Positions 1-64,000 of a stretch of 64,000 nt of DNA are shown in pieces. How positions within the stretch are numbered: position 1 is the first letter of the stretch; the number at the start of each line of letters is the position of its first letter. Both the position numbers and the translations under genes were made by a program. The stretch lies in contig NZ_CP011786.1 of the NCBI RefSeq assembly GCF_001263395.1, positions 62,001 to 126,000 on the forward strand, given 5' to 3'. The stretch is from Bifidobacterium actinocoloniiforme DSM 22766 (GTDB lineage: Bacteria > Actinomycetota > Actinomycetes > Actinomycetales > Bifidobacteriaceae). The notes beneath the pieces are model-generated. The model was not told where the DNA came from, did no database searches, and saw nothing but the letters and a program-made list of their open reading frames with translations.

Positions 1-2
1 CC

Positions 3-167
3 ATCTTCATGGGCTACTCCTACTCGATCTCCTACGGTGTGGCCGCTGGCTTCATCACCTACTGCCTGACCATGACCTGCAAGGGTAAGGCCAAGCAAGT
101 CCATCCGATCATCTGGGGCGTAGGCGCCCTGTTCATACTGGACTTCGTCCTCCAAGCCATCTTCTAA
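3..167 (+). CDS. NCS2-type purine permease, C-terminal fragment
   Basis: Open from the left edge of the window, so only the last 54 residues are visible. They form a hydrophobic helix (GYSYSISYGVAAGFITYCL), a short basic loop (KGKAKQVHP) and a final hydrophobic helix ending FVLQAIF. This pattern, a glycine-rich helix followed by a loop with the HP pair and a last helix, is what I know from the C-terminus of AzgA-like guanine/hypoxanthine permeases of the NCS2 family, which import nucleobases with protons. The frame is fixed by the absence of stops and by the terminator just after the stop codon. The substrate cannot be told from this fragment. Confidence 0.6.
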   Translation: MFMGYSYSISYGVAAGFITYCLTMTCKGKAKQVHPIIWGVGALFILDFVLQAIF

Positions 168-188
168 AGCAGCGTTGGATGTACGCAC

Positions 189-223
189 GAACGCCCACCC
201 GGGCTTCACTTGGGTGGGCGTTC
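189..223 (+). terminator. intrinsic terminator after the permease gene
   Basis: A perfect 12-bp stem (189-200 with 212-223) encloses an 11-nt loop, 21 bases after the permease stop codon. No long T run follows, as is common in high-GC actinobacteria. Position and stem strength support a terminator. Confidence 0.8.
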
Positions 224-520
224 ACTGTATAAGGGCCAGGGGACCGCCGGCGCTCCCGGCGTGCGGGGCCTGGGCACCGGTGTCGAAGGGATACAGGCCG
301 CCTTTTGGCAGGTTGAAACCAGAACCTAGGGGAGGGGAGGAGCAGGGGGCGCACCGGGCGTCCCGGCATCCGGCAAGCCCAAGGGCGCAGCGGATGGATA
401 CGTACGATCTGCCTGTTCACCCGGCGACCGCTTGCCCCTGCGCGGGCTCCGTGATTCCCCGATTGCTTTCGCAGCCCCCCACCCCTTCCCCTGGATGCGT
501 GGAAAGCTCGCTGACATACG
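224..520. other. non-coding spacer between convergent genes
   Basis: Between the two terminators of the convergent permease and Rpf-like genes. Open frames on both strands here have no recognisable protein features, no ribosome binding site and unusual composition. I see no RNA gene or repeat in it. Confidence 0.5.
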
Positions 521-557
521 ACGAGGGCCCGTCCGCGCGATGCGGACGGGCCCTCGT
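521..557 (-). terminator. intrinsic terminator of the Rpf-like gene
   Basis: A perfect 16-bp stem (521-536 with 542-557) with a 5-nt loop lies 13 bases beyond the stop codon of the minus-strand Rpf-like gene. It is very GC rich and could stop transcription from both sides. Confidence 0.85.
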
Positions 558-570
558 CATACGGAGTGGT

Positions 571-1581
571 TTAGTACCAGCCGGAGGCTTGGGACTTAGC
601 CCAGGCGCCGCAGGGGGTGCCGTAGCGGCTGGCGATGTAGCCCAGACCCCAGTTGATCTGCACGTTGGCGTCGCTCTCCCAGCCTGGGCCCATCTTCGAG
701 CCAGGCAGGGCCTGGGGGATGCCGTAAGCGCCCGAGGGGTTAGCGGCGTTCGTGCGCCAGCCGGACTCCTTGTTCCACAGCTGCACCAGGCAGGTGAACT
801 CTCCCTCGCCCCAGCCGCGGGAGAGGACCAGCCCGTGCGCCAGCGCCTGGGAATCACCGACCGGAGCTGTGGTGGAGGACCCAGCCGAAGCGCTTGGGGC
901 GCTTGCCGAGCCGCTGCCGGTGCCGACCAGGATGACCTTATCGACCGGGGCCTGCTTGACGAAGGAAGCGAAGATGTTCGAGGAAAGGCTCTTGCTGCCT
1001 GCCTTGGTGATCAGGGAGGTCGTCTCCATGACGCCGTTCTGGCCCTCGGTCTTGACCTTGCGGGTGCCAGCGGGCAGGGAGTCGGTCCTCTCCTCGATCG
1101 TGTTGAAGGGGATGGCGGAGTCTTCGCTCTTGACCGAAGCGTCAGCGCGCTCGATCTCGATGGTCGTGGACTCGTTCACCTTCGTCTGCAAGGAGGGGGT
1201 GACCTGGTCGCCAGGATCCAGTGTGATGTCGCCGGCGTCCAGCACCGACTTGACCGTGGTGAAGTGGTCGCCCAGGATGACCCGCTTGACCCCGTTGATC
1301 TTCACGCTCACGTAGGAAGTGCCGGAGTCGGAACCGCCGCTCCCACGGTTGAGAGCCTTGCGCACATTATCACGCGAAACCTCTGCTGACCCGTTCTCGG
1401 TCGCGGAGAAGGCGGTCGCGCCGGGATTGGGTGCCCGGTTCTGGGACTGGTGGAAAGTAGTCGTGGCGATGCCGATGCCAACCAGCATGACCACCGCGGA
1501 GCACCCCGCGATGACCCGCATCCACTGACGTTTGGTCAGCGCTTTCAGCCCTGCCGTTCGCTTCTTGCGATGCGACGCCAT
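571..1581 (-). CDS. RpfB-like muralytic protein (DUF348-G5-transglycosylase)
   Basis: A 336-residue exported cell-wall enzyme. After a short basic N-terminus there is one hydrophobic segment (about residues 24-42) acting as signal or anchor. Residues about 90-145 look like a DUF348 ubiquitin-like domain, about 148-220 like a G5 domain, then a Ser/Ala/Thr linker, and the last 80 residues are a lysozyme-fold transglycosylase with the candidate catalytic Glu272 in NKESGW and the AYGIPQALPG motif. This order is that of actinobacterial resuscitation-promoting factors, which cleave peptidoglycan during growth and division. The start is supported by a GAAGGAG site 6 bases upstream. The C-terminal domain is closer to the SLT-like domain seen in bifidobacteria than to a mycobacterial Rpf domain, so resuscitation activity is inference. 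Confidence 0.85.
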   Translation of the reverse strand: MASHRKKRTAGLKALTKRQWMRVIAGCSAVVMLVGIGIATTTFHQSQNRAPNPGATAFSATENGSAEVSRDNVRKALNRGSGGSDSGTSYVSVKINGVKRVILGDHFTTVKSVLDAGDITLDPGDQVTPSLQTKVNESTTIEIERADASVKSEDSAIPFNTIEERTDSLPAGTRKVKTEGQNGVMETTSLITKAGSKSLSSNIFASFVKQAPVDKVILVGTGSGSASAPSASAGSSTTAPVGDSQALAHGLVLSRGWGEGEFTCLVQLWNKESGWRTNAANPSGAYGIPQALPGSKMGPGWESDANVQINWGLGYIASRYGTPCGAWAKSQASGWY

Positions 1582-1771
1582 TACGCTCCTTCAACTTTGC
1601 TTGCAAATCCTCGGCGGCCGGTGCGCGCTCCAAACGCGAACCCATCCGCGTCAGCCCACGCTCTTGACTACAGGGTCAACGGACCAAAACTCCGCCGGTA
1701 CACATTCTCGACGTATTTTAGCTCGCGCGCAGTCATCTGTACAGCTCGGAGGTCGAAGGGCCGGGGCGCGT

Positions 1772-2128
1772 TCACTTCCCGGCGGGCTCCTCGGCGTCCT
1801 CATCGAGCTTGACTTCGCGGGCCTGGCGGATCACGTCGTCCAGGTCGGAGGCGCGCAGGGCGCCAGCCTGCTTGAAGATGATCTGGCCCTGCTTGGCGAT
1901 CATCAGCGTGGGGACCGCCTGGATGTCCGCAGCGGCCGCCAGATCCTGGTTCTGGTCGATGTCGACCTTGCCGAAGACGATGTCGCTGTTGGCCTCGGAA
2001 GCCTTCTGGAAGATGGGGCCGAAGGCCTTGCAGGGGCCGCACCAGGTGGCCCAAAAGTCCACGAAGACCAGGTCGTTGCGCTCGATGGTGTCTTGGAAGT
2101 TCTGTGCAGTAAGGGTTACCGTCGCCAT
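1772..2128 (-). CDS. trxA: thioredoxin
   Basis: A 118-residue cytoplasmic disulfide reductase with the WATWCGPCK active site, the cis-proline motif VPTLM and a complete thioredoxin fold length plus a short acidic C-terminal tail. It passes electrons from thioredoxin reductase to protein disulfides. I start at the internal ATG at 2128 because AAAGGAG lies 6 bases before it. An in-frame ATG 15 codons further upstream has no such site and would add residues not seen in the family. It is followed in the same direction by the Rpf-like gene after 190 bases. That spacing and the clear Rpf ribosome site suggest separate expression. Thioredoxin reductase is not in the window. Confidence 0.95.
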   Translation of the reverse strand: MATVTLTAQNFQDTIERNDLVFVDFWATWCGPCKAFGPIFQKASEANSDIVFGKVDIDQNQDLAAAADIQAVPTLMIAKQGQIIFKQAGALRASDLDDVIRQAREVKLDEDAEEPAGK

Positions 2129-2282
2129 AATTGCTCCTTTTGTCGGGCCTTGGCTCTTTCCGAAGCAAACCAATCCTTCACCACCAGCATTCCATCAGGC
2201 TTGGAAGATAAGCTCTTGGCTCACTCGCCGCGCAGCCGCATCCGGGCTTGAAAGGTCCGCCCGGGGGCAGGATAATGGGGGC

Positions 2283-2912
2283 ATGCCAGTGCTACATGAC
2301 GAGATACCCGACGACTCGGACTTCGACGCGGGCCGGACCAGGGGCGAGTTCTCCAACATCACGCCCGAGGACTTCATCCGCGGCTCAGGCCGGGGCAACC
2401 CCCCGGGCTGGTTGGGGCCGGAGGAGATAGAGTGGGCCCGTCGCAGGATGCCCATGCCTTACGTGGAGGTCGTGCCAGCGCGCACCGACGCGACCGGGCG
2501 GGTGGTCCAGGTGGGCACCCTCCTGTGCGTAGGCGACGACGGGAGCATAGAACGCACCCTGATCACCGGCCGTGTGCTCTACCACGAGTCCATCCGCGAG
2601 GCCCTGGCGCGCAACATCTCCAAGGACCTGGGCGAGCTGGCCCTGCCCGAGCTGCCGGTCGGCATTCAGCCCTTCACCGTGGCCGAGTTCTTCCCCACGC
2701 CGGGCGTGTCGGAATTCCACGACCCCCGCCAGCACGCGATCGCCCTGTGCTACCTGGTGCCGGTCGCCGGGGATTGCAAGAGCCAGGACGAGACGCTGGA
2801 CGTGGAGTGGGTGGAGCCCCACTCGGACATGCTGGACACGTTCGCCAGCCAAATGCCCGGCGGGCATGGCAAAATCCTCAGGCAATCGCTCGCCTGGGCC
2901 GGGGTGCTCTGA
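2283..2912 (+). CDS. DUF4916 (NUDIX-like fold) protein
   Basis: A 209-residue soluble protein. The block WARRRMPMPYVEVVP, the LITGRVLYHESIREAL segment and the FTVAEFFPTPG/HDPRQHAI region match what I recall of the actinobacterial DUF4916 family, which has a NUDIX-like fold but not a classical Nudix box. Function is unknown, and hydrolase activity should not be assumed. The start at 2283 gives MPVLHDEIP; the frame stays open further upstream but antisense to trxA. The family-like core starts near residue 30. It stands alone on the plus strand, divergent from trxA with about 150 bases between the start codons. Confidence 0.7.
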   Translation: MPVLHDEIPDDSDFDAGRTRGEFSNITPEDFIRGSGRGNPPGWLGPEEIEWARRRMPMPYVEVVPARTDATGRVVQVGTLLCVGDDGSIERTLITGRVLYHESIREALARNISKDLGELALPELPVGIQPFTVAEFFPTPGVSEFHDPRQHAIALCYLVPVAGDCKSQDETLDVEWVEPHSDMLDTFASQMPGGHGKILRQSLAWAGVL

Positions 2913-3118
2913 GCGATCCCGCGCAAGACGCGGCCGGTCGGCGCTTAGGGATGGGCGCGGTCGTTTGGGCGGGGCATAGGGCGGACCGTGCGGCAGGGGA
3001 AGTCCCCAGCAGGCCCTATATCGGTAACGGAATCGAGTGGTCCCCCGGCTCAGCGGGACACGGGCCCACGAGGGCATATACAGGGCGGCGCAGAGCGTAA
3101 ATGAAGAGAAGGTCAAGC

Positions 3119-3982
3119 ATGAAGATTGCCAACCACGCCTACCGTGAGGAAGGGGAGGGAACCCCGATCGTGCTTCTCCACGCCTTTCCTGTGGACCATC
3201 GGATGTGGGACGAGTGCGCCCGCCTGCTGATTGATCGCGCGGACCGGGCTGGGATGGAGCCCTTCCCGGTCTACGCGCCAGACATGCCCGGCGCCGGCGA
3301 CAGCCCTGTGCCCTCGGCTCAGGAGAGCGGGCCGACCGATCCAGACGGCGCCTACAGCCAGGCCCTGGACCGCATGAGCGAGGCGTACGCGGACCTGCTG
3401 ACCTCGCTGGGGCACCGGGAGGCCATCTGGGTGGGGCTGTCGATGGGAGGATACCTGGCGGAGGCCCTGGTTCGCTTGCGCCCGCAGATGGTGGCGGGCT
3501 TGGCCCTGTGCGACACGACCGCCGACGCGGATAAGCCCAGCTCGCGCGCCAACCGCCTGCATGTGGCCGCCCAGGCCGAGCGGGAGGGCAACGTGCATGC
3601 CGTGATGAGCTTCGCCCAGTCCGGTCCGGGTGACTCCACCATCAAGCGTTCGCCTGAGTACACGGCCCGTTTCACCGGCTGGGTCCAGGATCAGAGCCCG
3701 GAGGGCATAGCCTGGCGGCAGCGGATGGCGGCCGGACGGCCTGACCAGCGCGCAATCCTAAGCCAGGTACGCGTCCCCGCCGCTGTGGTTTGCGGGGAAT
3801 TGGACCCGTCCAGCCCCCCATCCTCCATGCAGGCCATTGTGGACACGCTGAGGCCAGCCGACCCTTCCTTCACCGCCATAGCCGACTGCGGACACTTCAG
3901 CGCCGCCGAACGCCCCGACCGCGTGGCGGACGCCCTGCTGGCCCTGGCGCGCCGCGTGGCCGACCGCCGTGCCAACCACTGA
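3119..3982 (+). CDS. alpha/beta hydrolase
   Basis: A 287-residue single-domain alpha/beta hydrolase. Visible are the oxyanion segment LLHAFPVDHRMWD, the nucleophile elbow GLSMGG, the acid-containing strand VCGELDPSSP and the catalytic His in CGHFS. Residues between strand 6 and the acid form a helical lid. Such enzymes hydrolyse esters or related bonds, and the substrate cannot be read from the sequence. I prefer the ATG at 3119 because AGAAGG lies about 7 bases before it. An in-frame ATG at 3101 would add six residues. The downstream NudC-like gene begins 27 bases after the stop, so the two are probably co-transcribed. Confidence 0.85.
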   Translation: MKIANHAYREEGEGTPIVLLHAFPVDHRMWDECARLLIDRADRAGMEPFPVYAPDMPGAGDSPVPSAQESGPTDPDGAYSQALDRMSEAYADLLTSLGHREAIWVGLSMGGYLAEALVRLRPQMVAGLALCDTTADADKPSSRANRLHVAAQAEREGNVHAVMSFAQSGPGDSTIKRSPEYTARFTGWVQDQSPEGIAWRQRMAAGRPDQRAILSQVRVPAAVVCGELDPSSPPSSMQAIVDTLRPADPSFTAIADCGHFSAAERPDRVADALLALARRVADRRANH

Positions 3983-4009
3983 GACACACTGAGACAGGAA
4001 AGGCCTCCC

Positions 4010-5047
4010 TTGCAACCTGATCAAGCGTATTTCTCCCCCCTCGCACTGACCAGTGCCCTGACCTTTTTACCCCTGGCCCAATCCCAGCTGGATTACCGCA
4101 CCGAGTTGCGCGGCCGGTCCGACCTCTTCCGTCACTTGTGCGGCGGCGGGAGGGTGCGGGTCGTCCTGGTTGATGGTGAGCGCATGGCTCTGCCTGCGCG
4201 CAGTCTGGAGAGCAGCCGGGTCGGCGGAGGCCAGCTGCGTCTGGCGGCCCTGGCCGGCGAGTACCTGCCCAGCGGCCTGGCACCCAGCCAGGACCGACCC
4301 AGCGCCCTGTACTTCCTGGGCTCGCTGCGCGGTGAGCACTGGTTTGCCTTGGATTTGGGCCTGGCCCGGCGGCTGGCTGATGACGGACAGGGCTCCCGGG
4401 AAGGTTCGGCCTTCCTGGACAAGGCCGGCGGCCGCTTCGACTGGATTGGCCTGTACGCCTTCGCCCCACGGACCAGCGGGCGCGACGCGGGACTGGCCAC
4501 CTCCGCACTGTCTTTGGCCGCTTGGCACAGCCGGCAGAAGCACTGCCCCAACTGCGGGGCCCCGACCTGGCCTGACCAGAACGGCTGGGCCCAGCGCTGC
4601 GAGGGCGAGGGGCAGGGGCGGGTGCTTTTCCCCCGGGTCGAACCGGCTGTCATCACCTCGATTGTGGATAGCCAGGACCGCCTGCTCCTTGAGCACAACA
4701 CGGCCTGGGATCCAGGTTTCTACTCCCTGTGCGCCGGGTTCGTGGAGGCGGGCGAGAACTTGGAGCACGCGGTGCGGCGAGAGGCTATGGAGGAGCTGCG
4801 ACTGCCCCTGGGCGAGGTGCGCTACCTGGGCTCGCAGCCTTGGCCCTTCCCTGCCTCGCTGATGGTGGGGTTCAAGGCCTTGGCCCTGGGCTCGGACATC
4901 CACGTGGACGGGCAGGAGACCGAGGACGCGCAGTGGATGACGCGCCAGGAGTACGCAGAGGCGCTGGCGTCTGGTCGCATGACCCCGCCAGGCAAGGCTT
5001 CGATAGCCCGTAGCATGGTTGAGCAGTGGTACGGGCGCCCGCTGTAA
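4010..5047 (+). CDS. nudC: NudC-like NAD(H)/RNA-cap pyrophosphatase
   Basis: A 345-residue Nudix hydrolase. It has the N-terminal NudC domain, a zinc-ribbon segment around 179-197, a Nudix box (GFVEAGE...REAMEE) and, just after it, SQPWPFPASLM, the hallmark that separates NADH pyrophosphatases from other Nudix enzymes. The family cleaves NAD(H) to NMN(H) and AMP and removes NAD caps from RNA. Two deviations are visible: the zinc ribbon keeps only three cysteines (Cys179, Cys182, Cys197), and the Gly near the end of the Nudix box is replaced by Arg. Translation probably starts at TTG 4010, since AGGAAAGG sits 6 bases upstream. It likely forms an operon with the preceding hydrolase. Confidence 0.88.
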   Translation: MQPDQAYFSPLALTSALTFLPLAQSQLDYRTELRGRSDLFRHLCGGGRVRVVLVDGERMALPARSLESSRVGGGQLRLAALAGEYLPSGLAPSQDRPSALYFLGSLRGEHWFALDLGLARRLADDGQGSREGSAFLDKAGGRFDWIGLYAFAPRTSGRDAGLATSALSLAAWHSRQKHCPNCGAPTWPDQNGWAQRCEGEGQGRVLFPRVEPAVITSIVDSQDRLLLEHNTAWDPGFYSLCAGFVEAGENLEHAVRREAMEELRLPLGEVRYLGSQPWPFPASLMVGFKALALGSDIHVDGQETEDAQWMTRQEYAEALASGRMTPPGKASIARSMVEQWYGRPL

Positions 5048-5159
5048 GCGTGGGGACGGTCGTCGCAGGGTTTACGCGGCGCCGCGGGGCCAGGGGATGG
5101 GCCCGTGGGGTGAGCGGGTGGAAGAGGCGCCAGCCTTCCGCAGGCCGGGGTCCTTGGTT

Positions 5160-5175
5160 TATAATTGAATCAATT
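5160..5175 (+). promoter_or_regulatory. -10 element and small inverted repeat upstream of the L,D-transpeptidase
   Basis: A perfect TATAAT at 5160-5165 lies 34 bases before the L,D-transpeptidase start codon; the best -35 candidate (TTCCGC, 5136-5141) is weak. AATTGA-A-TCAATT at 5163-5175 overlaps it and could be an operator or simply AT-rich promoter sequence. Confidence 0.5.
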
Positions 5176-5199
5176 GGAAAGGTTATCGAAAGGTGAGCT

Positions 5200-7008
5200 A
5201 TGGCCGACGACATGCATGGTAACACGCAGAATTCGTCTTATGGAGCTCAGGACGCCTACGCGGGCATGGATGCATATGCGGGGGCAGTAAGCCCAGGGGA
5301 ACGCACAACGGTCATTCCACCTTTGCCCACCGGGTTCGGCTCGGCTCCGGCGATACCGGTGGGGTCCTACCCGGAGGGCATGGTCCAGGACGCCGCTGCG
5401 ACAGGCGTGGCCAATGGCATGGGAACGCCAGGTATGGACGCTACGGTCACCGTGCCGGTCTTCCAGAACGCCTACATGCAGCCATCCGGTCCAGAGGACT
5501 TCGGCATGGACGGGGGAGCCCTGTCCGGGGTGTCCGGGGCCCAAATCGCGGACGAACCACGCAAGCGCCGTATTTGGCCGTTTGTACTCCTGGGGCTGCT
5601 GGCGGCCTTGATTATCGCCCTGACCGGTGGGTACTTCGGTGCGCGCTCGTACTACAGCCACAGGGCGGCCCCAGGCATCAGCTTTGGGGGGCAAAGCGTA
5701 GCAGGCAAGGACGCTGGCCAGCTCAAGGATCTGGTGGTTTCCAAGACCGCTGATACGCATATGACCCTGACCGACGGCAAAGGCGGTCGGGCCGCGGCCT
5801 CGCTCAAGGACCTTGGGGTCAAGGTCGACGCCGACAAGACCGTGTCGGCGCTGCTGGGCGCCAAGAGCGGCAGCGACTTCGCTCGTATCAACCCCTTCCA
5901 GCGCCAGTCCGTGCCTCTGTCGTACTCGCTCGACCAGGTGAAGATGAACGACTACCTGACCAAAGCCTTTGTGAGCAAGGATCAGCAGGCTGTGCCCTCC
6001 ACCATCGCTTTCGACGACGGCTCCAAAACCTTCACGGTCCAGGAAGGCAAGAAAGGGCGCGCCCCGCAGATGGACTCGGTCAAGAAGGCCGTGAACCGCA
6101 GCGCCGAAGAGCCTGGTGGCGCCCAGTCCGTAGCGATCAGTTACCACGATGTGGACATGCCCATCACCCGCGACGTGGCCACGCAGGCCGCCTCCGAGGC
6201 CAACAAGCGTCTGGCCACGCCGATGGCGATCGATAACGGGGCTGGCGACCAGTTCACGGTGCCCACCGATCAGGTGGCCCAGTGGATCAAGCCCCAGACC
6301 GACTTCGACAAGGGCACGATGGCCCTGGCCTACGACCAGGACGCGGTCAAGGCTTACGCGGCGACCGAGCTGCCCGCCAAGCTCAACAAGAACATGGTGA
6401 CCGAGAAGAACGTCAAGAACACCAAGGGCGACGTGGTGGCCGTGACCACCAAAGGTGTCGATGGCGTCAAGATCAAGGACACGGACGCCACCGCCGCGCA
6501 AATCATGAACCAGCTGCAAACTGGCCAAATCGCGCCGATCAAGGCTGCGGCTGACATAGAGCAGCACAAGGAAGAGACCCGTACCGCCCGCTATGACGTG
6601 CCTGATGGCGACATGTGGGTGGAGGTCAACCTGTCCACCCAGACGGCCACCGCCTACAAGGGAACCACCCCGGTCAAGACCTTCCTGATTTGCTCGGGCC
6701 TGCCGCGCAACGGCGACGAGTCCGACCCGGGCACCTTCTTCATCAACATCCGCTACGATGTGCAGACCATGCGCGGTCCAGGCTATGTCTCGCCAGGCGT
6801 GCGCTGGGTCTCCTACTACAACGGTTCCGAAGGTTTCCACACAGCGGCCTGGAACTACGATGCGATCGCCCACGGGGACGCCGCCAACCGTGGCTCCCAC
6901 GGCTGCATCAACATGTATGAGCAGGACGCCAAGTGGATTTACGACAACTGCCCGGCTGGCACGATGGTCAAGGTCATCGGTTCTCAGCCGACCGCGCCGG
7001 TGCGCTGA
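5200..7008 (+). CDS. L,D-transpeptidase (YkuD) with peptidoglycan-binding repeats
   Basis: A 602-residue type II membrane protein that makes 3-3 cross-links in peptidoglycan or attaches other groups to it. Residues 1-120 are a flexible cytoplasmic segment, about 125-147 a transmembrane helix after KRRIW, about 160-450 two VanW/PG_binding_4-like domains, and the last 130 residues the YkuD domain with HGDAANRGSHGCINM. Cys569 in SHGC is the catalytic residue. The length and order match the large membrane-anchored L,D-transpeptidases of actinobacteria. AAAGGTGAG precedes the ATG. It appears monocistronic, with a TATAAT box upstream and 83 bases to gcvH. Confidence 0.92.
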   Translation: MADDMHGNTQNSSYGAQDAYAGMDAYAGAVSPGERTTVIPPLPTGFGSAPAIPVGSYPEGMVQDAAATGVANGMGTPGMDATVTVPVFQNAYMQPSGPEDFGMDGGALSGVSGAQIADEPRKRRIWPFVLLGLLAALIIALTGGYFGARSYYSHRAAPGISFGGQSVAGKDAGQLKDLVVSKTADTHMTLTDGKGGRAAASLKDLGVKVDADKTVSALLGAKSGSDFARINPFQRQSVPLSYSLDQVKMNDYLTKAFVSKDQQAVPSTIAFDDGSKTFTVQEGKKGRAPQMDSVKKAVNRSAEEPGGAQSVAISYHDVDMPITRDVATQAASEANKRLATPMAIDNGAGDQFTVPTDQVAQWIKPQTDFDKGTMALAYDQDAVKAYAATELPAKLNKNMVTEKNVKNTKGDVVAVTTKGVDGVKIKDTDATAAQIMNQLQTGQIAPIKAAADIEQHKEETRTARYDVPDGDMWVEVNLSTQTATAYKGTTPVKTFLICSGLPRNGDESDPGTFFINIRYDVQTMRGPGYVSPGVRWVSYYNGSEGFHTAAWNYDAIAHGDAANRGSHGCINMYEQDAKWIYDNCPAGTMVKVIGSQPTAPVR

Positions 7009-7091
7009 AACCGCGCGCACAGCAGAAGCATATACCAGAGGGCAGGGGGCCGGGCTGGCGTCTGCGGTCCCCCTCCATGTAGGGTAGAGTC

Positions 7092-7502
7092 ATGACAGCA
7101 TCTCAGAAGAACTCGGAGCGATTGAGCCTACCCGAGCAGTTGCACTATTCACAGGACCACGTGTGGTTGGATGACTCCAGCTCACCGGCGGTGCTCGGCG
7201 TGACCGAGTATGCGGCCGAACAGTTGGGCGACCTGGTCTTCCTGGACCTGCCTGAGACCGGCGCCCACGTGGAGGCGGGCGACGAGATCGTCGAGCTGGA
7301 GTCCGCCAAGGCCGTTGAACCTTTGGTCTGCCCGGTAGCCGGCACGATTGCCTATGTCAACCGGGCCGCCGCCGACGATCCTGGTGTAATTAACTCCGAC
7401 CCTTACGGTGAGGGGTGGATTCTGAAGCTGGAGTTGGACGACGATCAGCCTGATTTGATGAGTGCCGACGAGTACGGCAAGCTGATCGACTTGGCCCAGT
7501 AA
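7092..7502 (+). CDS. gcvH: glycine cleavage H-type lipoyl carrier protein
   Basis: A 136-residue lipoyl carrier. The lipoyl-lysine motif ELESAKAVEPL, the N-terminal YSQDHVW segment and LVFLDLPE strand are typical of GcvH. In a full glycine cleavage system it shuttles the aminomethyl group between the P, T and L proteins, but none of those partners is encoded in this window. A lipoate-protein ligase lies 5 kb downstream on the same strand. In organisms without the full system GcvH can act as lipoyl donor or relay, so the role here is open. The next gene starts 12 bases after the stop and is probably co-transcribed. Confidence 0.92.
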   Translation: MTASQKNSERLSLPEQLHYSQDHVWLDDSSSPAVLGVTEYAAEQLGDLVFLDLPETGAHVEAGDEIVELESAKAVEPLVCPVAGTIAYVNRAAADDPGVINSDPYGEGWILKLELDDDQPDLMSADEYGKLIDLAQ

Positions 7503-7514
7503 GCCCAGCCAGCA

Positions 7515-8747
7515 ATGGTAGGCAGCTCAGGCGGAGGGGCCCGAAGCGCCAAGAAGAGCGGGGCTAAGGCGGCTCGTAAGCCCATCCGGGCCCGCCATGT
7601 CGCCACCTCATTCGACGCGGCCTCCCCTCGGGAGCGTTTCGAACGACAATCCTTGCCGGTGCGCTTGGCGAGGATGGGATTGACCACCGGATTCGACATT
7701 TGGGTCCGGCTTTCAACCGCATGCTGCCGGCGCTTGGGTTGGCATCCTCGCGTGGACCCTTATGTGGGCTACGGAACCGAGAGCTACTCCCGGTTGATCT
7801 GCAGGACCGTCCTAGCCCCTCCCGGCTCTTTGGCCGGCTCTCTGAGCCGGGGAATCCGCGCCGCCTTGACCGTACCCGCCCCCCGCACCAGGGTGAAGAT
7901 AGCCATTGATAGCACGCCTATCGAGACCGTTCAAGTCGGGGACTCCGAGCTCTACGATGCCCCCGACTCCCGACGCAACAGGAGCAGCCGCTACGCCTTG
8001 TCCGACCGATCCGGCTTCCTGGACCTGGTGGCCGAGCACAGCTTGGCCCCTGGCCCGCATTTCGTGACCTACCGTGTGGATGGCCGGCCTCTCGTTCCCG
8101 GCCCCCTCTACACGGTGGCCTCCTCCACTGGAATCGGCGTGATTTCGGACGTGGATGACACAATCATGATCACCCAGGTGCCCAGCATGTTCAAAGCCGC
8201 CTACAACATGCTTCTGGCCAACCCAGTCAAGCGCGCGTCGGTGCCCGGGATGAGCGTGCTCTACAACCGGATCAACGACCTTTCCCCAGGTATGCCCTTC
8301 TTCTACCTGTCCGCCTCCCCGTGGAACGTGGAGCGCACGATCCGCCGCTTCTTGGAGGACCACGGTTTCCCACGAGGCCCCCTCCTCCTGCGCGACCTGG
8401 ACCCGAGGCCTAAGACTTTCGTGCCCTCGGCTGTGCAGCACAAGCACGAGTTCATCCAGCAGCTGATGGCCGACTTCCCGCATATGCGCTTCATCCTCTT
8501 CGGCGATGACGGTCAGACGGACCCGGCCACCTACGCGCAGGTGGTCAAACGCTACCCGGGACGGGTGCTGGCCATCGGCATCCGACGGTTGAGCTCACGC
8601 GAGGCCGGCCTGGGCGTCCCGGGCCGTTCCAGCGCCGCGTCGGTGCCCGAGATGGACGTGCCGGTCTTCTACGGGTCCACCGGCGCCAACCTGATGAAGA
8701 CCATGTTGCCCTACCTGGAGCAGGCTCGCCGGGACGGACGCTTATAA
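7515..8747 (+). CDS. App1-family phosphatase domain protein (DUF2183)
   Basis: A 410-residue protein whose C-terminal half carries the App1 catalytic domain. The HAD-like nucleophile motif DVDDT (Asp212 and Asp214), YLSASPWN, KHEFIQQL and the late motif FGDDGQTDP are all present. Yeast App1 is a phosphatidate phosphatase, and bacterial relatives are assumed to act on phospholipid head groups or similar substrates. The N-terminal 100 residues are basic with no signal peptide and only weak hydrophobicity. No ribosome binding site is evident before the ATG at 7515, 12 bases after gcvH, so translation may be coupled. It ends 7 bases before ptrB. Confidence 0.8.
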   Translation: MVGSSGGGARSAKKSGAKAARKPIRARHVATSFDAASPRERFERQSLPVRLARMGLTTGFDIWVRLSTACCRRLGWHPRVDPYVGYGTESYSRLICRTVLAPPGSLAGSLSRGIRAALTVPAPRTRVKIAIDSTPIETVQVGDSELYDAPDSRRNRSSRYALSDRSGFLDLVAEHSLAPGPHFVTYRVDGRPLVPGPLYTVASSTGIGVISDVDDTIMITQVPSMFKAAYNMLLANPVKRASVPGMSVLYNRINDLSPGMPFFYLSASPWNVERTIRRFLEDHGFPRGPLLLRDLDPRPKTFVPSAVQHKHEFIQQLMADFPHMRFILFGDDGQTDPATYAQVVKRYPGRVLAIGIRRLSSREAGLGVPGRSSAASVPEMDVPVFYGSTGANLMKTMLPYLEQARRDGRL

Positions 8748-8754
8748 TCGGCTC

Positions 8755-11235
8755 ATGACTTGCCCAAACTCAGCACCACCAGCCTTCCCCCAGCCGCCGG
8801 CGACCCCCAGCCGGCCCCACCTGCGCCAGGTCCACGGCGATGCCTTCAACGACCCCTATGAATGGCTGCGAGACAAGGACGACCCCGCCGTCCAGACCCT
8901 GATCAAGAATCAGAAAGCCTACTGCCAGGCCCGCCTAGCCCCGCTCTCAGGGCTCAAGGGCCAGCTCTTCGACGAGCTGAAATCGCGGGTGGAGCAGACC
9001 GACATGTCGGTGCCCACAAGGATTCACGGTTACTGGTACTTCGCCCGCACTCAGGAGGGGTCCCAGTACGCGGTCCAGTGCCGTCTGCCGGTGGTCGATC
9101 CCGATGACTGGGAGCCGCCGGTGGTCAATCCTAAGGGTCAGTCAGGCTCCCTTCCGGGGGAGGAGGTCTTCTTCGACGCCAATAAGGAGGCCGAAGGCCA
9201 CGACTTCTACCGCTTGGGCGGCTTGGACTTGAGCGAGGACGGTCGCCTGCTCCTCTACTGCGTGGACACCAGGGGCGACGAGCGCTACGACCTGCGCCTG
9301 CGCGACTTGTCCAGCGGCGCCGACCTGCCCGACCGGATCGATCAAGTGTCCTCCGGCCCCGTCCTCACTCCGGACCGCCGCTGGGTCTTCTACGCCAAGG
9401 TGGATGAGGCCTGGCGTCCCTACTCGGTTTGGCGGCACGAGGTGGGCTCCAGCGCGGCAGATGATGTGTGCGTGTTCACGGAAGCGGATGAGCGCTTTTG
9501 GGTGGGCGTGGGCCTGAGTTTCGATGAGAGCCAGCTGGTGATTGGGACCAGCTCCAAGACGACCAGCGAGGTCCTCCTGCTCCCCTTGGACAACCCGACC
9601 GGCGAGTTCAGGCCTTTCATCCCCAGGCGCGAGGGGGTGGAGTACGACGTGTCCTTCGCTTCCTTCCTCGGGGCGGGGCCTGGTGGGGCCAACCTGCCGC
9701 TGGCTCTGGTCTACCACAACGCCGATGACCCGAACTTCAGCGTCCACCTGATTGACATGTCCGCCCACCAACCGCCTTACAGCCTGTCTGAAGGCACGGT
9801 GCTGGCCCAGGGCAGCCCCTACGGGTGCGAAGCCGCTCCTGAGGGTTTCCAAGGCCCGGTTGACCAGCCCTACCGGGACCCGGTCAACCCGGCCATCCTC
9901 CAGGGGGCTCGCGGGCTGAGCATCGAAGGCGTGGCCATCTATGAACGGTTCGCCCTGCTGGGCTACCGGGCCGACAGCTTGATGCGCCTGGCCGTCATCC
10001 CCATCGAACGGGCCATCGAGGACTACCGGGCTGGCCGCCCTTGGCGCTTCCGGGAGGTCAAGCCCGCCGACGGTTGGGAGGACCGGGTCTGGGCGGTAGC
10101 CGCCGGTGACAACCCCTCCTACCAGGCCCCGACCCTGCGCTATACGGTCGCTTCTTACGCCAAGCCCGCCGAGCTGCGCGAACTGGACCCGGCGAGCGGG
10201 CATGACCGCCTGCTCAAGCGCGCCAAGGTGCTGGGCGACTTCGATCCCGCCTCCTACGGGGAGCGGCGGGTCTGGGTTCAGGCGCGCGACGGGGCCCAGG
10301 TCCCGGTCTCCTTGGTCTGGAAGCGTGGCCTGGTGCCCGGCATGGACCAGGCCGGTCCCGAGGGGCTGACCCGGTTGACCTTGAGCGCGCCTGGCGACCT
10401 GCGCTCGATGCCCTGGCCTCGGCCCGCCCAGGGCGCCGAATCTGGAGCCGACGCGACCGTGAAGCCAGCCGCTGCCGTCGCTGGGCAGGGTTCGCCTCTG
10501 TTCATCACTGGTTACGGGGCGTATGAGATCGCCTCCGACCCTGGCTTCTCGGTCGGTCGCCTGAGCCTGCTGGACCGTGGGGTCCTCTACGCTTGCGTGC
10601 ACGTTCGCGGCGGCGGTGAGATGGGGCGCGCCTGGTACGAGCAGGGCCGCAGGCTGTCCAAGCGGCACACCTTCGAGGACTTCGTGGACGCCACCGCCGC
10701 CCTGCAAGCGGCGGGATGGGCGGATCAGACGCGCACGGTGGCCGAAGGAGGCTCGGCTGGCGGCCTGCTGGTCGGCGCGGTGGCGAACATGGCCCCACAG
10801 CTTTACGCGGGAGTCGAGGCGGACGTGCCCTTCGTCGACGCTCTGACCTCGATTCTGGACCCCTCCCTGCCGCTGACCGTGACCGAGTGGGACGAGTGGG
10901 GCGACCCCTTGCACGATGAGGCCGTCTACCGGTACATGAAGTCATACAGCCCCTACGAGAACGTGCCCGACAAGGCCGAGCGCCTCGCCAGCTTCGGCAG
11001 CGAGCACTTCCCCCGTGTGATGGCCACCACCTCCCTGAACGACACCAGGGTCCTGTACGTGGAGCCGCTCAAGTGGGCGGCCCGCCTTCAGGAGAGCGCC
11101 GTCGGGGCGGATGCGATCGTGAAGGTGGAGAGCGAGGGCGGCCACGGGGGAGCCTCCGGTCGCTACCGGCAGTGGGAGGAGCTGGCGGAGGAGAACGCCT
11201 TCTGCCTGTCCATCCTGCGGCCTGATTTGGTTTGA
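8755..11235 (+). CDS. ptrB: oligopeptidase B (prolyl oligopeptidase family S9A)
   Basis: An 826-residue cytoplasmic serine peptidase. The N-terminal two thirds form the seven-bladed propeller that restricts access to short peptides, and the C-terminal third is the catalytic alpha/beta hydrolase domain. The triad is visible: Ser667 in EGGSAGG, Asp763 in SLNDTRV and His797 in GGHGG. Oligopeptidase B cuts after Arg and Lys in peptides up to about 30 residues. The protein is somewhat longer than the usual 680-720 residues because of insertions in the propeller and a loop near residues 560-575. It starts 7 bases after the App1 gene, so gcvH, the App1 gene and ptrB look like one transcription unit. 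Confidence 0.9.
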   Translation: MTCPNSAPPAFPQPPATPSRPHLRQVHGDAFNDPYEWLRDKDDPAVQTLIKNQKAYCQARLAPLSGLKGQLFDELKSRVEQTDMSVPTRIHGYWYFARTQEGSQYAVQCRLPVVDPDDWEPPVVNPKGQSGSLPGEEVFFDANKEAEGHDFYRLGGLDLSEDGRLLLYCVDTRGDERYDLRLRDLSSGADLPDRIDQVSSGPVLTPDRRWVFYAKVDEAWRPYSVWRHEVGSSAADDVCVFTEADERFWVGVGLSFDESQLVIGTSSKTTSEVLLLPLDNPTGEFRPFIPRREGVEYDVSFASFLGAGPGGANLPLALVYHNADDPNFSVHLIDMSAHQPPYSLSEGTVLAQGSPYGCEAAPEGFQGPVDQPYRDPVNPAILQGARGLSIEGVAIYERFALLGYRADSLMRLAVIPIERAIEDYRAGRPWRFREVKPADGWEDRVWAVAAGDNPSYQAPTLRYTVASYAKPAELRELDPASGHDRLLKRAKVLGDFDPASYGERRVWVQARDGAQVPVSLVWKRGLVPGMDQAGPEGLTRLTLSAPGDLRSMPWPRPAQGAESGADATVKPAAAVAGQGSPLFITGYGAYEIASDPGFSVGRLSLLDRGVLYACVHVRGGGEMGRAWYEQGRRLSKRHTFEDFVDATAALQAAGWADQTRTVAEGGSAGGLLVGAVANMAPQLYAGVEADVPFVDALTSILDPSLPLTVTEWDEWGDPLHDEAVYRYMKSYSPYENVPDKAERLASFGSEHFPRVMATTSLNDTRVLYVEPLKWAARLQESAVGADAIVKVESEGGHGGASGRYRQWEELAEENAFCLSILRPDLV

Positions 11236-11383
11236 ATGGCTGCCAGGGGCGGCTTTCAGGCGGCCTGGCGGCTATAGTTGGAACCAGGGAAGAGAAGAAG
11301 TGAGACCGGGGTCCCAAGGCCTCTGTCCGCCTTGTGCGCGCAAGACGATGCATACAGGGTGCAGAGAGAATCAAAGGTGGGCG

Positions 11384-12577
11384 ATGAGCGGAAAGCACGC
11401 TGAAGGTAATAAGCAGTCTCCCAAAGCGCGACAGGTGTCCTCAGCGCACGATGCCGGGGTGAGGGCCGGCCAAGGCGGCAGTGCGCAACCAAGCGCGACG
11501 GTCAGCGGTCGGACGGATGCCCGGCTTTGGGCTCAACCCTCGCAATCACAGCAGGAGTCAGAGGCTCCTTCAACTTCGCCCTTCTCCACGCCCACAGCCG
11601 CGCCTTCGGCCGTCCATGCAGGCGCGCCGGGTCAGGCGAGCCCAGGCGCCGATCAGTCTTTCCGCCCCGCTTGCAGCCAAGCGGCTCCCTACGGTCAGAG
11701 ACCTGGAGGATTGACACCGGACGGGTTCTCATCGGCTGAATCTCCGGCGGGTGCTTCGGCGCTCGCGGAAGCCGGGTGGCCTTCCCAACCCCAGGTGGGG
11801 TGGCCGGTGCCTAACATGCCGTCGGCGACTACGCGGCCATCGCCTCGGCTTGCTGCTGCCCCTAGCACACAAGCGAATACCACCGAGAATGACTCCGATG
11901 CCGTCGCTGCGAGCTACGGCGCCGACCAAGAGGGATTGGCGGGCCCCGGCTTCCAGGCACCGGCTTATGCCCCGTCCTCATCCTCCCGGGAACCGACTGA
12001 ATGGCCCCAGCAGGGCGTCCAGTCGCCTTGGGCTCCGTCAGCACCCGCCCAGCAAAGCCAGTCGGCTCCCTCGGCCCAGGCAGGTCCTTCAGCGGGCTAC
12101 AGCGCAAACGCTGACGTTCAACCGCGCCACCCTGAGGCCCTTCAGCCGGGGTTCGCCCAACCCGGCTCCTCGCAGCCGGCCTATGGCCAGCCAAGCGTGA
12201 ATCAGCCCGCCTACGCCCCTGCTTACGGACGGCCCGGTTACGCCCCCCAGCCGAGTTACCCACAAGGGGTCCCGTCTCCAGCAGCCGGCCAGGGCTGGTC
12301 GCCGTACGTCCAGGAGCAGCCTCGCCAGTCCCACAGCAAGCTGGTGGCCGGCGTATTGGGCATCTTTTTGGGCGTGTTCGGCTTGCAGAACTTCTACTTG
12401 GGCAACACCGGCCGGGGCGTGGCCCAGCTGATGATCTCCTGCGTGGGCGTTTTCTTCTTCTTCAGCGGGCCCATCGTCTCCTGCGCGTGGGGCATCCTGG
12501 AGGGAATCCTGATTCTGATCTCCAAACCGGGTTCCCGCCGCCATCAGGACGCGTACGGGGTGGAGCTGATCGACTGA
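11384..12577 (+). CDS. TM2-domain membrane protein with long Pro/Ser/Gln-rich N-terminus
   Basis: A 397-residue protein. About 320 N-terminal residues are low complexity, rich in Ala, Pro, Ser, Gln and Gly, with repeated GY, PAY and QPS steps. The C-terminal 75 residues are a TM2 domain: a basic start (HSKLVAG), two transmembrane helices and the signature FGLQNFYLGNTGRG between them. TM2 proteins are small membrane proteins of unknown biochemical role. The start at 11384 follows AAAGGTGGG; upstream in-frame ATGs lack such a site. The disordered arm presumably lies in the cytoplasm. It is followed after 21 bases by the lipoate ligase gene. Confidence 0.8.
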   Translation: MSGKHAEGNKQSPKARQVSSAHDAGVRAGQGGSAQPSATVSGRTDARLWAQPSQSQQESEAPSTSPFSTPTAAPSAVHAGAPGQASPGADQSFRPACSQAAPYGQRPGGLTPDGFSSAESPAGASALAEAGWPSQPQVGWPVPNMPSATTRPSPRLAAAPSTQANTTENDSDAVAASYGADQEGLAGPGFQAPAYAPSSSSREPTEWPQQGVQSPWAPSAPAQQSQSAPSAQAGPSAGYSANADVQPRHPEALQPGFAQPGSSQPAYGQPSVNQPAYAPAYGRPGYAPQPSYPQGVPSPAAGQGWSPYVQEQPRQSHSKLVAGVLGIFLGVFGLQNFYLGNTGRGVAQLMISCVGVFFFFSGPIVSCAWGILEGILILISKPGSRRHQDAYGVELID

Positions 12578-12598
12578 CCGCAGTTGAGGGGAGGGGCC

Positions 12599-13834
12599 AT
12601 GGCCCTGGGCACGCCGCAATCCTACCGGGGGGAATGCAAACTGCCGGCAGGCAAGTTGACGGCAGTGACGATTCGTTTGCAACGCGGCCCCGGCCTGTCC
12701 GACCAGCCCTCAATTGGCTCCTGCCGCATCAACGGAGACTTCTTCCTGGAGGATGACTCGGGTCACTCCAGTCTGATCGGCGATTTGGAACAAGCGCTGC
12801 TGGCGATGGCCCCACCGGTCGCTGAGCGGGCGGTGGAGGGAAAGCTGAGCGGCCTCATCGCTGCCCACCCTGGAAGCCACCTGATTGGGGCCAACGCCCA
12901 TACGCTGACCGTGGCTTACATACGCGCGCTGCGCTTGGCCGGGCTGCAACCCGCTGACGCGGCACCGCCACGCCGCCGACCCCCTAGGCCCAGCGGCTTC
13001 GTGCGCGTGCAGGACTTGGATTCCTACCGGGTGGACGACCTGATGGACCGCTGGCGGCGCCTGCCGTTGCGCATATGCGTTGACACGCCCCGGCCCCCGG
13101 CTGAGCAAGCGGCCCTGGACCTGGCCCTGACCGAGGCGGTGCGCGACCGTGTGGAACCGGCCACCCTGCGCATCTGGAACCTGTCGTCGCCGGCCGTCAT
13201 GATTGGGCGCTTCCAGTCCCTCTACTCGGAGGTGGACACGCGGCAGGCCAGGAGGATGGGCGTGCGCGTGGTGCGGCGGGTGACCGGGGGAGGGGCCATG
13301 TTCGCCTGGCCTTCCGACGTGATCACCTACTCCCTGAGCCTGCCTTCCGAGTTCGCTCACGGCTTGGAGCGATCCTGGACCTACCGGCTCAACGACCTAT
13401 GGCTGCTCGAAGGCTTGGGCCACCTGGGAGTCGAGTCCGGATGGTCCGGCATGAACGACATCGCCTCGCCCAACGGCAAGATAGGTGGAGCCGCCCAGCG
13501 CTGGCTGCCGGCCGCAGGCAAGCGCTCGGGGGCCATCCTCCACCACACGATGCTCTCCTACCGGATTGACGCCGGGGCTATGTCGCGCGTGCTCAACGTC
13601 TCCCCGGAGAAGCTGTCCGACAAGGCCGTGCGCTCGGTCCAGGCGCGCGTGGACCCCCTGGCCTCCCGGACGACCCTGGGCCGCGCCCAGTTGACCGACG
13701 CCCTGCTGGCTAACTTGATGGCCATGTCGCCCCGCGCGACCCTGGCTCAGCTAGGCTCGGGGGTGGTCTCCCGGGGCCGCGAGCTGGCCTCTGAACGCTT
13801 CGCCCAGGAGGACTGGACGACCAGTATCGTATGA
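12599..13834 (+). CDS. lplA: lipoate-protein ligase with permuted domain order
   Basis: A 411-residue enzyme that activates lipoate with ATP and attaches it to a lysine of carriers such as GcvH. The catalytic BPL/LPL domain occupies about residues 155-411, with RRVTGGGAMF and the lipoate-binding Lys294 in NGKIGGAAQR. The first 120 residues (SYRGECKLPAGKL, then NGDFFLED and a C-terminal helical part) resemble the accessory domain that follows the catalytic domain in E. coli LplA, and that is a separate LplB protein in Thermoplasma. Here it is fused in front. The ATG at 12599 is chosen because GAGGGGAGG precedes it; a TTG at 12584 would add five residues. Its likely target is the GcvH encoded 5 kb upstream. 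Confidence 0.85.
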   Translation: MALGTPQSYRGECKLPAGKLTAVTIRLQRGPGLSDQPSIGSCRINGDFFLEDDSGHSSLIGDLEQALLAMAPPVAERAVEGKLSGLIAAHPGSHLIGANAHTLTVAYIRALRLAGLQPADAAPPRRRPPRPSGFVRVQDLDSYRVDDLMDRWRRLPLRICVDTPRPPAEQAALDLALTEAVRDRVEPATLRIWNLSSPAVMIGRFQSLYSEVDTRQARRMGVRVVRRVTGGGAMFAWPSDVITYSLSLPSEFAHGLERSWTYRLNDLWLLEGLGHLGVESGWSGMNDIASPNGKIGGAAQRWLPAAGKRSGAILHHTMLSYRIDAGAMSRVLNVSPEKLSDKAVRSVQARVDPLASRTTLGRAQLTDALLANLMAMSPRATLAQLGSGVVSRGRELASERFAQEDWTTSIV

Positions 13835-13968
13835 TGGTTAAGGACTACCCTCCCGCTAGGCGGCTTCGGAGGGCTCCGGGCCCGTATGAGTCATGCGTAT
13901 GACAGCGGAAGGCGGCGTCCGGCGAGTTCAATGTAGATTCGTGAAGCGAGACAGAAAGTTGGTCGGCG

Positions 13969-14685
13969 GTGGTTCGTAAGGTCAACGAGATAGCCAACGA
14001 GGACAGCGCCCTGCTGCTGACCCCGCTGTTCGAACAGGTTCCGCGCAGTGAGGCGGATCAGCTCCTGGGCGCTCTGAAGACGTACACACTGCCTAAAGGG
14101 GCCTCGATTTTCCGCCAGGGCGATACCGACCACCGCATGTACATGCTGGAACGAGGGCGGGTTAAACTGGTTCGCCAGTCCAGCGATCACCGCGTCCAGC
14201 TGCTGAGCATCCACGGTCGCGGTGAGATTCTGGGCGAGATTCCGGTCTTCGACCCCTCCGGCGGGCCCAGGACGGCCTCGGCGGTCGTCATGGTCAACGA
14301 CACCAAGGTGGCGGCCTTGGAGCGCGACGACCTATTCACTTGGCTCAACCAGCACCCTCGAGTGGCCGTGGACATGCTCCAGGTCCTGGCGGGCCGGTTG
14401 CGGGCCAACAATGAGCGCATATCCGACCTGGTCTTCATGGATGTGCCGGGCCGCCTGGCCAAGACCCTGATTGACCTGGCCACCCGCTTCGGCGAGCCCT
14501 TTGAGAAGGGGCTGATGGTGCCCCACGACTTGACCCAGGAGGAGCTGGCCCAGCTGGTGGGCGCCTCCCGGGAGACCGTCAACAAGGCCCTGATGGACTT
14601 CTCGAACCGGAAGTGGATTTCTCGTAAAGGTCGCACGATCATCATCTACCATCCGGGCGCTCTGATTCGCCGTTCCCGCATGTGA
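13969..14685 (+). CDS. Crp/Fnr-family transcriptional regulator (GlxR/Crp-like)
   Basis: A 238-residue regulator. Residues 15-130 are a cyclic-nucleotide-binding beta-barrel with the phosphate-binding cassette ILGEIPVFDPSGGPRTAS, very like the cAMP-binding GlxR/CRP group of actinobacteria. Residues 170-225 contain the winged helix-turn-helix, with recognition helix ASRETVNKALMDF. It probably responds to cAMP and controls carbon and envelope genes. The start is GTG 13969, with no strong ribosome binding site, and the family core begins at residue 15. It is separated by about 135 bases from lplA and 68 bases from the downstream penicillin-binding protein gene. Confidence 0.9.
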   Translation: MVRKVNEIANEDSALLLTPLFEQVPRSEADQLLGALKTYTLPKGASIFRQGDTDHRMYMLERGRVKLVRQSSDHRVQLLSIHGRGEILGEIPVFDPSGGPRTASAVVMVNDTKVAALERDDLFTWLNQHPRVAVDMLQVLAGRLRANNERISDLVFMDVPGRLAKTLIDLATRFGEPFEKGLMVPHDLTQEELAQLVGASRETVNKALMDFSNRKWISRKGRTIIIYHPGALIRRSRM

Positions 14686-14753
14686 AACCGCGCTGGCGGT
14701 CGCTTGTGAACCGGCGGCGCGGGTGTCGGGGCAGGTAGAGCCGGAGTTCTAGG

Positions 14754-16976
14754 ATGGAAGACATGCCTGAAAACAAGAAGTCGATGACGGTTCACCGCTT
14801 TCTCTCGCTCCTATTGGCTTATGTGGTCTTCTGCCTGGCGGGCGGAGTGGTGGTCTCAGGTTTCCTGCTGCCCGGCGTCTATGGGGTGAACGCGGCCGCT
14901 AAGGCCATGATGCCCTCGCTGAGCGTGGAGAACGTCGATTTCAATGCGAACGACTTGCCCCAGCAGTCCCGGCTCTACGCCTCGGACGGGCACACGGTGC
15001 TGGCCACCTTCTACGCGCAGAACAGGGTGGTCGTGCCGCTCAAGCAGGTCTCCGACCCCATGCAGAAAGCCGTCGTGGCCCGTGAGGACCGCCGCTTCTT
15101 CGAGCATTCAGGAGTGGACACCCAGGGCGTCTTGCGCGCCTTCATCCAGACCTACGTCAAGCAGGGCGACACCCAGGGCGGATCTTCGCTGACCCAGCAG
15201 TACGTGAAGAACGTGCTGATGAACCAGGCCGAGGAGAACAACGACCCGATCGCCGAGTACCACGCGCGCGAGGAGACGATCGCCCGCAAGATGCGCGAGA
15301 TGCTCATTGCCGAGCAGATGGAGAAGAAATACTCCAAGGCCGAAATCCTCCAGGGTTACTTGAACATCGCCCAGTTCGGCACTAACACGTATGGGGTGGA
15401 GACCGCGGCCCGGCGCTACTTCAACAAGTCCGCCAAGGACCTGGACGCGGGGGAGGCGGCCACCATCGCCGCTGTGACCAAGAACCCAGCCAAGTTCGAC
15501 CCAACGGTGGACCCCAAGGCCTCGCAGGAGCAGAGGGACACCGTGCTGGATCTGATGGCCCAGGAGGGCTACATCAGCCCCGCTGAGAATAGCGAGGCCA
15601 AGGCTAAGCCCCTGGAGCAGACCCTCCACGTGCAGAATGTGGACGCTGGCTGCCAGGCCGCAGGCGACGCGGCCTTTTTCTGCGACTATGTGACCAAGCA
15701 GATCCTCAACTCGAAGGAGTTCGGCAAGTCCCAGGAGTCGCGTAACAAGCTTTTGAAAGAGGGCGGGCTTGACATCTACACCACGATGGATGTGAACGCG
15801 AACAACGCGGCTATGCACGCCGCGCGTTCCACGATCCCGGTCGAGGACCCCTCCGGCTTCGAGGTGGCTATCGCGGCCATTAAGCCGGGCACCGGCGAGG
15901 TGCTGGGCTTCGGGCTCAACCGCATTTACGACGCGACCGAGAACTCCGGCGGCGGCACGCGCACGGCCATCAACTATGCGGTGGACCAGGTGGACGGCGG
16001 CGGCTGGGGCTTCCAAGTGGGCTCAACCTGGAAGCCAATCAATATGGTGGCCTGGATGAAGGCCGGCAAGTCGATTAACCAGGCCCTGCGCACCTCGACT
16101 TCCTATCCCAAGAGCTCCTTCAACTGCACCGGTTCGGACGGCCAGCAGTACGGCTTCGGCACTGATTCCTGGCACGTGGAGAACTCCGGAGGCGGCACCA
16201 CCAGCCCCGAGTCCCCCCTGCAGGGCCTGGTCCGCTCCCACAACACCACCCAGGCTTCGATGGCCCAGCAGATCGGCCTGTGCTCGATCGCGGACACTGC
16301 CCAGGAGATGGGCTACCGTAATTCGCCCAAAGACCAGATGGACGTCCACTCGACCAACTCCTTCCAGCCGACCATGACCATCGGGTCCTCCTCCGCCTCC
16401 CCGCTGACCATGGCGAACGTATACGCCACGATCGCGGCCAAGGGCGTGGAGTGCTCTCCGATTGCCATCAAGCGGGTGATCGATAAGCGGGGCAAGCAGA
16501 TTCAGGTGCCTTCGGCCAACTGCCACCAGGCCATTGACCCGGCCATAGCCGAGACCACCGCTTACGCGCTCAACCAGGGCGTGGTCCAGCCCGGCGGCGA
16601 GGCGAACACGACCCAGCTGGACGGCGGCCGCAAGACCTTCGCCAAGACCGGCACCAACGAGGACACCTACATGCTCACCGGAGGTTTCGTGCCTCAGGTG
16701 GCCTCCTACGTGGCCGTGGGCAACGCCGAGGGCTCGGTCTCCTTCAATGGCAAGACCATCAACGGGGTCTCCCGTGGGTCTTGGTACGGCATGTACATCG
16801 CCACGCCTGCCTGGAAGGCCTTCATGAACAGCTATCTGAGCGCGGCCGGCATCCCTGCGGACAACAGCTACGGCAACCCCGACCCCAGGTACACGTCTGG
16901 AGCCCAGCCTCAGGCCCAGAACGGGCAGCGGCAGCAGCAACCGCTACAGCAGTCGGCCCAACCGCAACGCCAATGA
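14754..16976 (+). CDS. class A penicillin-binding protein (transglycosylase/transpeptidase)
   Basis: A 740-residue bifunctional peptidoglycan synthase. A short cytoplasmic tail is followed by one transmembrane helix (about residues 16-42). The GT51 domain has Glu111 in REDRRFFEHSG and the GGSSLTQQYVKN motif. The transpeptidase domain carries Ser424 and Lys427 in GSTWKP, an SHN motif and KTGT near residue 630. The C-terminus is a Gln/Pro-rich tail without PASTA domains. It polymerises glycan strands and makes 4-3 cross-links outside the membrane. Two ATGs, 14754 and 14763, are equally plausible starts. The arrangement next to a Crp-type gene is seen in other actinobacteria. Confidence 0.95.
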   Translation: MEDMPENKKSMTVHRFLSLLLAYVVFCLAGGVVVSGFLLPGVYGVNAAAKAMMPSLSVENVDFNANDLPQQSRLYASDGHTVLATFYAQNRVVVPLKQVSDPMQKAVVAREDRRFFEHSGVDTQGVLRAFIQTYVKQGDTQGGSSLTQQYVKNVLMNQAEENNDPIAEYHAREETIARKMREMLIAEQMEKKYSKAEILQGYLNIAQFGTNTYGVETAARRYFNKSAKDLDAGEAATIAAVTKNPAKFDPTVDPKASQEQRDTVLDLMAQEGYISPAENSEAKAKPLEQTLHVQNVDAGCQAAGDAAFFCDYVTKQILNSKEFGKSQESRNKLLKEGGLDIYTTMDVNANNAAMHAARSTIPVEDPSGFEVAIAAIKPGTGEVLGFGLNRIYDATENSGGGTRTAINYAVDQVDGGGWGFQVGSTWKPINMVAWMKAGKSINQALRTSTSYPKSSFNCTGSDGQQYGFGTDSWHVENSGGGTTSPESPLQGLVRSHNTTQASMAQQIGLCSIADTAQEMGYRNSPKDQMDVHSTNSFQPTMTIGSSSASPLTMANVYATIAAKGVECSPIAIKRVIDKRGKQIQVPSANCHQAIDPAIAETTAYALNQGVVQPGGEANTTQLDGGRKTFAKTGTNEDTYMLTGGFVPQVASYVAVGNAEGSVSFNGKTINGVSRGSWYGMYIATPAWKAFMNSYLSAAGIPADNSYGNPDPRYTSGAQPQAQNGQRQQQPLQQSAQPQRQ

Positions 16977-17280
16977 AAGCGCTGGCTTAGGCGGGTCCGC
17001 GAGCCGAGCGCTGAAGGGGGTGCGTGGCTCAGTTCGGCGGAGCACGATTGCGTTAAGAAAGCCGAGGTTGGGTCGTGGCGGAAGATTCAGGGACGTTCAG
17101 CGGGGCACGCGCGCGGGAGTTCAGCGTTGACCGGCACGCTTCGTCGGGCGGGGTCGGAAACGGCCGTGCCCCCATACTCGGGCACTGCTGGACCTTGCGT
17201 GTCGACTGCAAGATGGGTCTGCCTGATCGGGCGGCGTCCTACCCCCAGGCATGCTTGCTCATCGCTTGCGGGGGCAAGCG
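16977..17280 (+). other. intergenic region, no gene seen
   Basis: About 300 bases between the penicillin-binding protein and glycosyltransferase genes. Short open frames on both strands lack ribosome sites and recognisable features. A D-arm-like stretch near 17028-17045 was checked and rejected as a tRNA. It presumably holds the promoter of the next gene. Confidence 0.4.
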
Positions 17281-18087
17281 ATGAGCCCTTCACAAGCACG
17301 CGCCCAAGCGGCAGACGCCACCCACCCGCCCCGTTCCGGGCCTCAGGTGGATCTGGCGTCCGGGCGGGGGGTCCTGGTCGTCATGCCTACCTACAATGAG
17401 GCAGACAACATCGAGCGCACGGTCGGACAGGTCCTGGCCGCTTGTCCCCAGGCCAGGGTGCTGGTCGTGGACGACGCCTCGCCGGACGGCACCGGGCGTC
17501 TGGCCGACCGCTTGCGGGCCCAGGATGAGCGGGTCAACGTCATCCATCGGCAGGGCGCGCGCGGTCTTGGCCCCGCCTACCTAGCGGGGTTTGCTTGGGG
17601 GCTGGAGCGTGGATTCGAGGTCATCTGTGAGATGGATATGGATGGCTCCCACCGGGCCCAGGACCTGCCCCGCCTACTCGCCGTGCTGGAAGAGCGTCCC
17701 CAGGTGGCCCTGGTTATCGGCTCCAGGCGTGTGCGGGGTGGGACTACCGTCGGCTGGCCCTGGTACCGGGACGTGATTTCGCGGGCTGGCTCCTGGTACG
17801 CCCGCCATGCCTTGGACATCCGGGTGCGCGATGTGACCGCTGGCTTCCGCGCCTACAGGTCCTGGGCCCTGCGCGGGGCCGACTTTGAGAGGGTTGAATC
17901 CTCCGGCTATGTCTTCCAAATCGACATGCTGCGCCGGGTGCTTGACCAGGGGGGTATTGTGGTCGAAGTGCCAATCGTGTTCGTCGAGCGCACCCTCGGG
18001 TCCTCCAAAATGAGTCCGTCGATCGTGGCGGAAGCCATGCTTCGGGTGACTGCCTGGGGCTGGGACAGGGTGCGCAGGGGCCTGTGA
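17281..18087 (+). CDS. polyprenol-phosphate mannosyltransferase-like GT2 enzyme
   Basis: A 268-residue family 2 glycosyltransferase with GT-A fold: VVMPTYNEADNIERTV, VVDDASPDGTG, the metal-binding DMDGSH and GFRAYR. The length, lack of C-terminal membrane helices and the closing motif ERTLGSSKMSPSIV match actinobacterial dolichol/polyprenol-phosphate mannose synthases, which make polyprenyl-phosphomannose on the cytoplasmic face for lipoglycan and protein mannosylation. ATG 17281 is chosen; an in-frame ATG ten codons upstream lacks a better ribosome site. No lnt (apolipoprotein acyltransferase) domain, often fused or adjacent in mycobacteria, is present nearby. The sugar donor is inferred from family, not shown. 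Confidence 0.85.
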   Translation: MSPSQARAQAADATHPPRSGPQVDLASGRGVLVVMPTYNEADNIERTVGQVLAACPQARVLVVDDASPDGTGRLADRLRAQDERVNVIHRQGARGLGPAYLAGFAWGLERGFEVICEMDMDGSHRAQDLPRLLAVLEERPQVALVIGSRRVRGGTTVGWPWYRDVISRAGSWYARHALDIRVRDVTAGFRAYRSWALRGADFERVESSGYVFQIDMLRRVLDQGGIVVEVPIVFVERTLGSSKMSPSIVAEAMLRVTAWGWDRVRRGL

Positions 18088-18301
18088 AGGCTCGCCTGAC
18101 GCCTGGGTAGCCGGCGGGAGCGCTGATCGACGTGTCGTTTGACCGTGCATGTTTGTGCGTTCGCTGGGTTGCTAAGGGCAGTAAGAGGCGCTGATGTGCG
18201 TTTCTCTCCTGGATGGTCGCATTTTCCTTATGGCTCTAAGGTCAAGAGCGGCGCGCTTTCGTGGGCCCGTGTCCGGGGCTTGGAGGGGGCTTGCCGTCGG
18301 C

Positions 18302-18331
18302 TTGCTCATTTGGGCGAATGTGTGCGATAAT
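18302..18331 (+). promoter_or_regulatory. promoter of the DeoR gene, probably leaderless
   Basis: TTGCTC (18302-18307) and GATAAT (18326-18331) are 18 bases apart. The ATG of the DeoR gene at 18338 begins 7 bases after the -10 box, which is where transcription would start. No Shine-Dalgarno sequence precedes the ATG, so the mRNA is probably leaderless. Confidence 0.6.
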
Positions 18332-18337
18332 GTTCAT

Positions 18338-19162
18338 ATGATTTCCTCACAGCGCCAGCATTTGATCCTCAACCGCCTTCGTACGCGCGGCGCGGTGAGG
18401 ATAACGGCGCTGTCCAAAGAGCTTGGCGTCTCCGCCATGACCATCCGCCGTGACATCGCCGACCTGGCCGACAAGGGGCTCCTGAAACGGGTTCACGGTG
18501 GCGCCGTCACCACCTCCTCCCTGCTGGCCGAGCCTCTCTTCTCGGTCAAATCCCAGATGGACATGGGGCTCAAAGACACAATCGCCCGCCGCGCCATCTC
18601 CTACGTCTCGCCCGGCGACGTGATCGCCATCGGCGGCGGCACCACCGCCTACGTCTTCGCCCAACACCTGCTCGAATCGCGCCGGTCCGAGGGCATCACG
18701 ATTCTGACCAACTCGATTCCTGTGGCCGAACTGGTCCAGGCCATGGAGAGCAAGGAGGTGGAGGTCATCGTCACTGGAGGCGTGATCACCCGCTCCAACT
18801 CACTGGTCGGCCCCATCGCCGACAAGGTCGTGGCGTCCCTGCGCGTGAACACGGTGTTCCTGGGCACCCATTCGGTCTCCATCCCCCGGGGCTTCCTGAT
18901 GCCTAACTCACTGGAGGCCGCCACTGACATGGCATTGATGGACATAGCCGACCGCACCATCATCCTGACCGACCACACTAAGTGGTCTTGCACCTCACTC
19001 TCCCTTTTCGCCTCCTTCGACCAGGTGAGCACCGTAGTGACCGACGACGGCTTGGACCCGGCTGCCGCGGATGAGACCCGCGCTTTGGTGCGTGAGCTGG
19101 TCCTGGCTTCCACCGGCGGCGGCGAGGCGGACACGGCCCCGGGCCCCCTGGCCCAGGAGTGA
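18338..19162 (+). CDS. DeoR-family transcriptional regulator
   Basis: A 274-residue sugar-responsive repressor. Residues 5-57 form the DeoR winged helix-turn-helix (RQHLILNRL, then ELGVSAMTIRRDIADL and RVHGGA), and about 75-235 the DeoRC effector domain with IAIGGGTT and LTNSIPVA, related to phosphosugar isomerases. The ATG at 18338 begins exactly at the family core. The frame is open for 48 further codons upstream, but those encode nothing DeoR-like. It lies 41 bases upstream of galT in the same direction, so it probably senses a phosphorylated sugar and controls the galactose genes and itself. The direct effector is not known. Confidence 0.9.
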   Translation: MISSQRQHLILNRLRTRGAVRITALSKELGVSAMTIRRDIADLADKGLLKRVHGGAVTTSSLLAEPLFSVKSQMDMGLKDTIARRAISYVSPGDVIAIGGGTTAYVFAQHLLESRRSEGITILTNSIPVAELVQAMESKEVEVIVTGGVITRSNSLVGPIADKVVASLRVNTVFLGTHSVSIPRGFLMPNSLEAATDMALMDIADRTIILTDHTKWSCTSLSLFASFDQVSTVVTDDGLDPAAADETRALVRELVLASTGGGEADTAPGPLAQE

Positions 19163-19203
19163 AGCGGGAACTGTAAACCCAACGAACAGGAAGGCAGGTT
19201 CAG

Positions 19204-20496
19204 ATGAGCCGGAGCGGGCAAGAGTCGGAGTCGACAGGGTACGAGCCTCAGCGGTACCGTCCGGGGGAGTATGCGCGCGAGCACATCCGCATCACGCCCA
19301 CCTTGCTGGCTGATGGGCGCCAGTTCTTCTACCTGGACGATGACCCCGAGCATGTATCCGGCGCCAAGACCCGTGAGCTCAAGGACCCCCGTCACCTGGC
19401 CGATCGGTTCGCCCCAGGCGTGGACGCGGAAGGCAAGCCAATCCCGGTGCAGGCCCCGCAGATGCGCCGCGACCCCCTGACCGGCGACTGGATTCCCATG
19501 GCCACCGCCCGCATGAACCGTCCTATCACCGCCGGACCCGGCGCTACGGCCAAAGGCAACCCGCTGGCCGCGCGCAAGCCTGGCGACCCCTACCAGGACG
19601 GCGAAGTACCCGACACCGACTACGACGTGGTCATCTTTGAGAACCGCTTCCCCTCGATGATGCAGGTGCCTGGTCTGGATCCTCAGACCACTTACGTGGA
19701 TGGCAACCAGCTGTGGCCGGTGCGCGAGGCCAATGGCCGCTGCGAGGTCGTCTGCTTCGACCCCGACGAGAATTCCCTGCCCGCCCAACTGCCGGTCAAG
19801 CGCCTGCGTACTGTGGTGGAGGCTTGGGCCTTCCGCACGGCCGAATTGAGCGCCCTGGACGGCATCGAGCAGGTCTTTCCCTTCGAGAACCACGGGCAGG
19901 AGATCGGCGTCTCCCTGGCCCACCCCCACGGGCAGATTTACGCCTACCCCTTCATTCCTCCGCGCATGGAGGACGAACTCAAACAGAGCCAGGCCTACCA
20001 CGAGCGTACCGGCGGCAACCTGCTCGGCGACATCCTGGCCGCTGAGCTCGGCGCGGGCGAGCGCATCGTGATGCGCAACCATTCCTGGGTGGCCTATGTG
20101 CCGGCCGCGGCCCGCTGGCCCCTGGAGGTGCATGTGGCCCCGGTGCGCGACGGAGTGCTCTCCATCGACCAGCTGGACGACCAGGAGCGCTGGGACCTGG
20201 CCCAGATGTACTCCGCCCTGCTCAAACGAGGCAACGCCTTCTTCGACAAGGGCGACGGCAAGGGCATGGACCTGCCCTACATCGCGGCATGGCACCAAGG
20301 GCCGGTCAAGGATCCTCGCAGGTCGGACTACCGACTTAACCTCCAGTTCTTCTCCTTCCGGCGGGCGGTGAATAAGGTTAAGTACCTGGCGGGCTCCGAG
20401 TCGGGCATGGCCGCTTGGATTTCCGACACCACGCCAGAGCGGATCGCCGCCCGTTTCCGCGAAACCGGACCGGTGGACCTGAGTGATGAAGACTGA
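19204..20496 (+). CDS. galT: galactose-1-phosphate uridylyltransferase
   Basis: A 430-residue Leloir-pathway enzyme that exchanges UMP between UDP-glucose and galactose-1-phosphate. The HIT-superfamily active site HPHGQIYAY contains the nucleophile His242. VIFENRFPSM and the substrate-contacting region FENHGQEIG are also present. The length and the N-terminal lead (RITPTLLADGRQFFYLDD) fit the actinobacterial type I GalT. AGGAAGG lies 9 bases before the ATG. The last codons are followed by 94 bases of spacer and then galK; the galK frame stays open through this spacer and overlaps the galT end, but galK clearly starts later. Confidence 0.96.
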   Translation: MSRSGQESESTGYEPQRYRPGEYAREHIRITPTLLADGRQFFYLDDDPEHVSGAKTRELKDPRHLADRFAPGVDAEGKPIPVQAPQMRRDPLTGDWIPMATARMNRPITAGPGATAKGNPLAARKPGDPYQDGEVPDTDYDVVIFENRFPSMMQVPGLDPQTTYVDGNQLWPVREANGRCEVVCFDPDENSLPAQLPVKRLRTVVEAWAFRTAELSALDGIEQVFPFENHGQEIGVSLAHPHGQIYAYPFIPPRMEDELKQSQAYHERTGGNLLGDILAAELGAGERIVMRNHSWVAYVPAAARWPLEVHVAPVRDGVLSIDQLDDQERWDLAQMYSALLKRGNAFFDKGDGKGMDLPYIAAWHQGPVKDPRRSDYRLNLQFFSFRRAVNKVKYLAGSESGMAAWISDTTPERIAARFRETGPVDLSDED

Positions 20497-20590
20497 TGCC
20501 AGCAGCGCCGGCAACCGTTCCAAGCCTTGGGCAGGCAATGGGCGCGCTGGACAAGCGGATGCAAGGACAAGCGCAAAGGAGCGAATAACT

Positions 20591-21850
20591 ATGAGCGCAG
20601 TTGAATTCGTCGAGGCCCTGTCCGAAGGGCCCGATGGGGAGGGCGCCAGTCAAGCCGGCGCGCTCTTCCAGCAGGCTTACGGCCAGGAACCCAAAGGGGT
20701 CTGGTCGGCCCCAGGCAGGGTCAATCTGATTGGCGAGCACACCGACTATAACGCAGGCCTCTGCCTGCCAATCGCCTTGCCCCACCGCACCTTCCTGGCC
20801 CTGAGCCCACGGGATGACGACCAGGTGCGCCTGGTCTCCTCATTCGCGCAGGACCGGGTTGAGCAAACGTCCCTGGAGGGCCTTGAGGCCGGAGGGGTGG
20901 AAGGATGGGCCGCTTATCCAGTGGGCGTGGCCTGGGCTCTGCGACGGGCTGGGTTCGGGCAGGTGCGTGGATTCGACGCGGCGTTCGTCTCGTGCGTGCC
21001 GGTGGGCTCGGGTCTGAGCTCGTCGGCGGCCATGACCTGCTCCACCGCGCTGGCTCTGGATGACGTGTACGGGCTGGGCTTCGGTGGAAGCGACGCGGGG
21101 CGGCTGACGCTGATCGACGCGGCCATGGTTTCCGAGAACGAGATGGCTGGCGCTTCCACCGGTGGGCTGGACCAGTCGGCCTCCATGCGTTGCCAGGCGG
21201 GCTACGCGATCGAGCTGGACTTCCAGCCTGGGCTTTCCGCGCTGGAATCAGCCAAGCAGGTGCCTTTTGACCTGAGGTCCCGGGACCTGGAGCTGCTGGT
21301 GTTGGACACCCAGGCCCCCCACCAGCTCAACGACGGCCAGTACGATGCCCGTCGGCGCTCTTGTGAGCTCGCGGCCCAAACGTTGGGCGTGGAGAACCTG
21401 CGGGTGGTGGCCGACCAGGTGGAGGCCGCCGATGACCCTGAGCGGGCCTTGAAAGACGTCTTGGATAAGCTGGATGACCCTACTCAGCGCAAGCGTGTGA
21501 GGCATGTCGTCACTGAGATTGGGCGCGTGGGCGAGTTCATCCGGGCCTTCCGCGCAGGCGATATCCGGCGGGCCGGGGAGCTCTTCAACGCCTCCCATGA
21601 TTCCCTGCGTGACGATTATGAGGTGACCGTGCCTGAACTCGACCTGGCGGTGGATGTGGCCCGGGCCAACGGCGCTTATGGGGCGCGTATGACCGGCGGC
21701 GGCTTCGGCGGTTCGATCATCGCCCTGGTGGACGCCGGACGCTCGCGTGAAATGGCCGCTGCGGTGGCCGAGGAATTCAGTCGCCGGGGCTTCCGCCAGC
21801 CCCGTGCCCTGGCCGCGCTGCCCTCCCAGCCGGCTGAGCGCGAGGCCTGA
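20591..21850 (+). CDS. galK: galactokinase
   Basis: A 419-residue GHMP kinase that phosphorylates galactose at C1. The galactokinase signature GRVNLIGEHTDYN, the ATP-binding GSGLSSSAAM and the C-terminal GGGFGGS are all present. I start at ATG 20591 because AAAGGAG lies about 9 bases before it, and the family signature then begins near residue 35 as usual. An in-frame ATG at 20483 within the galT end would add 36 residues of unlike composition. It forms the deoR-galT-galK unit, closed by a strong terminator. UDP-glucose 4-epimerase is not in the window. Confidence 0.96.
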   Translation: MSAVEFVEALSEGPDGEGASQAGALFQQAYGQEPKGVWSAPGRVNLIGEHTDYNAGLCLPIALPHRTFLALSPRDDDQVRLVSSFAQDRVEQTSLEGLEAGGVEGWAAYPVGVAWALRRAGFGQVRGFDAAFVSCVPVGSGLSSSAAMTCSTALALDDVYGLGFGGSDAGRLTLIDAAMVSENEMAGASTGGLDQSASMRCQAGYAIELDFQPGLSALESAKQVPFDLRSRDLELLVLDTQAPHQLNDGQYDARRRSCELAAQTLGVENLRVVADQVEAADDPERALKDVLDKLDDPTQRKRVRHVVTEIGRVGEFIRAFRAGDIRRAGELFNASHDSLRDDYEVTVPELDLAVDVARANGAYGARMTGGGFGGSIIALVDAGRSREMAAAVAEEFSRRGFRQPRALAALPSQPAEREA

Positions 21851-21874
21851 TTCCGTACCGGAACGTTGATATGC

Positions 21875-21911
21875 GTTGGGCCCCGACCGTGCCATACGGC
21901 CGGGGCCCAAC
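21875..21911. terminator. bidirectional terminator between galK and the MFS gene
   Basis: An 11-bp perfect stem (21875-21885 with 21901-21911), extended by an inner CCGT/ACGG pairing, lies between the convergent galK and MFS genes and is followed by an AT-rich stretch. It can serve both. Confidence 0.85.
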
Positions 21912-21956
21912 ATTGTAATTCGTGCTAGCAGGCCCTTACTTCGCCCCGCTATGGGA

Positions 21957-23228
21957 TCACTTGACGCGCTTGATCAGCATCACACAGACGGCGGATACCA
22001 CGGTCATCGCGATGGCGACGGGGAAGACCAGACTGTAACCGCCGGCGATGGCCACCAAGGTGGACGTGAAGACCGAGCCGATGGCTTGGCCCGCGCAAGT
22101 GGCGATGTTGATGAAGCCCAGATCCTTGCCCGCAGTCTCCTTGTTGGGTAGCACATCCACGTTCAAAGCCTGGTCCACGGCCGAGTACATGCCGTAGCCG
22201 AAGCCCGCGATGCCGGCGAACAGGAGCATGCCCAGCGAGGAGCGCAGCACCCAAGGCATGGCGATACCGATGGCGTAGAGGGCGCAAGCGAAGACGATCG
22301 GCGGCTTGCGGCGCTTGATCAGATCGGAGATCGGGCCGGACAGGGCCGTAGCGATCAGCGAGACGACCATGGTGATGACCGACATGGTGGCGATCGTGCC
22401 TGCTGCCTGGGTCTTGGTCTGTCCGATGTGGTCCTCCAGGATGTACAGCTGGTAGGAGGTGATCATCTGATAAGCGACCAGGAGTCCAGTGCGGCATAGG
22501 AAGGCCTTCCAGAAGTCCGAGGCGCCCTTGATGGGCGGGGTGAAGGCGTGGACGATCACCTGTCCGATGGGCTCGTCCTTGCGAGGCTCGGTCTTGTTGG
22601 AGGGCTCCCGGGGGATGATGGCCATGGAGAGCCAGCCGGCCAGCAGGAGGGAGATGCCCGAGACCAGGAAGCCGGTCGTGGTGGAGGAGATGAAAGCCGA
22701 GGCCAGCAGAGTGCCCAGTCCCTGGCCGATTACGGCGCCGCCTCCGAAGGCCGCCGAGGCGGTCGCGCGGTCCTTGTCGGGCACGCGGTCGGAGAGGATG
22801 GCGGTGATTGGGGCGATCATCATGTTCAGACCGATCAGGGAGACGCAGTAGGCGATGCCCACCCCGATGCCCAGGGTCGGCAGGCCGGTGGCGTAGAAAC
22901 AGACGCCGGTGAGCACGGCGCCGCTCACGATCCAAGGGGTCCTGCGGCCGAAGCGGGAGCGGGTGCGGTCCGACATGGCACCGATGAACACGTTGATGAA
23001 CATGGACAGGACCGCGCCCACGCTGTTGATTTGGCCCAGGAGGGTGCTTGGGTCGGCGATGCCGATGTCTTTCAAACGCTGGGGCATCAGCACACTCGCC
23101 ACCATGGTGAAGCCCACATAGAGCAGGGTATTGTAAATGAAAAGGCCGATGATGTAGCGGGCCGCGGTGAGCGTGGAGCCCTTGCCGGACCTTTGCGGCG
23201 CCTGGGCCGTTGTTTCAGGTTGACTCAT
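21957..23228 (-). CDS. MFS sugar transporter
   Basis: A 423-residue membrane protein with about 12 hydrophobic segments. GAMSDRTRSRFGRRTPWI between helices 2 and 3 is the motif typical of the sucrose/GPH-like branch of the major facilitator superfamily, with a second MFS-like motif SGPISDLIKRRKPP in the other half. It lies 33 bases downstream of the alpha-glucosidase gene on the same strand, so it likely imports the glucosidase substrate (sucrose, maltose, isomaltose or trehalulose are candidates) by proton symport. AAGGA precedes the ATG. The substrate is inferred only from context. Confidence 0.85.
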   Translation of the reverse strand: MSQPETTAQAPQRSGKGSTLTAARYIIGLFIYNTLLYVGFTMVASVLMPQRLKDIGIADPSTLLGQINSVGAVLSMFINVFIGAMSDRTRSRFGRRTPWIVSGAVLTGVCFYATGLPTLGIGVGIAYCVSLIGLNMMIAPITAILSDRVPDKDRATASAAFGGGAVIGQGLGTLLASAFISSTTTGFLVSGISLLLAGWLSMAIIPREPSNKTEPRKDEPIGQVIVHAFTPPIKGASDFWKAFLCRTGLLVAYQMITSYQLYILEDHIGQTKTQAAGTIATMSVITMVVSLIATALSGPISDLIKRRKPPIVFACALYAIGIAMPWVLRSSLGMLLFAGIAGFGYGMYSAVDQALNVDVLPNKETAGKDLGFINIATCAGQAIGSVFTSTLVAIAGGYSLVFPVAIAMTVVSAVCVMLIKRVK

Positions 23229-23261
23229 GGGAAATCCTTAGTCGTTAGTGGGATGGACGGT

Positions 23262-25037
23262 TCAGTCGAGCATCATCCAGGCGGACGCGTCCTGGGGAAG
23301 CCTGCCCTGGTCGTCCAGGGGCTGGGAGGTGAGGAGGACCTTGCCTTGGGGCAGTTCCACGGCCTCGCGGCTGAAGTTGGTGACGTTGGCCCAGCCGTTG
23401 GCCCGTGCGTAGGCGATCACGCCCCCGGTCAGGCCGTTGGCGCCGTCCGGCAGCCCGGAGGAGCGGTCGAAGCCATCCAGCCAGCGCAGGGAGGTGTCCT
23501 CGCACTGGCACTGGTGGCGCAGGGCCAGGACCTTGCGGTAGTGGGAGAGCATGGAGTCGTCGTCGCCCTCTTCGGCGGTGACCGCATAGTCGGCGAACCA
23601 GGCCGGCTGCGGCAGGTGCGGGGTGGCGACAGGCTGGCCGTCCTCGCACTGGTCCGGTGAGAAGCCGAAGGTGCCATCCGCGTCGGAGGTCCAGGGCAGA
23701 GGCACGCGGCAGCCATCGCGGCCCTTCTTGGTCAGGGCCTGACGGGTGCCGGACGCCCAGGGGTCCTCCAGCTCGTTCCAGGGGATGTCCGCCACCTCGA
23801 ACAGGCCCAGCTCCTCGCCCTGGTAGACGTAAGCGGAACCGGGCAGGGCCATCTCCAGCATGATCGCGGCCTTGGCGCGCTTGGTGCCCAGCTCGCGGTC
23901 CTCGTGGTAGGTCCTTCCGTCGCGCAGGAGCCAGTCGTTGGCGATTGCGTGGTACAAGCCGTTGTCGGTCTCCACCTGGGGCAGTGCGTAACGGCTGGCG
24001 TGGCGGGGCACGTCGTGGTTGCTCATCACCCACGTGGAGGTGGAGCCGTTGGTGCGGGCCGCCAGGTCGATGCCGGCCTGGATGGCGTCATGCAGCTCAG
24101 CGCGCGACCAGTTGCACTCGGCGAAGGCGAAGTTGAAGACCTGGCCCAGCTCGTCCGGACGGGCGTACAGGTGCTGCCGGGAGGAAGGCACCCAGGCCTC
24201 GCCGACCGCGAACCGGGCGGGGGTGTACTTGTCGAAGACCTCCTTGCGCCACTCGCGGAAGATCTCATGGACCTCGTCGCGGTCATAGACCGGATGGCTG
24301 CCGTCGGTCACGGTGATGTGCATGGCATCCACGTCGTAGTCGTCCAGGTCGTCGCGGTCCAGGTCCTTGGCCAGGCCCTCGGCCACGTCAACGCGGAAGC
24401 CGTCGGTGCCGTGGTCGCACCAGAAGGTCAGGGTCTTGAGGAAGTCGTCGCGCACCTCGCGGTTGTCCCAGTTGAAGTCGGGCTGCTCCTTGGCGAACAG
24501 GTGGAGGTACCACTGGCCATCGCTCACACGGGTCCAGGCCGATCCGCCGAAGTTGGCGATCCAGTTGGTGGGGGGCAGTTCGCCGTGCTCGCCCCGGCCG
24601 TCGCGGAACACGTAGCGATCGCGCTCAGGGGAGCCTGGGCCCGCCTTCAGGGCCGCTTGGAACCAGGGGTGGAGGTGGGAGGAGTGGTTGGGCACGATGT
24701 CCACCACGACTTTGATGCCATGGGAGTGGGCAGCCTCGACCATGGCGTCGAAGTCGTCCATGGTGCCCAGCTTTGGGTCCACATCGCGGTAGTCCTGGAC
24801 GTCATAGCCGCCGTCGGCCAGCTCCGAGGGGTAGAAGGGGGAGAGCCAGATGGCGTCGATGCCCAGTTGGGAGAGGTAGTCCATTTGGCTGGTGACGCCG
24901 GCTATGTCACCCAAGCCGGAGCCCGTGGAGTCCTTGAAGGAACGGGGGTAGACCTGATAGACGACGGCCTGCTTCCACCAGAGGTCAACTTTGGTAAAAG
25001 CGCTTGCATTATTGTTGGTATCGTTGCGGTCGGGCAT
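23262..25037 (-). CDS. GH13 alpha-glucosidase
   Basis: A 591-residue cytoplasmic glycoside hydrolase. The four GH13 regions are visible: DIVPNHSS, GFRVDVA with nucleophile Asp217, VGEAW with acid/base Glu280, and MSNHD with Asp342. The C-terminus is a beta-sandwich domain. The overall length and the opening WWKQAVVYQVYPRSFKD match bifidobacterial alpha-glucosidases (AglA/oligo-1,6-glucosidase type), which release glucose from short alpha-glucosides. It heads an operon with the MFS transporter and is divergent from a LacI-family gene. LacI-type operator sequences lie just inside its start and about 100 bases upstream, consistent with repression in the absence of sugar. Confidence 0.93.
   Translation of the reverse strand: MPDRNDTNNNASAFTKVDLWWKQAVVYQVYPRSFKDSTGSGLGDIAGVTSQMDYLSQLGIDAIWLSPFYPSELADGGYDVQDYRDVDPKLGTMDDFDAMVEAAHSHGIKVVVDIVPNHSSHLHPWFQAALKAGPGSPERDRYVFRDGRGEHGELPPTNWIANFGGSAWTRVSDGQWYLHLFAKEQPDFNWDNREVRDDFLKTLTFWCDHGTDGFRVDVAEGLAKDLDRDDLDDYDVDAMHITVTDGSHPVYDRDEVHEIFREWRKEVFDKYTPARFAVGEAWVPSSRQHLYARPDELGQVFNFAFAECNWSRAELHDAIQAGIDLAARTNGSTSTWVMSNHDVPRHASRYALPQVETDNGLYHAIANDWLLRDGRTYHEDRELGTKRAKAAIMLEMALPGSAYVYQGEELGLFEVADIPWNELEDPWASGTRQALTKKGRDGCRVPLPWTSDADGTFGFSPDQCEDGQPVATPHLPQPAWFADYAVTAEEGDDDSMLSHYRKVLALRHQCQCEDTSLRWLDGFDRSSGLPDGANGLTGGVIAYARANGWANVTNFSREAVELPQGKVLLTSQPLDDQGRLPQDASAWMMLD
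24996..25010. promoter_or_regulatory. LacI-type operator inside the start of the alpha-glucosidase gene
   Basis: The AAGCGCTT palindrome at 24998-25005, extended to CGCTTGCATT, has the central-CG layout of LacI/GalR-family operators. It lies about 10 codons into the glucosidase gene. The same ten bases recur at 25134-25143. Confidence 0.55.
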
Positions 25038-25129
25038 AGTGAATCCTCACTGATTGTTTAGCCAATACTCTAGTGTTTTGCCGGTTCTAGGCTCTTCCTT
25101 GACGTGTCCTTGGCCGGACAATTTAAGTA

Positions 25130-25143
25130 ATAACGCTTGCATT
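25130..25143. promoter_or_regulatory. LacI-type operator in the glucosidase-lacI intergenic region
   Basis: AATAACGCTTGCATT shares CGCTTGCATT with the site at 25001-25010, in the same orientation and 133 bases away. It lies between the divergent glucosidase and lacI-family genes, where the repressor would be expected to bind. Confidence 0.55.
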
Positions 25144-25285
25144 TCGTCTTGTCAAGTGGTGAAGAGGGAGGGCTGCGGCCGTGGCCATGCCAGTCGCCGG
25201 GCCTAGCCGGCTGCTAGCATGGCCCATGAGGCGTGGGCCAAGGAAGAGGGCGGAAGTGGGAGCGGACAGAGGAAGGGGCGCGAGC

Positions 25286-26329
25286 ATGGTACGCGTGACC
25301 CTGCACGATGTGGCGCTCGCCGCCGGAGTCTCGGATTCGACGGTATCGAGGGCCTTGCGCGGGTTGGACAAGGTGGATGAGCGCACGCGCGAGCGGGTGC
25401 GGCAGGAGGCCGAACGCCTGCATTTCTCGTTCTCCCGCAACGCCTCCTCGCTCGCGTCCGGCAAGACCATGCGCGTATGCTTGCTTTTCTCCGACAAGCT
25501 CAGCACCTGGTTCGACTCGTCCGTGCTGCAGGGCGCCTACGAGGTGCTGTATCCGAGCCGCTACGACGTGGTCCCCTGCACCGTGAGCACCTACCAACAG
25601 CTGGGCGCCTTCTTCTCGCGGCTGCCCGCCGATCGCAACGTGGACGCGATCATCGTGGCCTCGATCAACCTTGGGGAGCGCGAGACCGATATCCTCAAAC
25701 GGCTCACCATCCCGACGATCGGTCTGGATTCCAGGACCATCGACGGGTTCGACGCTTCCGTGCTCCTGGACGACCGCAAGGGCATGCGCGACGCCGTGGC
25801 CTTGCTCAAAGGACTGGGGCACCGGCGACTGGGTTACGTGGGCATGCCTGCGCCTGGCGACTTCCAATTCAGCTCGCAGCTGCGCGGTGACGCCTTCATG
25901 GAAGCGGCGTTGGGCATGGGGATGGACCCGGCCGACCTGCACCGGATCGACGTTGGCAAAACGGCTGACTACCGCTCATACGAAGAGGCGGTAAACTCTG
26001 GGGCGGCGCGGATTCTGGCCTTGGACCCGATGCCTACCGCCGTGTGCGTGGAGAGCGATGAGTACGCGGTGGCGCTGGTCCGGGTCTTGCGGGAGTACGG
26101 GGTGCGCGTGCCGGAGGACCTGTCGGTCGTGGGGTTCGACGATGCCGCCGTCGCTGCTGCCGCCGATTTGACGACCGTGCATCAGAACCCGGAGGAGATG
26201 GCCAAGGATGCTGCCGGGAAGGCCTTGGAGCTCATGCGGGGGAGGGAGCCCGGCGAACGGCACTCCATGGCCGAGCCGATCCTCATGCTGCGGGGGACCA
26301 CGGCCAGGGCGCCCCGGGGGCGTGGGTAG
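25286..26329 (+). CDS. LacI-family transcriptional regulator
   Basis: A 347-residue repressor. Residues 1-55 hold the LacI helix-turn-helix and hinge (VTLHDVALAAGVSDSTVSRAL, first 20 residues typical), then a periplasmic-binding-protein-like sugar domain with VVGFDDA near residue 290. The start at ATG 25286 places the HTH at the N-terminus as in the family and follows GGAAGGGG. The frame is open 35 codons further upstream without a site. It is divergent from the alpha-glucosidase operon, and two operator-like sequences lie between them. The inducer is presumably an alpha-glucoside or glucose derivative. Confidence 0.92.
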   Translation: MVRVTLHDVALAAGVSDSTVSRALRGLDKVDERTRERVRQEAERLHFSFSRNASSLASGKTMRVCLLFSDKLSTWFDSSVLQGAYEVLYPSRYDVVPCTVSTYQQLGAFFSRLPADRNVDAIIVASINLGERETDILKRLTIPTIGLDSRTIDGFDASVLLDDRKGMRDAVALLKGLGHRRLGYVGMPAPGDFQFSSQLRGDAFMEAALGMGMDPADLHRIDVGKTADYRSYEEAVNSGAARILALDPMPTAVCVESDEYAVALVRVLREYGVRVPEDLSVVGFDDAAVAAAADLTTVHQNPEEMAKDAAGKALELMRGREPGERHSMAEPILMLRGTTARAPRGRG

Positions 26330-26335
26330 GGCCGG

Positions 26336-26989
26336 TCAGCGGCCGCCGGCGAAGTTCAGCTGACGCCAGGCCTCATAGACGGCGATCGAGGCGCAATTGG
26401 TCAGGTTAAGCGAGCGCAGGCTGGGACGCATGGGTAGGCGAACCTGCTCGGCCACATGCGGGCCCGCCATGATGTCCATCGGGTCCGGGATGTCGCCGGG
26501 CTCCGGGCCGAAGAGCAGGATGTCGCTGGGCCGGTAGTCCACTTCCGTGTAGAGCTTGGTCGCGTGTGCGGTGAAGGCGATGATGCGCGAATCCGGCATG
26601 GTGCGCACCAGGTCGTCGAAGTCCGGATGAAGGACTACATGGGCCATGTCGTGGTAATCCAGGCCGGCCCGGCGCAGTTTAGTGTCTTTGAGGTTGAATC
26701 CTAAGGGCTCCACCAGGTGGAGGATGGTGCCGGTCACAGCGCACAGGCGGATGGCTGATCCCGTGTTGCCGGGGATCCTCGGCGAGTAGTAGCACAGGTG
26801 GGGCGTGGAGGTCGTCTGCTTGGCGGCGTCCTCGGCCCGCAGCATCGCATCCGTGACCGCGATTGGGTTGCCGTGCGCGTCAGTCACCAGCTCGTCCGGT
26901 CCATACCCGGCTTTGCGATAGCCATACTCATACATGCCCTCCACCCGCTCCTGCGACTGGTTGGCGGTCTCATGCTCGCATTCGTTCAT
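26336..26989 (-). CDS. trmL: tRNA (cytidine/uridine-2'-O)-methyltransferase TrmL-like (SPOUT)
   Basis: A 217-residue SPOUT methyltransferase. The three conserved motifs of the TrmL/TrmH fold are present: IPGNTGSAIRLCAVTG, LLFGPEPGDIP and SLNLTNCASIAVYEA, which together form the trefoil knot binding S-adenosylmethionine. TrmL methylates the ribose of the wobble base of tRNA-Leu. About 60 residues precede the core, longer than the roughly 155-residue E. coli protein; this extension has EYGYRKAGYGPDELV and no recognised domain. It is convergent with the LacI gene, 6 bases from its stop, and divergent from mutY. Confidence 0.88.
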   Translation of the reverse strand: MNECEHETANQSQERVEGMYEYGYRKAGYGPDELVTDAHGNPIAVTDAMLRAEDAAKQTTSTPHLCYYSPRIPGNTGSAIRLCAVTGTILHLVEPLGFNLKDTKLRRAGLDYHDMAHVVLHPDFDDLVRTMPDSRIIAFTAHATKLYTEVDYRPSDILLFGPEPGDIPDPMDIMAGPHVAEQVRLPMRPSLRSLNLTNCASIAVYEAWRQLNFAGGR

Positions 26990-27067
26990 GGTCCCAAAGT
27001 AACCGTTTCAAGCGACAGCCGGGGGCAGACGCGGAAAAGTCAGGAGCGCTACGGACAATGGGTGCTT

Positions 27068-27979
27068 ATGACACAGACGGCGCAGGTGGAACTGACGGAC
27101 GCGCGGCGGGCCTATCGGTTGCTCGCGGCCTGGTGGGAGGGGAACGCGCGGGACTTGCCTTGGCGGTTCGGGAGGACCACGCCTTGGGGGATTCTGGTGT
27201 CGGAGGTAATGAGCCAGCAGACGCAGATGAGCCGGGTGGTCCCATACTGGGTGGAGTGGATGCGGGCCTGGCCCACGCCCGAGGCGCTGGCGGCGGCGAG
27301 CGGCGCGGAGGTGATCACGGCCTGGGGGAGGCTGGGCTACCCACGCCGGGCCCTGCGCTTGCAGGCTTGCGCTAAGACCGTGGTTGAGGAGTATGGCGGC
27401 AAGCTTCCCCAGGATTACGAGACTTTGCTGACTTTGCCGGGTGTGGGCGATTACACGGCCAGCGCGGTGGTGTCCTTCGCCTACGGCAAGCGAATCGCGG
27501 TGATTGATACCAATATCCGCCGGGTGCTTGGCCGGGTGTTCGCTGGTAAGGAGTCCCGTGGCGGAGCGGCCAGCGCGGACGAGCGGACCTTGGCTCAGAG
27601 GGCGCTGCCGGAGGATGACGCTGAATCGGTGGTGTGGAACCAGTCGGTGATGGAGCTGGGCGCGACCGTCTGCGCCGCTAAGTCGCCGGCTTGCGAGGAA
27701 TGCCCCTTGAATGGCATATGCGCCTTCCTGGCGGCTGGCAGGCCTGGACTGGGGGAGCGGCGCACCCGGCCCCGCCAGAGATTCAAGGGGACCGACCGCC
27801 AAGTGCGAGGCCTGATTCTAGCCGCCTTGCGCGAGTTGCCCCCTGGTGGCAGTTTGCCCATCAGCCGATTGGATAGCCTGTGGCCTGACCAGGCCCAACT
27901 AGGCGCATGCCTGGCCTCCCTGGATGAGGATGGCCTGGTTGAGATACACCAAGGCGGCTCGGTCAGTCTGCCTGAGTGA
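27068..27979 (+). CDS. mutY: A/G-specific adenine DNA glycosylase
   Basis: A 303-residue base-excision repair enzyme that removes adenine mispaired with 8-oxoguanine. Visible are the MutY signature VSEVMSQQTQM, the helix-hairpin-helix LPGVGDYTASAV, the catalytic Asp in VIDTNIRR and the four-cysteine [4Fe-4S] ligand set (C-x6-C-x2-C-x5-C) near residues 201-217. The C-terminal NUDIX-like recognition domain of the E. coli enzyme is missing, as in other short actinobacterial MutY proteins; only a small winged-helix-like segment follows. The ATG at 27068 starts at the family core. The stop codon lies inside the terminator stem. Confidence 0.93.
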   Translation: MTQTAQVELTDARRAYRLLAAWWEGNARDLPWRFGRTTPWGILVSEVMSQQTQMSRVVPYWVEWMRAWPTPEALAAASGAEVITAWGRLGYPRRALRLQACAKTVVEEYGGKLPQDYETLLTLPGVGDYTASAVVSFAYGKRIAVIDTNIRRVLGRVFAGKESRGGAASADERTLAQRALPEDDAESVVWNQSVMELGATVCAAKSPACEECPLNGICAFLAAGRPGLGERRTRPRQRFKGTDRQVRGLILAALRELPPGGSLPISRLDSLWPDQAQLGACLASLDEDGLVEIHQGGSVSLPE

Positions 27980-27989
27980 CCGAGCCGCC
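27953..27989. terminator. terminator overlapping the end of mutY
   Basis: A perfect 13-bp stem (27953-27965 with 27977-27989) with an 11-nt loop. The mutY stop codon (27977-27979) is part of the 3' arm. It lies between the convergent mutY and GNAT genes and can act in both directions. Confidence 0.8.
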
Positions 27990-28023
27990 TGGAAAGCCCG
28001 CCGAAGAGGTGGGGTAAAGCGGC

Positions 28024-28446
28024 CTACAGATCCTTGTCGAAACGGTAATAGGTCTTGTGGAAACCGTTCTCCTCGTAGAACTGATGGGAGGCGGTGTGCT
28101 CAAGCCGCGAGCACATGGTCAGCAGTCCGCAGCCGGTGTCCTTGGCCAGCTGTTCGGCCCAGGCCAGGAGTTGATCACGGATGTCCTTGTCTTGGTGGGC
28201 CTTGGAGACCACGAGCTCCTTGGTCTCTGCCACGCGCTTGCCGATGTGGAGCTGCCAGGTGCACAGGATGCCCACGAACCCCATCACCTGGCCGTCCTCC
28301 TCGTAGATGCCCAGCTTGTGGTCGAAGTTCTCCAGCTGGCTGATGTAGGTGCGGGCGAACATCTGGTAATCCAGGGTGTTCTGGCTGGATTCGCTAATCA
28401 AGGCGTAGACGTCCTTTAAATCCGCCGTGGTGGCTGCTCTAATCAT
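28024..28446 (-). CDS. GNAT-family N-acetyltransferase
   Basis: A 140-residue single-domain acetyltransferase. It begins MIRAATTADLKDVYALI, has the acceptor strand GFVGILCTWQLH, the region KELVVSKAHQDKDIRDQL corresponding to the acetyl-CoA pyrophosphate-binding motif (the usual Q/RxxGxG/A is degenerate here), and ends with the HTASHQFYEENGFHK pattern common to the fold. Substrates of such small GNATs range from antibiotics to amino acids and proteins, and none can be assigned. It is monocistronic, convergent with mutY. AGGGCGG precedes the ATG. Confidence 0.82.
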   Translation of the reverse strand: MIRAATTADLKDVYALISESSQNTLDYQMFARTYISQLENFDHKLGIYEEDGQVMGFVGILCTWQLHIGKRVAETKELVVSKAHQDKDIRDQLLAWAEQLAKDTGCGLLTMCSRLEHTASHQFYEENGFHKTYYRFDKDL

Positions 28447-28752
28447 GAGGTTCCGCCCTTTCGTGTTCTTTCGTGCGTCCTTGCAGGCCGGTTCAGACCC
28501 CGGATGCCTTGGGTGGGCGCGGTACGCCCAGTAGGGACTATCTTACTGGGGCCCGTTCTGGGGCTGGATGTTCTGTGTACCAATGTGGGTCGATTGCCGA
28601 GCCCGGATTGATGTGCTTCGGGTCGTTGAGGGAAAGGGTGGTTTTTCCTCATGCTTATATAAGCGACACTTATGCAGGACGCGACGACGGCTCCAGGGTG
28701 CGACAAGGGAGTTGGGTCGTCAGTCACGGACCATACCGAATGGAGGGCAACT
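28447..28752. promoter_or_regulatory. intergenic control region of the diacid transporter with a palindrome
   Basis: About 300 bases without a gene between the divergent GNAT and transporter genes. A perfect 12-bp palindrome GCTTATATAAGC at 28653-28664 lies 89 bases before the transporter start. Its TATATAAGC half resembles TATAAAAGC upstream of the first glucarate dehydratase, so it may be a -10 region or operator of the same regulator. Confidence 0.4.
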
Positions 28753-30075
28753 GTGAACATCTACTTAGCCATACTTGGTTTCGCGACCATGATAGTCATC
28801 ACGGTCGTGTTACTGAAAAAGAAAATGAGCATCCTGCTGGCGTTCACAATCATTCCCTTGGTGGCTGGCCTGCTGGCCATCCTCATTACCGGGGGAAGCC
28901 CGCTGCTGATTGGCAAGTGGATAGAGAAAGGCATAGGGAAGACCTACAGCATCACCCTGATGATGATGTTCTCCCTGCCCTATTTCATGCTCATCTCCGA
29001 CACGGGCCTGTTTGACGACATCGTTAAAGGCATCATGCGGCGGGTCAAGGTCTCGGCGCCCATCGTATGCGTGCTTACCGTGGTCGTGGCCTGCATCTGC
29101 GAGCTGGATGGATCGATCACCTCCGTCTTCCTAATCACCGTCCCCCTGATGCTGCCTTTGTTCGAGAAGTTCCACGTCGACAAGCGAATTCTGCCCTTCC
29201 TGATCTCCGTTGCCATCCTGATCATGTGCAACACGCCGTGGAACCCAAAGATACTGCGCGCGGCGACCTTGATGGGCAACAAGCAGGGAGCTCCGGCCCA
29301 CCTGTTCATCAAGCTCTTGCCCATCCAACTGTTCATGCTGGTCCTGCTGATTGCCATGGCTGTGTACTTCGGCCTGCGGGCGCGCAAGGGCAACAAGGAG
29401 GAGGTGACCGTCAGCAATGAGGAGTTGCTCTCCCAGTTCAAGGACACCGAGCTGACCAAGCACAACATGTTCTGGTGGAACCTGCTGCTGACCGCATTCC
29501 TGATCACTGTGCTGATCGCGATACCTTCCATCCCGCAGTACTTCGTGTTCGCGTTCGGCCTGGTTGTGGCCCTGGCCATGAACTTCCATGACCTGGACCA
29601 GCAGGGCACTCTTCTGAAGAAGTACGCCTCCACGCTCTTCCCGGTCGCCCCAGCGGTGCTGCTGTCCGGCGTGGTGGTCGGCGTCATGCAGGAGAGCGGC
29701 ATGCTGAACGCCATGGTGAAGGCCCTGATGGCGATCGTACCCTCGGCAATCGGACCCTACTTCTACATCATCATCGCCCTGTTCAGCACCCCGCTCATGC
29801 TGCTGTTCACCAACGACACTTGGTTCTACGCCCTCATGCCGCTGGTGGCCGCCTTCTCGGCCCAGTACTCGGTCCCGATTGATGTGGTGATCGCGACCCT
29901 GTTCATGAACTTCGGCTCGATGATCTCGGTCATCGCCCAGCCCCAGCTTTACATCGCCACCGACTTGACCGGCATCACGATCGACGAGCACATCAAGTTC
30001 AGCTTCTGGAAGCTGTGGGGCATCAACATCGTCGTCGTCATCTTTGGTGTGGCGACGGGTGTGTTCCTTCCCTAA
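28753..30075 (+). CDS. CitMHS-family dicarboxylate transporter, probably for glucarate-type diacids
   Basis: A 440-residue inner-membrane protein with about 11-12 hydrophobic helices. LPYFMLISDTGLFDDIVKGI, the ELDGSITSVFLITVPLMLP region and CNTPWNPKILRAATLMG match the citrate-Mg:H+ symporter family in the ion transporter superfamily. The last three elements correspond to the two re-entrant substrate loops. The neighbours are a sugar-diacid regulator and glucarate catabolic genes, so glucarate, galactarate or a related diacid is the likely substrate; this is inference. GTG 28753 is chosen because GGAGGG lies 5 bases upstream. Its stop overlaps the convergent cdaR-like gene by four bases. Confidence 0.82.
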   Translation: MNIYLAILGFATMIVITVVLLKKKMSILLAFTIIPLVAGLLAILITGGSPLLIGKWIEKGIGKTYSITLMMMFSLPYFMLISDTGLFDDIVKGIMRRVKVSAPIVCVLTVVVACICELDGSITSVFLITVPLMLPLFEKFHVDKRILPFLISVAILIMCNTPWNPKILRAATLMGNKQGAPAHLFIKLLPIQLFMLVLLIAMAVYFGLRARKGNKEEVTVSNEELLSQFKDTELTKHNMFWWNLLLTAFLITVLIAIPSIPQYFVFAFGLVVALAMNFHDLDQQGTLLKKYASTLFPVAPAVLLSGVVVGVMQESGMLNAMVKALMAIVPSAIGPYFYIIIALFSTPLMLLFTNDTWFYALMPLVAAFSAQYSVPIDVVIATLFMNFGSMISVIAQPQLYIATDLTGITIDEHIKFSFWKLWGINIVVVIFGVATGVFLP

Positions 30076-31259
30076 GCCCGAGCTCGGGAGGAGTCGTTCG
30101 GGGGGTCTGTCCGGTAGCCGGGCAGGCCCCTCCTGCGTTTGAAGCGCAGGTATTTGCGCAGGGTGAATGCAGCGGACAATACCGCGTAGTCCTTCAATAC
30201 GCGGGGGTTGTACCCGGTCTCGCTCGCGATGGTGTTCAGCCGGTTCTGCATGGTGTTCTTGTGCAAGTACAGATCGTCGGCGGCGTGGATGATGCTGCCG
30301 TTGTGGCGGGTGTAGGCGGCGAAGATGGTCTGGAAGTCGTCAATGCGTCGATCGTTCAGGTTGCCGAACACCCTATCCACGAAGCCTTGCGCCTCTTCGG
30401 GACTTAGCGCGCTGACCAGGCGGCCCAGGTCCAGGTCGGCGAAGTCGGTGATGCTGGTGCGACGGGTGAACAGCAGCCAGTCCAGCGTTCGCTCGGCCTG
30501 GGAGTAGCTTTTCCAGTAGTCTTCGTGCCGCGGCTCCCTTCCGCCCATTCCGAACGCCAGTTGCAATCCCAGCCGGTCCGCAAGTGTCTCCTGCAGGTCC
30601 TTGGCCAAGTCCTCGGTCGTATCGGGGCCGTCCTCCGGCAGGTCCACCAGGAGGCTCACTTGCTGGTGGGAGACGGAGAGCAGGCAGTCCGGTCGGTCTT
30701 CCAGCTTCTGGGACAGTAAGACGAACACGCGGTCCTGGCCCTCGCCCAGGTCGCCCTCCTGGGGTCCGCCCACCACGGCGCGTCGCGGCCGGTCCAGCTC
30801 CACGCCAAGCACCGAGGCCAGATAGGCGGCCAATCCTGGGTCCTGTCGCCGCCCGCTCAGCACGTTGACAAGGTTCGACATCATCATCCGGTGGTCGAAC
30901 TGGGTGACCTTCTCCATGTTCTCCCGGATCAGAATCTCGGTCATCTTCTTGATGATGTTGCCGAAAGGCTCCACTTCCTCGCGTCGGCCGGTGATGCCTA
31001 TCACCGCCACCACCGAGTCATTGAGCAGGACCGGCACGTTGATGCCGTTCCTGGCTCCTTCGAACTGGTGCTCATTGTCGATGGAGATGGTGTGCTTGAC
31101 CTCCACGGCCAGTCGGGCGCCGTCGTGGCCGGTGCCGATCCGGGAGCGGTCGGTGCTGGCGATGATGGTGCCGCTGGTGTCGAACAGGTTGATCTCGTGG
31201 TTAAGCACGCCTTTGATGTTGCTGACGATGGTCTCCGCGATCTGTGGGTCGATGTCCAT
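30072..31259 (-). CDS. cdaR: CdaR-type sugar diacid regulator
   Basis: A 395-residue activator. Residues 1-130 are a putative sugar-diacid recognition domain (DIDPQIAETIVSNI at the start, INLFDTSGTIIAST, GINVPVLLNDSVVAVIGITG). The middle is GGDEF-like, and the C-terminal 70 residues hold the PucR/CdaR-type helix-turn-helix (DLYLHKNTMQNRLNTI). E. coli CdaR activates gar and gud genes in response to glucarate, galactarate or glycerate. Here it is divergent from the glucarate operon across 172 bases, and convergent with the diacid transporter. ATG 31259 follows AGGAGAG; an in-frame ATG 15 codons upstream has no site. Confidence 0.9.
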   Translation of the reverse strand: MDIDPQIAETIVSNIKGVLNHEINLFDTSGTIIASTDRSRIGTGHDGARLAVEVKHTISIDNEHQFEGARNGINVPVLLNDSVVAVIGITGRREEVEPFGNIIKKMTEILIRENMEKVTQFDHRMMMSNLVNVLSGRRQDPGLAAYLASVLGVELDRPRRAVVGGPQEGDLGEGQDRVFVLLSQKLEDRPDCLLSVSHQQVSLLVDLPEDGPDTTEDLAKDLQETLADRLGLQLAFGMGGREPRHEDYWKSYSQAERTLDWLLFTRRTSITDFADLDLGRLVSALSPEEAQGFVDRVFGNLNDRRIDDFQTIFAAYTRHNGSIIHAADDLYLHKNTMQNRLNTIASETGYNPRVLKDYAVLSAAFTLRKYLRFKRRRGLPGYRTDPPNDSSRARA

Positions 31260-31359
31260 GGTCTCTCCTGAAGCCGGTGCTGCAAAATATAGTACACGGA
31301 ACATTTTTCCTGGAGCGGGGGCGGGTCATTCGAGCTCGTGGACTAGTGCGGAAACGGGC

Positions 31360-31386
31360 TTGGAGAACCCATAATTTACGTATAAA
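31360..31386 (+). promoter_or_regulatory. possible promoter of the glucarate operon
   Basis: TTGGAG (31360-31365) and TATAAA (31381-31386) are 15 bases apart, short of the optimum, as expected for an activator-dependent promoter. They lie in the cdaR-gudD intergenic region, 46 bases before the first dehydratase start. Confidence 0.4.
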
Positions 31387-31431
31387 AGCTTTGGTGTTAT
31401 TCGACGCTATGGATCAACGAATGGAGAACAG

Positions 31432-32772
31432 ATGATACCTACCGTTGAGACTATGGAAGTCATTCCGGTTGCGGGCTATGACAGCATGCTGCTCAACCAG
31501 GCCGGGGCCCACCAGCCTTTCTTCACCCGCAATGTAGTGGTGATGACCGATTCGGACGGCTACACAGGCGTGGCCGAAGTGCCCGGGGGCGAGGTCATCA
31601 CCCGGCGGTTGCGGTCTTGCATACCCCTGGTGGAGGGGAGGCCCATCAGCCACTACAAGCAGATCGTCCAAGAGTGCGGCCGGATGCTTTCCAACCAGGT
31701 CGCCGGCCCGGTGGTCGGAGGGGCTGAGACCGCCCACGCGCTGATTTTCAAGAAGGTGACGAATGTGGTCACCGGCGTGGAGACGCCTCTGCTCGACATC
31801 CTGGGCAAGCACATGGAGGTGCCGGTCGCGGCGCTGCTGGGCGACGGCCAGGTGCGCGACCGCGTGCGCTTCCTCGGTTACCTTTTCTACATAGGCGATC
31901 CCGATGCCACCGACCTGCCCTACCTGCGCCATGACGATGACAGCGACACCTGGGGGAGGAGCCGGCGGGAGGCCGCCATGACCCCCGAGGCCATCGTGGC
32001 CCAAGCGGAGGCAGCCCAGGAGCGCTATGGATTCCGTGACTTCAAGCTCAAGGGCGGCGTCTTTGAGGGCGAACGGGAAATTGAGACGATTCGCCAGCTC
32101 AAGAGCCGTTTCCCCCATGCCCGCATTACCATCGACCCCAATGCCGCCTGGTCCCTGGACGAATCCGTCCGCCTCTGCAAAGGGATGGAAGGTACGTTGA
32201 CGTATGTGGAGGATCCTTGTGGTGCGGAGGATCGTTTCTCGGCTCGTGAGGTGATGGCTGAGTTCCATCGGCAGACGGGGTTGGCGACGGCTACGAACAT
32301 GTGTGATACGGATTGGCGGGAGATGAAGGCGGCGATTCGTTTGGATTCGGTGACGATTCCGTTGGCTGATCCGCATTTCTGGACCATGCAGGGGTGTGTG
32401 CGTGTGGCTCAGTTGTGCAATGACATGGATTTGACCTGGGGCGTGCATTCCAATAACCATTTCGATATCTCGTTGGCTATGGTGGCGCAGGCCGCGGCGG
32501 CGGCTCCTGGTGAGATCAACGCTTGCGACACGCATTACATTTGGCAGGATGGTCAGCATCTGACCACGAACCCGCCGGTCATCGAGAATGGCGAGGTTGA
32601 GGTCAGGCGTGATGTGCCTGGTTTGGGTGTGGAGGTGGATCGGGCCGCTGTGGAGGCCGCCCATCAGCTGTATGTGGACAATGACTGCGGCACCCGTGAC
32701 GACGCCGTCGGCATGCAGTACCTCATCCCCGGCTGGCAGTACGACCAGCATCGGCCAGCCATGGTCCGTTGA
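31432..32772 (+). CDS. gudD: glucarate dehydratase, first copy
   Basis: A 446-residue enolase-superfamily enzyme that dehydrates D-glucarate (and L-idarate) to 5-keto-4-deoxyglucarate. The Mg2+ ligands lie in TIDPNAAW, YVEDPCG and ATNMCDTDW. The catalytic Lys207 of FKLKGG and His339 of GVHSNNH fall at the same numbers as in the E. coli enzyme. Full length and intact. It is the first gene of the operon divergent from cdaR, with GGAGA before the ATG. Residues 254-436 are encoded by a tract identical at DNA level to the next gene, with codon use unlike the preceding part. Amino-acid differences in the first half may mean different substrate preference. Confidence 0.95.
   Translation: MIPTVETMEVIPVAGYDSMLLNQAGAHQPFFTRNVVVMTDSDGYTGVAEVPGGEVITRRLRSCIPLVEGRPISHYKQIVQECGRMLSNQVAGPVVGGAETAHALIFKKVTNVVTGVETPLLDILGKHMEVPVAALLGDGQVRDRVRFLGYLFYIGDPDATDLPYLRHDDDSDTWGRSRREAAMTPEAIVAQAEAAQERYGFRDFKLKGGVFEGEREIETIRQLKSRFPHARITIDPNAAWSLDESVRLCKGMEGTLTYVEDPCGAEDRFSAREVMAEFHRQTGLATATNMCDTDWREMKAAIRLDSVTIPLADPHFWTMQGCVRVAQLCNDMDLTWGVHSNNHFDISLAMVAQAAAAAPGEINACDTHYIWQDGQHLTTNPPVIENGEVEVRRDVPGLGVEVDRAAVEAAHQLYVDNDCGTRDDAVGMQYLIPGWQYDQHRPAMVR
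31795..31874. repeat. 80-bp identical segment, copy 1
   Basis: Identical to 33172-33251, encoding [20 protein letters not shown] and following residues in both dehydratases. It shares the 1377-base offset with the long tract, while sequence between the two identical blocks has diverged. Confidence 0.95.
32191..32740. repeat. 550-bp direct repeat, copy 1 (gene-conversion tract)
   Basis: Identical base for base to 33568-34117. Both copies are in the same reading frame of the tandem dehydratase genes. Only 4 of the first 63 codons of the tract end in C, against 14 of 23 in the codons just before it. Codon use returns to C-rich near 32670, before identity ends. Confidence 0.97.
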
Positions 32773-32823
32773 AGCAAAGTTAAGTTTTAGAGGCAATACC
32801 CTATTTGAATCAGGAGTGTAGAC

Positions 32824-34149
32824 ATGGTACCCACTATTGAAAACATGGAAGTTTTCCCCGTGGCAGGTTATGACAGCATGCTGCTCAACCTTTCCGGGGC
32901 CCACGGGCCGTTCTTCACGCGTAACGTGGTCATCATGACCGACTCTGACGGGTATGTCGGAGTGGGGGAGGTGCCCGGCAGCAAGAAGATCACCGATGTG
33001 CTGGAGGAGGTCAAGCCCATGGTCGTGGGCCAGCCGATCAGCCAGTACAAGAATATCGTCACCGCCATCCACGATAAGTACGCGGCGCTCGACAAAGGAG
33101 GGCGCGGCGCCCAGACCTTCGACCTGCGCACCACCGTGCATGTGCAGACCGCCGTGGAGACGCCTTTGCTTGACATCCTGGGCAAGCACATGGAGGTGCC
33201 GGTCGCGGCGCTGCTGGGCGACGGCCAGGTGCGCGACCGCGTGCGCTTCCTGAGCTACCTGTTCTACGTGGCCGACTATCGCAAGACCGATCTGCCTTAC
33301 CTCCATGACGATGACAACTCCGATGATTGGGGGCGCATCCGCCGCGAGCCTGCCCTGGACCCAGATGCCATCGTCGCGCAGGCCCAGGCCACCCACGGCC
33401 GCTACGGCTTCCGTGACTTCAAGCTCAAGGGAGGCGTGTTCGACGGTCGAGAGGAGATCAAGGCGATCAAGGCGCTGAAGAAGGCCTTCCCGAACGCCCG
33501 CATCACCCTGGACCCGAACGGTGCCTGGTCCCTGCCTGAGGCGGTGGACCTGTGCCGCGACATGGTGGGTACGTTGACGTATGTGGAGGATCCTTGTGGT
33601 GCGGAGGATCGTTTCTCGGCTCGTGAGGTGATGGCTGAGTTCCATCGGCAGACGGGGTTGGCGACGGCTACGAACATGTGTGATACGGATTGGCGGGAGA
33701 TGAAGGCGGCGATTCGTTTGGATTCGGTGACGATTCCGTTGGCTGATCCGCATTTCTGGACCATGCAGGGGTGTGTGCGTGTGGCTCAGTTGTGCAATGA
33801 CATGGATTTGACCTGGGGCGTGCATTCCAATAACCATTTCGATATCTCGTTGGCTATGGTGGCGCAGGCCGCGGCGGCGGCTCCTGGTGAGATCAACGCT
33901 TGCGACACGCATTACATTTGGCAGGATGGTCAGCATCTGACCACGAACCCGCCGGTCATCGAGAATGGCGAGGTTGAGGTCAGGCGTGATGTGCCTGGTT
34001 TGGGTGTGGAGGTGGATCGGGCCGCTGTGGAGGCCGCCCATCAGCTGTATGTGGACAATGACTGCGGCACCCGTGACGACGCCGTCGGCATGCAGTACCT
34101 CATCCCCGGCTGGCAGTTTGATCCCAAGCGCCCTTCGATGGTGCGCTGA
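32824..34149 (+). CDS. glucarate dehydratase, second tandem copy
   Basis: A 441-residue paralogue of the preceding gene, 51 bases downstream. Catalytic Lys202 and His334 and all metal ligands are present, so it should be active. The N-terminal half, including the capping domain that sets substrate choice, differs from copy one at many positions (for example its capping segment after [19 protein letters not shown]), whereas residues 249-431 are identical. Two such enzymes could divide glucarate and idarate, or one could resemble the GudX-type homologue of enterobacteria, which lacks efficient activity. That GudX comparison is only an analogy. It is followed after 43 bases by the aldolase gene. 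Confidence 0.92.
33172..33251. repeat. 80-bp identical segment, copy 2
   Basis: Second copy of the 31795-31874 segment, in the same frame of the second dehydratase gene. Confidence 0.95.
33568..34117. repeat. 550-bp direct repeat, copy 2 (gene-conversion tract)
   Basis: Identical to 32191-32740, offset by 1377 bases. It begins abruptly in the second dehydratase after C-ending codons and ends 15 codons before its stop region. Confidence 0.97.
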
Positions 34150-34192
34150 ATTATCTAGACTGGTATCGGAGAAAACTGGAGTGGAGAGCTGA

Positions 34193-35095
34193 ATGATGAG
34201 CAAGCATGATTTCGCTGGGATTTTCGTGCCCATTCTGACGCCAATCAATGGGCATGGCGCGATCGACGAAGCCAAATTACGTCGGCAGACCGACTTCGTG
34301 ATTGAGCATGGAGTGGATGGCATCCTCGCTTTTGGCAGCAATTCCGAGTTCTACATGTTCGAGGACCAGGAGATGCTGGATGCCGCCACGGTCATCCTGG
34401 ATCAGGCTGCGGGCCGTGTGCCGGTCATGTTCGGCGTGGGCCACATCCGCACCAGCAGGGCGGTCGCGCTAGCCCAGGCGGCGGCCGGGTTGGACGTGGC
34501 GGCGGTCTCGGTGCTGCAGCCCATGTTCATCGAGCCGACCAAGCAGGCGCTCTACCACCACTACGCGGCCATCGCCCAGGCCATCGCGCCCACCCCCATG
34601 TTCATATACAACAACCCTGGGCGGGCGGGGTACGCGCTGTCCATCGGCCTGATGGTGAGGCTGGCCCACGACTTCGGGAACATCATCGGAGTCAAGGACT
34701 CCAGTGGCAACATCACCAATATCGAGGAGCTGGTGAGGCGGGACGCCGACATCGAGTTCTCGGTGTTCGCCGGTAAGGACACCATCGTCTTTCCCAGCCT
34801 GTGTGTGGGGGCCGCCGGCGCGGTCTGCTCGACGGCCAACATCTTCCCTGATTTGGTCTGCGGCATCTACGACAACTATGTGGCTGGAGACCAGCGGGCG
34901 GCGCTGGCTGCGCAGTTCAAGCTCAATCCCTTGCGCATATCCCAGGACGCGGCCAGCTTCCCCTCGCCTACCAAAGACATGGCCAATCTGATGGGCATGG
35001 ATGTGGGACCCTCCATCCTGCCTACTGAGGCCGCCGAGGGCAAGGCCTTGGAAGGCATGAAAGCGGCCATGCGCGAGACCGGGTACTTGGACTGA
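34193..35095 (+). CDS. DapA/NAL-superfamily lyase, probable 5-keto-4-deoxyglucarate aldolase
   Basis: A 300-residue TIM-barrel class I lyase. The Schiff-base Lys168 in GVKDSSGN and the catalytic Tyr139 in FIYNNPGRAGY are in place, and the N-terminus (GIFVPILTPI) and the G(S)NSE-type motif GILAFGSNSEF are typical. Members include dihydrodipicolinate synthase, N-acetylneuraminate lyase and KDG aldolases/dehydratases. It lies between glucarate dehydratase genes and glycerate kinase/tartronate semialdehyde reductase genes, so the best guess is cleavage of 5-keto-4-deoxyglucarate to pyruvate and tartronate semialdehyde, replacing GarL. The alternative, KdgD-type conversion to 2-oxoglutarate semialdehyde, fits less well because no semialdehyde dehydrogenase is nearby. 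Confidence 0.78.
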   Translation: MMSKHDFAGIFVPILTPINGHGAIDEAKLRRQTDFVIEHGVDGILAFGSNSEFYMFEDQEMLDAATVILDQAAGRVPVMFGVGHIRTSRAVALAQAAAGLDVAAVSVLQPMFIEPTKQALYHHYAAIAQAIAPTPMFIYNNPGRAGYALSIGLMVRLAHDFGNIIGVKDSSGNITNIEELVRRDADIEFSVFAGKDTIVFPSLCVGAAGAVCSTANIFPDLVCGIYDNYVAGDQRAALAAQFKLNPLRISQDAASFPSPTKDMANLMGMDVGPSILPTEAAEGKALEGMKAAMRETGYLD

Positions 35096-35148
35096 GACAG
35101 GTCGGGTGCGAGCTACGGGGCGCAAGTCGATAGGGAGAGCTGCTGAGC

Positions 35149-36297
35149 ATGAGAGATATACGTGTCTTGCTGGCGGTGGACTCATTCAAAGGGTCCGCCG
35201 GCAGTTCCAGGGTCGAGGACCTCATCGAACTTGGTGTGCGCCGGGTCAGGCCTGGGGCCGAGGTGTTGAAGTATCCGGTGGCGGACGGTGGCGAAGGCAC
35301 GCTTGAGGCCATCATGACGGCTCAGGGATTCCAAGGGCGGTCCGTCCGGGTGCGCGGGCCACTGGGTGAACCGGTCTCGGCCAAGTACGCCCTGGGGCCC
35401 GGACAGGTCGCTGTGATCGAGATGGCCCAGTCCAGTGGCTTGGGATTGATGGACCAGTCCAGTGAGAACGCCCGCAAGGCCTCCACCTATGGCGTCGGAC
35501 AGGTGATCATGGACGCTGTCGAGGCGGGCGCCCGCCATATCCTCGTAGGGCTGGGCGGCAGTGCCACGAGCGACGGGGGCACCGGCATGGCTAAGGCGCT
35601 GGGCGTGCGCTTCCTGGACGCTCAAGGCGACGAAGTGGCTGATGGGCTGGCGGGTCTGGAAAGCTTGGTCGCCGTTGATGAGTCTAGGCTCGACGCCCGC
35701 CTGCGGGAGGTGGAGGTCACCGCCCTGACCGACGTTTCCAATCCTCTGACCGGGCCCGCCGGAGCGGTGCATGTCTACGGGCCGCAAAAGGGCATGGGCG
35801 CGGAAGAGTTGGACAAGCTGGATTCCTGGATGGATGCTTATGGACGGGTGCTGCGGCACGCCGGGCATGACGTGGCCAACTTGCCCGGAGCTGGCGCGGC
35901 TGGTGGTCTGGGAGCGGCTTTGGCGGCCTTCTGCGGGGCCTCGATCGAGAGCGGCATCGACCAGGTGCTCGACATGATCGGCTTGGAGGACGTGATGGAC
36001 GGGGTTGACCTGGTCATCACCGGCGAAGGCCGGATGGATTCGCAGTCCGCCCATGGCAAGGCGCCCGTGGGGGTGGCCCAGCGGGCCAAGCGCCATGGGC
36101 TTCCGGTGGTGGCGGTCGTGGGCAGTCGGGCCGATGACCTGGGGGACCTGTACGAGCGCGGCATCGATTTGGTGATTTCCGCCGTCACTCAGCCGATGAG
36201 CCTCCACCAGGCGATCGCACGGGTGGACACGGCCCTGCCGCTTGCGGGGGAAAGCGCCATCCGGGCCTACCTTCTGGGCGCGCCGAAACGCGCGTGA
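35149..36297 (+). CDS. garK: glycerate kinase
   Basis: A 382-residue glycerate 2-kinase of the GarK/GlxK family, phosphorylating D-glycerate to 2-phosphoglycerate and so linking diacid breakdown to glycolysis. Recognised by the opening VLLAVDSFKGSAGS, PVADGGEGTLEA, LVGLGGSATSDGGTG and VITGEGRMDSQSAHGKAP. Its length is normal. GGGAGAG lies before the ATG, 53 bases after the aldolase stop. It belongs to the glucarate operon, with tartronate semialdehyde reductase following after 96 bases, although the reaction order would be the reverse. Confidence 0.94.
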   Translation: MRDIRVLLAVDSFKGSAGSSRVEDLIELGVRRVRPGAEVLKYPVADGGEGTLEAIMTAQGFQGRSVRVRGPLGEPVSAKYALGPGQVAVIEMAQSSGLGLMDQSSENARKASTYGVGQVIMDAVEAGARHILVGLGGSATSDGGTGMAKALGVRFLDAQGDEVADGLAGLESLVAVDESRLDARLREVEVTALTDVSNPLTGPAGAVHVYGPQKGMGAEELDKLDSWMDAYGRVLRHAGHDVANLPGAGAAGGLGAALAAFCGASIESGIDQVLDMIGLEDVMDGVDLVITGEGRMDSQSAHGKAPVGVAQRAKRHGLPVVAVVGSRADDLGDLYERGIDLVISAVTQPMSLHQAIARVDTALPLAGESAIRAYLLGAPKRA

Positions 36298-36357
36298 TCG
36301 CCCCGGCTACGAGACTTGCGGCCGATCCCGGCGGGACTGGGTGTGGTCGCGACTGCA

Positions 36358-36369
36358 TACATGCATGTA
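36358..36369. promoter_or_regulatory. 12-bp palindrome upstream of garR
   Basis: TACATGCATGTA is a perfect palindrome 24 bases before the garR start codon, in the 96-base gap after glycerate kinase. It may be an operator or part of an internal promoter that lets garR be expressed separately. Confidence 0.35.
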
Positions 36370-36393
36370 AGGAAACAAAAGAAAGGAACAGCA

Positions 36394-37281
36394 ATGAAGG
36401 TTGGATTCGTGGGACTGGGCATCATGGGCAAGCCCATGGCCATCAACGTGCTCAAGAACGGCTACGAGGTGGTGGCGTACGACCGCAACGAGGCCGGCAT
36501 CTCCGCCATCGTCGAGGCTGGTGGCCAAGCCGGAGCCAACGGCAAGGACGTGGCTGAGCGCACCGATGTGGTCATCACCATGCTGCCCAACTCACCCAAT
36601 GTGGAGAGCGCCCTGTTCGACGAGGGCGGCATCGCCGAGGGCCTGAGTGAGGGCAAGGCCGTCATCGACATGAGCTCCATCGCGCCGCTGGCGAGCAGGG
36701 ATTTCGCCAAGCGCCTGGCCGAGAAGGGCGTGGACTTTATGGACGCCCCCGTCTCCGGCGGTGAGCCCAAGGCCGTGGACGGCACCATCGCGGTCATGGT
36801 GGGCGGCGAGCAAGCCGTGTTCGATAAGTACGAGAGCCTGCTGAAGACCATGGCCTCCACCGTCACCCTGGTGGGCGGCGTCGGCGCTGGCAACATCACC
36901 AAGCTGGCCAACCAGATGATTGTGGCGATTAACATCGCAGGCATCTCCGAGGCGTACTGCCTGGCCAAGAAGGCCGGCGTCTCGCCCGAGAACGTTTACA
37001 AGGCCATCCGCACCGGCCTGGCCGGCAGCGTGGTCATGGACCAGAAGTCGCAGAAGATCTTCGACGGCGATTTCAACCCCGGTTTCCGCATCGAGCTGCA
37101 CATTAAGGACCTGCAGAACGTGATGGACACCGCCCACTCGGTTAACGTATCCTCGCCTTTCAGCGCCTTGGCCATGGAGATCATGCAGTCCCTCAAGGCC
37201 CATGGGCACGAGAAGGAGGATCACAGCGCCGTGGCCGAATGGTATGAGATGGTCAACGACATCAAACTCCAGGAGGACTGA
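36394..37281 (+). CDS. garR: tartronate semialdehyde reductase
   Basis: A 295-residue beta-hydroxyacid dehydrogenase. The N-terminal Rossmann motif GFVGLGIMGKPMAINVL, the substrate-binding loop DAPVSGGEPKA and catalytic Lys170 in ITKLANQ identify the family. GarR/GlxR reduces tartronate semialdehyde to D-glycerate with NADH, the step between the aldolase and glycerate kinase. Within the family 3-hydroxyisobutyrate dehydrogenase is the main alternative, but the context strongly favours GarR. GAAAGGA precedes the ATG. It is the last gene of the glucarate operon and is followed by a hairpin terminator. Confidence 0.92.
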   Translation: MKVGFVGLGIMGKPMAINVLKNGYEVVAYDRNEAGISAIVEAGGQAGANGKDVAERTDVVITMLPNSPNVESALFDEGGIAEGLSEGKAVIDMSSIAPLASRDFAKRLAEKGVDFMDAPVSGGEPKAVDGTIAVMVGGEQAVFDKYESLLKTMASTVTLVGGVGAGNITKLANQMIVAINIAGISEAYCLAKKAGVSPENVYKAIRTGLAGSVVMDQKSQKIFDGDFNPGFRIELHIKDLQNVMDTAHSVNVSSPFSALAMEIMQSLKAHGHEKEDHSAVAEWYEMVNDIKLQED

Positions 37282-37327
37282 GCGTCAGACGTCCCGGCCT
37301 ATGCCGGGGGAGCAGTGCGATTGATTG

Positions 37328-37355
37328 ACCTGGGCCGTGCGTGCGCGGTCCAGGT
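37328..37355 (+). terminator. terminator of the glucarate operon
   Basis: A 28-base hairpin with an 11-pair stem (two G-U) and six-base loop, followed by TTCGC, 46 bases after the garR stop. A smaller hairpin at 37293-37308 precedes it. Confidence 0.6.
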
Positions 37356-37390
37356 TTCGCGTATCCGCCAGGTCAGTAGAATGGGAGGGT

Positions 37391-38032
37391 ATGGAGAAAA
37401 GAAACGTCAGCGCGGAACAGCGCAGGGTCTTTATGCGGCGGCGCATCGTAGCGGGGCTGATTGCGCTGGCGCTGCTGGCCGGACTCGTCTGGGGCGTCAT
37501 GGCCGGGGTGCGTTCGATCAAAGCGTCGCGGCAGGCGGGGGCACAGGCTTCGGCGGCCCAGTCATCGGCCGCGGCGGCTGGGAAGAGCGCTGCCAAGAGC
37601 GGAAAGGGCGAAGCGAAGGACAAGAAGTCCAGCGTGCCCACCTGCACACCCTCGGACCTGGAGCTGGCCCTGAACGCTCCCGAACCGTCGACCACGGTGG
37701 GCGGCTATGTGGACTTCACCGCTACTATGCGGCACAAGGGCTCCCGCCCCTGCTTGGTGGACGGATCCAACGCTTCGCGCGTGCTGGTCATCACCTCGGG
37801 TGACCAAACCATCTGGCGTTCCGACTCCTGTCCGGCCGACAGCCGCCTGCTGCTGATGGCCCAGGGCGACCACGACGACCAGCCCCTGCGCTGGAACGCT
37901 GACGCCACCGGTGACCAGTGCCAGCCCGACGAGAACCTGCCGCGCGTCAAACAGGGGACATACAAGGCTCAACTGGTCCTCAAATCCAACGACAAAATAA
38001 GCTCCCAGCCTGTGCCGCTCATCGTGCAATAA
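37391..38032 (+). CDS. anchored extracytoplasmic protein, actinobacterial conserved hypothetical
   Basis: A 213-residue protein of unknown function. A basic N-terminus (RRVFMRRR) and one hydrophobic helix at about residues 18-38 anchor it. An Ala/Ser/Lys linker (40-75) follows, then an outside domain of about 130 residues with four cysteines in the pattern CTPSDL, RPCLVDG, SDSCPAD and GDQCQPD, probably two disulfides, on a beta-sandwich (WRSDSC, GTYKAQLVL). I recall similar small extracytoplasmic proteins in many actinobacteria without known function. ATG 37391 has GGGAGG very close upstream. It stands alone between the glucarate operon and the LPLTG protein. Confidence 0.65.
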   Translation: MEKRNVSAEQRRVFMRRRIVAGLIALALLAGLVWGVMAGVRSIKASRQAGAQASAAQSSAAAAGKSAAKSGKGEAKDKKSSVPTCTPSDLELALNAPEPSTTVGGYVDFTATMRHKGSRPCLVDGSNASRVLVITSGDQTIWRSDSCPADSRLLLMAQGDHDDQPLRWNADATGDQCQPDENLPRVKQGTYKAQLVLKSNDKISSQPVPLIVQ

Positions 38033-38188
38033 GGGTTGCGCGGTAAGGCGCTCGCGGCCTGCCCTTGGCCTTTGTGCAAGCTTTGCGTTAACCCTGGGTC
38101 GCTTCCATTCCGGCAATGTATAGTTGGAATGTCGCTGGTACGTGCCCAGGGAAAGGCGCTACGGTCGGCTGTGCAATGGTTGGTTCAT

Positions 38189-38196
38189 GGGGGGGG
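38189..38196 (+). repeat. run of eight G upstream of the LPLTG protein gene
   Basis: The longest G run I noticed in the window. It lies 65 bases before the annotated start of the LPLTG gene, within an upstream part of the same open frame (38036 to 38260). A change in its length would shift that upstream frame. Confidence 0.7.
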
Positions 38197-38260
38197 CGCT
38201 CTTGCCAGGGAGCTGGAGGAGACCGGGGGGCGGGACTCCCCACAGTCAGGGCGGTGTAAC

Positions 38261-40429
38261 GTGCGAGGTAAACGGGTTGGAATAAGGCTGTTGGCGGGCA
38301 TGGTCAGCGCCGCTGTGGCCCTGCTGCTGGCCTGGCCTGCGTATGCAAGCACCACAGTCTCCATGTACGACAGCGCGAACGACGATTTCGTGGCCGGCGC
38401 CACACCCGTCACCGGCAAACGCCCAAAGCTCACCCTGACCAAGCGCCTGACCCAGATGGATGCGCACAAGGCGACCGGATCCAGCCAGGATGCGGGGAAA
38501 GCGGTCATGGCACCCGGCATCGGCGTCGTCTTCAAGCTGACCGAGGTCACTCCTGGTCCTGGTGGCGTCGCTGGCATGAGGCCCGACCAGAATAGGTCTT
38601 ACACCAGAACGAGCAATGTCTGCACGGGTACGACGGACGCGAAAGGCCGCATCGCGGTGGGCGGAGGCACCGGCTCAGGTGTCTGGATCAGAAACGGGAT
38701 ACCTGCTGAATTCCCCGGGGGCGTGCACTATTACCTCTTGGAGGAGACGAGTTCGCCTTACGACGACGGTAGCCCGTCGGGGTACGCGAAGACCGAGGCC
38801 AGCATCCTCGACCTGCCCTACCGGGCCACCAACACGACTCGAACGATGGACGGCTCAGGCCAGGTGACCTCCACCTCAAACGAAGAGGGCTTCGTCTACC
38901 ATTTGCACCTGTTCCCCAAGAACAAGACAGAGCAACAGCTCACCAAAAGGGCGGTTGGGGTCATGGATTCCGCCGGTCACAATCGCTCCGACCTGGTGGC
39001 CCAGGTCGGCGACACCATCACCTGGGAGATCACCCAGCGTTTCTACGACGGCAACACTGGTAGCCATCCTAACCAGGACGGCAGGCTCGACTTGCAGGAG
39101 ATGCTCTCCTGCCCGACGCCGAACCTCTCCGCCCCCGACGAGTGCTATGAAATGGAAGACCGCCTGCCCTCCTCGCTTCAATACCAGACGGGCTCATCGC
39201 AGGTGGTAGGAAGCTGGGAGGATGAGAATGGCGCTCTGAACTCGACACGGATGGACACAACCGCCAATGGTTCTTTACGCCTGCCGCTCAACCCTCTCGG
39301 GTCAGGGAACTCCGACGGAGTAACCCATGTGGCGGCGGGGCGCTGCCCGGGTCCGCAGGGGAACGGGTCCCCACCGGCGCTCATGTTCGACTCCTGGTCC
39401 TCGGGGACCACTTTCCTCTACTACAAGTGGGGCGGACCGGACTTGTCACAGGTTTTCCAGCCGAGCCAGCCCGTCAGTCACCGCAACATGAAGATGACCA
39501 TCACCTACAAGACGAAAGTGACTGGGGTAGGGGATTCCGAGGCTTCGCCAGCGGGTTTAATCCTCAATGCTGTGCACGCGGACCACATCGACAACGTCAC
39601 CAAGCCAACGCCGATCGCCGCCTCCGCGGAGGTGGCCACCGCTGGCCTGCAATTCGCGAAAACCAACCGCCAGGTGGACAAAGGCCTGGTCGGTGCCGTC
39701 TTCCGCTTGACCAAGCCCGACGACGGTGCCGGTTTCCTCTACTCCGATGGCAAGTTCTACAAGGAAAGCGATCCTAAGCCAGAAGGCGTGAGCGTCATCG
39801 AAGCCACTGCCAACAAGATCAGCGAAGAGCAGAGCCTTCTTACCGGCCACTACGCCAAGTATCAGCCGAAAGGGCAAGGAATCGTCACCTTCGCCGGACT
39901 GCCCATCCTTGGGGAGGACGGTAGAGTCACGACGGAGAACAGCCGGCTCAAGTTCGGTCTGGTCGAATATCGGGCGGGGAAGGAGCACGAGTTGAGCAAC
40001 TCCTCGTTATCCTTCAATCCGAGCAGCAATCCATACAATAACGCTCCCAGCTACCAGTTCGCCAGGAAGACCTTCATCACGGTCGACTTTTCCGCCTACT
40101 CCGGCGAAAGCTTTGAGGAGATCGTGCAAGCTCGTCATGGCATGGCCGGTGATGTACCCACGAACCTCTTCGGGGACTATCAGGCGGATCGCGCAAAGGT
40201 GTCGGCAAAGTTCGAAAACGCTGAGGGAAAGAACCTGACCCTGGGCATCGTCAACTGGAAGTCAGACGAAAAAGACCCCACCCAAGTGGGGGCGCTGCCT
40301 CTGACCGGCGGTGTGGGCATAGGGCTGATGCTGCTCGCTGGTCTCGCGTTGATGACGCTGATTGGCTACCAAATCCATAGGCGATTCATTTCAGACCCCC
40401 TGCCCCCCGGCCACCATCGCGCCGCATGA
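38261..40429 (+). CDS. LPLTG-anchored pilin-like surface protein
   Basis: A 722-residue wall-anchored protein. A signal peptide (hydrophobic core about residues 9-28, ending WPAYAS) is followed by a long beta-rich region with SpaA/collagen-binding-B-like segments (for example GVVFKLTE and GAVFRLTKPDD, each opening a domain) and a sortase signal LPLTGGVG, a hydrophobic helix and a basic tail. Sortase would cut between Thr and Gly. The shape resembles pilus backbone or tip proteins, which build isopeptide bonds. No sortase gene is adjacent. The start is uncertain: GTG 38261 is chosen, but the frame stays open upstream through the G run to possible starts at 38171 and 38129. Confidence 0.8.
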   Translation: MRGKRVGIRLLAGMVSAAVALLLAWPAYASTTVSMYDSANDDFVAGATPVTGKRPKLTLTKRLTQMDAHKATGSSQDAGKAVMAPGIGVVFKLTEVTPGPGGVAGMRPDQNRSYTRTSNVCTGTTDAKGRIAVGGGTGSGVWIRNGIPAEFPGGVHYYLLEETSSPYDDGSPSGYAKTEASILDLPYRATNTTRTMDGSGQVTSTSNEEGFVYHLHLFPKNKTEQQLTKRAVGVMDSAGHNRSDLVAQVGDTITWEITQRFYDGNTGSHPNQDGRLDLQEMLSCPTPNLSAPDECYEMEDRLPSSLQYQTGSSQVVGSWEDENGALNSTRMDTTANGSLRLPLNPLGSGNSDGVTHVAAGRCPGPQGNGSPPALMFDSWSSGTTFLYYKWGGPDLSQVFQPSQPVSHRNMKMTITYKTKVTGVGDSEASPAGLILNAVHADHIDNVTKPTPIAASAEVATAGLQFAKTNRQVDKGLVGAVFRLTKPDDGAGFLYSDGKFYKESDPKPEGVSVIEATANKISEEQSLLTGHYAKYQPKGQGIVTFAGLPILGEDGRVTTENSRLKFGLVEYRAGKEHELSNSSLSFNPSSNPYNNAPSYQFARKTFITVDFSAYSGESFEEIVQARHGMAGDVPTNLFGDYQADRAKVSAKFENAEGKNLTLGIVNWKSDEKDPTQVGALPLTGGVGIGLMLLAGLALMTLIGYQIHRRFISDPLPPGHHRAA

Positions 40430-40499
40430 TTCGCCTTGCGGTCATCCGGACCCAGGCGCGGAACTGAGCGCTTGGCGCTTGCGCTCCCGCCGCTGGTGG

Positions 40500-40535
40500 C
40501 CGCTCACCGCCAGGCGAGAACCTGGCGGTGAGCGG
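40500..40535 (+). terminator. terminator after the LPLTG protein gene
   Basis: A perfect 15-bp stem (40500-40514 with 40521-40535) around a six-base loop, 70 bases after the stop codon. No T run follows. Confidence 0.8.
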
Positions 40536-40640
40536 GTCGAGGGCCAGGAGGGCGCGCCGCCCAGGGGACGGGTGCTCAGATTGTGATGGGCTGGCTTGAA
40601 CCGCTCGGATGGAGAGGGCCCGACATACCTTGTTCGCCCC

Positions 40641-40669
40641 TTGCGAACTCGGCAGGACCGTGATACAGT
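40641..40669 (+). promoter_or_regulatory. rpoBC promoter
   Basis: TTGCGA (40641-40646) and TACAGT (40664-40669) are exactly 17 bases apart. Transcription would start near 40676, giving a leader of about 137 bases before rpoB. The rplJL genes are not upstream here, so rpoBC needs its own promoter. Confidence 0.65.
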
Positions 40670-40812
40670 AGATTCTTTGTATGAGGTGTGTCATATAGCG
40701 GGCATGCGTCATCGAGGAGGCGCCCGCGAATCGGCATATAGCGGCTATCCGGCGTTCTCCGTGGGGTATGGCAAGCATTATCGAATACGGCGAACGATAA
40801 GGAAAGTCCATT

Positions 40813-43800
40813 TTGGCTGCACCTAAAGCTGCAAACAGTAGTATGAAAGTTCAAGCGCGCGCCGACGCAGAGGCCATTAAGCTGCACAAGGCCTCCGACC
40901 GCGTCAACTTCGGCTCGATCAAAGAGCCCATCGACGTCCCCTACCTGCTGGGCGTCCAGACCGACAGCTTCGACTGGCTGATCGGCAACGAGCGCTGGAA
41001 GCGGCGCGTGGAGGAGGACGAAGCCGCTGGCACGCACGTGGTGCCCCACGTGTCCGGTCTTGACGAGGTCTTCCAGGAGATCTCCCCGATCGAGAACTTC
41101 GCCCAGACCATGAGCCTGGCCTTCTCCGACCCCTACTTCGAGGAGCCGCGCCACACGGTGCAGGAGTGCAAGGAGAAGGACTACACCTATTCCGCGCCCC
41201 TGTACGTCAACGCTGAATTCGAGAACGGCGACACCGGCGAGATCAAGAGCCAGACGGTCTTCATGGGGGACTTCCCCTTGCAGACCCCCCACGGCACCTT
41301 CATCATCGGCGGCACCGAGCGTGTGATCGTCACCCAGCTGGTGCGCTCACCCGGCGTCTACTTCGACCGCACGCCTGACCGCACTTCCGACAAGGAAGTG
41401 TTCGGGGCCAAGATCATCCCCAGCCGCGGGGCCTGGCTGGAGTTCGAGATCGACAAGCGCGATGTGCTCGGCGTCCGCGTGGACCGCAAGCGCAAGCAGT
41501 CAGCCATCGTCTTCTTGATGGCCATCGGCATGTCCAAGGCCGAGATACGCAAGGCCTTCAAGGGGTACCCGCTGGTGCTCGACGCCCTGGAGAAGGAGCC
41601 CATAGAGACCCAGGACGAGGCCCTGACCGACCTGTACCGCAAGATTCGCCCCGCGGACACCGCCTCGCCTGAGGCTGGCAAGAACCTGCTGGAGTCCTTC
41701 TACTTCAACACCAAGCGCTACGACCTGGCGCGCGTGGGCCGCTACAAGATCAACCGCAAGCTGGGCATGGAGTCCGACTACAACGACCGCGCCCTGCACC
41801 CTGAGGACATCGTCGCCACGATCAAGTACCTGGAGACCCTGCACGACGGTGGGCAGACCTTCCCCGGCAAGCGCGACGGCGAGGACGTCGAGCTGCGTGT
41901 GGACGTGGACGACATCGACCACTTCGGCAACCGCCGCGTGCGGCAGGTGGGCGAGTTGATCCAGAACCAGCTGCGCACCGGCCTGAGCCGCATGGAGCGC
42001 GTGGTGCGCGAACGCATGACGACCCAGGACGCCGAGGCGATCACGCCACAATCCCTGATCAACATCCGGCCTCTGAACGCCACGATCAAGGAGTTCTTCG
42101 GAACCTCCCAGCTCTCGCAGTTCATGGACCAGAACAACCCGCTGTCGGGAGTGACCAACAAGCGCCGCCTGTCGGCCCTGGGCCCTGGCGGCCTCTCGCG
42201 AGACCGCGCCTCGATGGAAGTGCGCGACGTGCACCCCTCCCACTACGGGCGCATGTGCCCGATTGAGTCCCCTGAGGGCCCGAACATCGGCCTGATCGGC
42301 TCGCTGGCGACCTTCGCCCGCGTGAACCCCTTCGGATTCATTGAGACCCCTTACCGCAAGGTGGTCGACGGCAAGGTGACCGACGACGTGGTCTACATGA
42401 CCGCGGACCAGGAGAGCGAGCACACGATCGCCCAGGCCAACCAGGAGCTGACCGAGGACGGGCACTTCGTCGAGGACCAGGCCTTGGTGCGAAACGCCGA
42501 GGCGGAGGCCACCGATGTGCCGGTCAGCGAAGTTGACCTGATGGACGTCTCGCCACGGCAGATGGTCTCAGTCGGCGCCTCGCTGATCCCCTTCCTGGAG
42601 CACGACGAGGGGCACCGCGCCCTGATGGGCACCAACATGCAGCGTCAGGCCGTGCCGCTGGTCAAGTCCGAGCGGCCCCTGGTGGGCACCGGCTCCGAGT
42701 GGCGCTCCGCCGTGGACTCGGGCGACGTGGTCTTGGCTGACAAGCCGGGTGCGGTCACCTACGTGTCCGCCGACATGATTCGCGTGATGAACGACGATGG
42801 CACCCAGTCCTCCTACCGCCTGGCCAAGTTCCAGCGGTCGAACCAGACCAACTGCTACAACCAGGTGCCGCTGATCAAGGACGGCGAGCGCGTGGAGGCC
42901 GGCACGGTGCTGGCTGACGGCCCCGCCACCCAGAAGGGCGAGATGGCCCTGGGCAAGAACGTGCTTGTGGCCTTCATGCCCTGGAACGGCTACAACTACG
43001 AGGACGCTGTGATCATCTCCCAGCGGCTGGTGCGCGATGACACCTTGAGCTCCATCCACATCGAGGAGTACGAGATCGACGCGCGCGAGACCAAGCTGGG
43101 CGCCGAGGAGATCACCCGCGACCTGCCTAACGTGGGCGAGGACGCGGTGTCCAACCTGGACGAGCGCGGCATTATCCGCATCGGCGCCGAGGTCGAGGCC
43201 GGGGACATCCTGGTTGGCAAGGTCACGCCCAAGGGAGAGACCGAGCTGACGCCGGAGGAGCGCTTGCTGCGCGCCATCTTCGGCGAGAAGAGCCGTGAGG
43301 TGCGTGACACCTCCCTGCGCGTCCCCCACGGTGAGACCGGCACGGTCATCCAGATCAAGGAGATCACCCGCGAGGAGGCCGAGGAGGACGGCGACGAGCT
43401 GCCTAACGGCGTCAACCGGATGATCCGGGTCTACGTGGCCCAGCACCGTAAGATCACCCAGGGCGACAAGCTCTCGGGCCGCCATGGCAACAAGGGCGTC
43501 ATCTCGCGCATCCTGCCCGAAGAGGACATGCCCTTCCTGCCCGACGGCACCCCAGTCGACATCATGCTCAACCCACTGGGTGTGCCTAGCCGAATGAACC
43601 TGGGCCAGGTGCTGGAACTCCACCTGGGCTGGATCGCTCACGCAGGCTGGGACATCAGCCTGGACCCGAATCCGGATGCCGAGTGGAAGAAATTCGTGCC
43701 CGCCGGCGCCGAGAAGGGCGACCCGGGGACTCCGGTGGCCACTCCCGTCTTCGACGGCGTACGCCCAGAGACGATCATGGGCCTGCTCAAGACCACCCTG

Positions 43801-44376
43801 CCTGACCGTGACGGCGAGAAGCTGGTCGGCGAGAACGGCAAGGCGGTGCTCTATGACGGGCGAACCGGCGAGCCTTTCCCCGAGCCGATCTCCGTGGGCT
43901 ACATGTACATGCTCAAGCTCCACCACCTGGTGGACGACAAGATCCACGCACGCTCCACCGGACCATACTCGATGATCACCCAGCAGCCCTTGGGCGGTAA
44001 GGCCCAGTTCGGCGGCCAGCGCTTCGGTGAGATGGAGGTCTGGGCGCTGGAGGCTTACGGCGCCGCCTACACCCTGCACGAAATGATGACCACCAAGTCC
44101 GACGACGTGGACGGTCGCGTGCGGGCTTACGGGGCGATCGTGCGCGGCGAGAACCTGCCGCCGGCAGGCATCCCCGAGTCCTTTAAGGTGCTGCTCAAGG
44201 AGATGCAGTCCCTGGCCTTGAACGTGGAGGTCCTGAACGCTGAAGGCAACGCGATCGAGATGAAGGACGAGGACGACGACCCAGGTGAGGGCAGCGAGTT
44301 GGGCTTCAACATCGGCGCCCGACCGGATGCCGCCGCCAAGGCCGATCAGTCGGCGCCCGAGCCTGAATTCCGCTGA
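40813..44376 (+). CDS. rpoB: RNA polymerase beta subunit
   Basis: An 1187-residue core subunit forming one side of the active cleft. It contains the rifampicin region ([15 protein letters not shown], then [11 protein letters not shown]), the catalytic-site motifs [11 protein letters not shown] and [12 protein letters not shown], and the C-terminal [16 protein letters not shown] clamp region. Length is usual for actinobacteria. The probable start is TTG 40813 with AAGGAAAG 6 bases upstream, rather than the ATG ten codons later. Residue 449 in the rifampicin region is Asn where E. coli has His526. The gene is followed by rpoC after 102 bases and is preceded by a good promoter. Confidence 0.98.
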
Positions 44377-44478
44377 ACGCGCTACGGGTCGCCGGCGCCG
44401 CCCCGACGGGCGTCCGGCGACCCCCGAGAGTCGTAAAGCAGCCTAGGGCTGCATGGATTTGAAAGACAGGACAACATA

Positions 44479-48684
<4,206 letters not shown>

Positions 48685-48704
48685 TAGCGGTCGCAGGTAG
48701 ATAA

Positions 48705-48750
48705 GTTCGGGCCCGCACCTGGCGCGCAGACGCTGGGTACGGGCCCGAAC
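48705..48750. terminator. terminator between rpoC and the convergent tgpA-like gene
   Basis: An 11-bp perfect stem (48705-48715 with 48740-48750), extendable by inner pairs, 20 bases after the rpoC stop. It lies inside the 3' coding part of the minus-strand gene, so on that strand it would be transcribed through before the stop codon is reached. Confidence 0.8.
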
Positions 48751-51234
48751 TGCGTGTTGGCCCCGTCGCGGCGGCTCTTGTGTGTTTCAGTGGTCTCCAG
48801 ACGCGCAAGCCCCAAGGCAGGGGGATGAGGCGCCAGGCCCAGCGGCGGAAGCGGCCCTTGGAACTCAGGAGCCGTACCGCCGCGCGATCTACGCTCTGCC
48901 AGTAGAGATCGGCCTCTTGGGGCGAGCAATCGGCTGTGCTGAAGGCCGCTTGGTCGGCCAGCAGAGCCAACGCATTGGCCGGGTTGGCTTCCGGGCCTGA
49001 CGCCCGCCCTGCCGGGGGACGCTCGCCTAGGGCAGCATGCAGTGATCGATCCAGCGTTTGGGCCTGCTGGCTGCGGGTTCTTCCACTGACTGGAACGCCC
49101 AGCCGCCTGGCCAGAGCGATGAGGAACCGCCAGCCTGCCAGGATGCGCTCGCGAGGAGTTCCGGTCAGCTTCAGCAGCCTGAGAGAGCGTCTGCTCGCCG
49201 CTGATAAACCTGCTAGCAGGCCGGTGCAAACCCATAGGGGCAGCGTCCATAGGGCCATAGCCCTCAGTAGGGGACCGACCCGTTCCCACCATCCCTCGTG
49301 CTTGGTCCCCTGACCGCCCGAACCCGCGTTCTGAGGATTGTCCACGCTTGGCGGCCCCTCGCGCAAGGGGTCGGACAGGGGAAGGGGAGGTCGGGCCCGG
49401 TTCGGTTCCTTCTGGCGCTCCGACCGGTCGGTCTGTGGGCGTCGGCTCTGCGGGGGAGTGGGGTGGAAGGCCACCCAGCCCAACCCCTCCAAATCCACCT
49501 CCACCCAGGCTTGCATGTCCTCGCCGGTGAAGGTCAGAGGGCCGTTCGGCTTGGGCGAAGGAACGCTTTGGGCTTCGGCATCGATCGCCGCTTGCCCTTG
49601 CTGGGGGAGGAAGCCTAAGACGACGCGGGCGCTCAGGCCCTCCTGCCGGGCCATCAGGGCCATCAGGGAAGCGTACTGCTCGCTGTCGCCGACCAGGGCG
49701 TCCGCTCTGAGCATCCGCTCGATTCGGTAGCTGCCATGGCCCGCTTGCGAAGGATAATCACCGGCTAAACCATGGGAGAACCAGCCTTCGGAGCGCAGGG
49801 CGTCGGCCAGATTCAGCGCCTTGCGCCCCGCGCTTACGCCTGGGGTTGTGCCAGCGAAGCGATTGGCGGCCTGGGTTAGGCCGGCGGGCGGTCGGTTCAG
49901 GGGAGGCTGGGTGACCGGGGCGGCGCGCGCGCTGGCGATTGCCTGGCGGGAGGGAGGTCGCGGGGGCAAGTGGCCCTGTTCCCGGTAGGAGAAAGGGCCG
50001 GCCAGTCCAGCGGGGGCCAAGGCCGCCGCAGAAGCTGCGTCGTAGTAAGCCTGGTCCAGAGGTACGGCCTGTGCTCGGTCGAAGCGCTCGGCATGGCCGA
50101 CGCTGGGCATCAGACCGGGCCCTAAACCTGCGTGAACGTGGAAGGTCGCCACAAAAGGCGGTCCCGCCGTTGGCTGCTCTTGCTGATTATCCGCGGCGTT
50201 GGGCTGCTGACGGCCTAACCTGCGGTAGCCGCCACCCTCGGTGGACCCCGTCCCGCCCACGGTCCATACCTGGCCGTCGAAGGCGTCCAAGACCGCCAGA
50301 CGAATCGGTGCGGGGCTGGGCAGACCCTCGACCTCCAGCAGCGGCTCTTGGCGAAAGTCCTTCAGATAAGCTCGGTAGGTGCTCAGGGGACTGGTCCGCG
50401 TGACGATTGAGGTAGGGGGCTGGTAGTGCTCGCGCAGGACCAGCCGTCTGCCCGGCGCAAGCCCTTGGACGCTCAGGGACAAGCCGCATGCGGTCAGGGC
50501 ACAGACCAGTTTCGCCGCGGCACGCCTCCGAAGCGGGCGGTCCGAAGACCAGAAGGCCAGCGCTAGGGCGAGAGCTAGGCCGGTCGGGCCTGTATGCCAG
50601 CCTTCCCTGGTCCCCAGGAAGGCGCTGGCCGCCATTGTGGCCAAGGGGACTACGGCTCCGCAGGCACGGGTTCGCGGCCATCCATGCACCTGGGATGGCA
50701 CTAAGGCCAGGCGGCCGGCCAGGTATCCGGTCCACAGCAGGAGGGTCCACAGGGCCATGCCGGCCCCTTGGGCGCGTCCCAGGGGAGGGTCTTCGCAAAT
50801 CAAGAGCTTGAAGCCGCTCACGGACGCCGCTAACCCCTGGCCTATGAGGCTTCCAGTCGGCAGGAATCCCCACAGATGACGCCCTGGCATGGCCAGGCTG
50901 GGGCCAACCAATAGCTGTGCCGCAAGGAGCAAACCGACCTGGGCCAGCCCAGGCAGTCGGGGAAGACGCGAGCACCAGGAGCAAGCGCCCGCCAACAGAC
51001 AGGCCGGCAAACCCAGGATCAGCCACAGTCCCCAGGACCCGTAGACAGGCGCCAACTGGAGCGAGGCCAGCAGATTGCACGCCTCCAGAGCCGCTAACTG
51101 GCAGGCCAACCGTCTAGGGCGCGGATTCGTCCGACTGTTGTGGGTGGAGCTGGGCCAATCAGCGCTGTTTGGCGAGGTCAACGATAGCTCCGGCTCCCAT
51201 TGGCCTGTAACAGGTGAACCACAACCAAGACCAG

Positions 51235-52482
51235 TCATGCCAGTGCCTCCAACAATGCCGGGAGCTGCTCCAAACAGCCAATGGAAGCTCGGACCTTCCA
51301 TCCGTCGATTGCGCTGCTGATTGCCGCGCCGCCGGATTGCGCGCCGTCAGCGTGCGAGCCCAGGTTCGCGGTCAGCAGCAGGATTCGTCCGCTGACTGGG
51401 TCGCCCATGCCCAGGAGCGCCCGCTGGACCTGACTTGCGACGGTGCGGGATCCTAGGACGCAGATCGCGGCGGATAGGGGTTGCGAGTCAGCGAGCTCCG
51501 CTGAATCATCGCGTTGGCTCAGCGCCGCTGGTTCCAAGGGGTTTCCATCCGGTCCGACCCAGTGCAGGGCGCTGCACCCGTCCAACCAGTCATCCGCCTC
51601 CTTTGGTGTCCACACGACTGATCCTAGGGTCAGCCGGGGGGCGCAGCCGCCGCCTAGGGCCGCCAACCCGAGCGAGGCCAGAAGGCTGACCGCAAGCTCG
51701 AATTCCGGTGCGCTAGCGTAGGCGTTCGGATTGGCGTCCAGCCAGAGTCCCAGCGCCGGGCTTTGGCGGGGCAGGTAGCGGCGGACCAGGAGCCTGCCTG
51801 TGCGGGCGGCGGAAGGCCAGTGGACCCTGCGCAGGTCATCGCCAGGTTCGTAGTCACGCAAGCTGTGGAAGTCCACGCCCTCCTCGGACCAATCGGATCC
51901 CCCTTCTTGGTCGGAGAGGAGGCCAGCTCCACTGGCTGCCTCCAGCGGCACGGTGCGGGGGTGGACGACCAGTCGTAGGGGGCCTGCTGCGGTCAGGCCT
52001 CTGGTGGACAGGCCGAGGGGGTCGTTCCGCTGGATGGTCAGGGGGCCGATCCACCCCATTCCTCGGCGGGCGGCGCGCAGGGTCACTGTGCGCCGCGCGC
52101 TTTGACCTGGTGCCAGTCGCGGCAGTGGCCATATGTAAGAGGCCGCGCCCGCTTTCAGGCGCACTTGGGCTCCGGTGGAACTTCTGCGGCCCGTGTTGCA
52201 GGCGGAAAGGGAGATTGTGGTCTCCTGCCCTGCCAGCAGGGTCAGGGATTCAGACTCGAATCCCGCTCTCAGGTCTGGGGAGTTGCGGGATAGGACCAGG
52301 CCGATGGTCAGAAGGGCGATTCCGGTGGCGGCCATGCTCAGCAGTTCGGCCCAACCCAAAGCCAGGAAGGCCAAGGCGCTGCCCGCTGTCAGCAAGCACA
52401 CGGCCCGACCCAGGGGGGTCAGACGGAGCCAGCTTTCCACAGGCCCGCAGTCCGTGCGTGGCTGATTCTCGCGCGCTCTCAT
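51235..52482 (-). CDS. DUF58 domain protein
   Basis: A 415-residue membrane-associated protein. Two hydrophobic helices (about residues 25-65) lead into a beta-rich part and the DUF58 signature DFHSLRDYEPGDDLRRVHW followed by ARTGRLLVRRY near residues 200-235. The C-terminal part has a von Willebrand A-like character but no full metal site that I can see. DUF58 proteins accompany MoxR ATPases and TgpA-like proteins and are thought to act in assembly or regulation of envelope complexes; the function is not known. Its ATG overlaps the MoxR gene stop by four bases, and its own stop overlaps the next gene, so the three are translationally coupled. Confidence 0.9.
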   Translation of the reverse strand: MRARENQPRTDCGPVESWLRLTPLGRAVCLLTAGSALAFLALGWAELLSMAATGIALLTIGLVLSRNSPDLRAGFESESLTLLAGQETTISLSACNTGRRSSTGAQVRLKAGAASYIWPLPRLAPGQSARRTVTLRAARRGMGWIGPLTIQRNDPLGLSTRGLTAAGPLRLVVHPRTVPLEAASGAGLLSDQEGGSDWSEEGVDFHSLRDYEPGDDLRRVHWPSAARTGRLLVRRYLPRQSPALGLWLDANPNAYASAPEFELAVSLLASLGLAALGGGCAPRLTLGSVVWTPKEADDWLDGCSALHWVGPDGNPLEPAALSQRDDSAELADSQPLSAAICVLGSRTVASQVQRALLGMGDPVSGRILLLTANLGSHADGAQSGGAAISSAIDGWKVRASIGCLEQLPALLEALA

Positions 52483-53846
52483 GCGTCCAGCCCGCCCTCG
52501 GGCACAGGCACGGATTGAATGACTTCATCTATTGTTTGGAAGAGGTCGGCGCCGTCCATCCGGGCCTGCCGGTTCAGTTTGATACGGTGAGCCAGCACCG
52601 GCTGCGCGAGGGTCAGCAGGTCGTCAGGGATAACGTAATCGCGTCCGAGCGACGCGGCCCACACCTGGGCCCCGCGCACCAAGGCCAGACCGGCGCGGAT
52701 GGATGGCCCGGTCTCGATTGACTTGCTATGGCTGCAGGCCTCCAGAAGACGGGTGACGTATTCGAATATCGGGGCGCTGCAGTGGACGGAGGCCGCGGTG
52801 GCTTGCAGCCTGTTGAAGCCAGCGCGGTCAATGATTGGATCCAGACGGGAGGCCCTGTCCCGTAGTCGGGACTGGGTCAGAATTTCCAGGCTGGCCTCGT
52901 GGCTGGGCGGGCCTAGGCTGACCCGCAGCATGAAGCGGTCCAGTTGGGCCCCGGGCAGGGGATAGGTGCCTAGCTGGCCTTGAGGGTTCTGTGTGGCGAT
53001 AACCAGGAAGGGGTTGTCCATCGCATAGGTGTGCCCGTCCACGCTCACCCGGCCCTCCTCCATGACCTCCAAAAGCGCGGATTGTACCTTGGGCGAGGCC
53101 CGGTTGATTTCGTCCGCCAGCAGGACGGACGTGAAGACGGGGCCGGGGCGGAAGGTGAAATCCCCGCTGCGCCGCTGGTAGACGCTGACCCCAAGCAAGT
53201 CGGAGGGCAGGAGGTCGGGGGTGAATTGAATCCGCCTGCGGTCCAGGCCTAGAACCTGGGCCAAGGCCCGGGCCAACTGGGTCTTGCCGGTGCCCGGCTC
53301 ATCCTCCAGGAGCAAGTGACCCCCGGCGATCGCGGCTGTCAGACAGAGCCGGACCGCTTTGTCTTTACCGACCACGGCCTCGCTGATGGCGGTAAGGAGT
53401 TTCTCGAAGGTTCGACGGAAGTCGTCCGTATCGGCTGGGTGGATGGATGGACTGCGCTCGCGGATGCGCTGGGGCCGGTCAGGGTCCGTTCCAGTTCCCG
53501 CGCTCCCGCCTCGGCCGGTGGTGAGGTTGGTGTCGTCGTGGGGGTGGCCTTCGGCGCAGGCGCTCAGACCAGGTAGCTTGGTCTGGTCGGACGGGTTGGA
53601 GCGGGCGGGTGCTAGGGGGATGCTGGTGTCGTCCGGCGCCCGCTGATCGGCGGCTGCCCCGAACGTGGGGCTCAGACGGGTGGCATCGTTCAGGTGACCG
53701 CTGCCGGGCGAACGGGTGGCGTCGGGCAGGGGACCGCGGGCCGGCGGGCGGCTGGCGTCAGGCAAGCGCGTGGCGTCAGTCAGACGGGTGCCGTCGCTCG
53801 GCTCGGTGATGTCCCTGAGTGAGGGGGTGTCAGTGCCTGCGGCCAT
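52479..53846 (-). CDS. MoxR-family AAA ATPase with repetitive N-terminal extension
   Basis: A 455-residue ATPase. The AAA+ core begins near residue 145: Walker A EDEPGTGKTQ (Lys188), Walker B LLADEINRAS, sensor ATQNPQGQLGTYPLPGAQ and the C-terminal lid. MoxR ATPases act as chaperones maturing metal- or vWA-containing complexes, with DUF58 proteins as partners. The first 140 residues are unusual: six D-x-T-x-L/I motifs at Thr20, Thr26, Thr56, Thr74, Thr89 and Thr106, plus degenerate ones, in Pro-rich disordered sequence. Such motifs could be phosphorylated by the kinase of the cluster and bound by FHA domains. The ATG lies one base beyond the FN3-gene stop. Confidence 0.9.
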   Translation of the reverse strand: MAAGTDTPSLRDITEPSDGTRLTDATRLPDASRPPARGPLPDATRSPGSGHLNDATRLSPTFGAAADQRAPDDTSIPLAPARSNPSDQTKLPGLSACAEGHPHDDTNLTTGRGGSAGTGTDPDRPQRIRERSPSIHPADTDDFRRTFEKLLTAISEAVVGKDKAVRLCLTAAIAGGHLLLEDEPGTGKTQLARALAQVLGLDRRRIQFTPDLLPSDLLGVSVYQRRSGDFTFRPGPVFTSVLLADEINRASPKVQSALLEVMEEGRVSVDGHTYAMDNPFLVIATQNPQGQLGTYPLPGAQLDRFMLRVSLGPPSHEASLEILTQSRLRDRASRLDPIIDRAGFNRLQATAASVHCSAPIFEYVTRLLEACSHSKSIETGPSIRAGLALVRGAQVWAASLGRDYVIPDDLLTLAQPVLAHRIKLNRQARMDGADLFQTIDEVIQSVPVPEGGLDA

Positions 53847-53847
53847 A

Positions 53848-56800
53848 TCATCGCCTGCCTTCCAGGGTGATCAGTGCACGGGCGGTCGGGGATGTGTTGG
53901 AGGGCGGCTGCCCTTGGGCCCGGGTCACGGCTTCCAAGGTGATGGTGTTCAGGCCCGGATCGACTGGCAAATTCAGGACACCACCAAGGCTGGCGCCCTC
54001 CTGCGCGCATGGCCAGGAGACGGTCATCGCCCGCGCTCCTTGACTGGCCGTCAGATCCACGGCCTGGCAGGCCCCGCCATGCAGACGCCCAGCCTTGAGC
54101 GTGACTTGGACCCTTCCGGGCGGCCAGCCGGGCTGATCGTGGAGGACCTGTTCGAAGACGGGCGCGTCTGGACTTGACCAGCTGGCTCCGACCGCTGTAG
54201 CCGCAGGCCCGGAGCCCGCTTGATTACTGGCGTTGACGCTGATGGTGCAGGTTGATCCCGCGGCGTCATGGGGCACAGCCAGGACCGCCTGAGTGGATGA
54301 GGGTGACCGACCCATGATTGGCCCACAACCCGGGCCGGAAGCGTTGACCTGGTAACTGGTGATCCTGCTGCCCCGGTTGCGCGCAGGACGCCAGGAGACG
54401 CGCAGCTCCTCTTGCGCGCTGCCGTCCACGATCAGGCCTTCCGGGGCTTGCGGCCTAGCGTCCGGCCGGGCTGCCAGCGGGGCCGAGGGATTCGACCAAC
54501 CTTGGGCATTGCGGGCGCGCACCATGAAGGAGTAAGTTTGAGCGTTGACCAGACCGCCGAGTGTGCAGGAGTTGGCTTGACCGCAAGAGTGGGAGCCTGA
54601 GCCGGCCGGGCTCTGATAGGTCACCTGGTATTCGAGGATGGGTGACCCCATAGCGGCCCCAGGAATCCAAGCCAGCGAAACGGAGCCGTCCCCAACCACA
54701 AGGCTCGAAGCGAGCAAGGAGGGTGGGCGAGGACGATTGATGAAGTCCACTATTATGCTGGCGGTCACCCGCCGTTCGGGCGCTCCGGTCCCATCGGAGA
54801 CCGTCAGTATAACCCGTCCGTTGGCGGCTTCGACGGGGTCGCTGGCGTTGAGCTCGACCCACCCACCGGTTTGGATGCGGGCGGTCAAACCAGGCTGGTC
54901 GCTGGTCGCTGCGGCTAGTGAGAGGGGGCGGTCAGGCAAGGGGTTGTATGCCCCGTCGAGCGCGTTCAACCGTATGCCATGGCCGGCGGCCAGGCTGATC
55001 CGGCGGTCGGGCACTGATGCCAAAGGCTTACGGCTGGCCACGATTCGCAGGGTCAGGGCCGTCTCCAACTTGCCGCCTGGGTAGCGGATAGTGAACGGCA
55101 GCCTTACCCGCTGCCCCAGGGCGGCATTCCGACTGGCCGAGAAGGTCAGGTCGCCGTCCGGACGCAGCCTGGCCTGGATTGGCCCTTTGAAACCGGGACT
55201 GTCGTAAATCAGCGCCTTGGCCTGGGCCTGTGAGGTGGTGCGCGTCAGCTTTTTGAGCGCCAGGTGCTGGGTCTGGCCGCCCGCCTCCAGGTCGATCAGT
55301 GGCGAGGTGAACGTCGGCGGCGCGCCGTGCTCGCCGTTGACCTCGATCGGGAGGGTGAGCACGGCTTGGCTGCCTACGGCTGAGGACGGGCCTTGGGCTG
55401 CGGCGGTGAAGGTGATTGAGGCGGGGCCCGAGTAACCGTGAGCGGGGGTGAAACGCAGGTGGTCCGGGTCCAGGTAGGGGTCTGACCCATCCGACTTGGT
55501 GGCTTGCACGGACTTGGGGGAAACGACCCGTACAGGGGCTGAGCCCGCCTGCGCGTAAGCGGAGACGGCGATGGTCAGGCTGGAGCCGGCTGCTACGGTC
55601 AAGGGCGGGGCGTGAGGGTTGGGGCTGGGCCTGAGCGAGCCGACGGCGGGGAGGCGAATCAGGGCGATGGAGGAGACGTTGTAGCGGGTGTTGGTCACTG
55701 TGTATGGGATGGCGCGCGCGCTCGGGGAGGGGTTGGCTGTGAGCGTCCAGGAACCGGAGGACTCCCGCAGGTTGGCTTGATCCTGGGCTTGGGGGCCTAG
55801 ACTCAGCGTCAGGTCGCTGTTGGGTCCGGAGGGATTGGCGATCAGAGCGTCCATGCTGCGCGCGAACCTCCCTCCCTCCCAGTCCGCCGATGTCAGCGAG
55901 CAGTCGCGCGCCTGGGGCGGTAGGATCGGGGCGTCCGGGCTGGTGGAGACCCGCAGGCTGGCCTGGTCGGCCATTCCAGCGGCATTGCGCACGGTGTAGG
56001 TCAGATAGGATTCGCCGGTCTGACTGGGGCTGGTCAGATGGATACCGCCCTGCCGGGCGCTGGCTCGTAAGGGACCGGCTCCCTCCAGCTGGGGGTCCAG
56101 CCTGGCTTCCAGCCCGTCCGAGCTCACGTCGTTGCCGGTCACGGGCACGTCGGTTTGGACGCCTGGCCGCAGTCGGACGTGGTCGTCTCGGGCCATCAAT
56201 CCTGGCGCCTGGTCGCTGGGGGCGATGCCGACCCGTATGCGCGCCTGTGCGGGCTGTCCGGTCCAGTCTTCGACCTGGTAGGTGAACTCGTCGGTCCCAC
56301 GAGAGTCCGGGTAGGCCTCGTAGAGCAAGGATCTGTCGCTGGAGCCCAAGACGCGGCCCCGCCGGGGCAGCTGCGAGCCCAGGCCCACAAGCGCGGTGTC
56401 ATCGCCGTCCTGGTCGATGCCGGTCAGGGGTATCGGTATGCGCACTTGACCGCCGGCCACGGTGCGGGCCTCCAGGTCACGGGGCCTGCTGGGCGCCTTG
56501 CCTTCGGCGCGGCTGGGGTGGATGTCTATGGTGATGCTCCCCCTGGCGGAGCCGCCGCCAGGCTCGCTGACCGTGTAAGTCAGCCGGGCTCGGCCAGCCT
56601 GGTCGCCGGCCAGGTACCGCACGCTTTCGCCGCTGACGAAAGCTTGGCCGGGCGGGTTGCCTGCATCGGCCTCCAGTTTGGGCGACAGGCTGACTTGCGC
56701 GCCCGTGGGCGAGCTCACGTGGTCCATGACGGCGATGGTCAGGCTCCCTCCCTGACGCACCTGGGCCTGGATGTCGCTGGCCCTGAGGGCGGGCTGGGCC

Positions 56801-59238
56801 GACTGCCGCGCGGCGGGTAGAATCGTGATGCTCGCCTGACTGGAGCCGGCTTGGTTGGCCGCCTGGTAGCGAATCGTCACCGGGCCGGTCAGGCTACGCT
56901 TGGCCTCCAGTCTGACCCACCGGCCCTCGGCCACGCCCGCCTTGATTCCGCTGGCGTCGCTGGTATCGACCCCGGTCAAGATCAAGGGCCCTCCCGTGGG
57001 GTCGAAGTCATTGGCCAGGGGGTCCAGGCTGGCCTGACCGGTTTGATCCAGGACCGCTGTGTCGTCGGCAGTGATGGCCGTGGCGCCTTTGCTTGAGGCC
57101 TCTATGGCTTGCAGGCGGATGAGCCCTTGGGACTTGCGCCCAGCTTGGCTGACGGTGTAGGGCAGGTAGTAGTCGCCAGGTCGCTCGGCCCGTGCGCGCA
57201 CGGTCAGGGAGCCGGGCAGGGGATTGGTCTCGACGCCGGGACAGTGCTGGATATCGTCGAGTTGCAACGGCGAGTTCGGGTCGGCTTGGACGGCGGGGGA
57301 CAGGTTGATCTCGCTTGTCTGACCGGCCACGAGCCGGAGGACCAGGGGACCGGCCACTGGGGCTTGGCTACCCGTGGCAGAGACTTGGCAATCGATGAGG
57401 GCGCTGCTCGTCGCACGCCCATCCGAAACCTGAACCTCCAAGCTGGCCGGCCCGGCGGCGTCGTTGGCCGCATGCACGTCCAGTCGGCCGTCGGCCCGGA
57501 CGGTCGCGGTCAGGGGGGAGGCAGGCCGGGTTTGGACCGCGAGCAGGGCCAAGGGGTCGCCGTCCGGGTCCGTGAACCCTGCCAAGGCGTTCAGGCTGGT
57601 CCCTGATCCTTCCGCTATCCGGCAGTCGGGCGACGGGCCGGTCCAGGCGGGCGGACGGTTGTCGGACCGGGGCAAAACCTGGAGCGCGATGGAGGCCGAT
57701 GAGGAGTGGCCCCGTCCGTCGCTGGCCGTGTAAGAGACGCGCACACTGCCAGGTGGCAAATCCGAGGCGTCCACTTGCAGGAAGCGGCCCCCGCCGGCAG
57801 GCTCGGCCCGCAGGCGCTGGTCGCTGGCCGTGGCGCGGCTGATCGAGGCCAGCGCGCAGCCGGTCTCCTGGTCGTTGGCTAAAGGGTCCAAGAGGGCCCG
57901 GGAGCCTGCGCGCACGGCTAGGTGGTCGTCCTCGGCCCTGATTGAGCCTTCCTGCGCCTTGCAGGATGCGCTGAAGTCCGTTGGGTCGGCATCTTTCTGG
58001 CGACCTGTTTGGTGGACCTCGGCCGCCTTAGGGTCGGCTGGGTCCCAGCTCAGGTTGACTGCCTGGGCGGCGGTGTCAGGGTCCCAGACCGAGCCTGATT
58101 CGATGTCGTTGAGCACCACTTGGCGCTTATTGGCGCGGAACATCAGCCGTGTGCCGGGCGTGATCGAATCCAGGCTGCGAATGGGCCCATCCCCAGGCTT
58201 GCTAGGGGCGGATGGCCGGCCCCCGTCGGTCCCGCATAAACGGGTGAAATTGCGGGCTTGGCTGGACCACGCCGCCCACAGGCAGCCTCCTGAGGAGACC
58301 GGCCTGGCGGGCCGCCCGGTGGAACCGGTGGCGATGGTTTCCAAGCTTCCGTCCGCTTGATCCAAGTCCGCGATGAACACATGCCCCTGGTCGGTGGCGG
58401 CGATCCAAGAGCCTTTCTGGTCCTGGTCAACGGGAGAGGACTGGAGCTCGAGCGGCCCTTGACCGGGCAGCTGGACGCTGCCGTTCTTCCAGCGCATGGT
58501 GCGGCCGGAGAGTACGACCGCCTGTCCTTGGACGACGGCTAGGGCGTCCGCGCTCAGCCTCCGTCCGCCAGTCAGGGAGGGGCCCTGGTGGATCGTGCGG
58601 GCGGCGGGGTTGCTCAAGGTCAGTACGGCGCCGTCGTCAGCCCGGTACCCATAGAGCGTGCCGTCCGCCCCTATGGCCGCTTGGCCTCCCCGGCCCAGGG
58701 CCATGACCGGGTCCGCGTGCGCCAGGTCGGGGGGAGGGAAGGAGGCGCTTCCTGCCCAAACCTGACCGGTTCGTTGGTCGAAGGCTGCGAGGGTGCCCGC
58801 GGACAGGAGTGGCTTGACGCTGGCTGGGGCATCGGTAGAGCCGGACGTTTTGAGGCTCACCGGGTCGATTGTGGATAGGCGTCGTCCCTGTCGCAGAAAG
58901 GTGCGTCCGCCGCTCTGGGCCAGGTCCAGGCTGGGGGAGGGAGCGGGCAGCATGGCGTCGGCCTCGCGGATGCGGGGGTTGAAACGGGCCAGTTTGCCTT
59001 TGCTGGCCGAAGCCACCCAGACCGTGCCGTCGTCCAAGTCCGCCTGCTGCCGATTGCTGACCGGCACCAGGATGACCGCCGTGGCCAGGGCAGCAGCCAG
59101 GAGGAGGGCCAAGGCTGACCGGAGGCGAAGAGCCGTGCGGGGGTCGCCCTTGGATTTTCCCCAGGACGGGTTTTGCCGCCAGCGGCGGTCCTTAGTGGGG
59201 CGGGGTCGTATCGTCGCCCATCCATATGCGTCAGTCAT
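53848..59238 (-). CDS. fn3: giant Ig-like/FN3 surface protein of the PFNA cluster
   Basis: A 1796-residue single-pass protein. About 40 cytoplasmic residues, a membrane helix (about 41-62), a region of short strands like a beta-propeller (about 65-400, with DGTVWVAS and GGCLWAAW), and then many Ig/cadherin-like repeats (phrases such as FTDPDGDPL, LANDFDPTGGPL and VTGNDVSSDG) up to about 1490. Two fibronectin type III domains follow at about 1500-1590 and 1594-1689, the first ending GWSNPS. It ends in a beta domain with two Cys. In B. longum the equivalent FN3 protein has been linked to host interaction. No LPXTG signal is present. It lies between the kinase and MoxR genes on one strand. Confidence 0.88.
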   Translation of the reverse strand: MTDAYGWATIRPRPTKDRRWRQNPSWGKSKGDPRTALRLRSALALLLAAALATAVILVPVSNRQQADLDDGTVWVASASKGKLARFNPRIREADAMLPAPSPSLDLAQSGGRTFLRQGRRLSTIDPVSLKTSGSTDAPASVKPLLSAGTLAAFDQRTGQVWAGSASFPPPDLAHADPVMALGRGGQAAIGADGTLYGYRADDGAVLTLSNPAARTIHQGPSLTGGRRLSADALAVVQGQAVVLSGRTMRWKNGSVQLPGQGPLELQSSPVDQDQKGSWIAATDQGHVFIADLDQADGSLETIATGSTGRPARPVSSGGCLWAAWSSQARNFTRLCGTDGGRPSAPSKPGDGPIRSLDSITPGTRLMFRANKRQVVLNDIESGSVWDPDTAAQAVNLSWDPADPKAAEVHQTGRQKDADPTDFSASCKAQEGSIRAEDDHLAVRAGSRALLDPLANDQETGCALASISRATASDQRLRAEPAGGGRFLQVDASDLPPGSVRVSYTASDGRGHSSSASIALQVLPRSDNRPPAWTGPSPDCRIAEGSGTSLNALAGFTDPDGDPLALLAVQTRPASPLTATVRADGRLDVHAANDAAGPASLEVQVSDGRATSSALIDCQVSATGSQAPVAGPLVLRLVAGQTSEINLSPAVQADPNSPLQLDDIQHCPGVETNPLPGSLTVRARAERPGDYYLPYTVSQAGRKSQGLIRLQAIEASSKGATAITADDTAVLDQTGQASLDPLANDFDPTGGPLILTGVDTSDASGIKAGVAEGRWVRLEAKRSLTGPVTIRYQAANQAGSSQASITILPAARQSAQPALRASDIQAQVRQGGSLTIAVMDHVSSPTGAQVSLSPKLEADAGNPPGQAFVSGESVRYLAGDQAGRARLTYTVSEPGGGSARGSITIDIHPSRAEGKAPSRPRDLEARTVAGGQVRIPIPLTGIDQDGDDTALVGLGSQLPRRGRVLGSSDRSLLYEAYPDSRGTDEFTYQVEDWTGQPAQARIRVGIAPSDQAPGLMARDDHVRLRPGVQTDVPVTGNDVSSDGLEARLDPQLEGAGPLRASARQGGIHLTSPSQTGESYLTYTVRNAAGMADQASLRVSTSPDAPILPPQARDCSLTSADWEGGRFARSMDALIANPSGPNSDLTLSLGPQAQDQANLRESSGSWTLTANPSPSARAIPYTVTNTRYNVSSIALIRLPAVGSLRPSPNPHAPPLTVAAGSSLTIAVSAYAQAGSAPVRVVSPKSVQATKSDGSDPYLDPDHLRFTPAHGYSGPASITFTAAAQGPSSAVGSQAVLTLPIEVNGEHGAPPTFTSPLIDLEAGGQTQHLALKKLTRTTSQAQAKALIYDSPGFKGPIQARLRPDGDLTFSASRNAALGQRVRLPFTIRYPGGKLETALTLRIVASRKPLASVPDRRISLAAGHGIRLNALDGAYNPLPDRPLSLAAATSDQPGLTARIQTGGWVELNASDPVEAANGRVILTVSDGTGAPERRVTASIIVDFINRPRPPSLLASSLVVGDGSVSLAWIPGAAMGSPILEYQVTYQSPAGSGSHSCGQANSCTLGGLVNAQTYSFMVRARNAQGWSNPSAPLAARPDARPQAPEGLIVDGSAQEELRVSWRPARNRGSRITSYQVNASGPGCGPIMGRSPSSTQAVLAVPHDAAGSTCTISVNASNQAGSGPAATAVGASWSSPDAPVFEQVLHDQPGWPPGRVQVTLKAGRLHGGACQAVDLTASQGARAMTVSWPCAQEGASLGGVLNLPVDPGLNTITLEAVTRAQGQPPSNTSPTARALITLEGRR

Positions 59239-59287
59239 GGGGCCAGGCTAGGCCGCTCAGGGCGCAGAAGCGCCTGTGGACAGCCCA

Positions 59288-59303
59288 TGTGGTCGAATGT
59301 GCG
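59288..59303. repeat. 16-bp direct repeat, copy 1, upstream of the FN3 gene
   Basis: TGTGGTCGAATGTGCG occurs at 59288 and again at 59308, exactly 20 bases apart, in the 118-base gap between the kinase stop and the FN3 start. It may be a regulator binding site on one face of the helix. Confidence 0.7.
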
Positions 59304-59307
59304 TGCT

Positions 59308-59323
59308 TGTGGTCGAATGTGCG
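59308..59323. repeat. 16-bp direct repeat, copy 2, upstream of the FN3 gene
   Basis: Second copy of the 59288-59303 repeat, 70 bases before the FN3 gene start codon on the minus strand. Confidence 0.7.
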
Positions 59324-59356
59324 CGAGCCGCGTCGGTTCGAGCGGTGCCTAGGCGC

Positions 59357-61291
59357 TCAGGGGAGGGTGGCGCAGATGCGAGCTGGCTGGTTGGAGATGC
59401 GTTGGTCGGCGCGTAAAAGGGCCACTTGGATGCAGACGGCCCGTTCCTGCCCCGCATTGACCTGGGTCTTGGGCTCGCTGCTGCGCTCGGCCCCGCGCCA
59501 ATCGGCCTGGCCGTCCTCGGGGGCGGTGGCGGGCACAGTCTTCCACAGGTAAGCGTCGCCGGGCTCTGGAGCCGGGTTCGACCAGGAGAAAAGCGCCAGG
59601 CCCTCATGCAGATCCCCTCGTCCCGCAGTCACCGTGGGCACGCTGGCAGGGGCGGATTGGCCGATCTGATCCCCGCTGGACCCGGTGGAGGAGGGCAAGG
59701 AAGAAGAGGCGCTGAACCCGGCATTGCCGGTCCCTGCGGCCCCGCCTGCTTCGCCAGCCCGTTTGGCCGCCAGGAAGCCAACGCCCAAGGACAGGACCGC
59801 AGCCAGGAGGCAAGCCAGGGCGAAGACGGCTGCCCGGCGCAGCCCCCATGCCTGCTGACCGCTGATCGGGTGGCCGGAAGCGCTTGACGGTCCTCGAGCA
59901 TGCGCTGGTTGGGCCCTCAGACTCCGCAACCAGCCCAGTTCGGAACGCTCGCTCCCCTTCCCCTTGACACGGTTTGCCTCTGGGGCGGCTGGTCGCGAGC
60001 CACCCAGCGCATCCAGGCGGCCGGCCGACCCCGTCCGAGCGCTTACTGGCCTTCGGGCGTTCGTGGAAGTCGCGATTCGTCCGCCAGACGGCTTCCGCAC
60101 GACCCGCGCGGCGGTGGCGGGAGCCTGGTCCTCGTCGAAGGCCCGAGCGTCCGCTTGATTCCCATCGGATTCACCCTTGCTCGCGTCGCTCCGTCCATCC
60201 GATTGCTTGAACCCGGAGCCATCCGCGTAGCCGATCCGCGCGCGCTCGCCGCTTTCACCGCCTTCTGCTGAATCCAAGTCCTCGGAATCAGCGCTGCCAA
60301 GATCCGTGTTCCCGTCGCCAGCCCCAGTCGTCGCCAGCGTCGCGTCCCTCTTTTGCTTTCTCGCACTGAGGCGCCCCGCCATGCCCAGCTCCTCTTGACT
60401 GGGGTAGGGGTCCGCCCCCCGCGCGACCAGAGGCGTCATATGGCCGTAGAGCCGGGCCTGGAGCACCTGCATGTCGCGGCCGAAATCCAGGGAGGAGAAG
60501 TAGCGTTCCTCGCGGTCGTGGGCCATGGCCTTGTCAAGCACCCGCTCGAAGTCCGGCGAAGCCTCGCCCCGCCGTAGCCTGGGCGGTCCCTCATGCTCGA
60601 TGAGCTGGGCGAGCTCCTGCTCATCGCGTACCCGGAAACCATACTCGTAGGGAGATTTTCCCGTGAGCAGGCCGAAGATGGAGGCGCCCAGGGAGTAGAT
60701 GTCCGAAGCCTCGGAGCCTCCGGACTTGTGGGCTATGATTTCGGGAGCGGCCCAGGGCACGGACAGCCCTTTGGCTTGGGAGGCCGTGTAGGTGGAGGCC
60801 GAGATGCCGAAATCGGACAGGACCGGCAGGCCGCGCGTGGTGACCAGGAAGTTGCCAGGCTTCACGTCGCGGTGGATGATGCCCTGCTGATGGGCGGCGT
60901 AGAGGGCGGAGGCGATGCGCACGCCGAGGTCCAGGGCGCCGCGCTCGTCCAGGCGGGTGGTTTTCATGATCCGCTTGTAGTTGCCGCCGGGCGCGTACTC
61001 CATCACGATATAGTCGCGCCCGTCATGGCTGACGCCGGCTGAGAGGATGGTCAGGATGGCCGGGTGGGCCGACAGGCGCGCCATGAACGTTGCCTCTTTG
61101 AGGAAGAGGGCGTGCGACCGGTCTGAGGCCCGCCGCTTGCTTACCTTGACTGCCACCAGCCGTCGGGGCTCCAGCTGCCGGTAAAGGTAGACCCAGCAGG
61201 TGCCCCCCTGGCCCAGGGGCCGCAGGTAGAGGTAACCGCTGATTTGCGGGGCGCCCTCGACGGCGGACTCGGTGTCCTCAGGGTCCGCCAT
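59357..61291 (-). CDS. membrane Ser/Thr protein kinase (Pkb2-like)
   Basis: A 644-residue Hanks-type kinase heading the PFNA-type cluster. The kinase domain (about 18-285) has the glycine loop GQGGTCWVY, Lys49 in VAVKVSK, HRDVKPGN with catalytic Asp142, DFGIS and the P+1 loop SVPWAAPE. A Ser/Arg/Glu-rich juxtamembrane region (300-480), one helix (about 488-508) and a 135-residue outside domain follow. PASTA repeats are absent. It presumably phosphorylates envelope or cluster proteins such as the Thr-rich MoxR N-terminus. The ATG at 61291 is chosen because GGAGGAGG precedes it; an upstream GTG would add six residues and contain that site. Confidence 0.93.
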   Translation of the reverse strand: MADPEDTESAVEGAPQISGYLYLRPLGQGGTCWVYLYRQLEPRRLVAVKVSKRRASDRSHALFLKEATFMARLSAHPAILTILSAGVSHDGRDYIVMEYAPGGNYKRIMKTTRLDERGALDLGVRIASALYAAHQQGIIHRDVKPGNFLVTTRGLPVLSDFGISASTYTASQAKGLSVPWAAPEIIAHKSGGSEASDIYSLGASIFGLLTGKSPYEYGFRVRDEQELAQLIEHEGPPRLRRGEASPDFERVLDKAMAHDREERYFSSLDFGRDMQVLQARLYGHMTPLVARGADPYPSQEELGMAGRLSARKQKRDATLATTGAGDGNTDLGSADSEDLDSAEGGESGERARIGYADGSGFKQSDGRSDASKGESDGNQADARAFDEDQAPATAARVVRKPSGGRIATSTNARRPVSARTGSAGRLDALGGSRPAAPEANRVKGKGSERSELGWLRSLRAQPAHARGPSSASGHPISGQQAWGLRRAAVFALACLLAAVLSLGVGFLAAKRAGEAGGAAGTGNAGFSASSSLPSSTGSSGDQIGQSAPASVPTVTAGRGDLHEGLALFSWSNPAPEPGDAYLWKTVPATAPEDGQADWRGAERSSEPKTQVNAGQERAVCIQVALLRADQRISNQPARICATLP

Positions 61292-61492
61292 CCTCCCACC
61301 TCCTCCCACAGGCCGTTTATCCAGGTAATTCTATGCGCACGGGGGGAGCGGCCCGCGCGTCCCTGGCCCGGTTGGGTTCCGGGGGCTCGGGCGCGGTTGG
61401 TGTACAGTGGCTCAAAACCCATCGCGCCCAACGCGTCCCACCATCCAGAGAAGGGACCTACGGGGCGAACGAGTGAAGACAAGGCGGAATCA

Positions 61493-62257
61493 ATGGACAA
61501 CATCACGCGAATTGACGGACTCTACAACTTCCGGGACTTGGGAGGCATGGAGACGGACAGCGGCCACATAGCCTCAGGACTTCTTTACCGGTCCGAGGCC
61601 TTGGCCGGGATGAGCGAGCAGGGCCGCAGGCAGTTGGAGGACTCACCGGTGGCTCTGGACCTGGACTTGCGCTCCGACCAGGAGGCCAGATTGCTGCCCG
61701 ACCCCGAGATCAAGGGCGTTGAGCGCGTTCACATCGAGATGCTGGACGGAGCCATGCCCGAGGACGCGGGCGACATCGAGCGGCGTGAGAGCCAGGGCAA
61801 GGATGCGGCCGCTTTGCTTCGGCAGACCTACCTGTCGCTGATCGCCCACAACGGCCCGGACTACGCCCGGGTGGTTCATCGCACAGCCCAGGCCGCGGCG
61901 GCCGGCAAAGGCACCCTGATCCACTGCTCGGCAGGCAAGGACCGCACCGGCACGTCAATCGCGTTCATCCTGACCCTGGCTGGCGCTCGAAGGGAGCAAG
62001 TCGTGGCTGATTACGCCTCCTCGCAAGCCAACCTGAGTGGCGCCTGGCAGGAGTCCATGCTGGCCATGATCGAGCGGGCTGGCGTGAATGTGCCGGAGAG
62101 CATCCGCCCGACGATGGTAATCACGCCACCGGCCCTGATTGAGGAGATACTGGACAAAGTCGAGCGTGAATACGGGTCCGTGGCCGCCTACCTCCTGGCT
62201 AACGGCGGCCACCAGGAGGACATCGACGCCCTCCGGCAGGCTCTACGGGCCGACTGA
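61493..62257 (+). CDS. tyrosine-phosphatase-like protein (DSP/PtpB-type)
   Basis: A 254-residue cytoplasmic phosphatase. It opens with the NFRDLGG motif typical of the PtpB/IphP-like family and has the P-loop HCSAGKDRTG with nucleophile Cys145 and Arg151. The Lys and Asp directly after the Gly in the loop are the features that in this family accompany activity on phospho-Tyr, Ser/Thr or phosphoinositides. It starts at ATG 61493 after AAGGCGG, divergent from the kinase gene with about 200 bases between, so the two may share a control region. It could oppose the kinase, although family members do not usually act on its products. Confidence 0.88.
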   Translation: MDNITRIDGLYNFRDLGGMETDSGHIASGLLYRSEALAGMSEQGRRQLEDSPVALDLDLRSDQEARLLPDPEIKGVERVHIEMLDGAMPEDAGDIERRESQGKDAAALLRQTYLSLIAHNGPDYARVVHRTAQAAAAGKGTLIHCSAGKDRTGTSIAFILTLAGARREQVVADYASSQANLSGAWQESMLAMIERAGVNVPESIRPTMVITPPALIEEILDKVEREYGSVAAYLLANGGHQEDIDALRQALRAD

Positions 62258-62354
62258 CCTACCGGGCCCACCGCCCATTGAACGCTGGGACGGCTCCGGA
62301 CTTGATCGCCCGAGGCGTAGCGGGCCGGACCAGGGTGGACCTTAGGCTGGAGAC

Positions 62355-64000
62355 ATGACGAGAGCGAAGCAGGTGGACATGGGCCAAGCGCTCCAGGCCG
62401 TGGAACGGCTGATCGCCGGCGACCTCAACGGCGAGGACGGCCTGTCCAGCACGGTCCTGTGCCTGGCTGGCCCGCCCCGCTCCGGCAAGACCACGTTCGC
62501 CCAGGAGACCCTGTTGGCCGCCCTGGCCGCCTATGGGGACGGGGGAGCGGTGATGGTGGTCTCGGGCCGCCACGCCGCCGACCAAATCAGCAAGGCCGTG
62601 ATCGCGCGTCGGGGCGCATCCTCCCAGAGCCGTCCGGTCGGCACCCTCCAGGCGCTCGCCTTCCGCTTGCTCAGCCAATCTTCCGCCAGCCAGGAGGGTC
62701 GGGCGCTGCCCAAGCTCTTGAACGGCGCCGAGCAGGACGCTCTCCTGCGGCAAGTGATGGCCCGTCACATAGCGCACGTGGAAGCCGGCGACGACTGCCC
62801 CTCCTGCCGGTTGCTTGAGCGCTACTTCTCCAGCCAAGCGGGTTTAAACGGGGCCAGAGGCTGGTCTGGGGTGCTGACCCAGGCGACGGTTAGGGCGGAT
62901 GACTTAGCCGGGCGGATTGACGATGACTTCATCGCCCAGCTGCGAGACATGCTGGCACGCACAATCGAGCTGGGGGTCGGCCCTAGCGACCAGGGGCCGA
63001 TTCTGGATGCGCTGTCCAGCCAGGCGCTGGACCTGGACGAGCGTGACCGGCTCGGCGTCCAGTGGCGTCTGGCGTTCGCCCTGGGGCAGGAGTACATGGA
63101 ACAGGTGGATGCCGCTTATCCCGACCAGTACCGTTTGGACCCTTCCATGCTCCTGGTGTCCGCTCGGCGGGCGGTGGAGGAGGATGAGGGTCTTGGGTTG
63201 CCGGCCCTGGTGGTCGTGGATGACTGGCAGGACCTGACCATGGCGGGCATGGGATTCATCCAGGCCCTGGTCCAGCGGGGGGTGCGCCTGGTCCTGGCCG
63301 GTGACTGCGACGAATCGGTCCAGAGCTTCCGCGGCTCCTACCCGGAGTTCTTGGACGCGCGGGTCGGCAGCCGGCCGGTTTCCCTAGCCGGTTCGGGAGC
63401 GGGGAACGGCCCGGCACAAGCCTTGTTGGACCCCGACCTGGGGCGCCTGGGCGCGGTCCGCTTGTCCCTGCCTTACCGGCCGATCACCCTTCCGGAACAC
63501 AGCCCCAGCGAGGCCGAGGGGGTCAAGGCGGACGGCCCGGCCTCGTACGCGGACCTGCTGGCCGCCCGCGTCAGCCTGAGCATCCTAAGTGAAGAAGGCG
63601 GCGATACAGGCCTGCCCGACCGCCCCGGCAAGATGCCCGCCTGGCCGGGCGCCGGACCCATCGGCCCGTTGGACCCGGACAGCCCGCTGCTGGCCGATGG
63701 CACGGTCGTCACCCGCCTCCTGCGTACGCCGGATGAGGAGGAGGACGATGTCGTCTGGCAGATCAAGCACGAGTACTTGTCCGGTCATTGGGACTGGAAC
63801 GACATGGCCGTCATCGCCCACGACAACGCCACTGTGCGCTCGCTGGGGGCCAAGCTGCGCGCCGAGGGCGTTCCGGTGCGCTACTCCTCGATCGCCAGGC
63901 CCCTGAAGGATGAGCCAACGGTGCAGGGTCTCTTCGCCCTGATCGAGCTCGCCCAGGCTCAGGCCGGAACGGTGCCCGGCTGGCAGGACTTGTCCGCCAC
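62355..64000 (+). CDS. adnA: AdnA-like helicase-nuclease subunit, N-terminal part
   Basis: Runs off the right edge; 548 codons are visible. This is a UvrD/RecB-superfamily motor of the type found in actinobacterial AdnAB, which resects double-strand breaks. Walker A is AGPPRSGKTT (Lys45), and motif II is VVVDDWQDL near Asp289, where most relatives have DExQD. LAGDCDESVQSFRGS and the following segment match motif III. The C-terminal nuclease domain would lie outside the window. The frame is open from ATG 62355, 97 bases after the phosphatase gene, without a strong ribosome site. AdnA rather than AddB or RecB is inferred from the phylum and the motif II form. Confidence 0.82.
   Translation, partial: MTRAKQVDMGQALQAVERLIAGDLNGEDGLSSTVLCLAGPPRSGKTTFAQETLLAALAAYGDGGAVMVVSGRHAADQISKAVIARRGASSQSRPVGTLQALAFRLLSQSSASQEGRALPKLLNGAEQDALLRQVMARHIAHVEAGDDCPSCRLLERYFSSQAGLNGARGWSGVLTQATVRADDLAGRIDDDFIAQLRDMLARTIELGVGPSDQGPILDALSSQALDLDERDRLGVQWRLAFALGQEYMEQVDAAYPDQYRLDPSMLLVSARRAVEEDEGLGLPALVVVDDWQDLTMAGMGFIQALVQRGVRLVLAGDCDESVQSFRGSYPEFLDARVGSRPVSLAGSGAGNGPAQALLDPDLGRLGAVRLSLPYRPITLPEHSPSEAEGVKADGPASYADLLAARVSLSILSEEGGDTGLPDRPGKMPAWPGAGPIGPLDPDSPLLADGTVVTRLLRTPDEEEDDVVWQIKHEYLSGHWDWNDMAVIAHDNATVRSLGAKLRAEGVPVRYSSIARPLKDEPTVQGLFALIELAQAQAGTVPGWQDLSA

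Follow-up and report, generated by a model that had tools for sequence, protein, structure and literature searches.

Phospho-switches of the GarA/OdhI type are built on the motif ETTS, and in OdhI the residue T15 is phosphorylated by PknB (PMC2784874, PMC12321487). FHA domains select phosphothreonine (pThr) and mostly fail on phosphoserine, and in Sulfolobus the FHA protein ArnA has been proposed to read multiply phosphorylated ArnB (PMC6509490). While MoxR ATPases are widespread, their control is largely obscure. In bifidobacteria, a MoxR is encoded in the PFNA cluster, which has been proposed as a host sensor, and the substrates of the cluster's Ser/Thr kinase, Pkb2, were reportedly first described in a 2018 paper. 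Pkb2 of B. longum is reported to phosphorylate the PFNA MoxR, at the level of the whole protein (PMC8430577, PMC6803598); its substrates include many other proteins, and Ser is also among the residues that it phosphorylates (PMC8430577).

We analyzed a 64,000-nucleotide stretch of the chromosome of Bifidobacterium actinocoloniiforme DSM 22766 (hereafter the window; NZ_CP011786.1, positions 62,001 to 126,000), and coordinates below are those of the window unless marked otherwise. Five genes run in a single direction, on the minus strand, in the order pkb2-fn3-moxR-duf58-tgm, which is that of the five core PFNA genes: the kinase Pkb2 (59357..61309; PF00069, E 1.1e-37), an FN3-domain protein (53848..59238; fn3 and Big_9 domains), MoxR (53846..52479, 455 aa), a DUF58 protein, the usual partner of MoxR (51235..52482), and the transglutaminase-like membrane protein TGM, encoded by the last gene of the cluster (48581..51301), the latter two identified by domain search. 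An earlier, preliminary description of this locus had placed a Ser/Thr kinase two genes upstream of moxR, and this is the arrangement found (fn3, then pkb2). Its suggestion that the cluster kinase acts on MoxR stands for the whole protein, given the B. longum reports, but not as a novelty, since the kinase–substrate step is already known for that ortholog. The cluster does not take the eight-gene PFNA form: neither prpC nor fha follows tgm, and the next gene is rpoC, in convergent orientation. The tgm (minus strand) and rpoC (plus strand) frames overlap by ~100 bases at their 3' ends (48581-48684), where the last TGM residues look unusual.

The MoxR reading frame divides into a conventional ATPase and a long N-terminal tail. 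Its core and lid (52479..53441, minus strand) contain an AAA_3 domain (PF07726, residues 177-307, 197.9 bits against a curated cut-off of 27) and an AAA_lid_2 domain (PF17863, residues 374-439, 69.4 bits against 22.7), with 2r44 as the closest solved structure (fold match E 1.9e-31); the protein is a MoxR AAA+ ATPase whose core is otherwise ordinary, as had been noted. The tail (residues 1-135; 53442..53846, minus strand) is rich in Pro, Ala, Asp and Thr and is predicted to be disordered. An AlphaFold model agrees with the disorder previously ascribed to it, with pLDDT below 50 at almost every position of residues 1-131 and a MoxR core modeled confidently from about position 137 onward, though the underlying alignment had zero rows over the tail and the low pLDDT is only soft evidence of disorder. 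Since GC3 is similar in tail (0.81) and core (0.79), a GGAAGG/AGG stretch lies just 5' of the ATG, and both reading frame and motifs are conserved in relatives, the tail is coding sequence.

The most distinctive feature of the tail is a series of D-x-T-x-[LI] motifs, all read from the minus strand: DGTRL (residues 18-22; 53781..53795), DATRL (24-28; 53763..53777), DATRL (54-58; 53673..53687), DDTSI (72-76; 53619..53633), DQTKL (87-91; 53574..53588) and DDTNL (104-108; 53523..53537). All six exact copies counted in the preliminary description thus fall within the first 108 residues, accompanied by two degenerate copies, DASRP (30-34; 53745..53759) and DATRS (42-46; 53709..53723). When the 135 residues of the tail were shuffled 200,000 times with composition preserved, the count never exceeded four. 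A scan of all 1676 ORFs of the 1.83 Mb genome put the overall frequency of the motif at 0.41 per 1000 aa; outside this MoxR, no ORF exceeded two copies in any 140-aa segment. Chance clustering is ruled out by these two comparisons. Within the cluster, Pkb2, DUF58 and TGM contain no array, just single hits at the background rate.

We gathered orthologous PFNA MoxRs from the same genus and the wider family, for a total of 56 tails (the start codon of some was assigned by rule). The motif, in the form [DE]-x-T-x-[LIVM], was present in 55 of the 56, and at least two copies were found in 50, some tails having one copy and others perfect runs such as DDSTVLSDSTVLSDSTVLSDKTRLSDETVLSDATQLG (L160). In L169 and L184, two apparent exceptions, a single open frame spans fn3 and moxR, and the array is present as well, beginning at an internal Met. 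This fusion resembles one reported for B. breve and may be apparent only. The array was absent from same-genus MoxR paralogs outside the PFNA cluster (L021-L030, L137-L141) and from the 80 MoxRs of other bacteria that are closest in sequence; the motif tail is thus an innovation of the bifidobacterial PFNA MoxR. A species-specific quirk is ruled out by the 55 of 56 orthologous tails that carry the motif, and a general MoxR feature by its absence from the outside MoxRs and the non-cluster paralogs. The paralogs of L137-L141 come from five same-genus genomes with a different, tail-less MoxR, and no full PFNA cluster was detected within ~10 kb on each side of it.

Evolution within the tail is uneven. 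Among 12 close relatives, alignment columns holding the motif D and T were 75% invariant with an N/S of 0.69, the remaining tail columns 30% invariant with an N/S of 1.89, and other Thr columns of the tail 0% invariant with an N/S of 3.71, compared to 88% and 0.21 for AAA core columns; this comparison is partly circular, as motif columns were picked where most sequences retain the motif. The conservation check proposed in the preliminary description, a comparison of MoxR N-termini across bifidobacterial PFNA clusters, therefore came out in favor of its claim: the array is retained, the sequence between motifs drifts, and the acceptor is strictly Thr. The variable MoxR tails of L005-L017, and also those of L004 and L012, contain a further conserved block, RLDVLKRQRQALMAGLGQ (RILQRQREAMLGGLG in L004), which is absent from the MoxR tail of the window. 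It is probably a short helix that binds some partner.

The consensus over all tails, S-D-[AES]-T-[RVQH]-L-[SGA]-D, is selective for Thr. Across a non-redundant set of 30 tails, the motif was observed 101 times in its Thr form versus 8.1 expected by shuffling, and 3 times in its Ser form versus 7.3 expected, with Ser about as abundant as Thr in the tails. Ser should be tolerated at a site that served a kinase alone but not in an FHA ligand, so the Thr-only grammar points to an FHA ligand, and the array is Thr-specific and Ser-intolerant in the manner of an FHA-ligand (pThr) array. Against this, the classical selectivity position of FHA domains is pT+3, and the conserved hydrophobic residue in these tails is at +2. 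In the window's genus, 35 of 91 [DE]xT sites retain the +2 hydrophobic, compared with 150 of 207 elsewhere in the family, as if the constraint had been loosened where the cluster FHA protein is absent; the window species itself retains six good copies despite the looser +2 in its genus.

At its end, the PFNA cluster of relatives encodes a PP2C phosphatase and an FHA protein (see also PMC8430577); the FHA domain of the latter was confirmed by Pfam. Directly before this domain, W-D-[GS]-T-V-L-S is invariant in all 18 cluster FHA proteins, and 8 of the 18 also have D-x-T-V-[MLI] near the N-terminus. The 5-mer DSTVL is identical in MoxR repeats and the cluster FHA protein in four species, and D[GS]TVL is about 550-fold denser in MoxR tails than in the window's proteome (1.9 versus 0.0035 per 1000 aa). 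Since relatives' cluster FHA protein carries the same motif, the FHA part of the docking reading gained independent support. By sequence, the best solved-structure relative of the cluster FHA proteins (L160:2945-3631 and others) is archaeal ArnA.

The genome of the window has no FHA gene in its PFNA cluster and four FHA proteins elsewhere on the chromosome: GarA (with AGETTII at the place of the switch motif), an FhaA-like protein, an FhaB-like protein and an FHA-LRV protein. We considered the window's own FHA protein L034 as the missing cluster FHA but found no support for this, as only the FHA domain matches (~40 bits) and WD[GS]TVLS is absent. A Pfam domain search found no FHA domain in the MoxR of the window, so this MoxR could only be the ligand of a GarA/OdhI-type phospho-switch and not a member of that class. 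The genome also encodes a second Ser/Thr kinase of 772 aa (C1:1369538-1371856, within L258), with a linker containing AGETTQVLGG, EDATTLAGL and AEKTWVGG, three copies of the same [DE]xTx[LV] grammar; this linker may be a further FHA docking site.

These patterns bear on several explanations of the tail. That it is a multisite kinase substrate with no dedicated FHA reader, the added charge altering ring assembly, ATPase activity or the DUF58 contact, seems unlikely, though it would account for the phosphorylation of the B. longum ortholog by Pkb2 (PMC8430577), for the absence of an fha gene from the window's cluster, and for the flanks of the acceptor, acidic upstream and hydrophobic downstream, which are compatible with kinase recognition. 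Such a substrate is difficult to reconcile with the scarcity of the Ser form (3 versus 7 expected) when Pkb2 is reported to act on Ser too (PMC8430577), and with the cluster FHA protein also carrying the motif. We consider it quite improbable that the motif acts as a short linear motif that binds some partner independently of phosphorylation (e.g., DUF58, the kinase or another cluster protein). Conservation of Asp and Leu around the Thr does resemble a linear binding motif, and GarA-type FHA proteins also contact partners without phosphate (going by the title of Nott et al. 2009, as given in PMC12321487), but the strict preference for Thr over Ser is hard to square with this explanation, and the motif recurs next to an FHA domain and in the linker of a kinase, which suggests phospho-signaling. 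Repeat drift, in which a functionless low-complexity tail grows by tandem duplication, is disfavored as very unlikely: it could produce the perfect 6-aa tandem copies of some species (SDSTVL, SDATRL) and the fast evolution of the tail, in line with the positive selection reported for PFNA genes (PMC6803598), but in the window and many species the copies are dispersed and differ in codons and residues, motif columns are retained while other tail columns drift, and single conserved copies also occur in another protein, the cluster FHA protein.

We favor, with reasonable though not strong confidence, the reading of the MoxR tail as a kinase-written, multivalent pThr docking strip for an FHA reader. 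The docking tail envisaged in the preliminary description is well supported on comparative sequence grounds, insofar as the array is conserved, is Thr-only and shares its motif with the sequence beside the cluster FHA domain, but it is weakened for the window itself, where the cluster lacks fha. Also counting against this reading are the lack of an array in Pkb2 itself and the many other proteins among the reported substrates of Pkb2 (PMC8430577). We infer that the motif Thr would be the phosphosites, that FHA binding would occur there (because the motif is common to the MoxR tail and the cluster FHA protein) and that the ATPase would be affected. Pkb2, the proposed writer, or a sister kinase would phosphorylate Thr within [DE]-x-T-x-[LIV] of the tail, and an FHA domain would then recognize the pThr. 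For most of the family, the natural candidate for this role is the FHA protein encoded at the 3' terminus of the PFNA cluster; its W-D-[GS]-T-V-L-S segment would compete as an intramolecular ligand, similar to the ETTS switch of GarA/OdhI, and PrpC, the phosphatase of the cluster, would remove the mark. The cluster fha is absent from the genome of the window, which leaves GarA, FhaA, FhaB and the FHA-LRV protein as candidate readers there. Because MoxR ATPases are usually hexamers, one ring could display dozens of sites and so gather the FHA protein, or whatever cargo it carries, at the ATPase and at DUF58/TGM, and loading of FHA onto the ring and its DUF58/TGM partners would be switch-like.

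For clusters that include fha and prpC, we suggest more tentatively that the genes might constitute a complete phospho-relay of kinase, phosphatase, an FHA reader self-bound through its internal copy of the motif, and a ring bearing a six-tailed pThr brush. The FHA protein would shift onto the ring upon phosphorylation, and MoxR/DUF58 at the membrane would come under switch-like control tuned by valency, with motif copy number set in each species. From sequence alone, the [DE]-x-T-x-[LIV] rule would link a kinase, an FHA protein and a MoxR ring in bifidobacteria, and it makes several ideas testable: a substrate motif for Pkb2, a ligand for the cluster FHA protein, and the loading of AAA+ machines by multivalent pThr arrays in bacteria.

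Set beside the described systems, the locus is closest to the bifidobacterial PFNA operon (pkb2, fn3, aaa-atp, duf58 and tgm, with prpC and fha in some species), with which it shares five core genes identical in order and families; it differs in that the descriptions of the operon consulted contain neither the motif array nor the motif shared with the FHA protein. Across the literature searched, a scope that most subscription papers fell outside, we found no description of the array, its Thr-only grammar or its match to the cluster FHA protein, and a large phosphoproteome study of bacteria contained no data on bifidobacterial MoxR. The core fold and lid are those of MoxR Proper AAA+ ATPases with DUF58 partners, unlike the tail, which the nearest 80 outside bifidobacteria do not have. 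ArnA–ArnB resembles our proposal in that a prokaryotic FHA reader has been proposed for a multiply phosphorylated partner, with sites of the IETT type, but ArnB is a vWA protein with its sites in a helix bundle, whereas MoxR is an ATPase with an array predicted to be disordered. With GarA/OdhI, the motif has in common an acidic residue at -2, the Thr and an aliphatic residue at +2, and that system has, as we propose for the tail, a PknB-type kinase as writer and an FHA domain as reader; however, GarA combines motif and FHA domain in one protein and at one place, whereas in the PFNA cluster the motif is carried by a separate AAA+ ATPase, MoxR, in up to eight copies.
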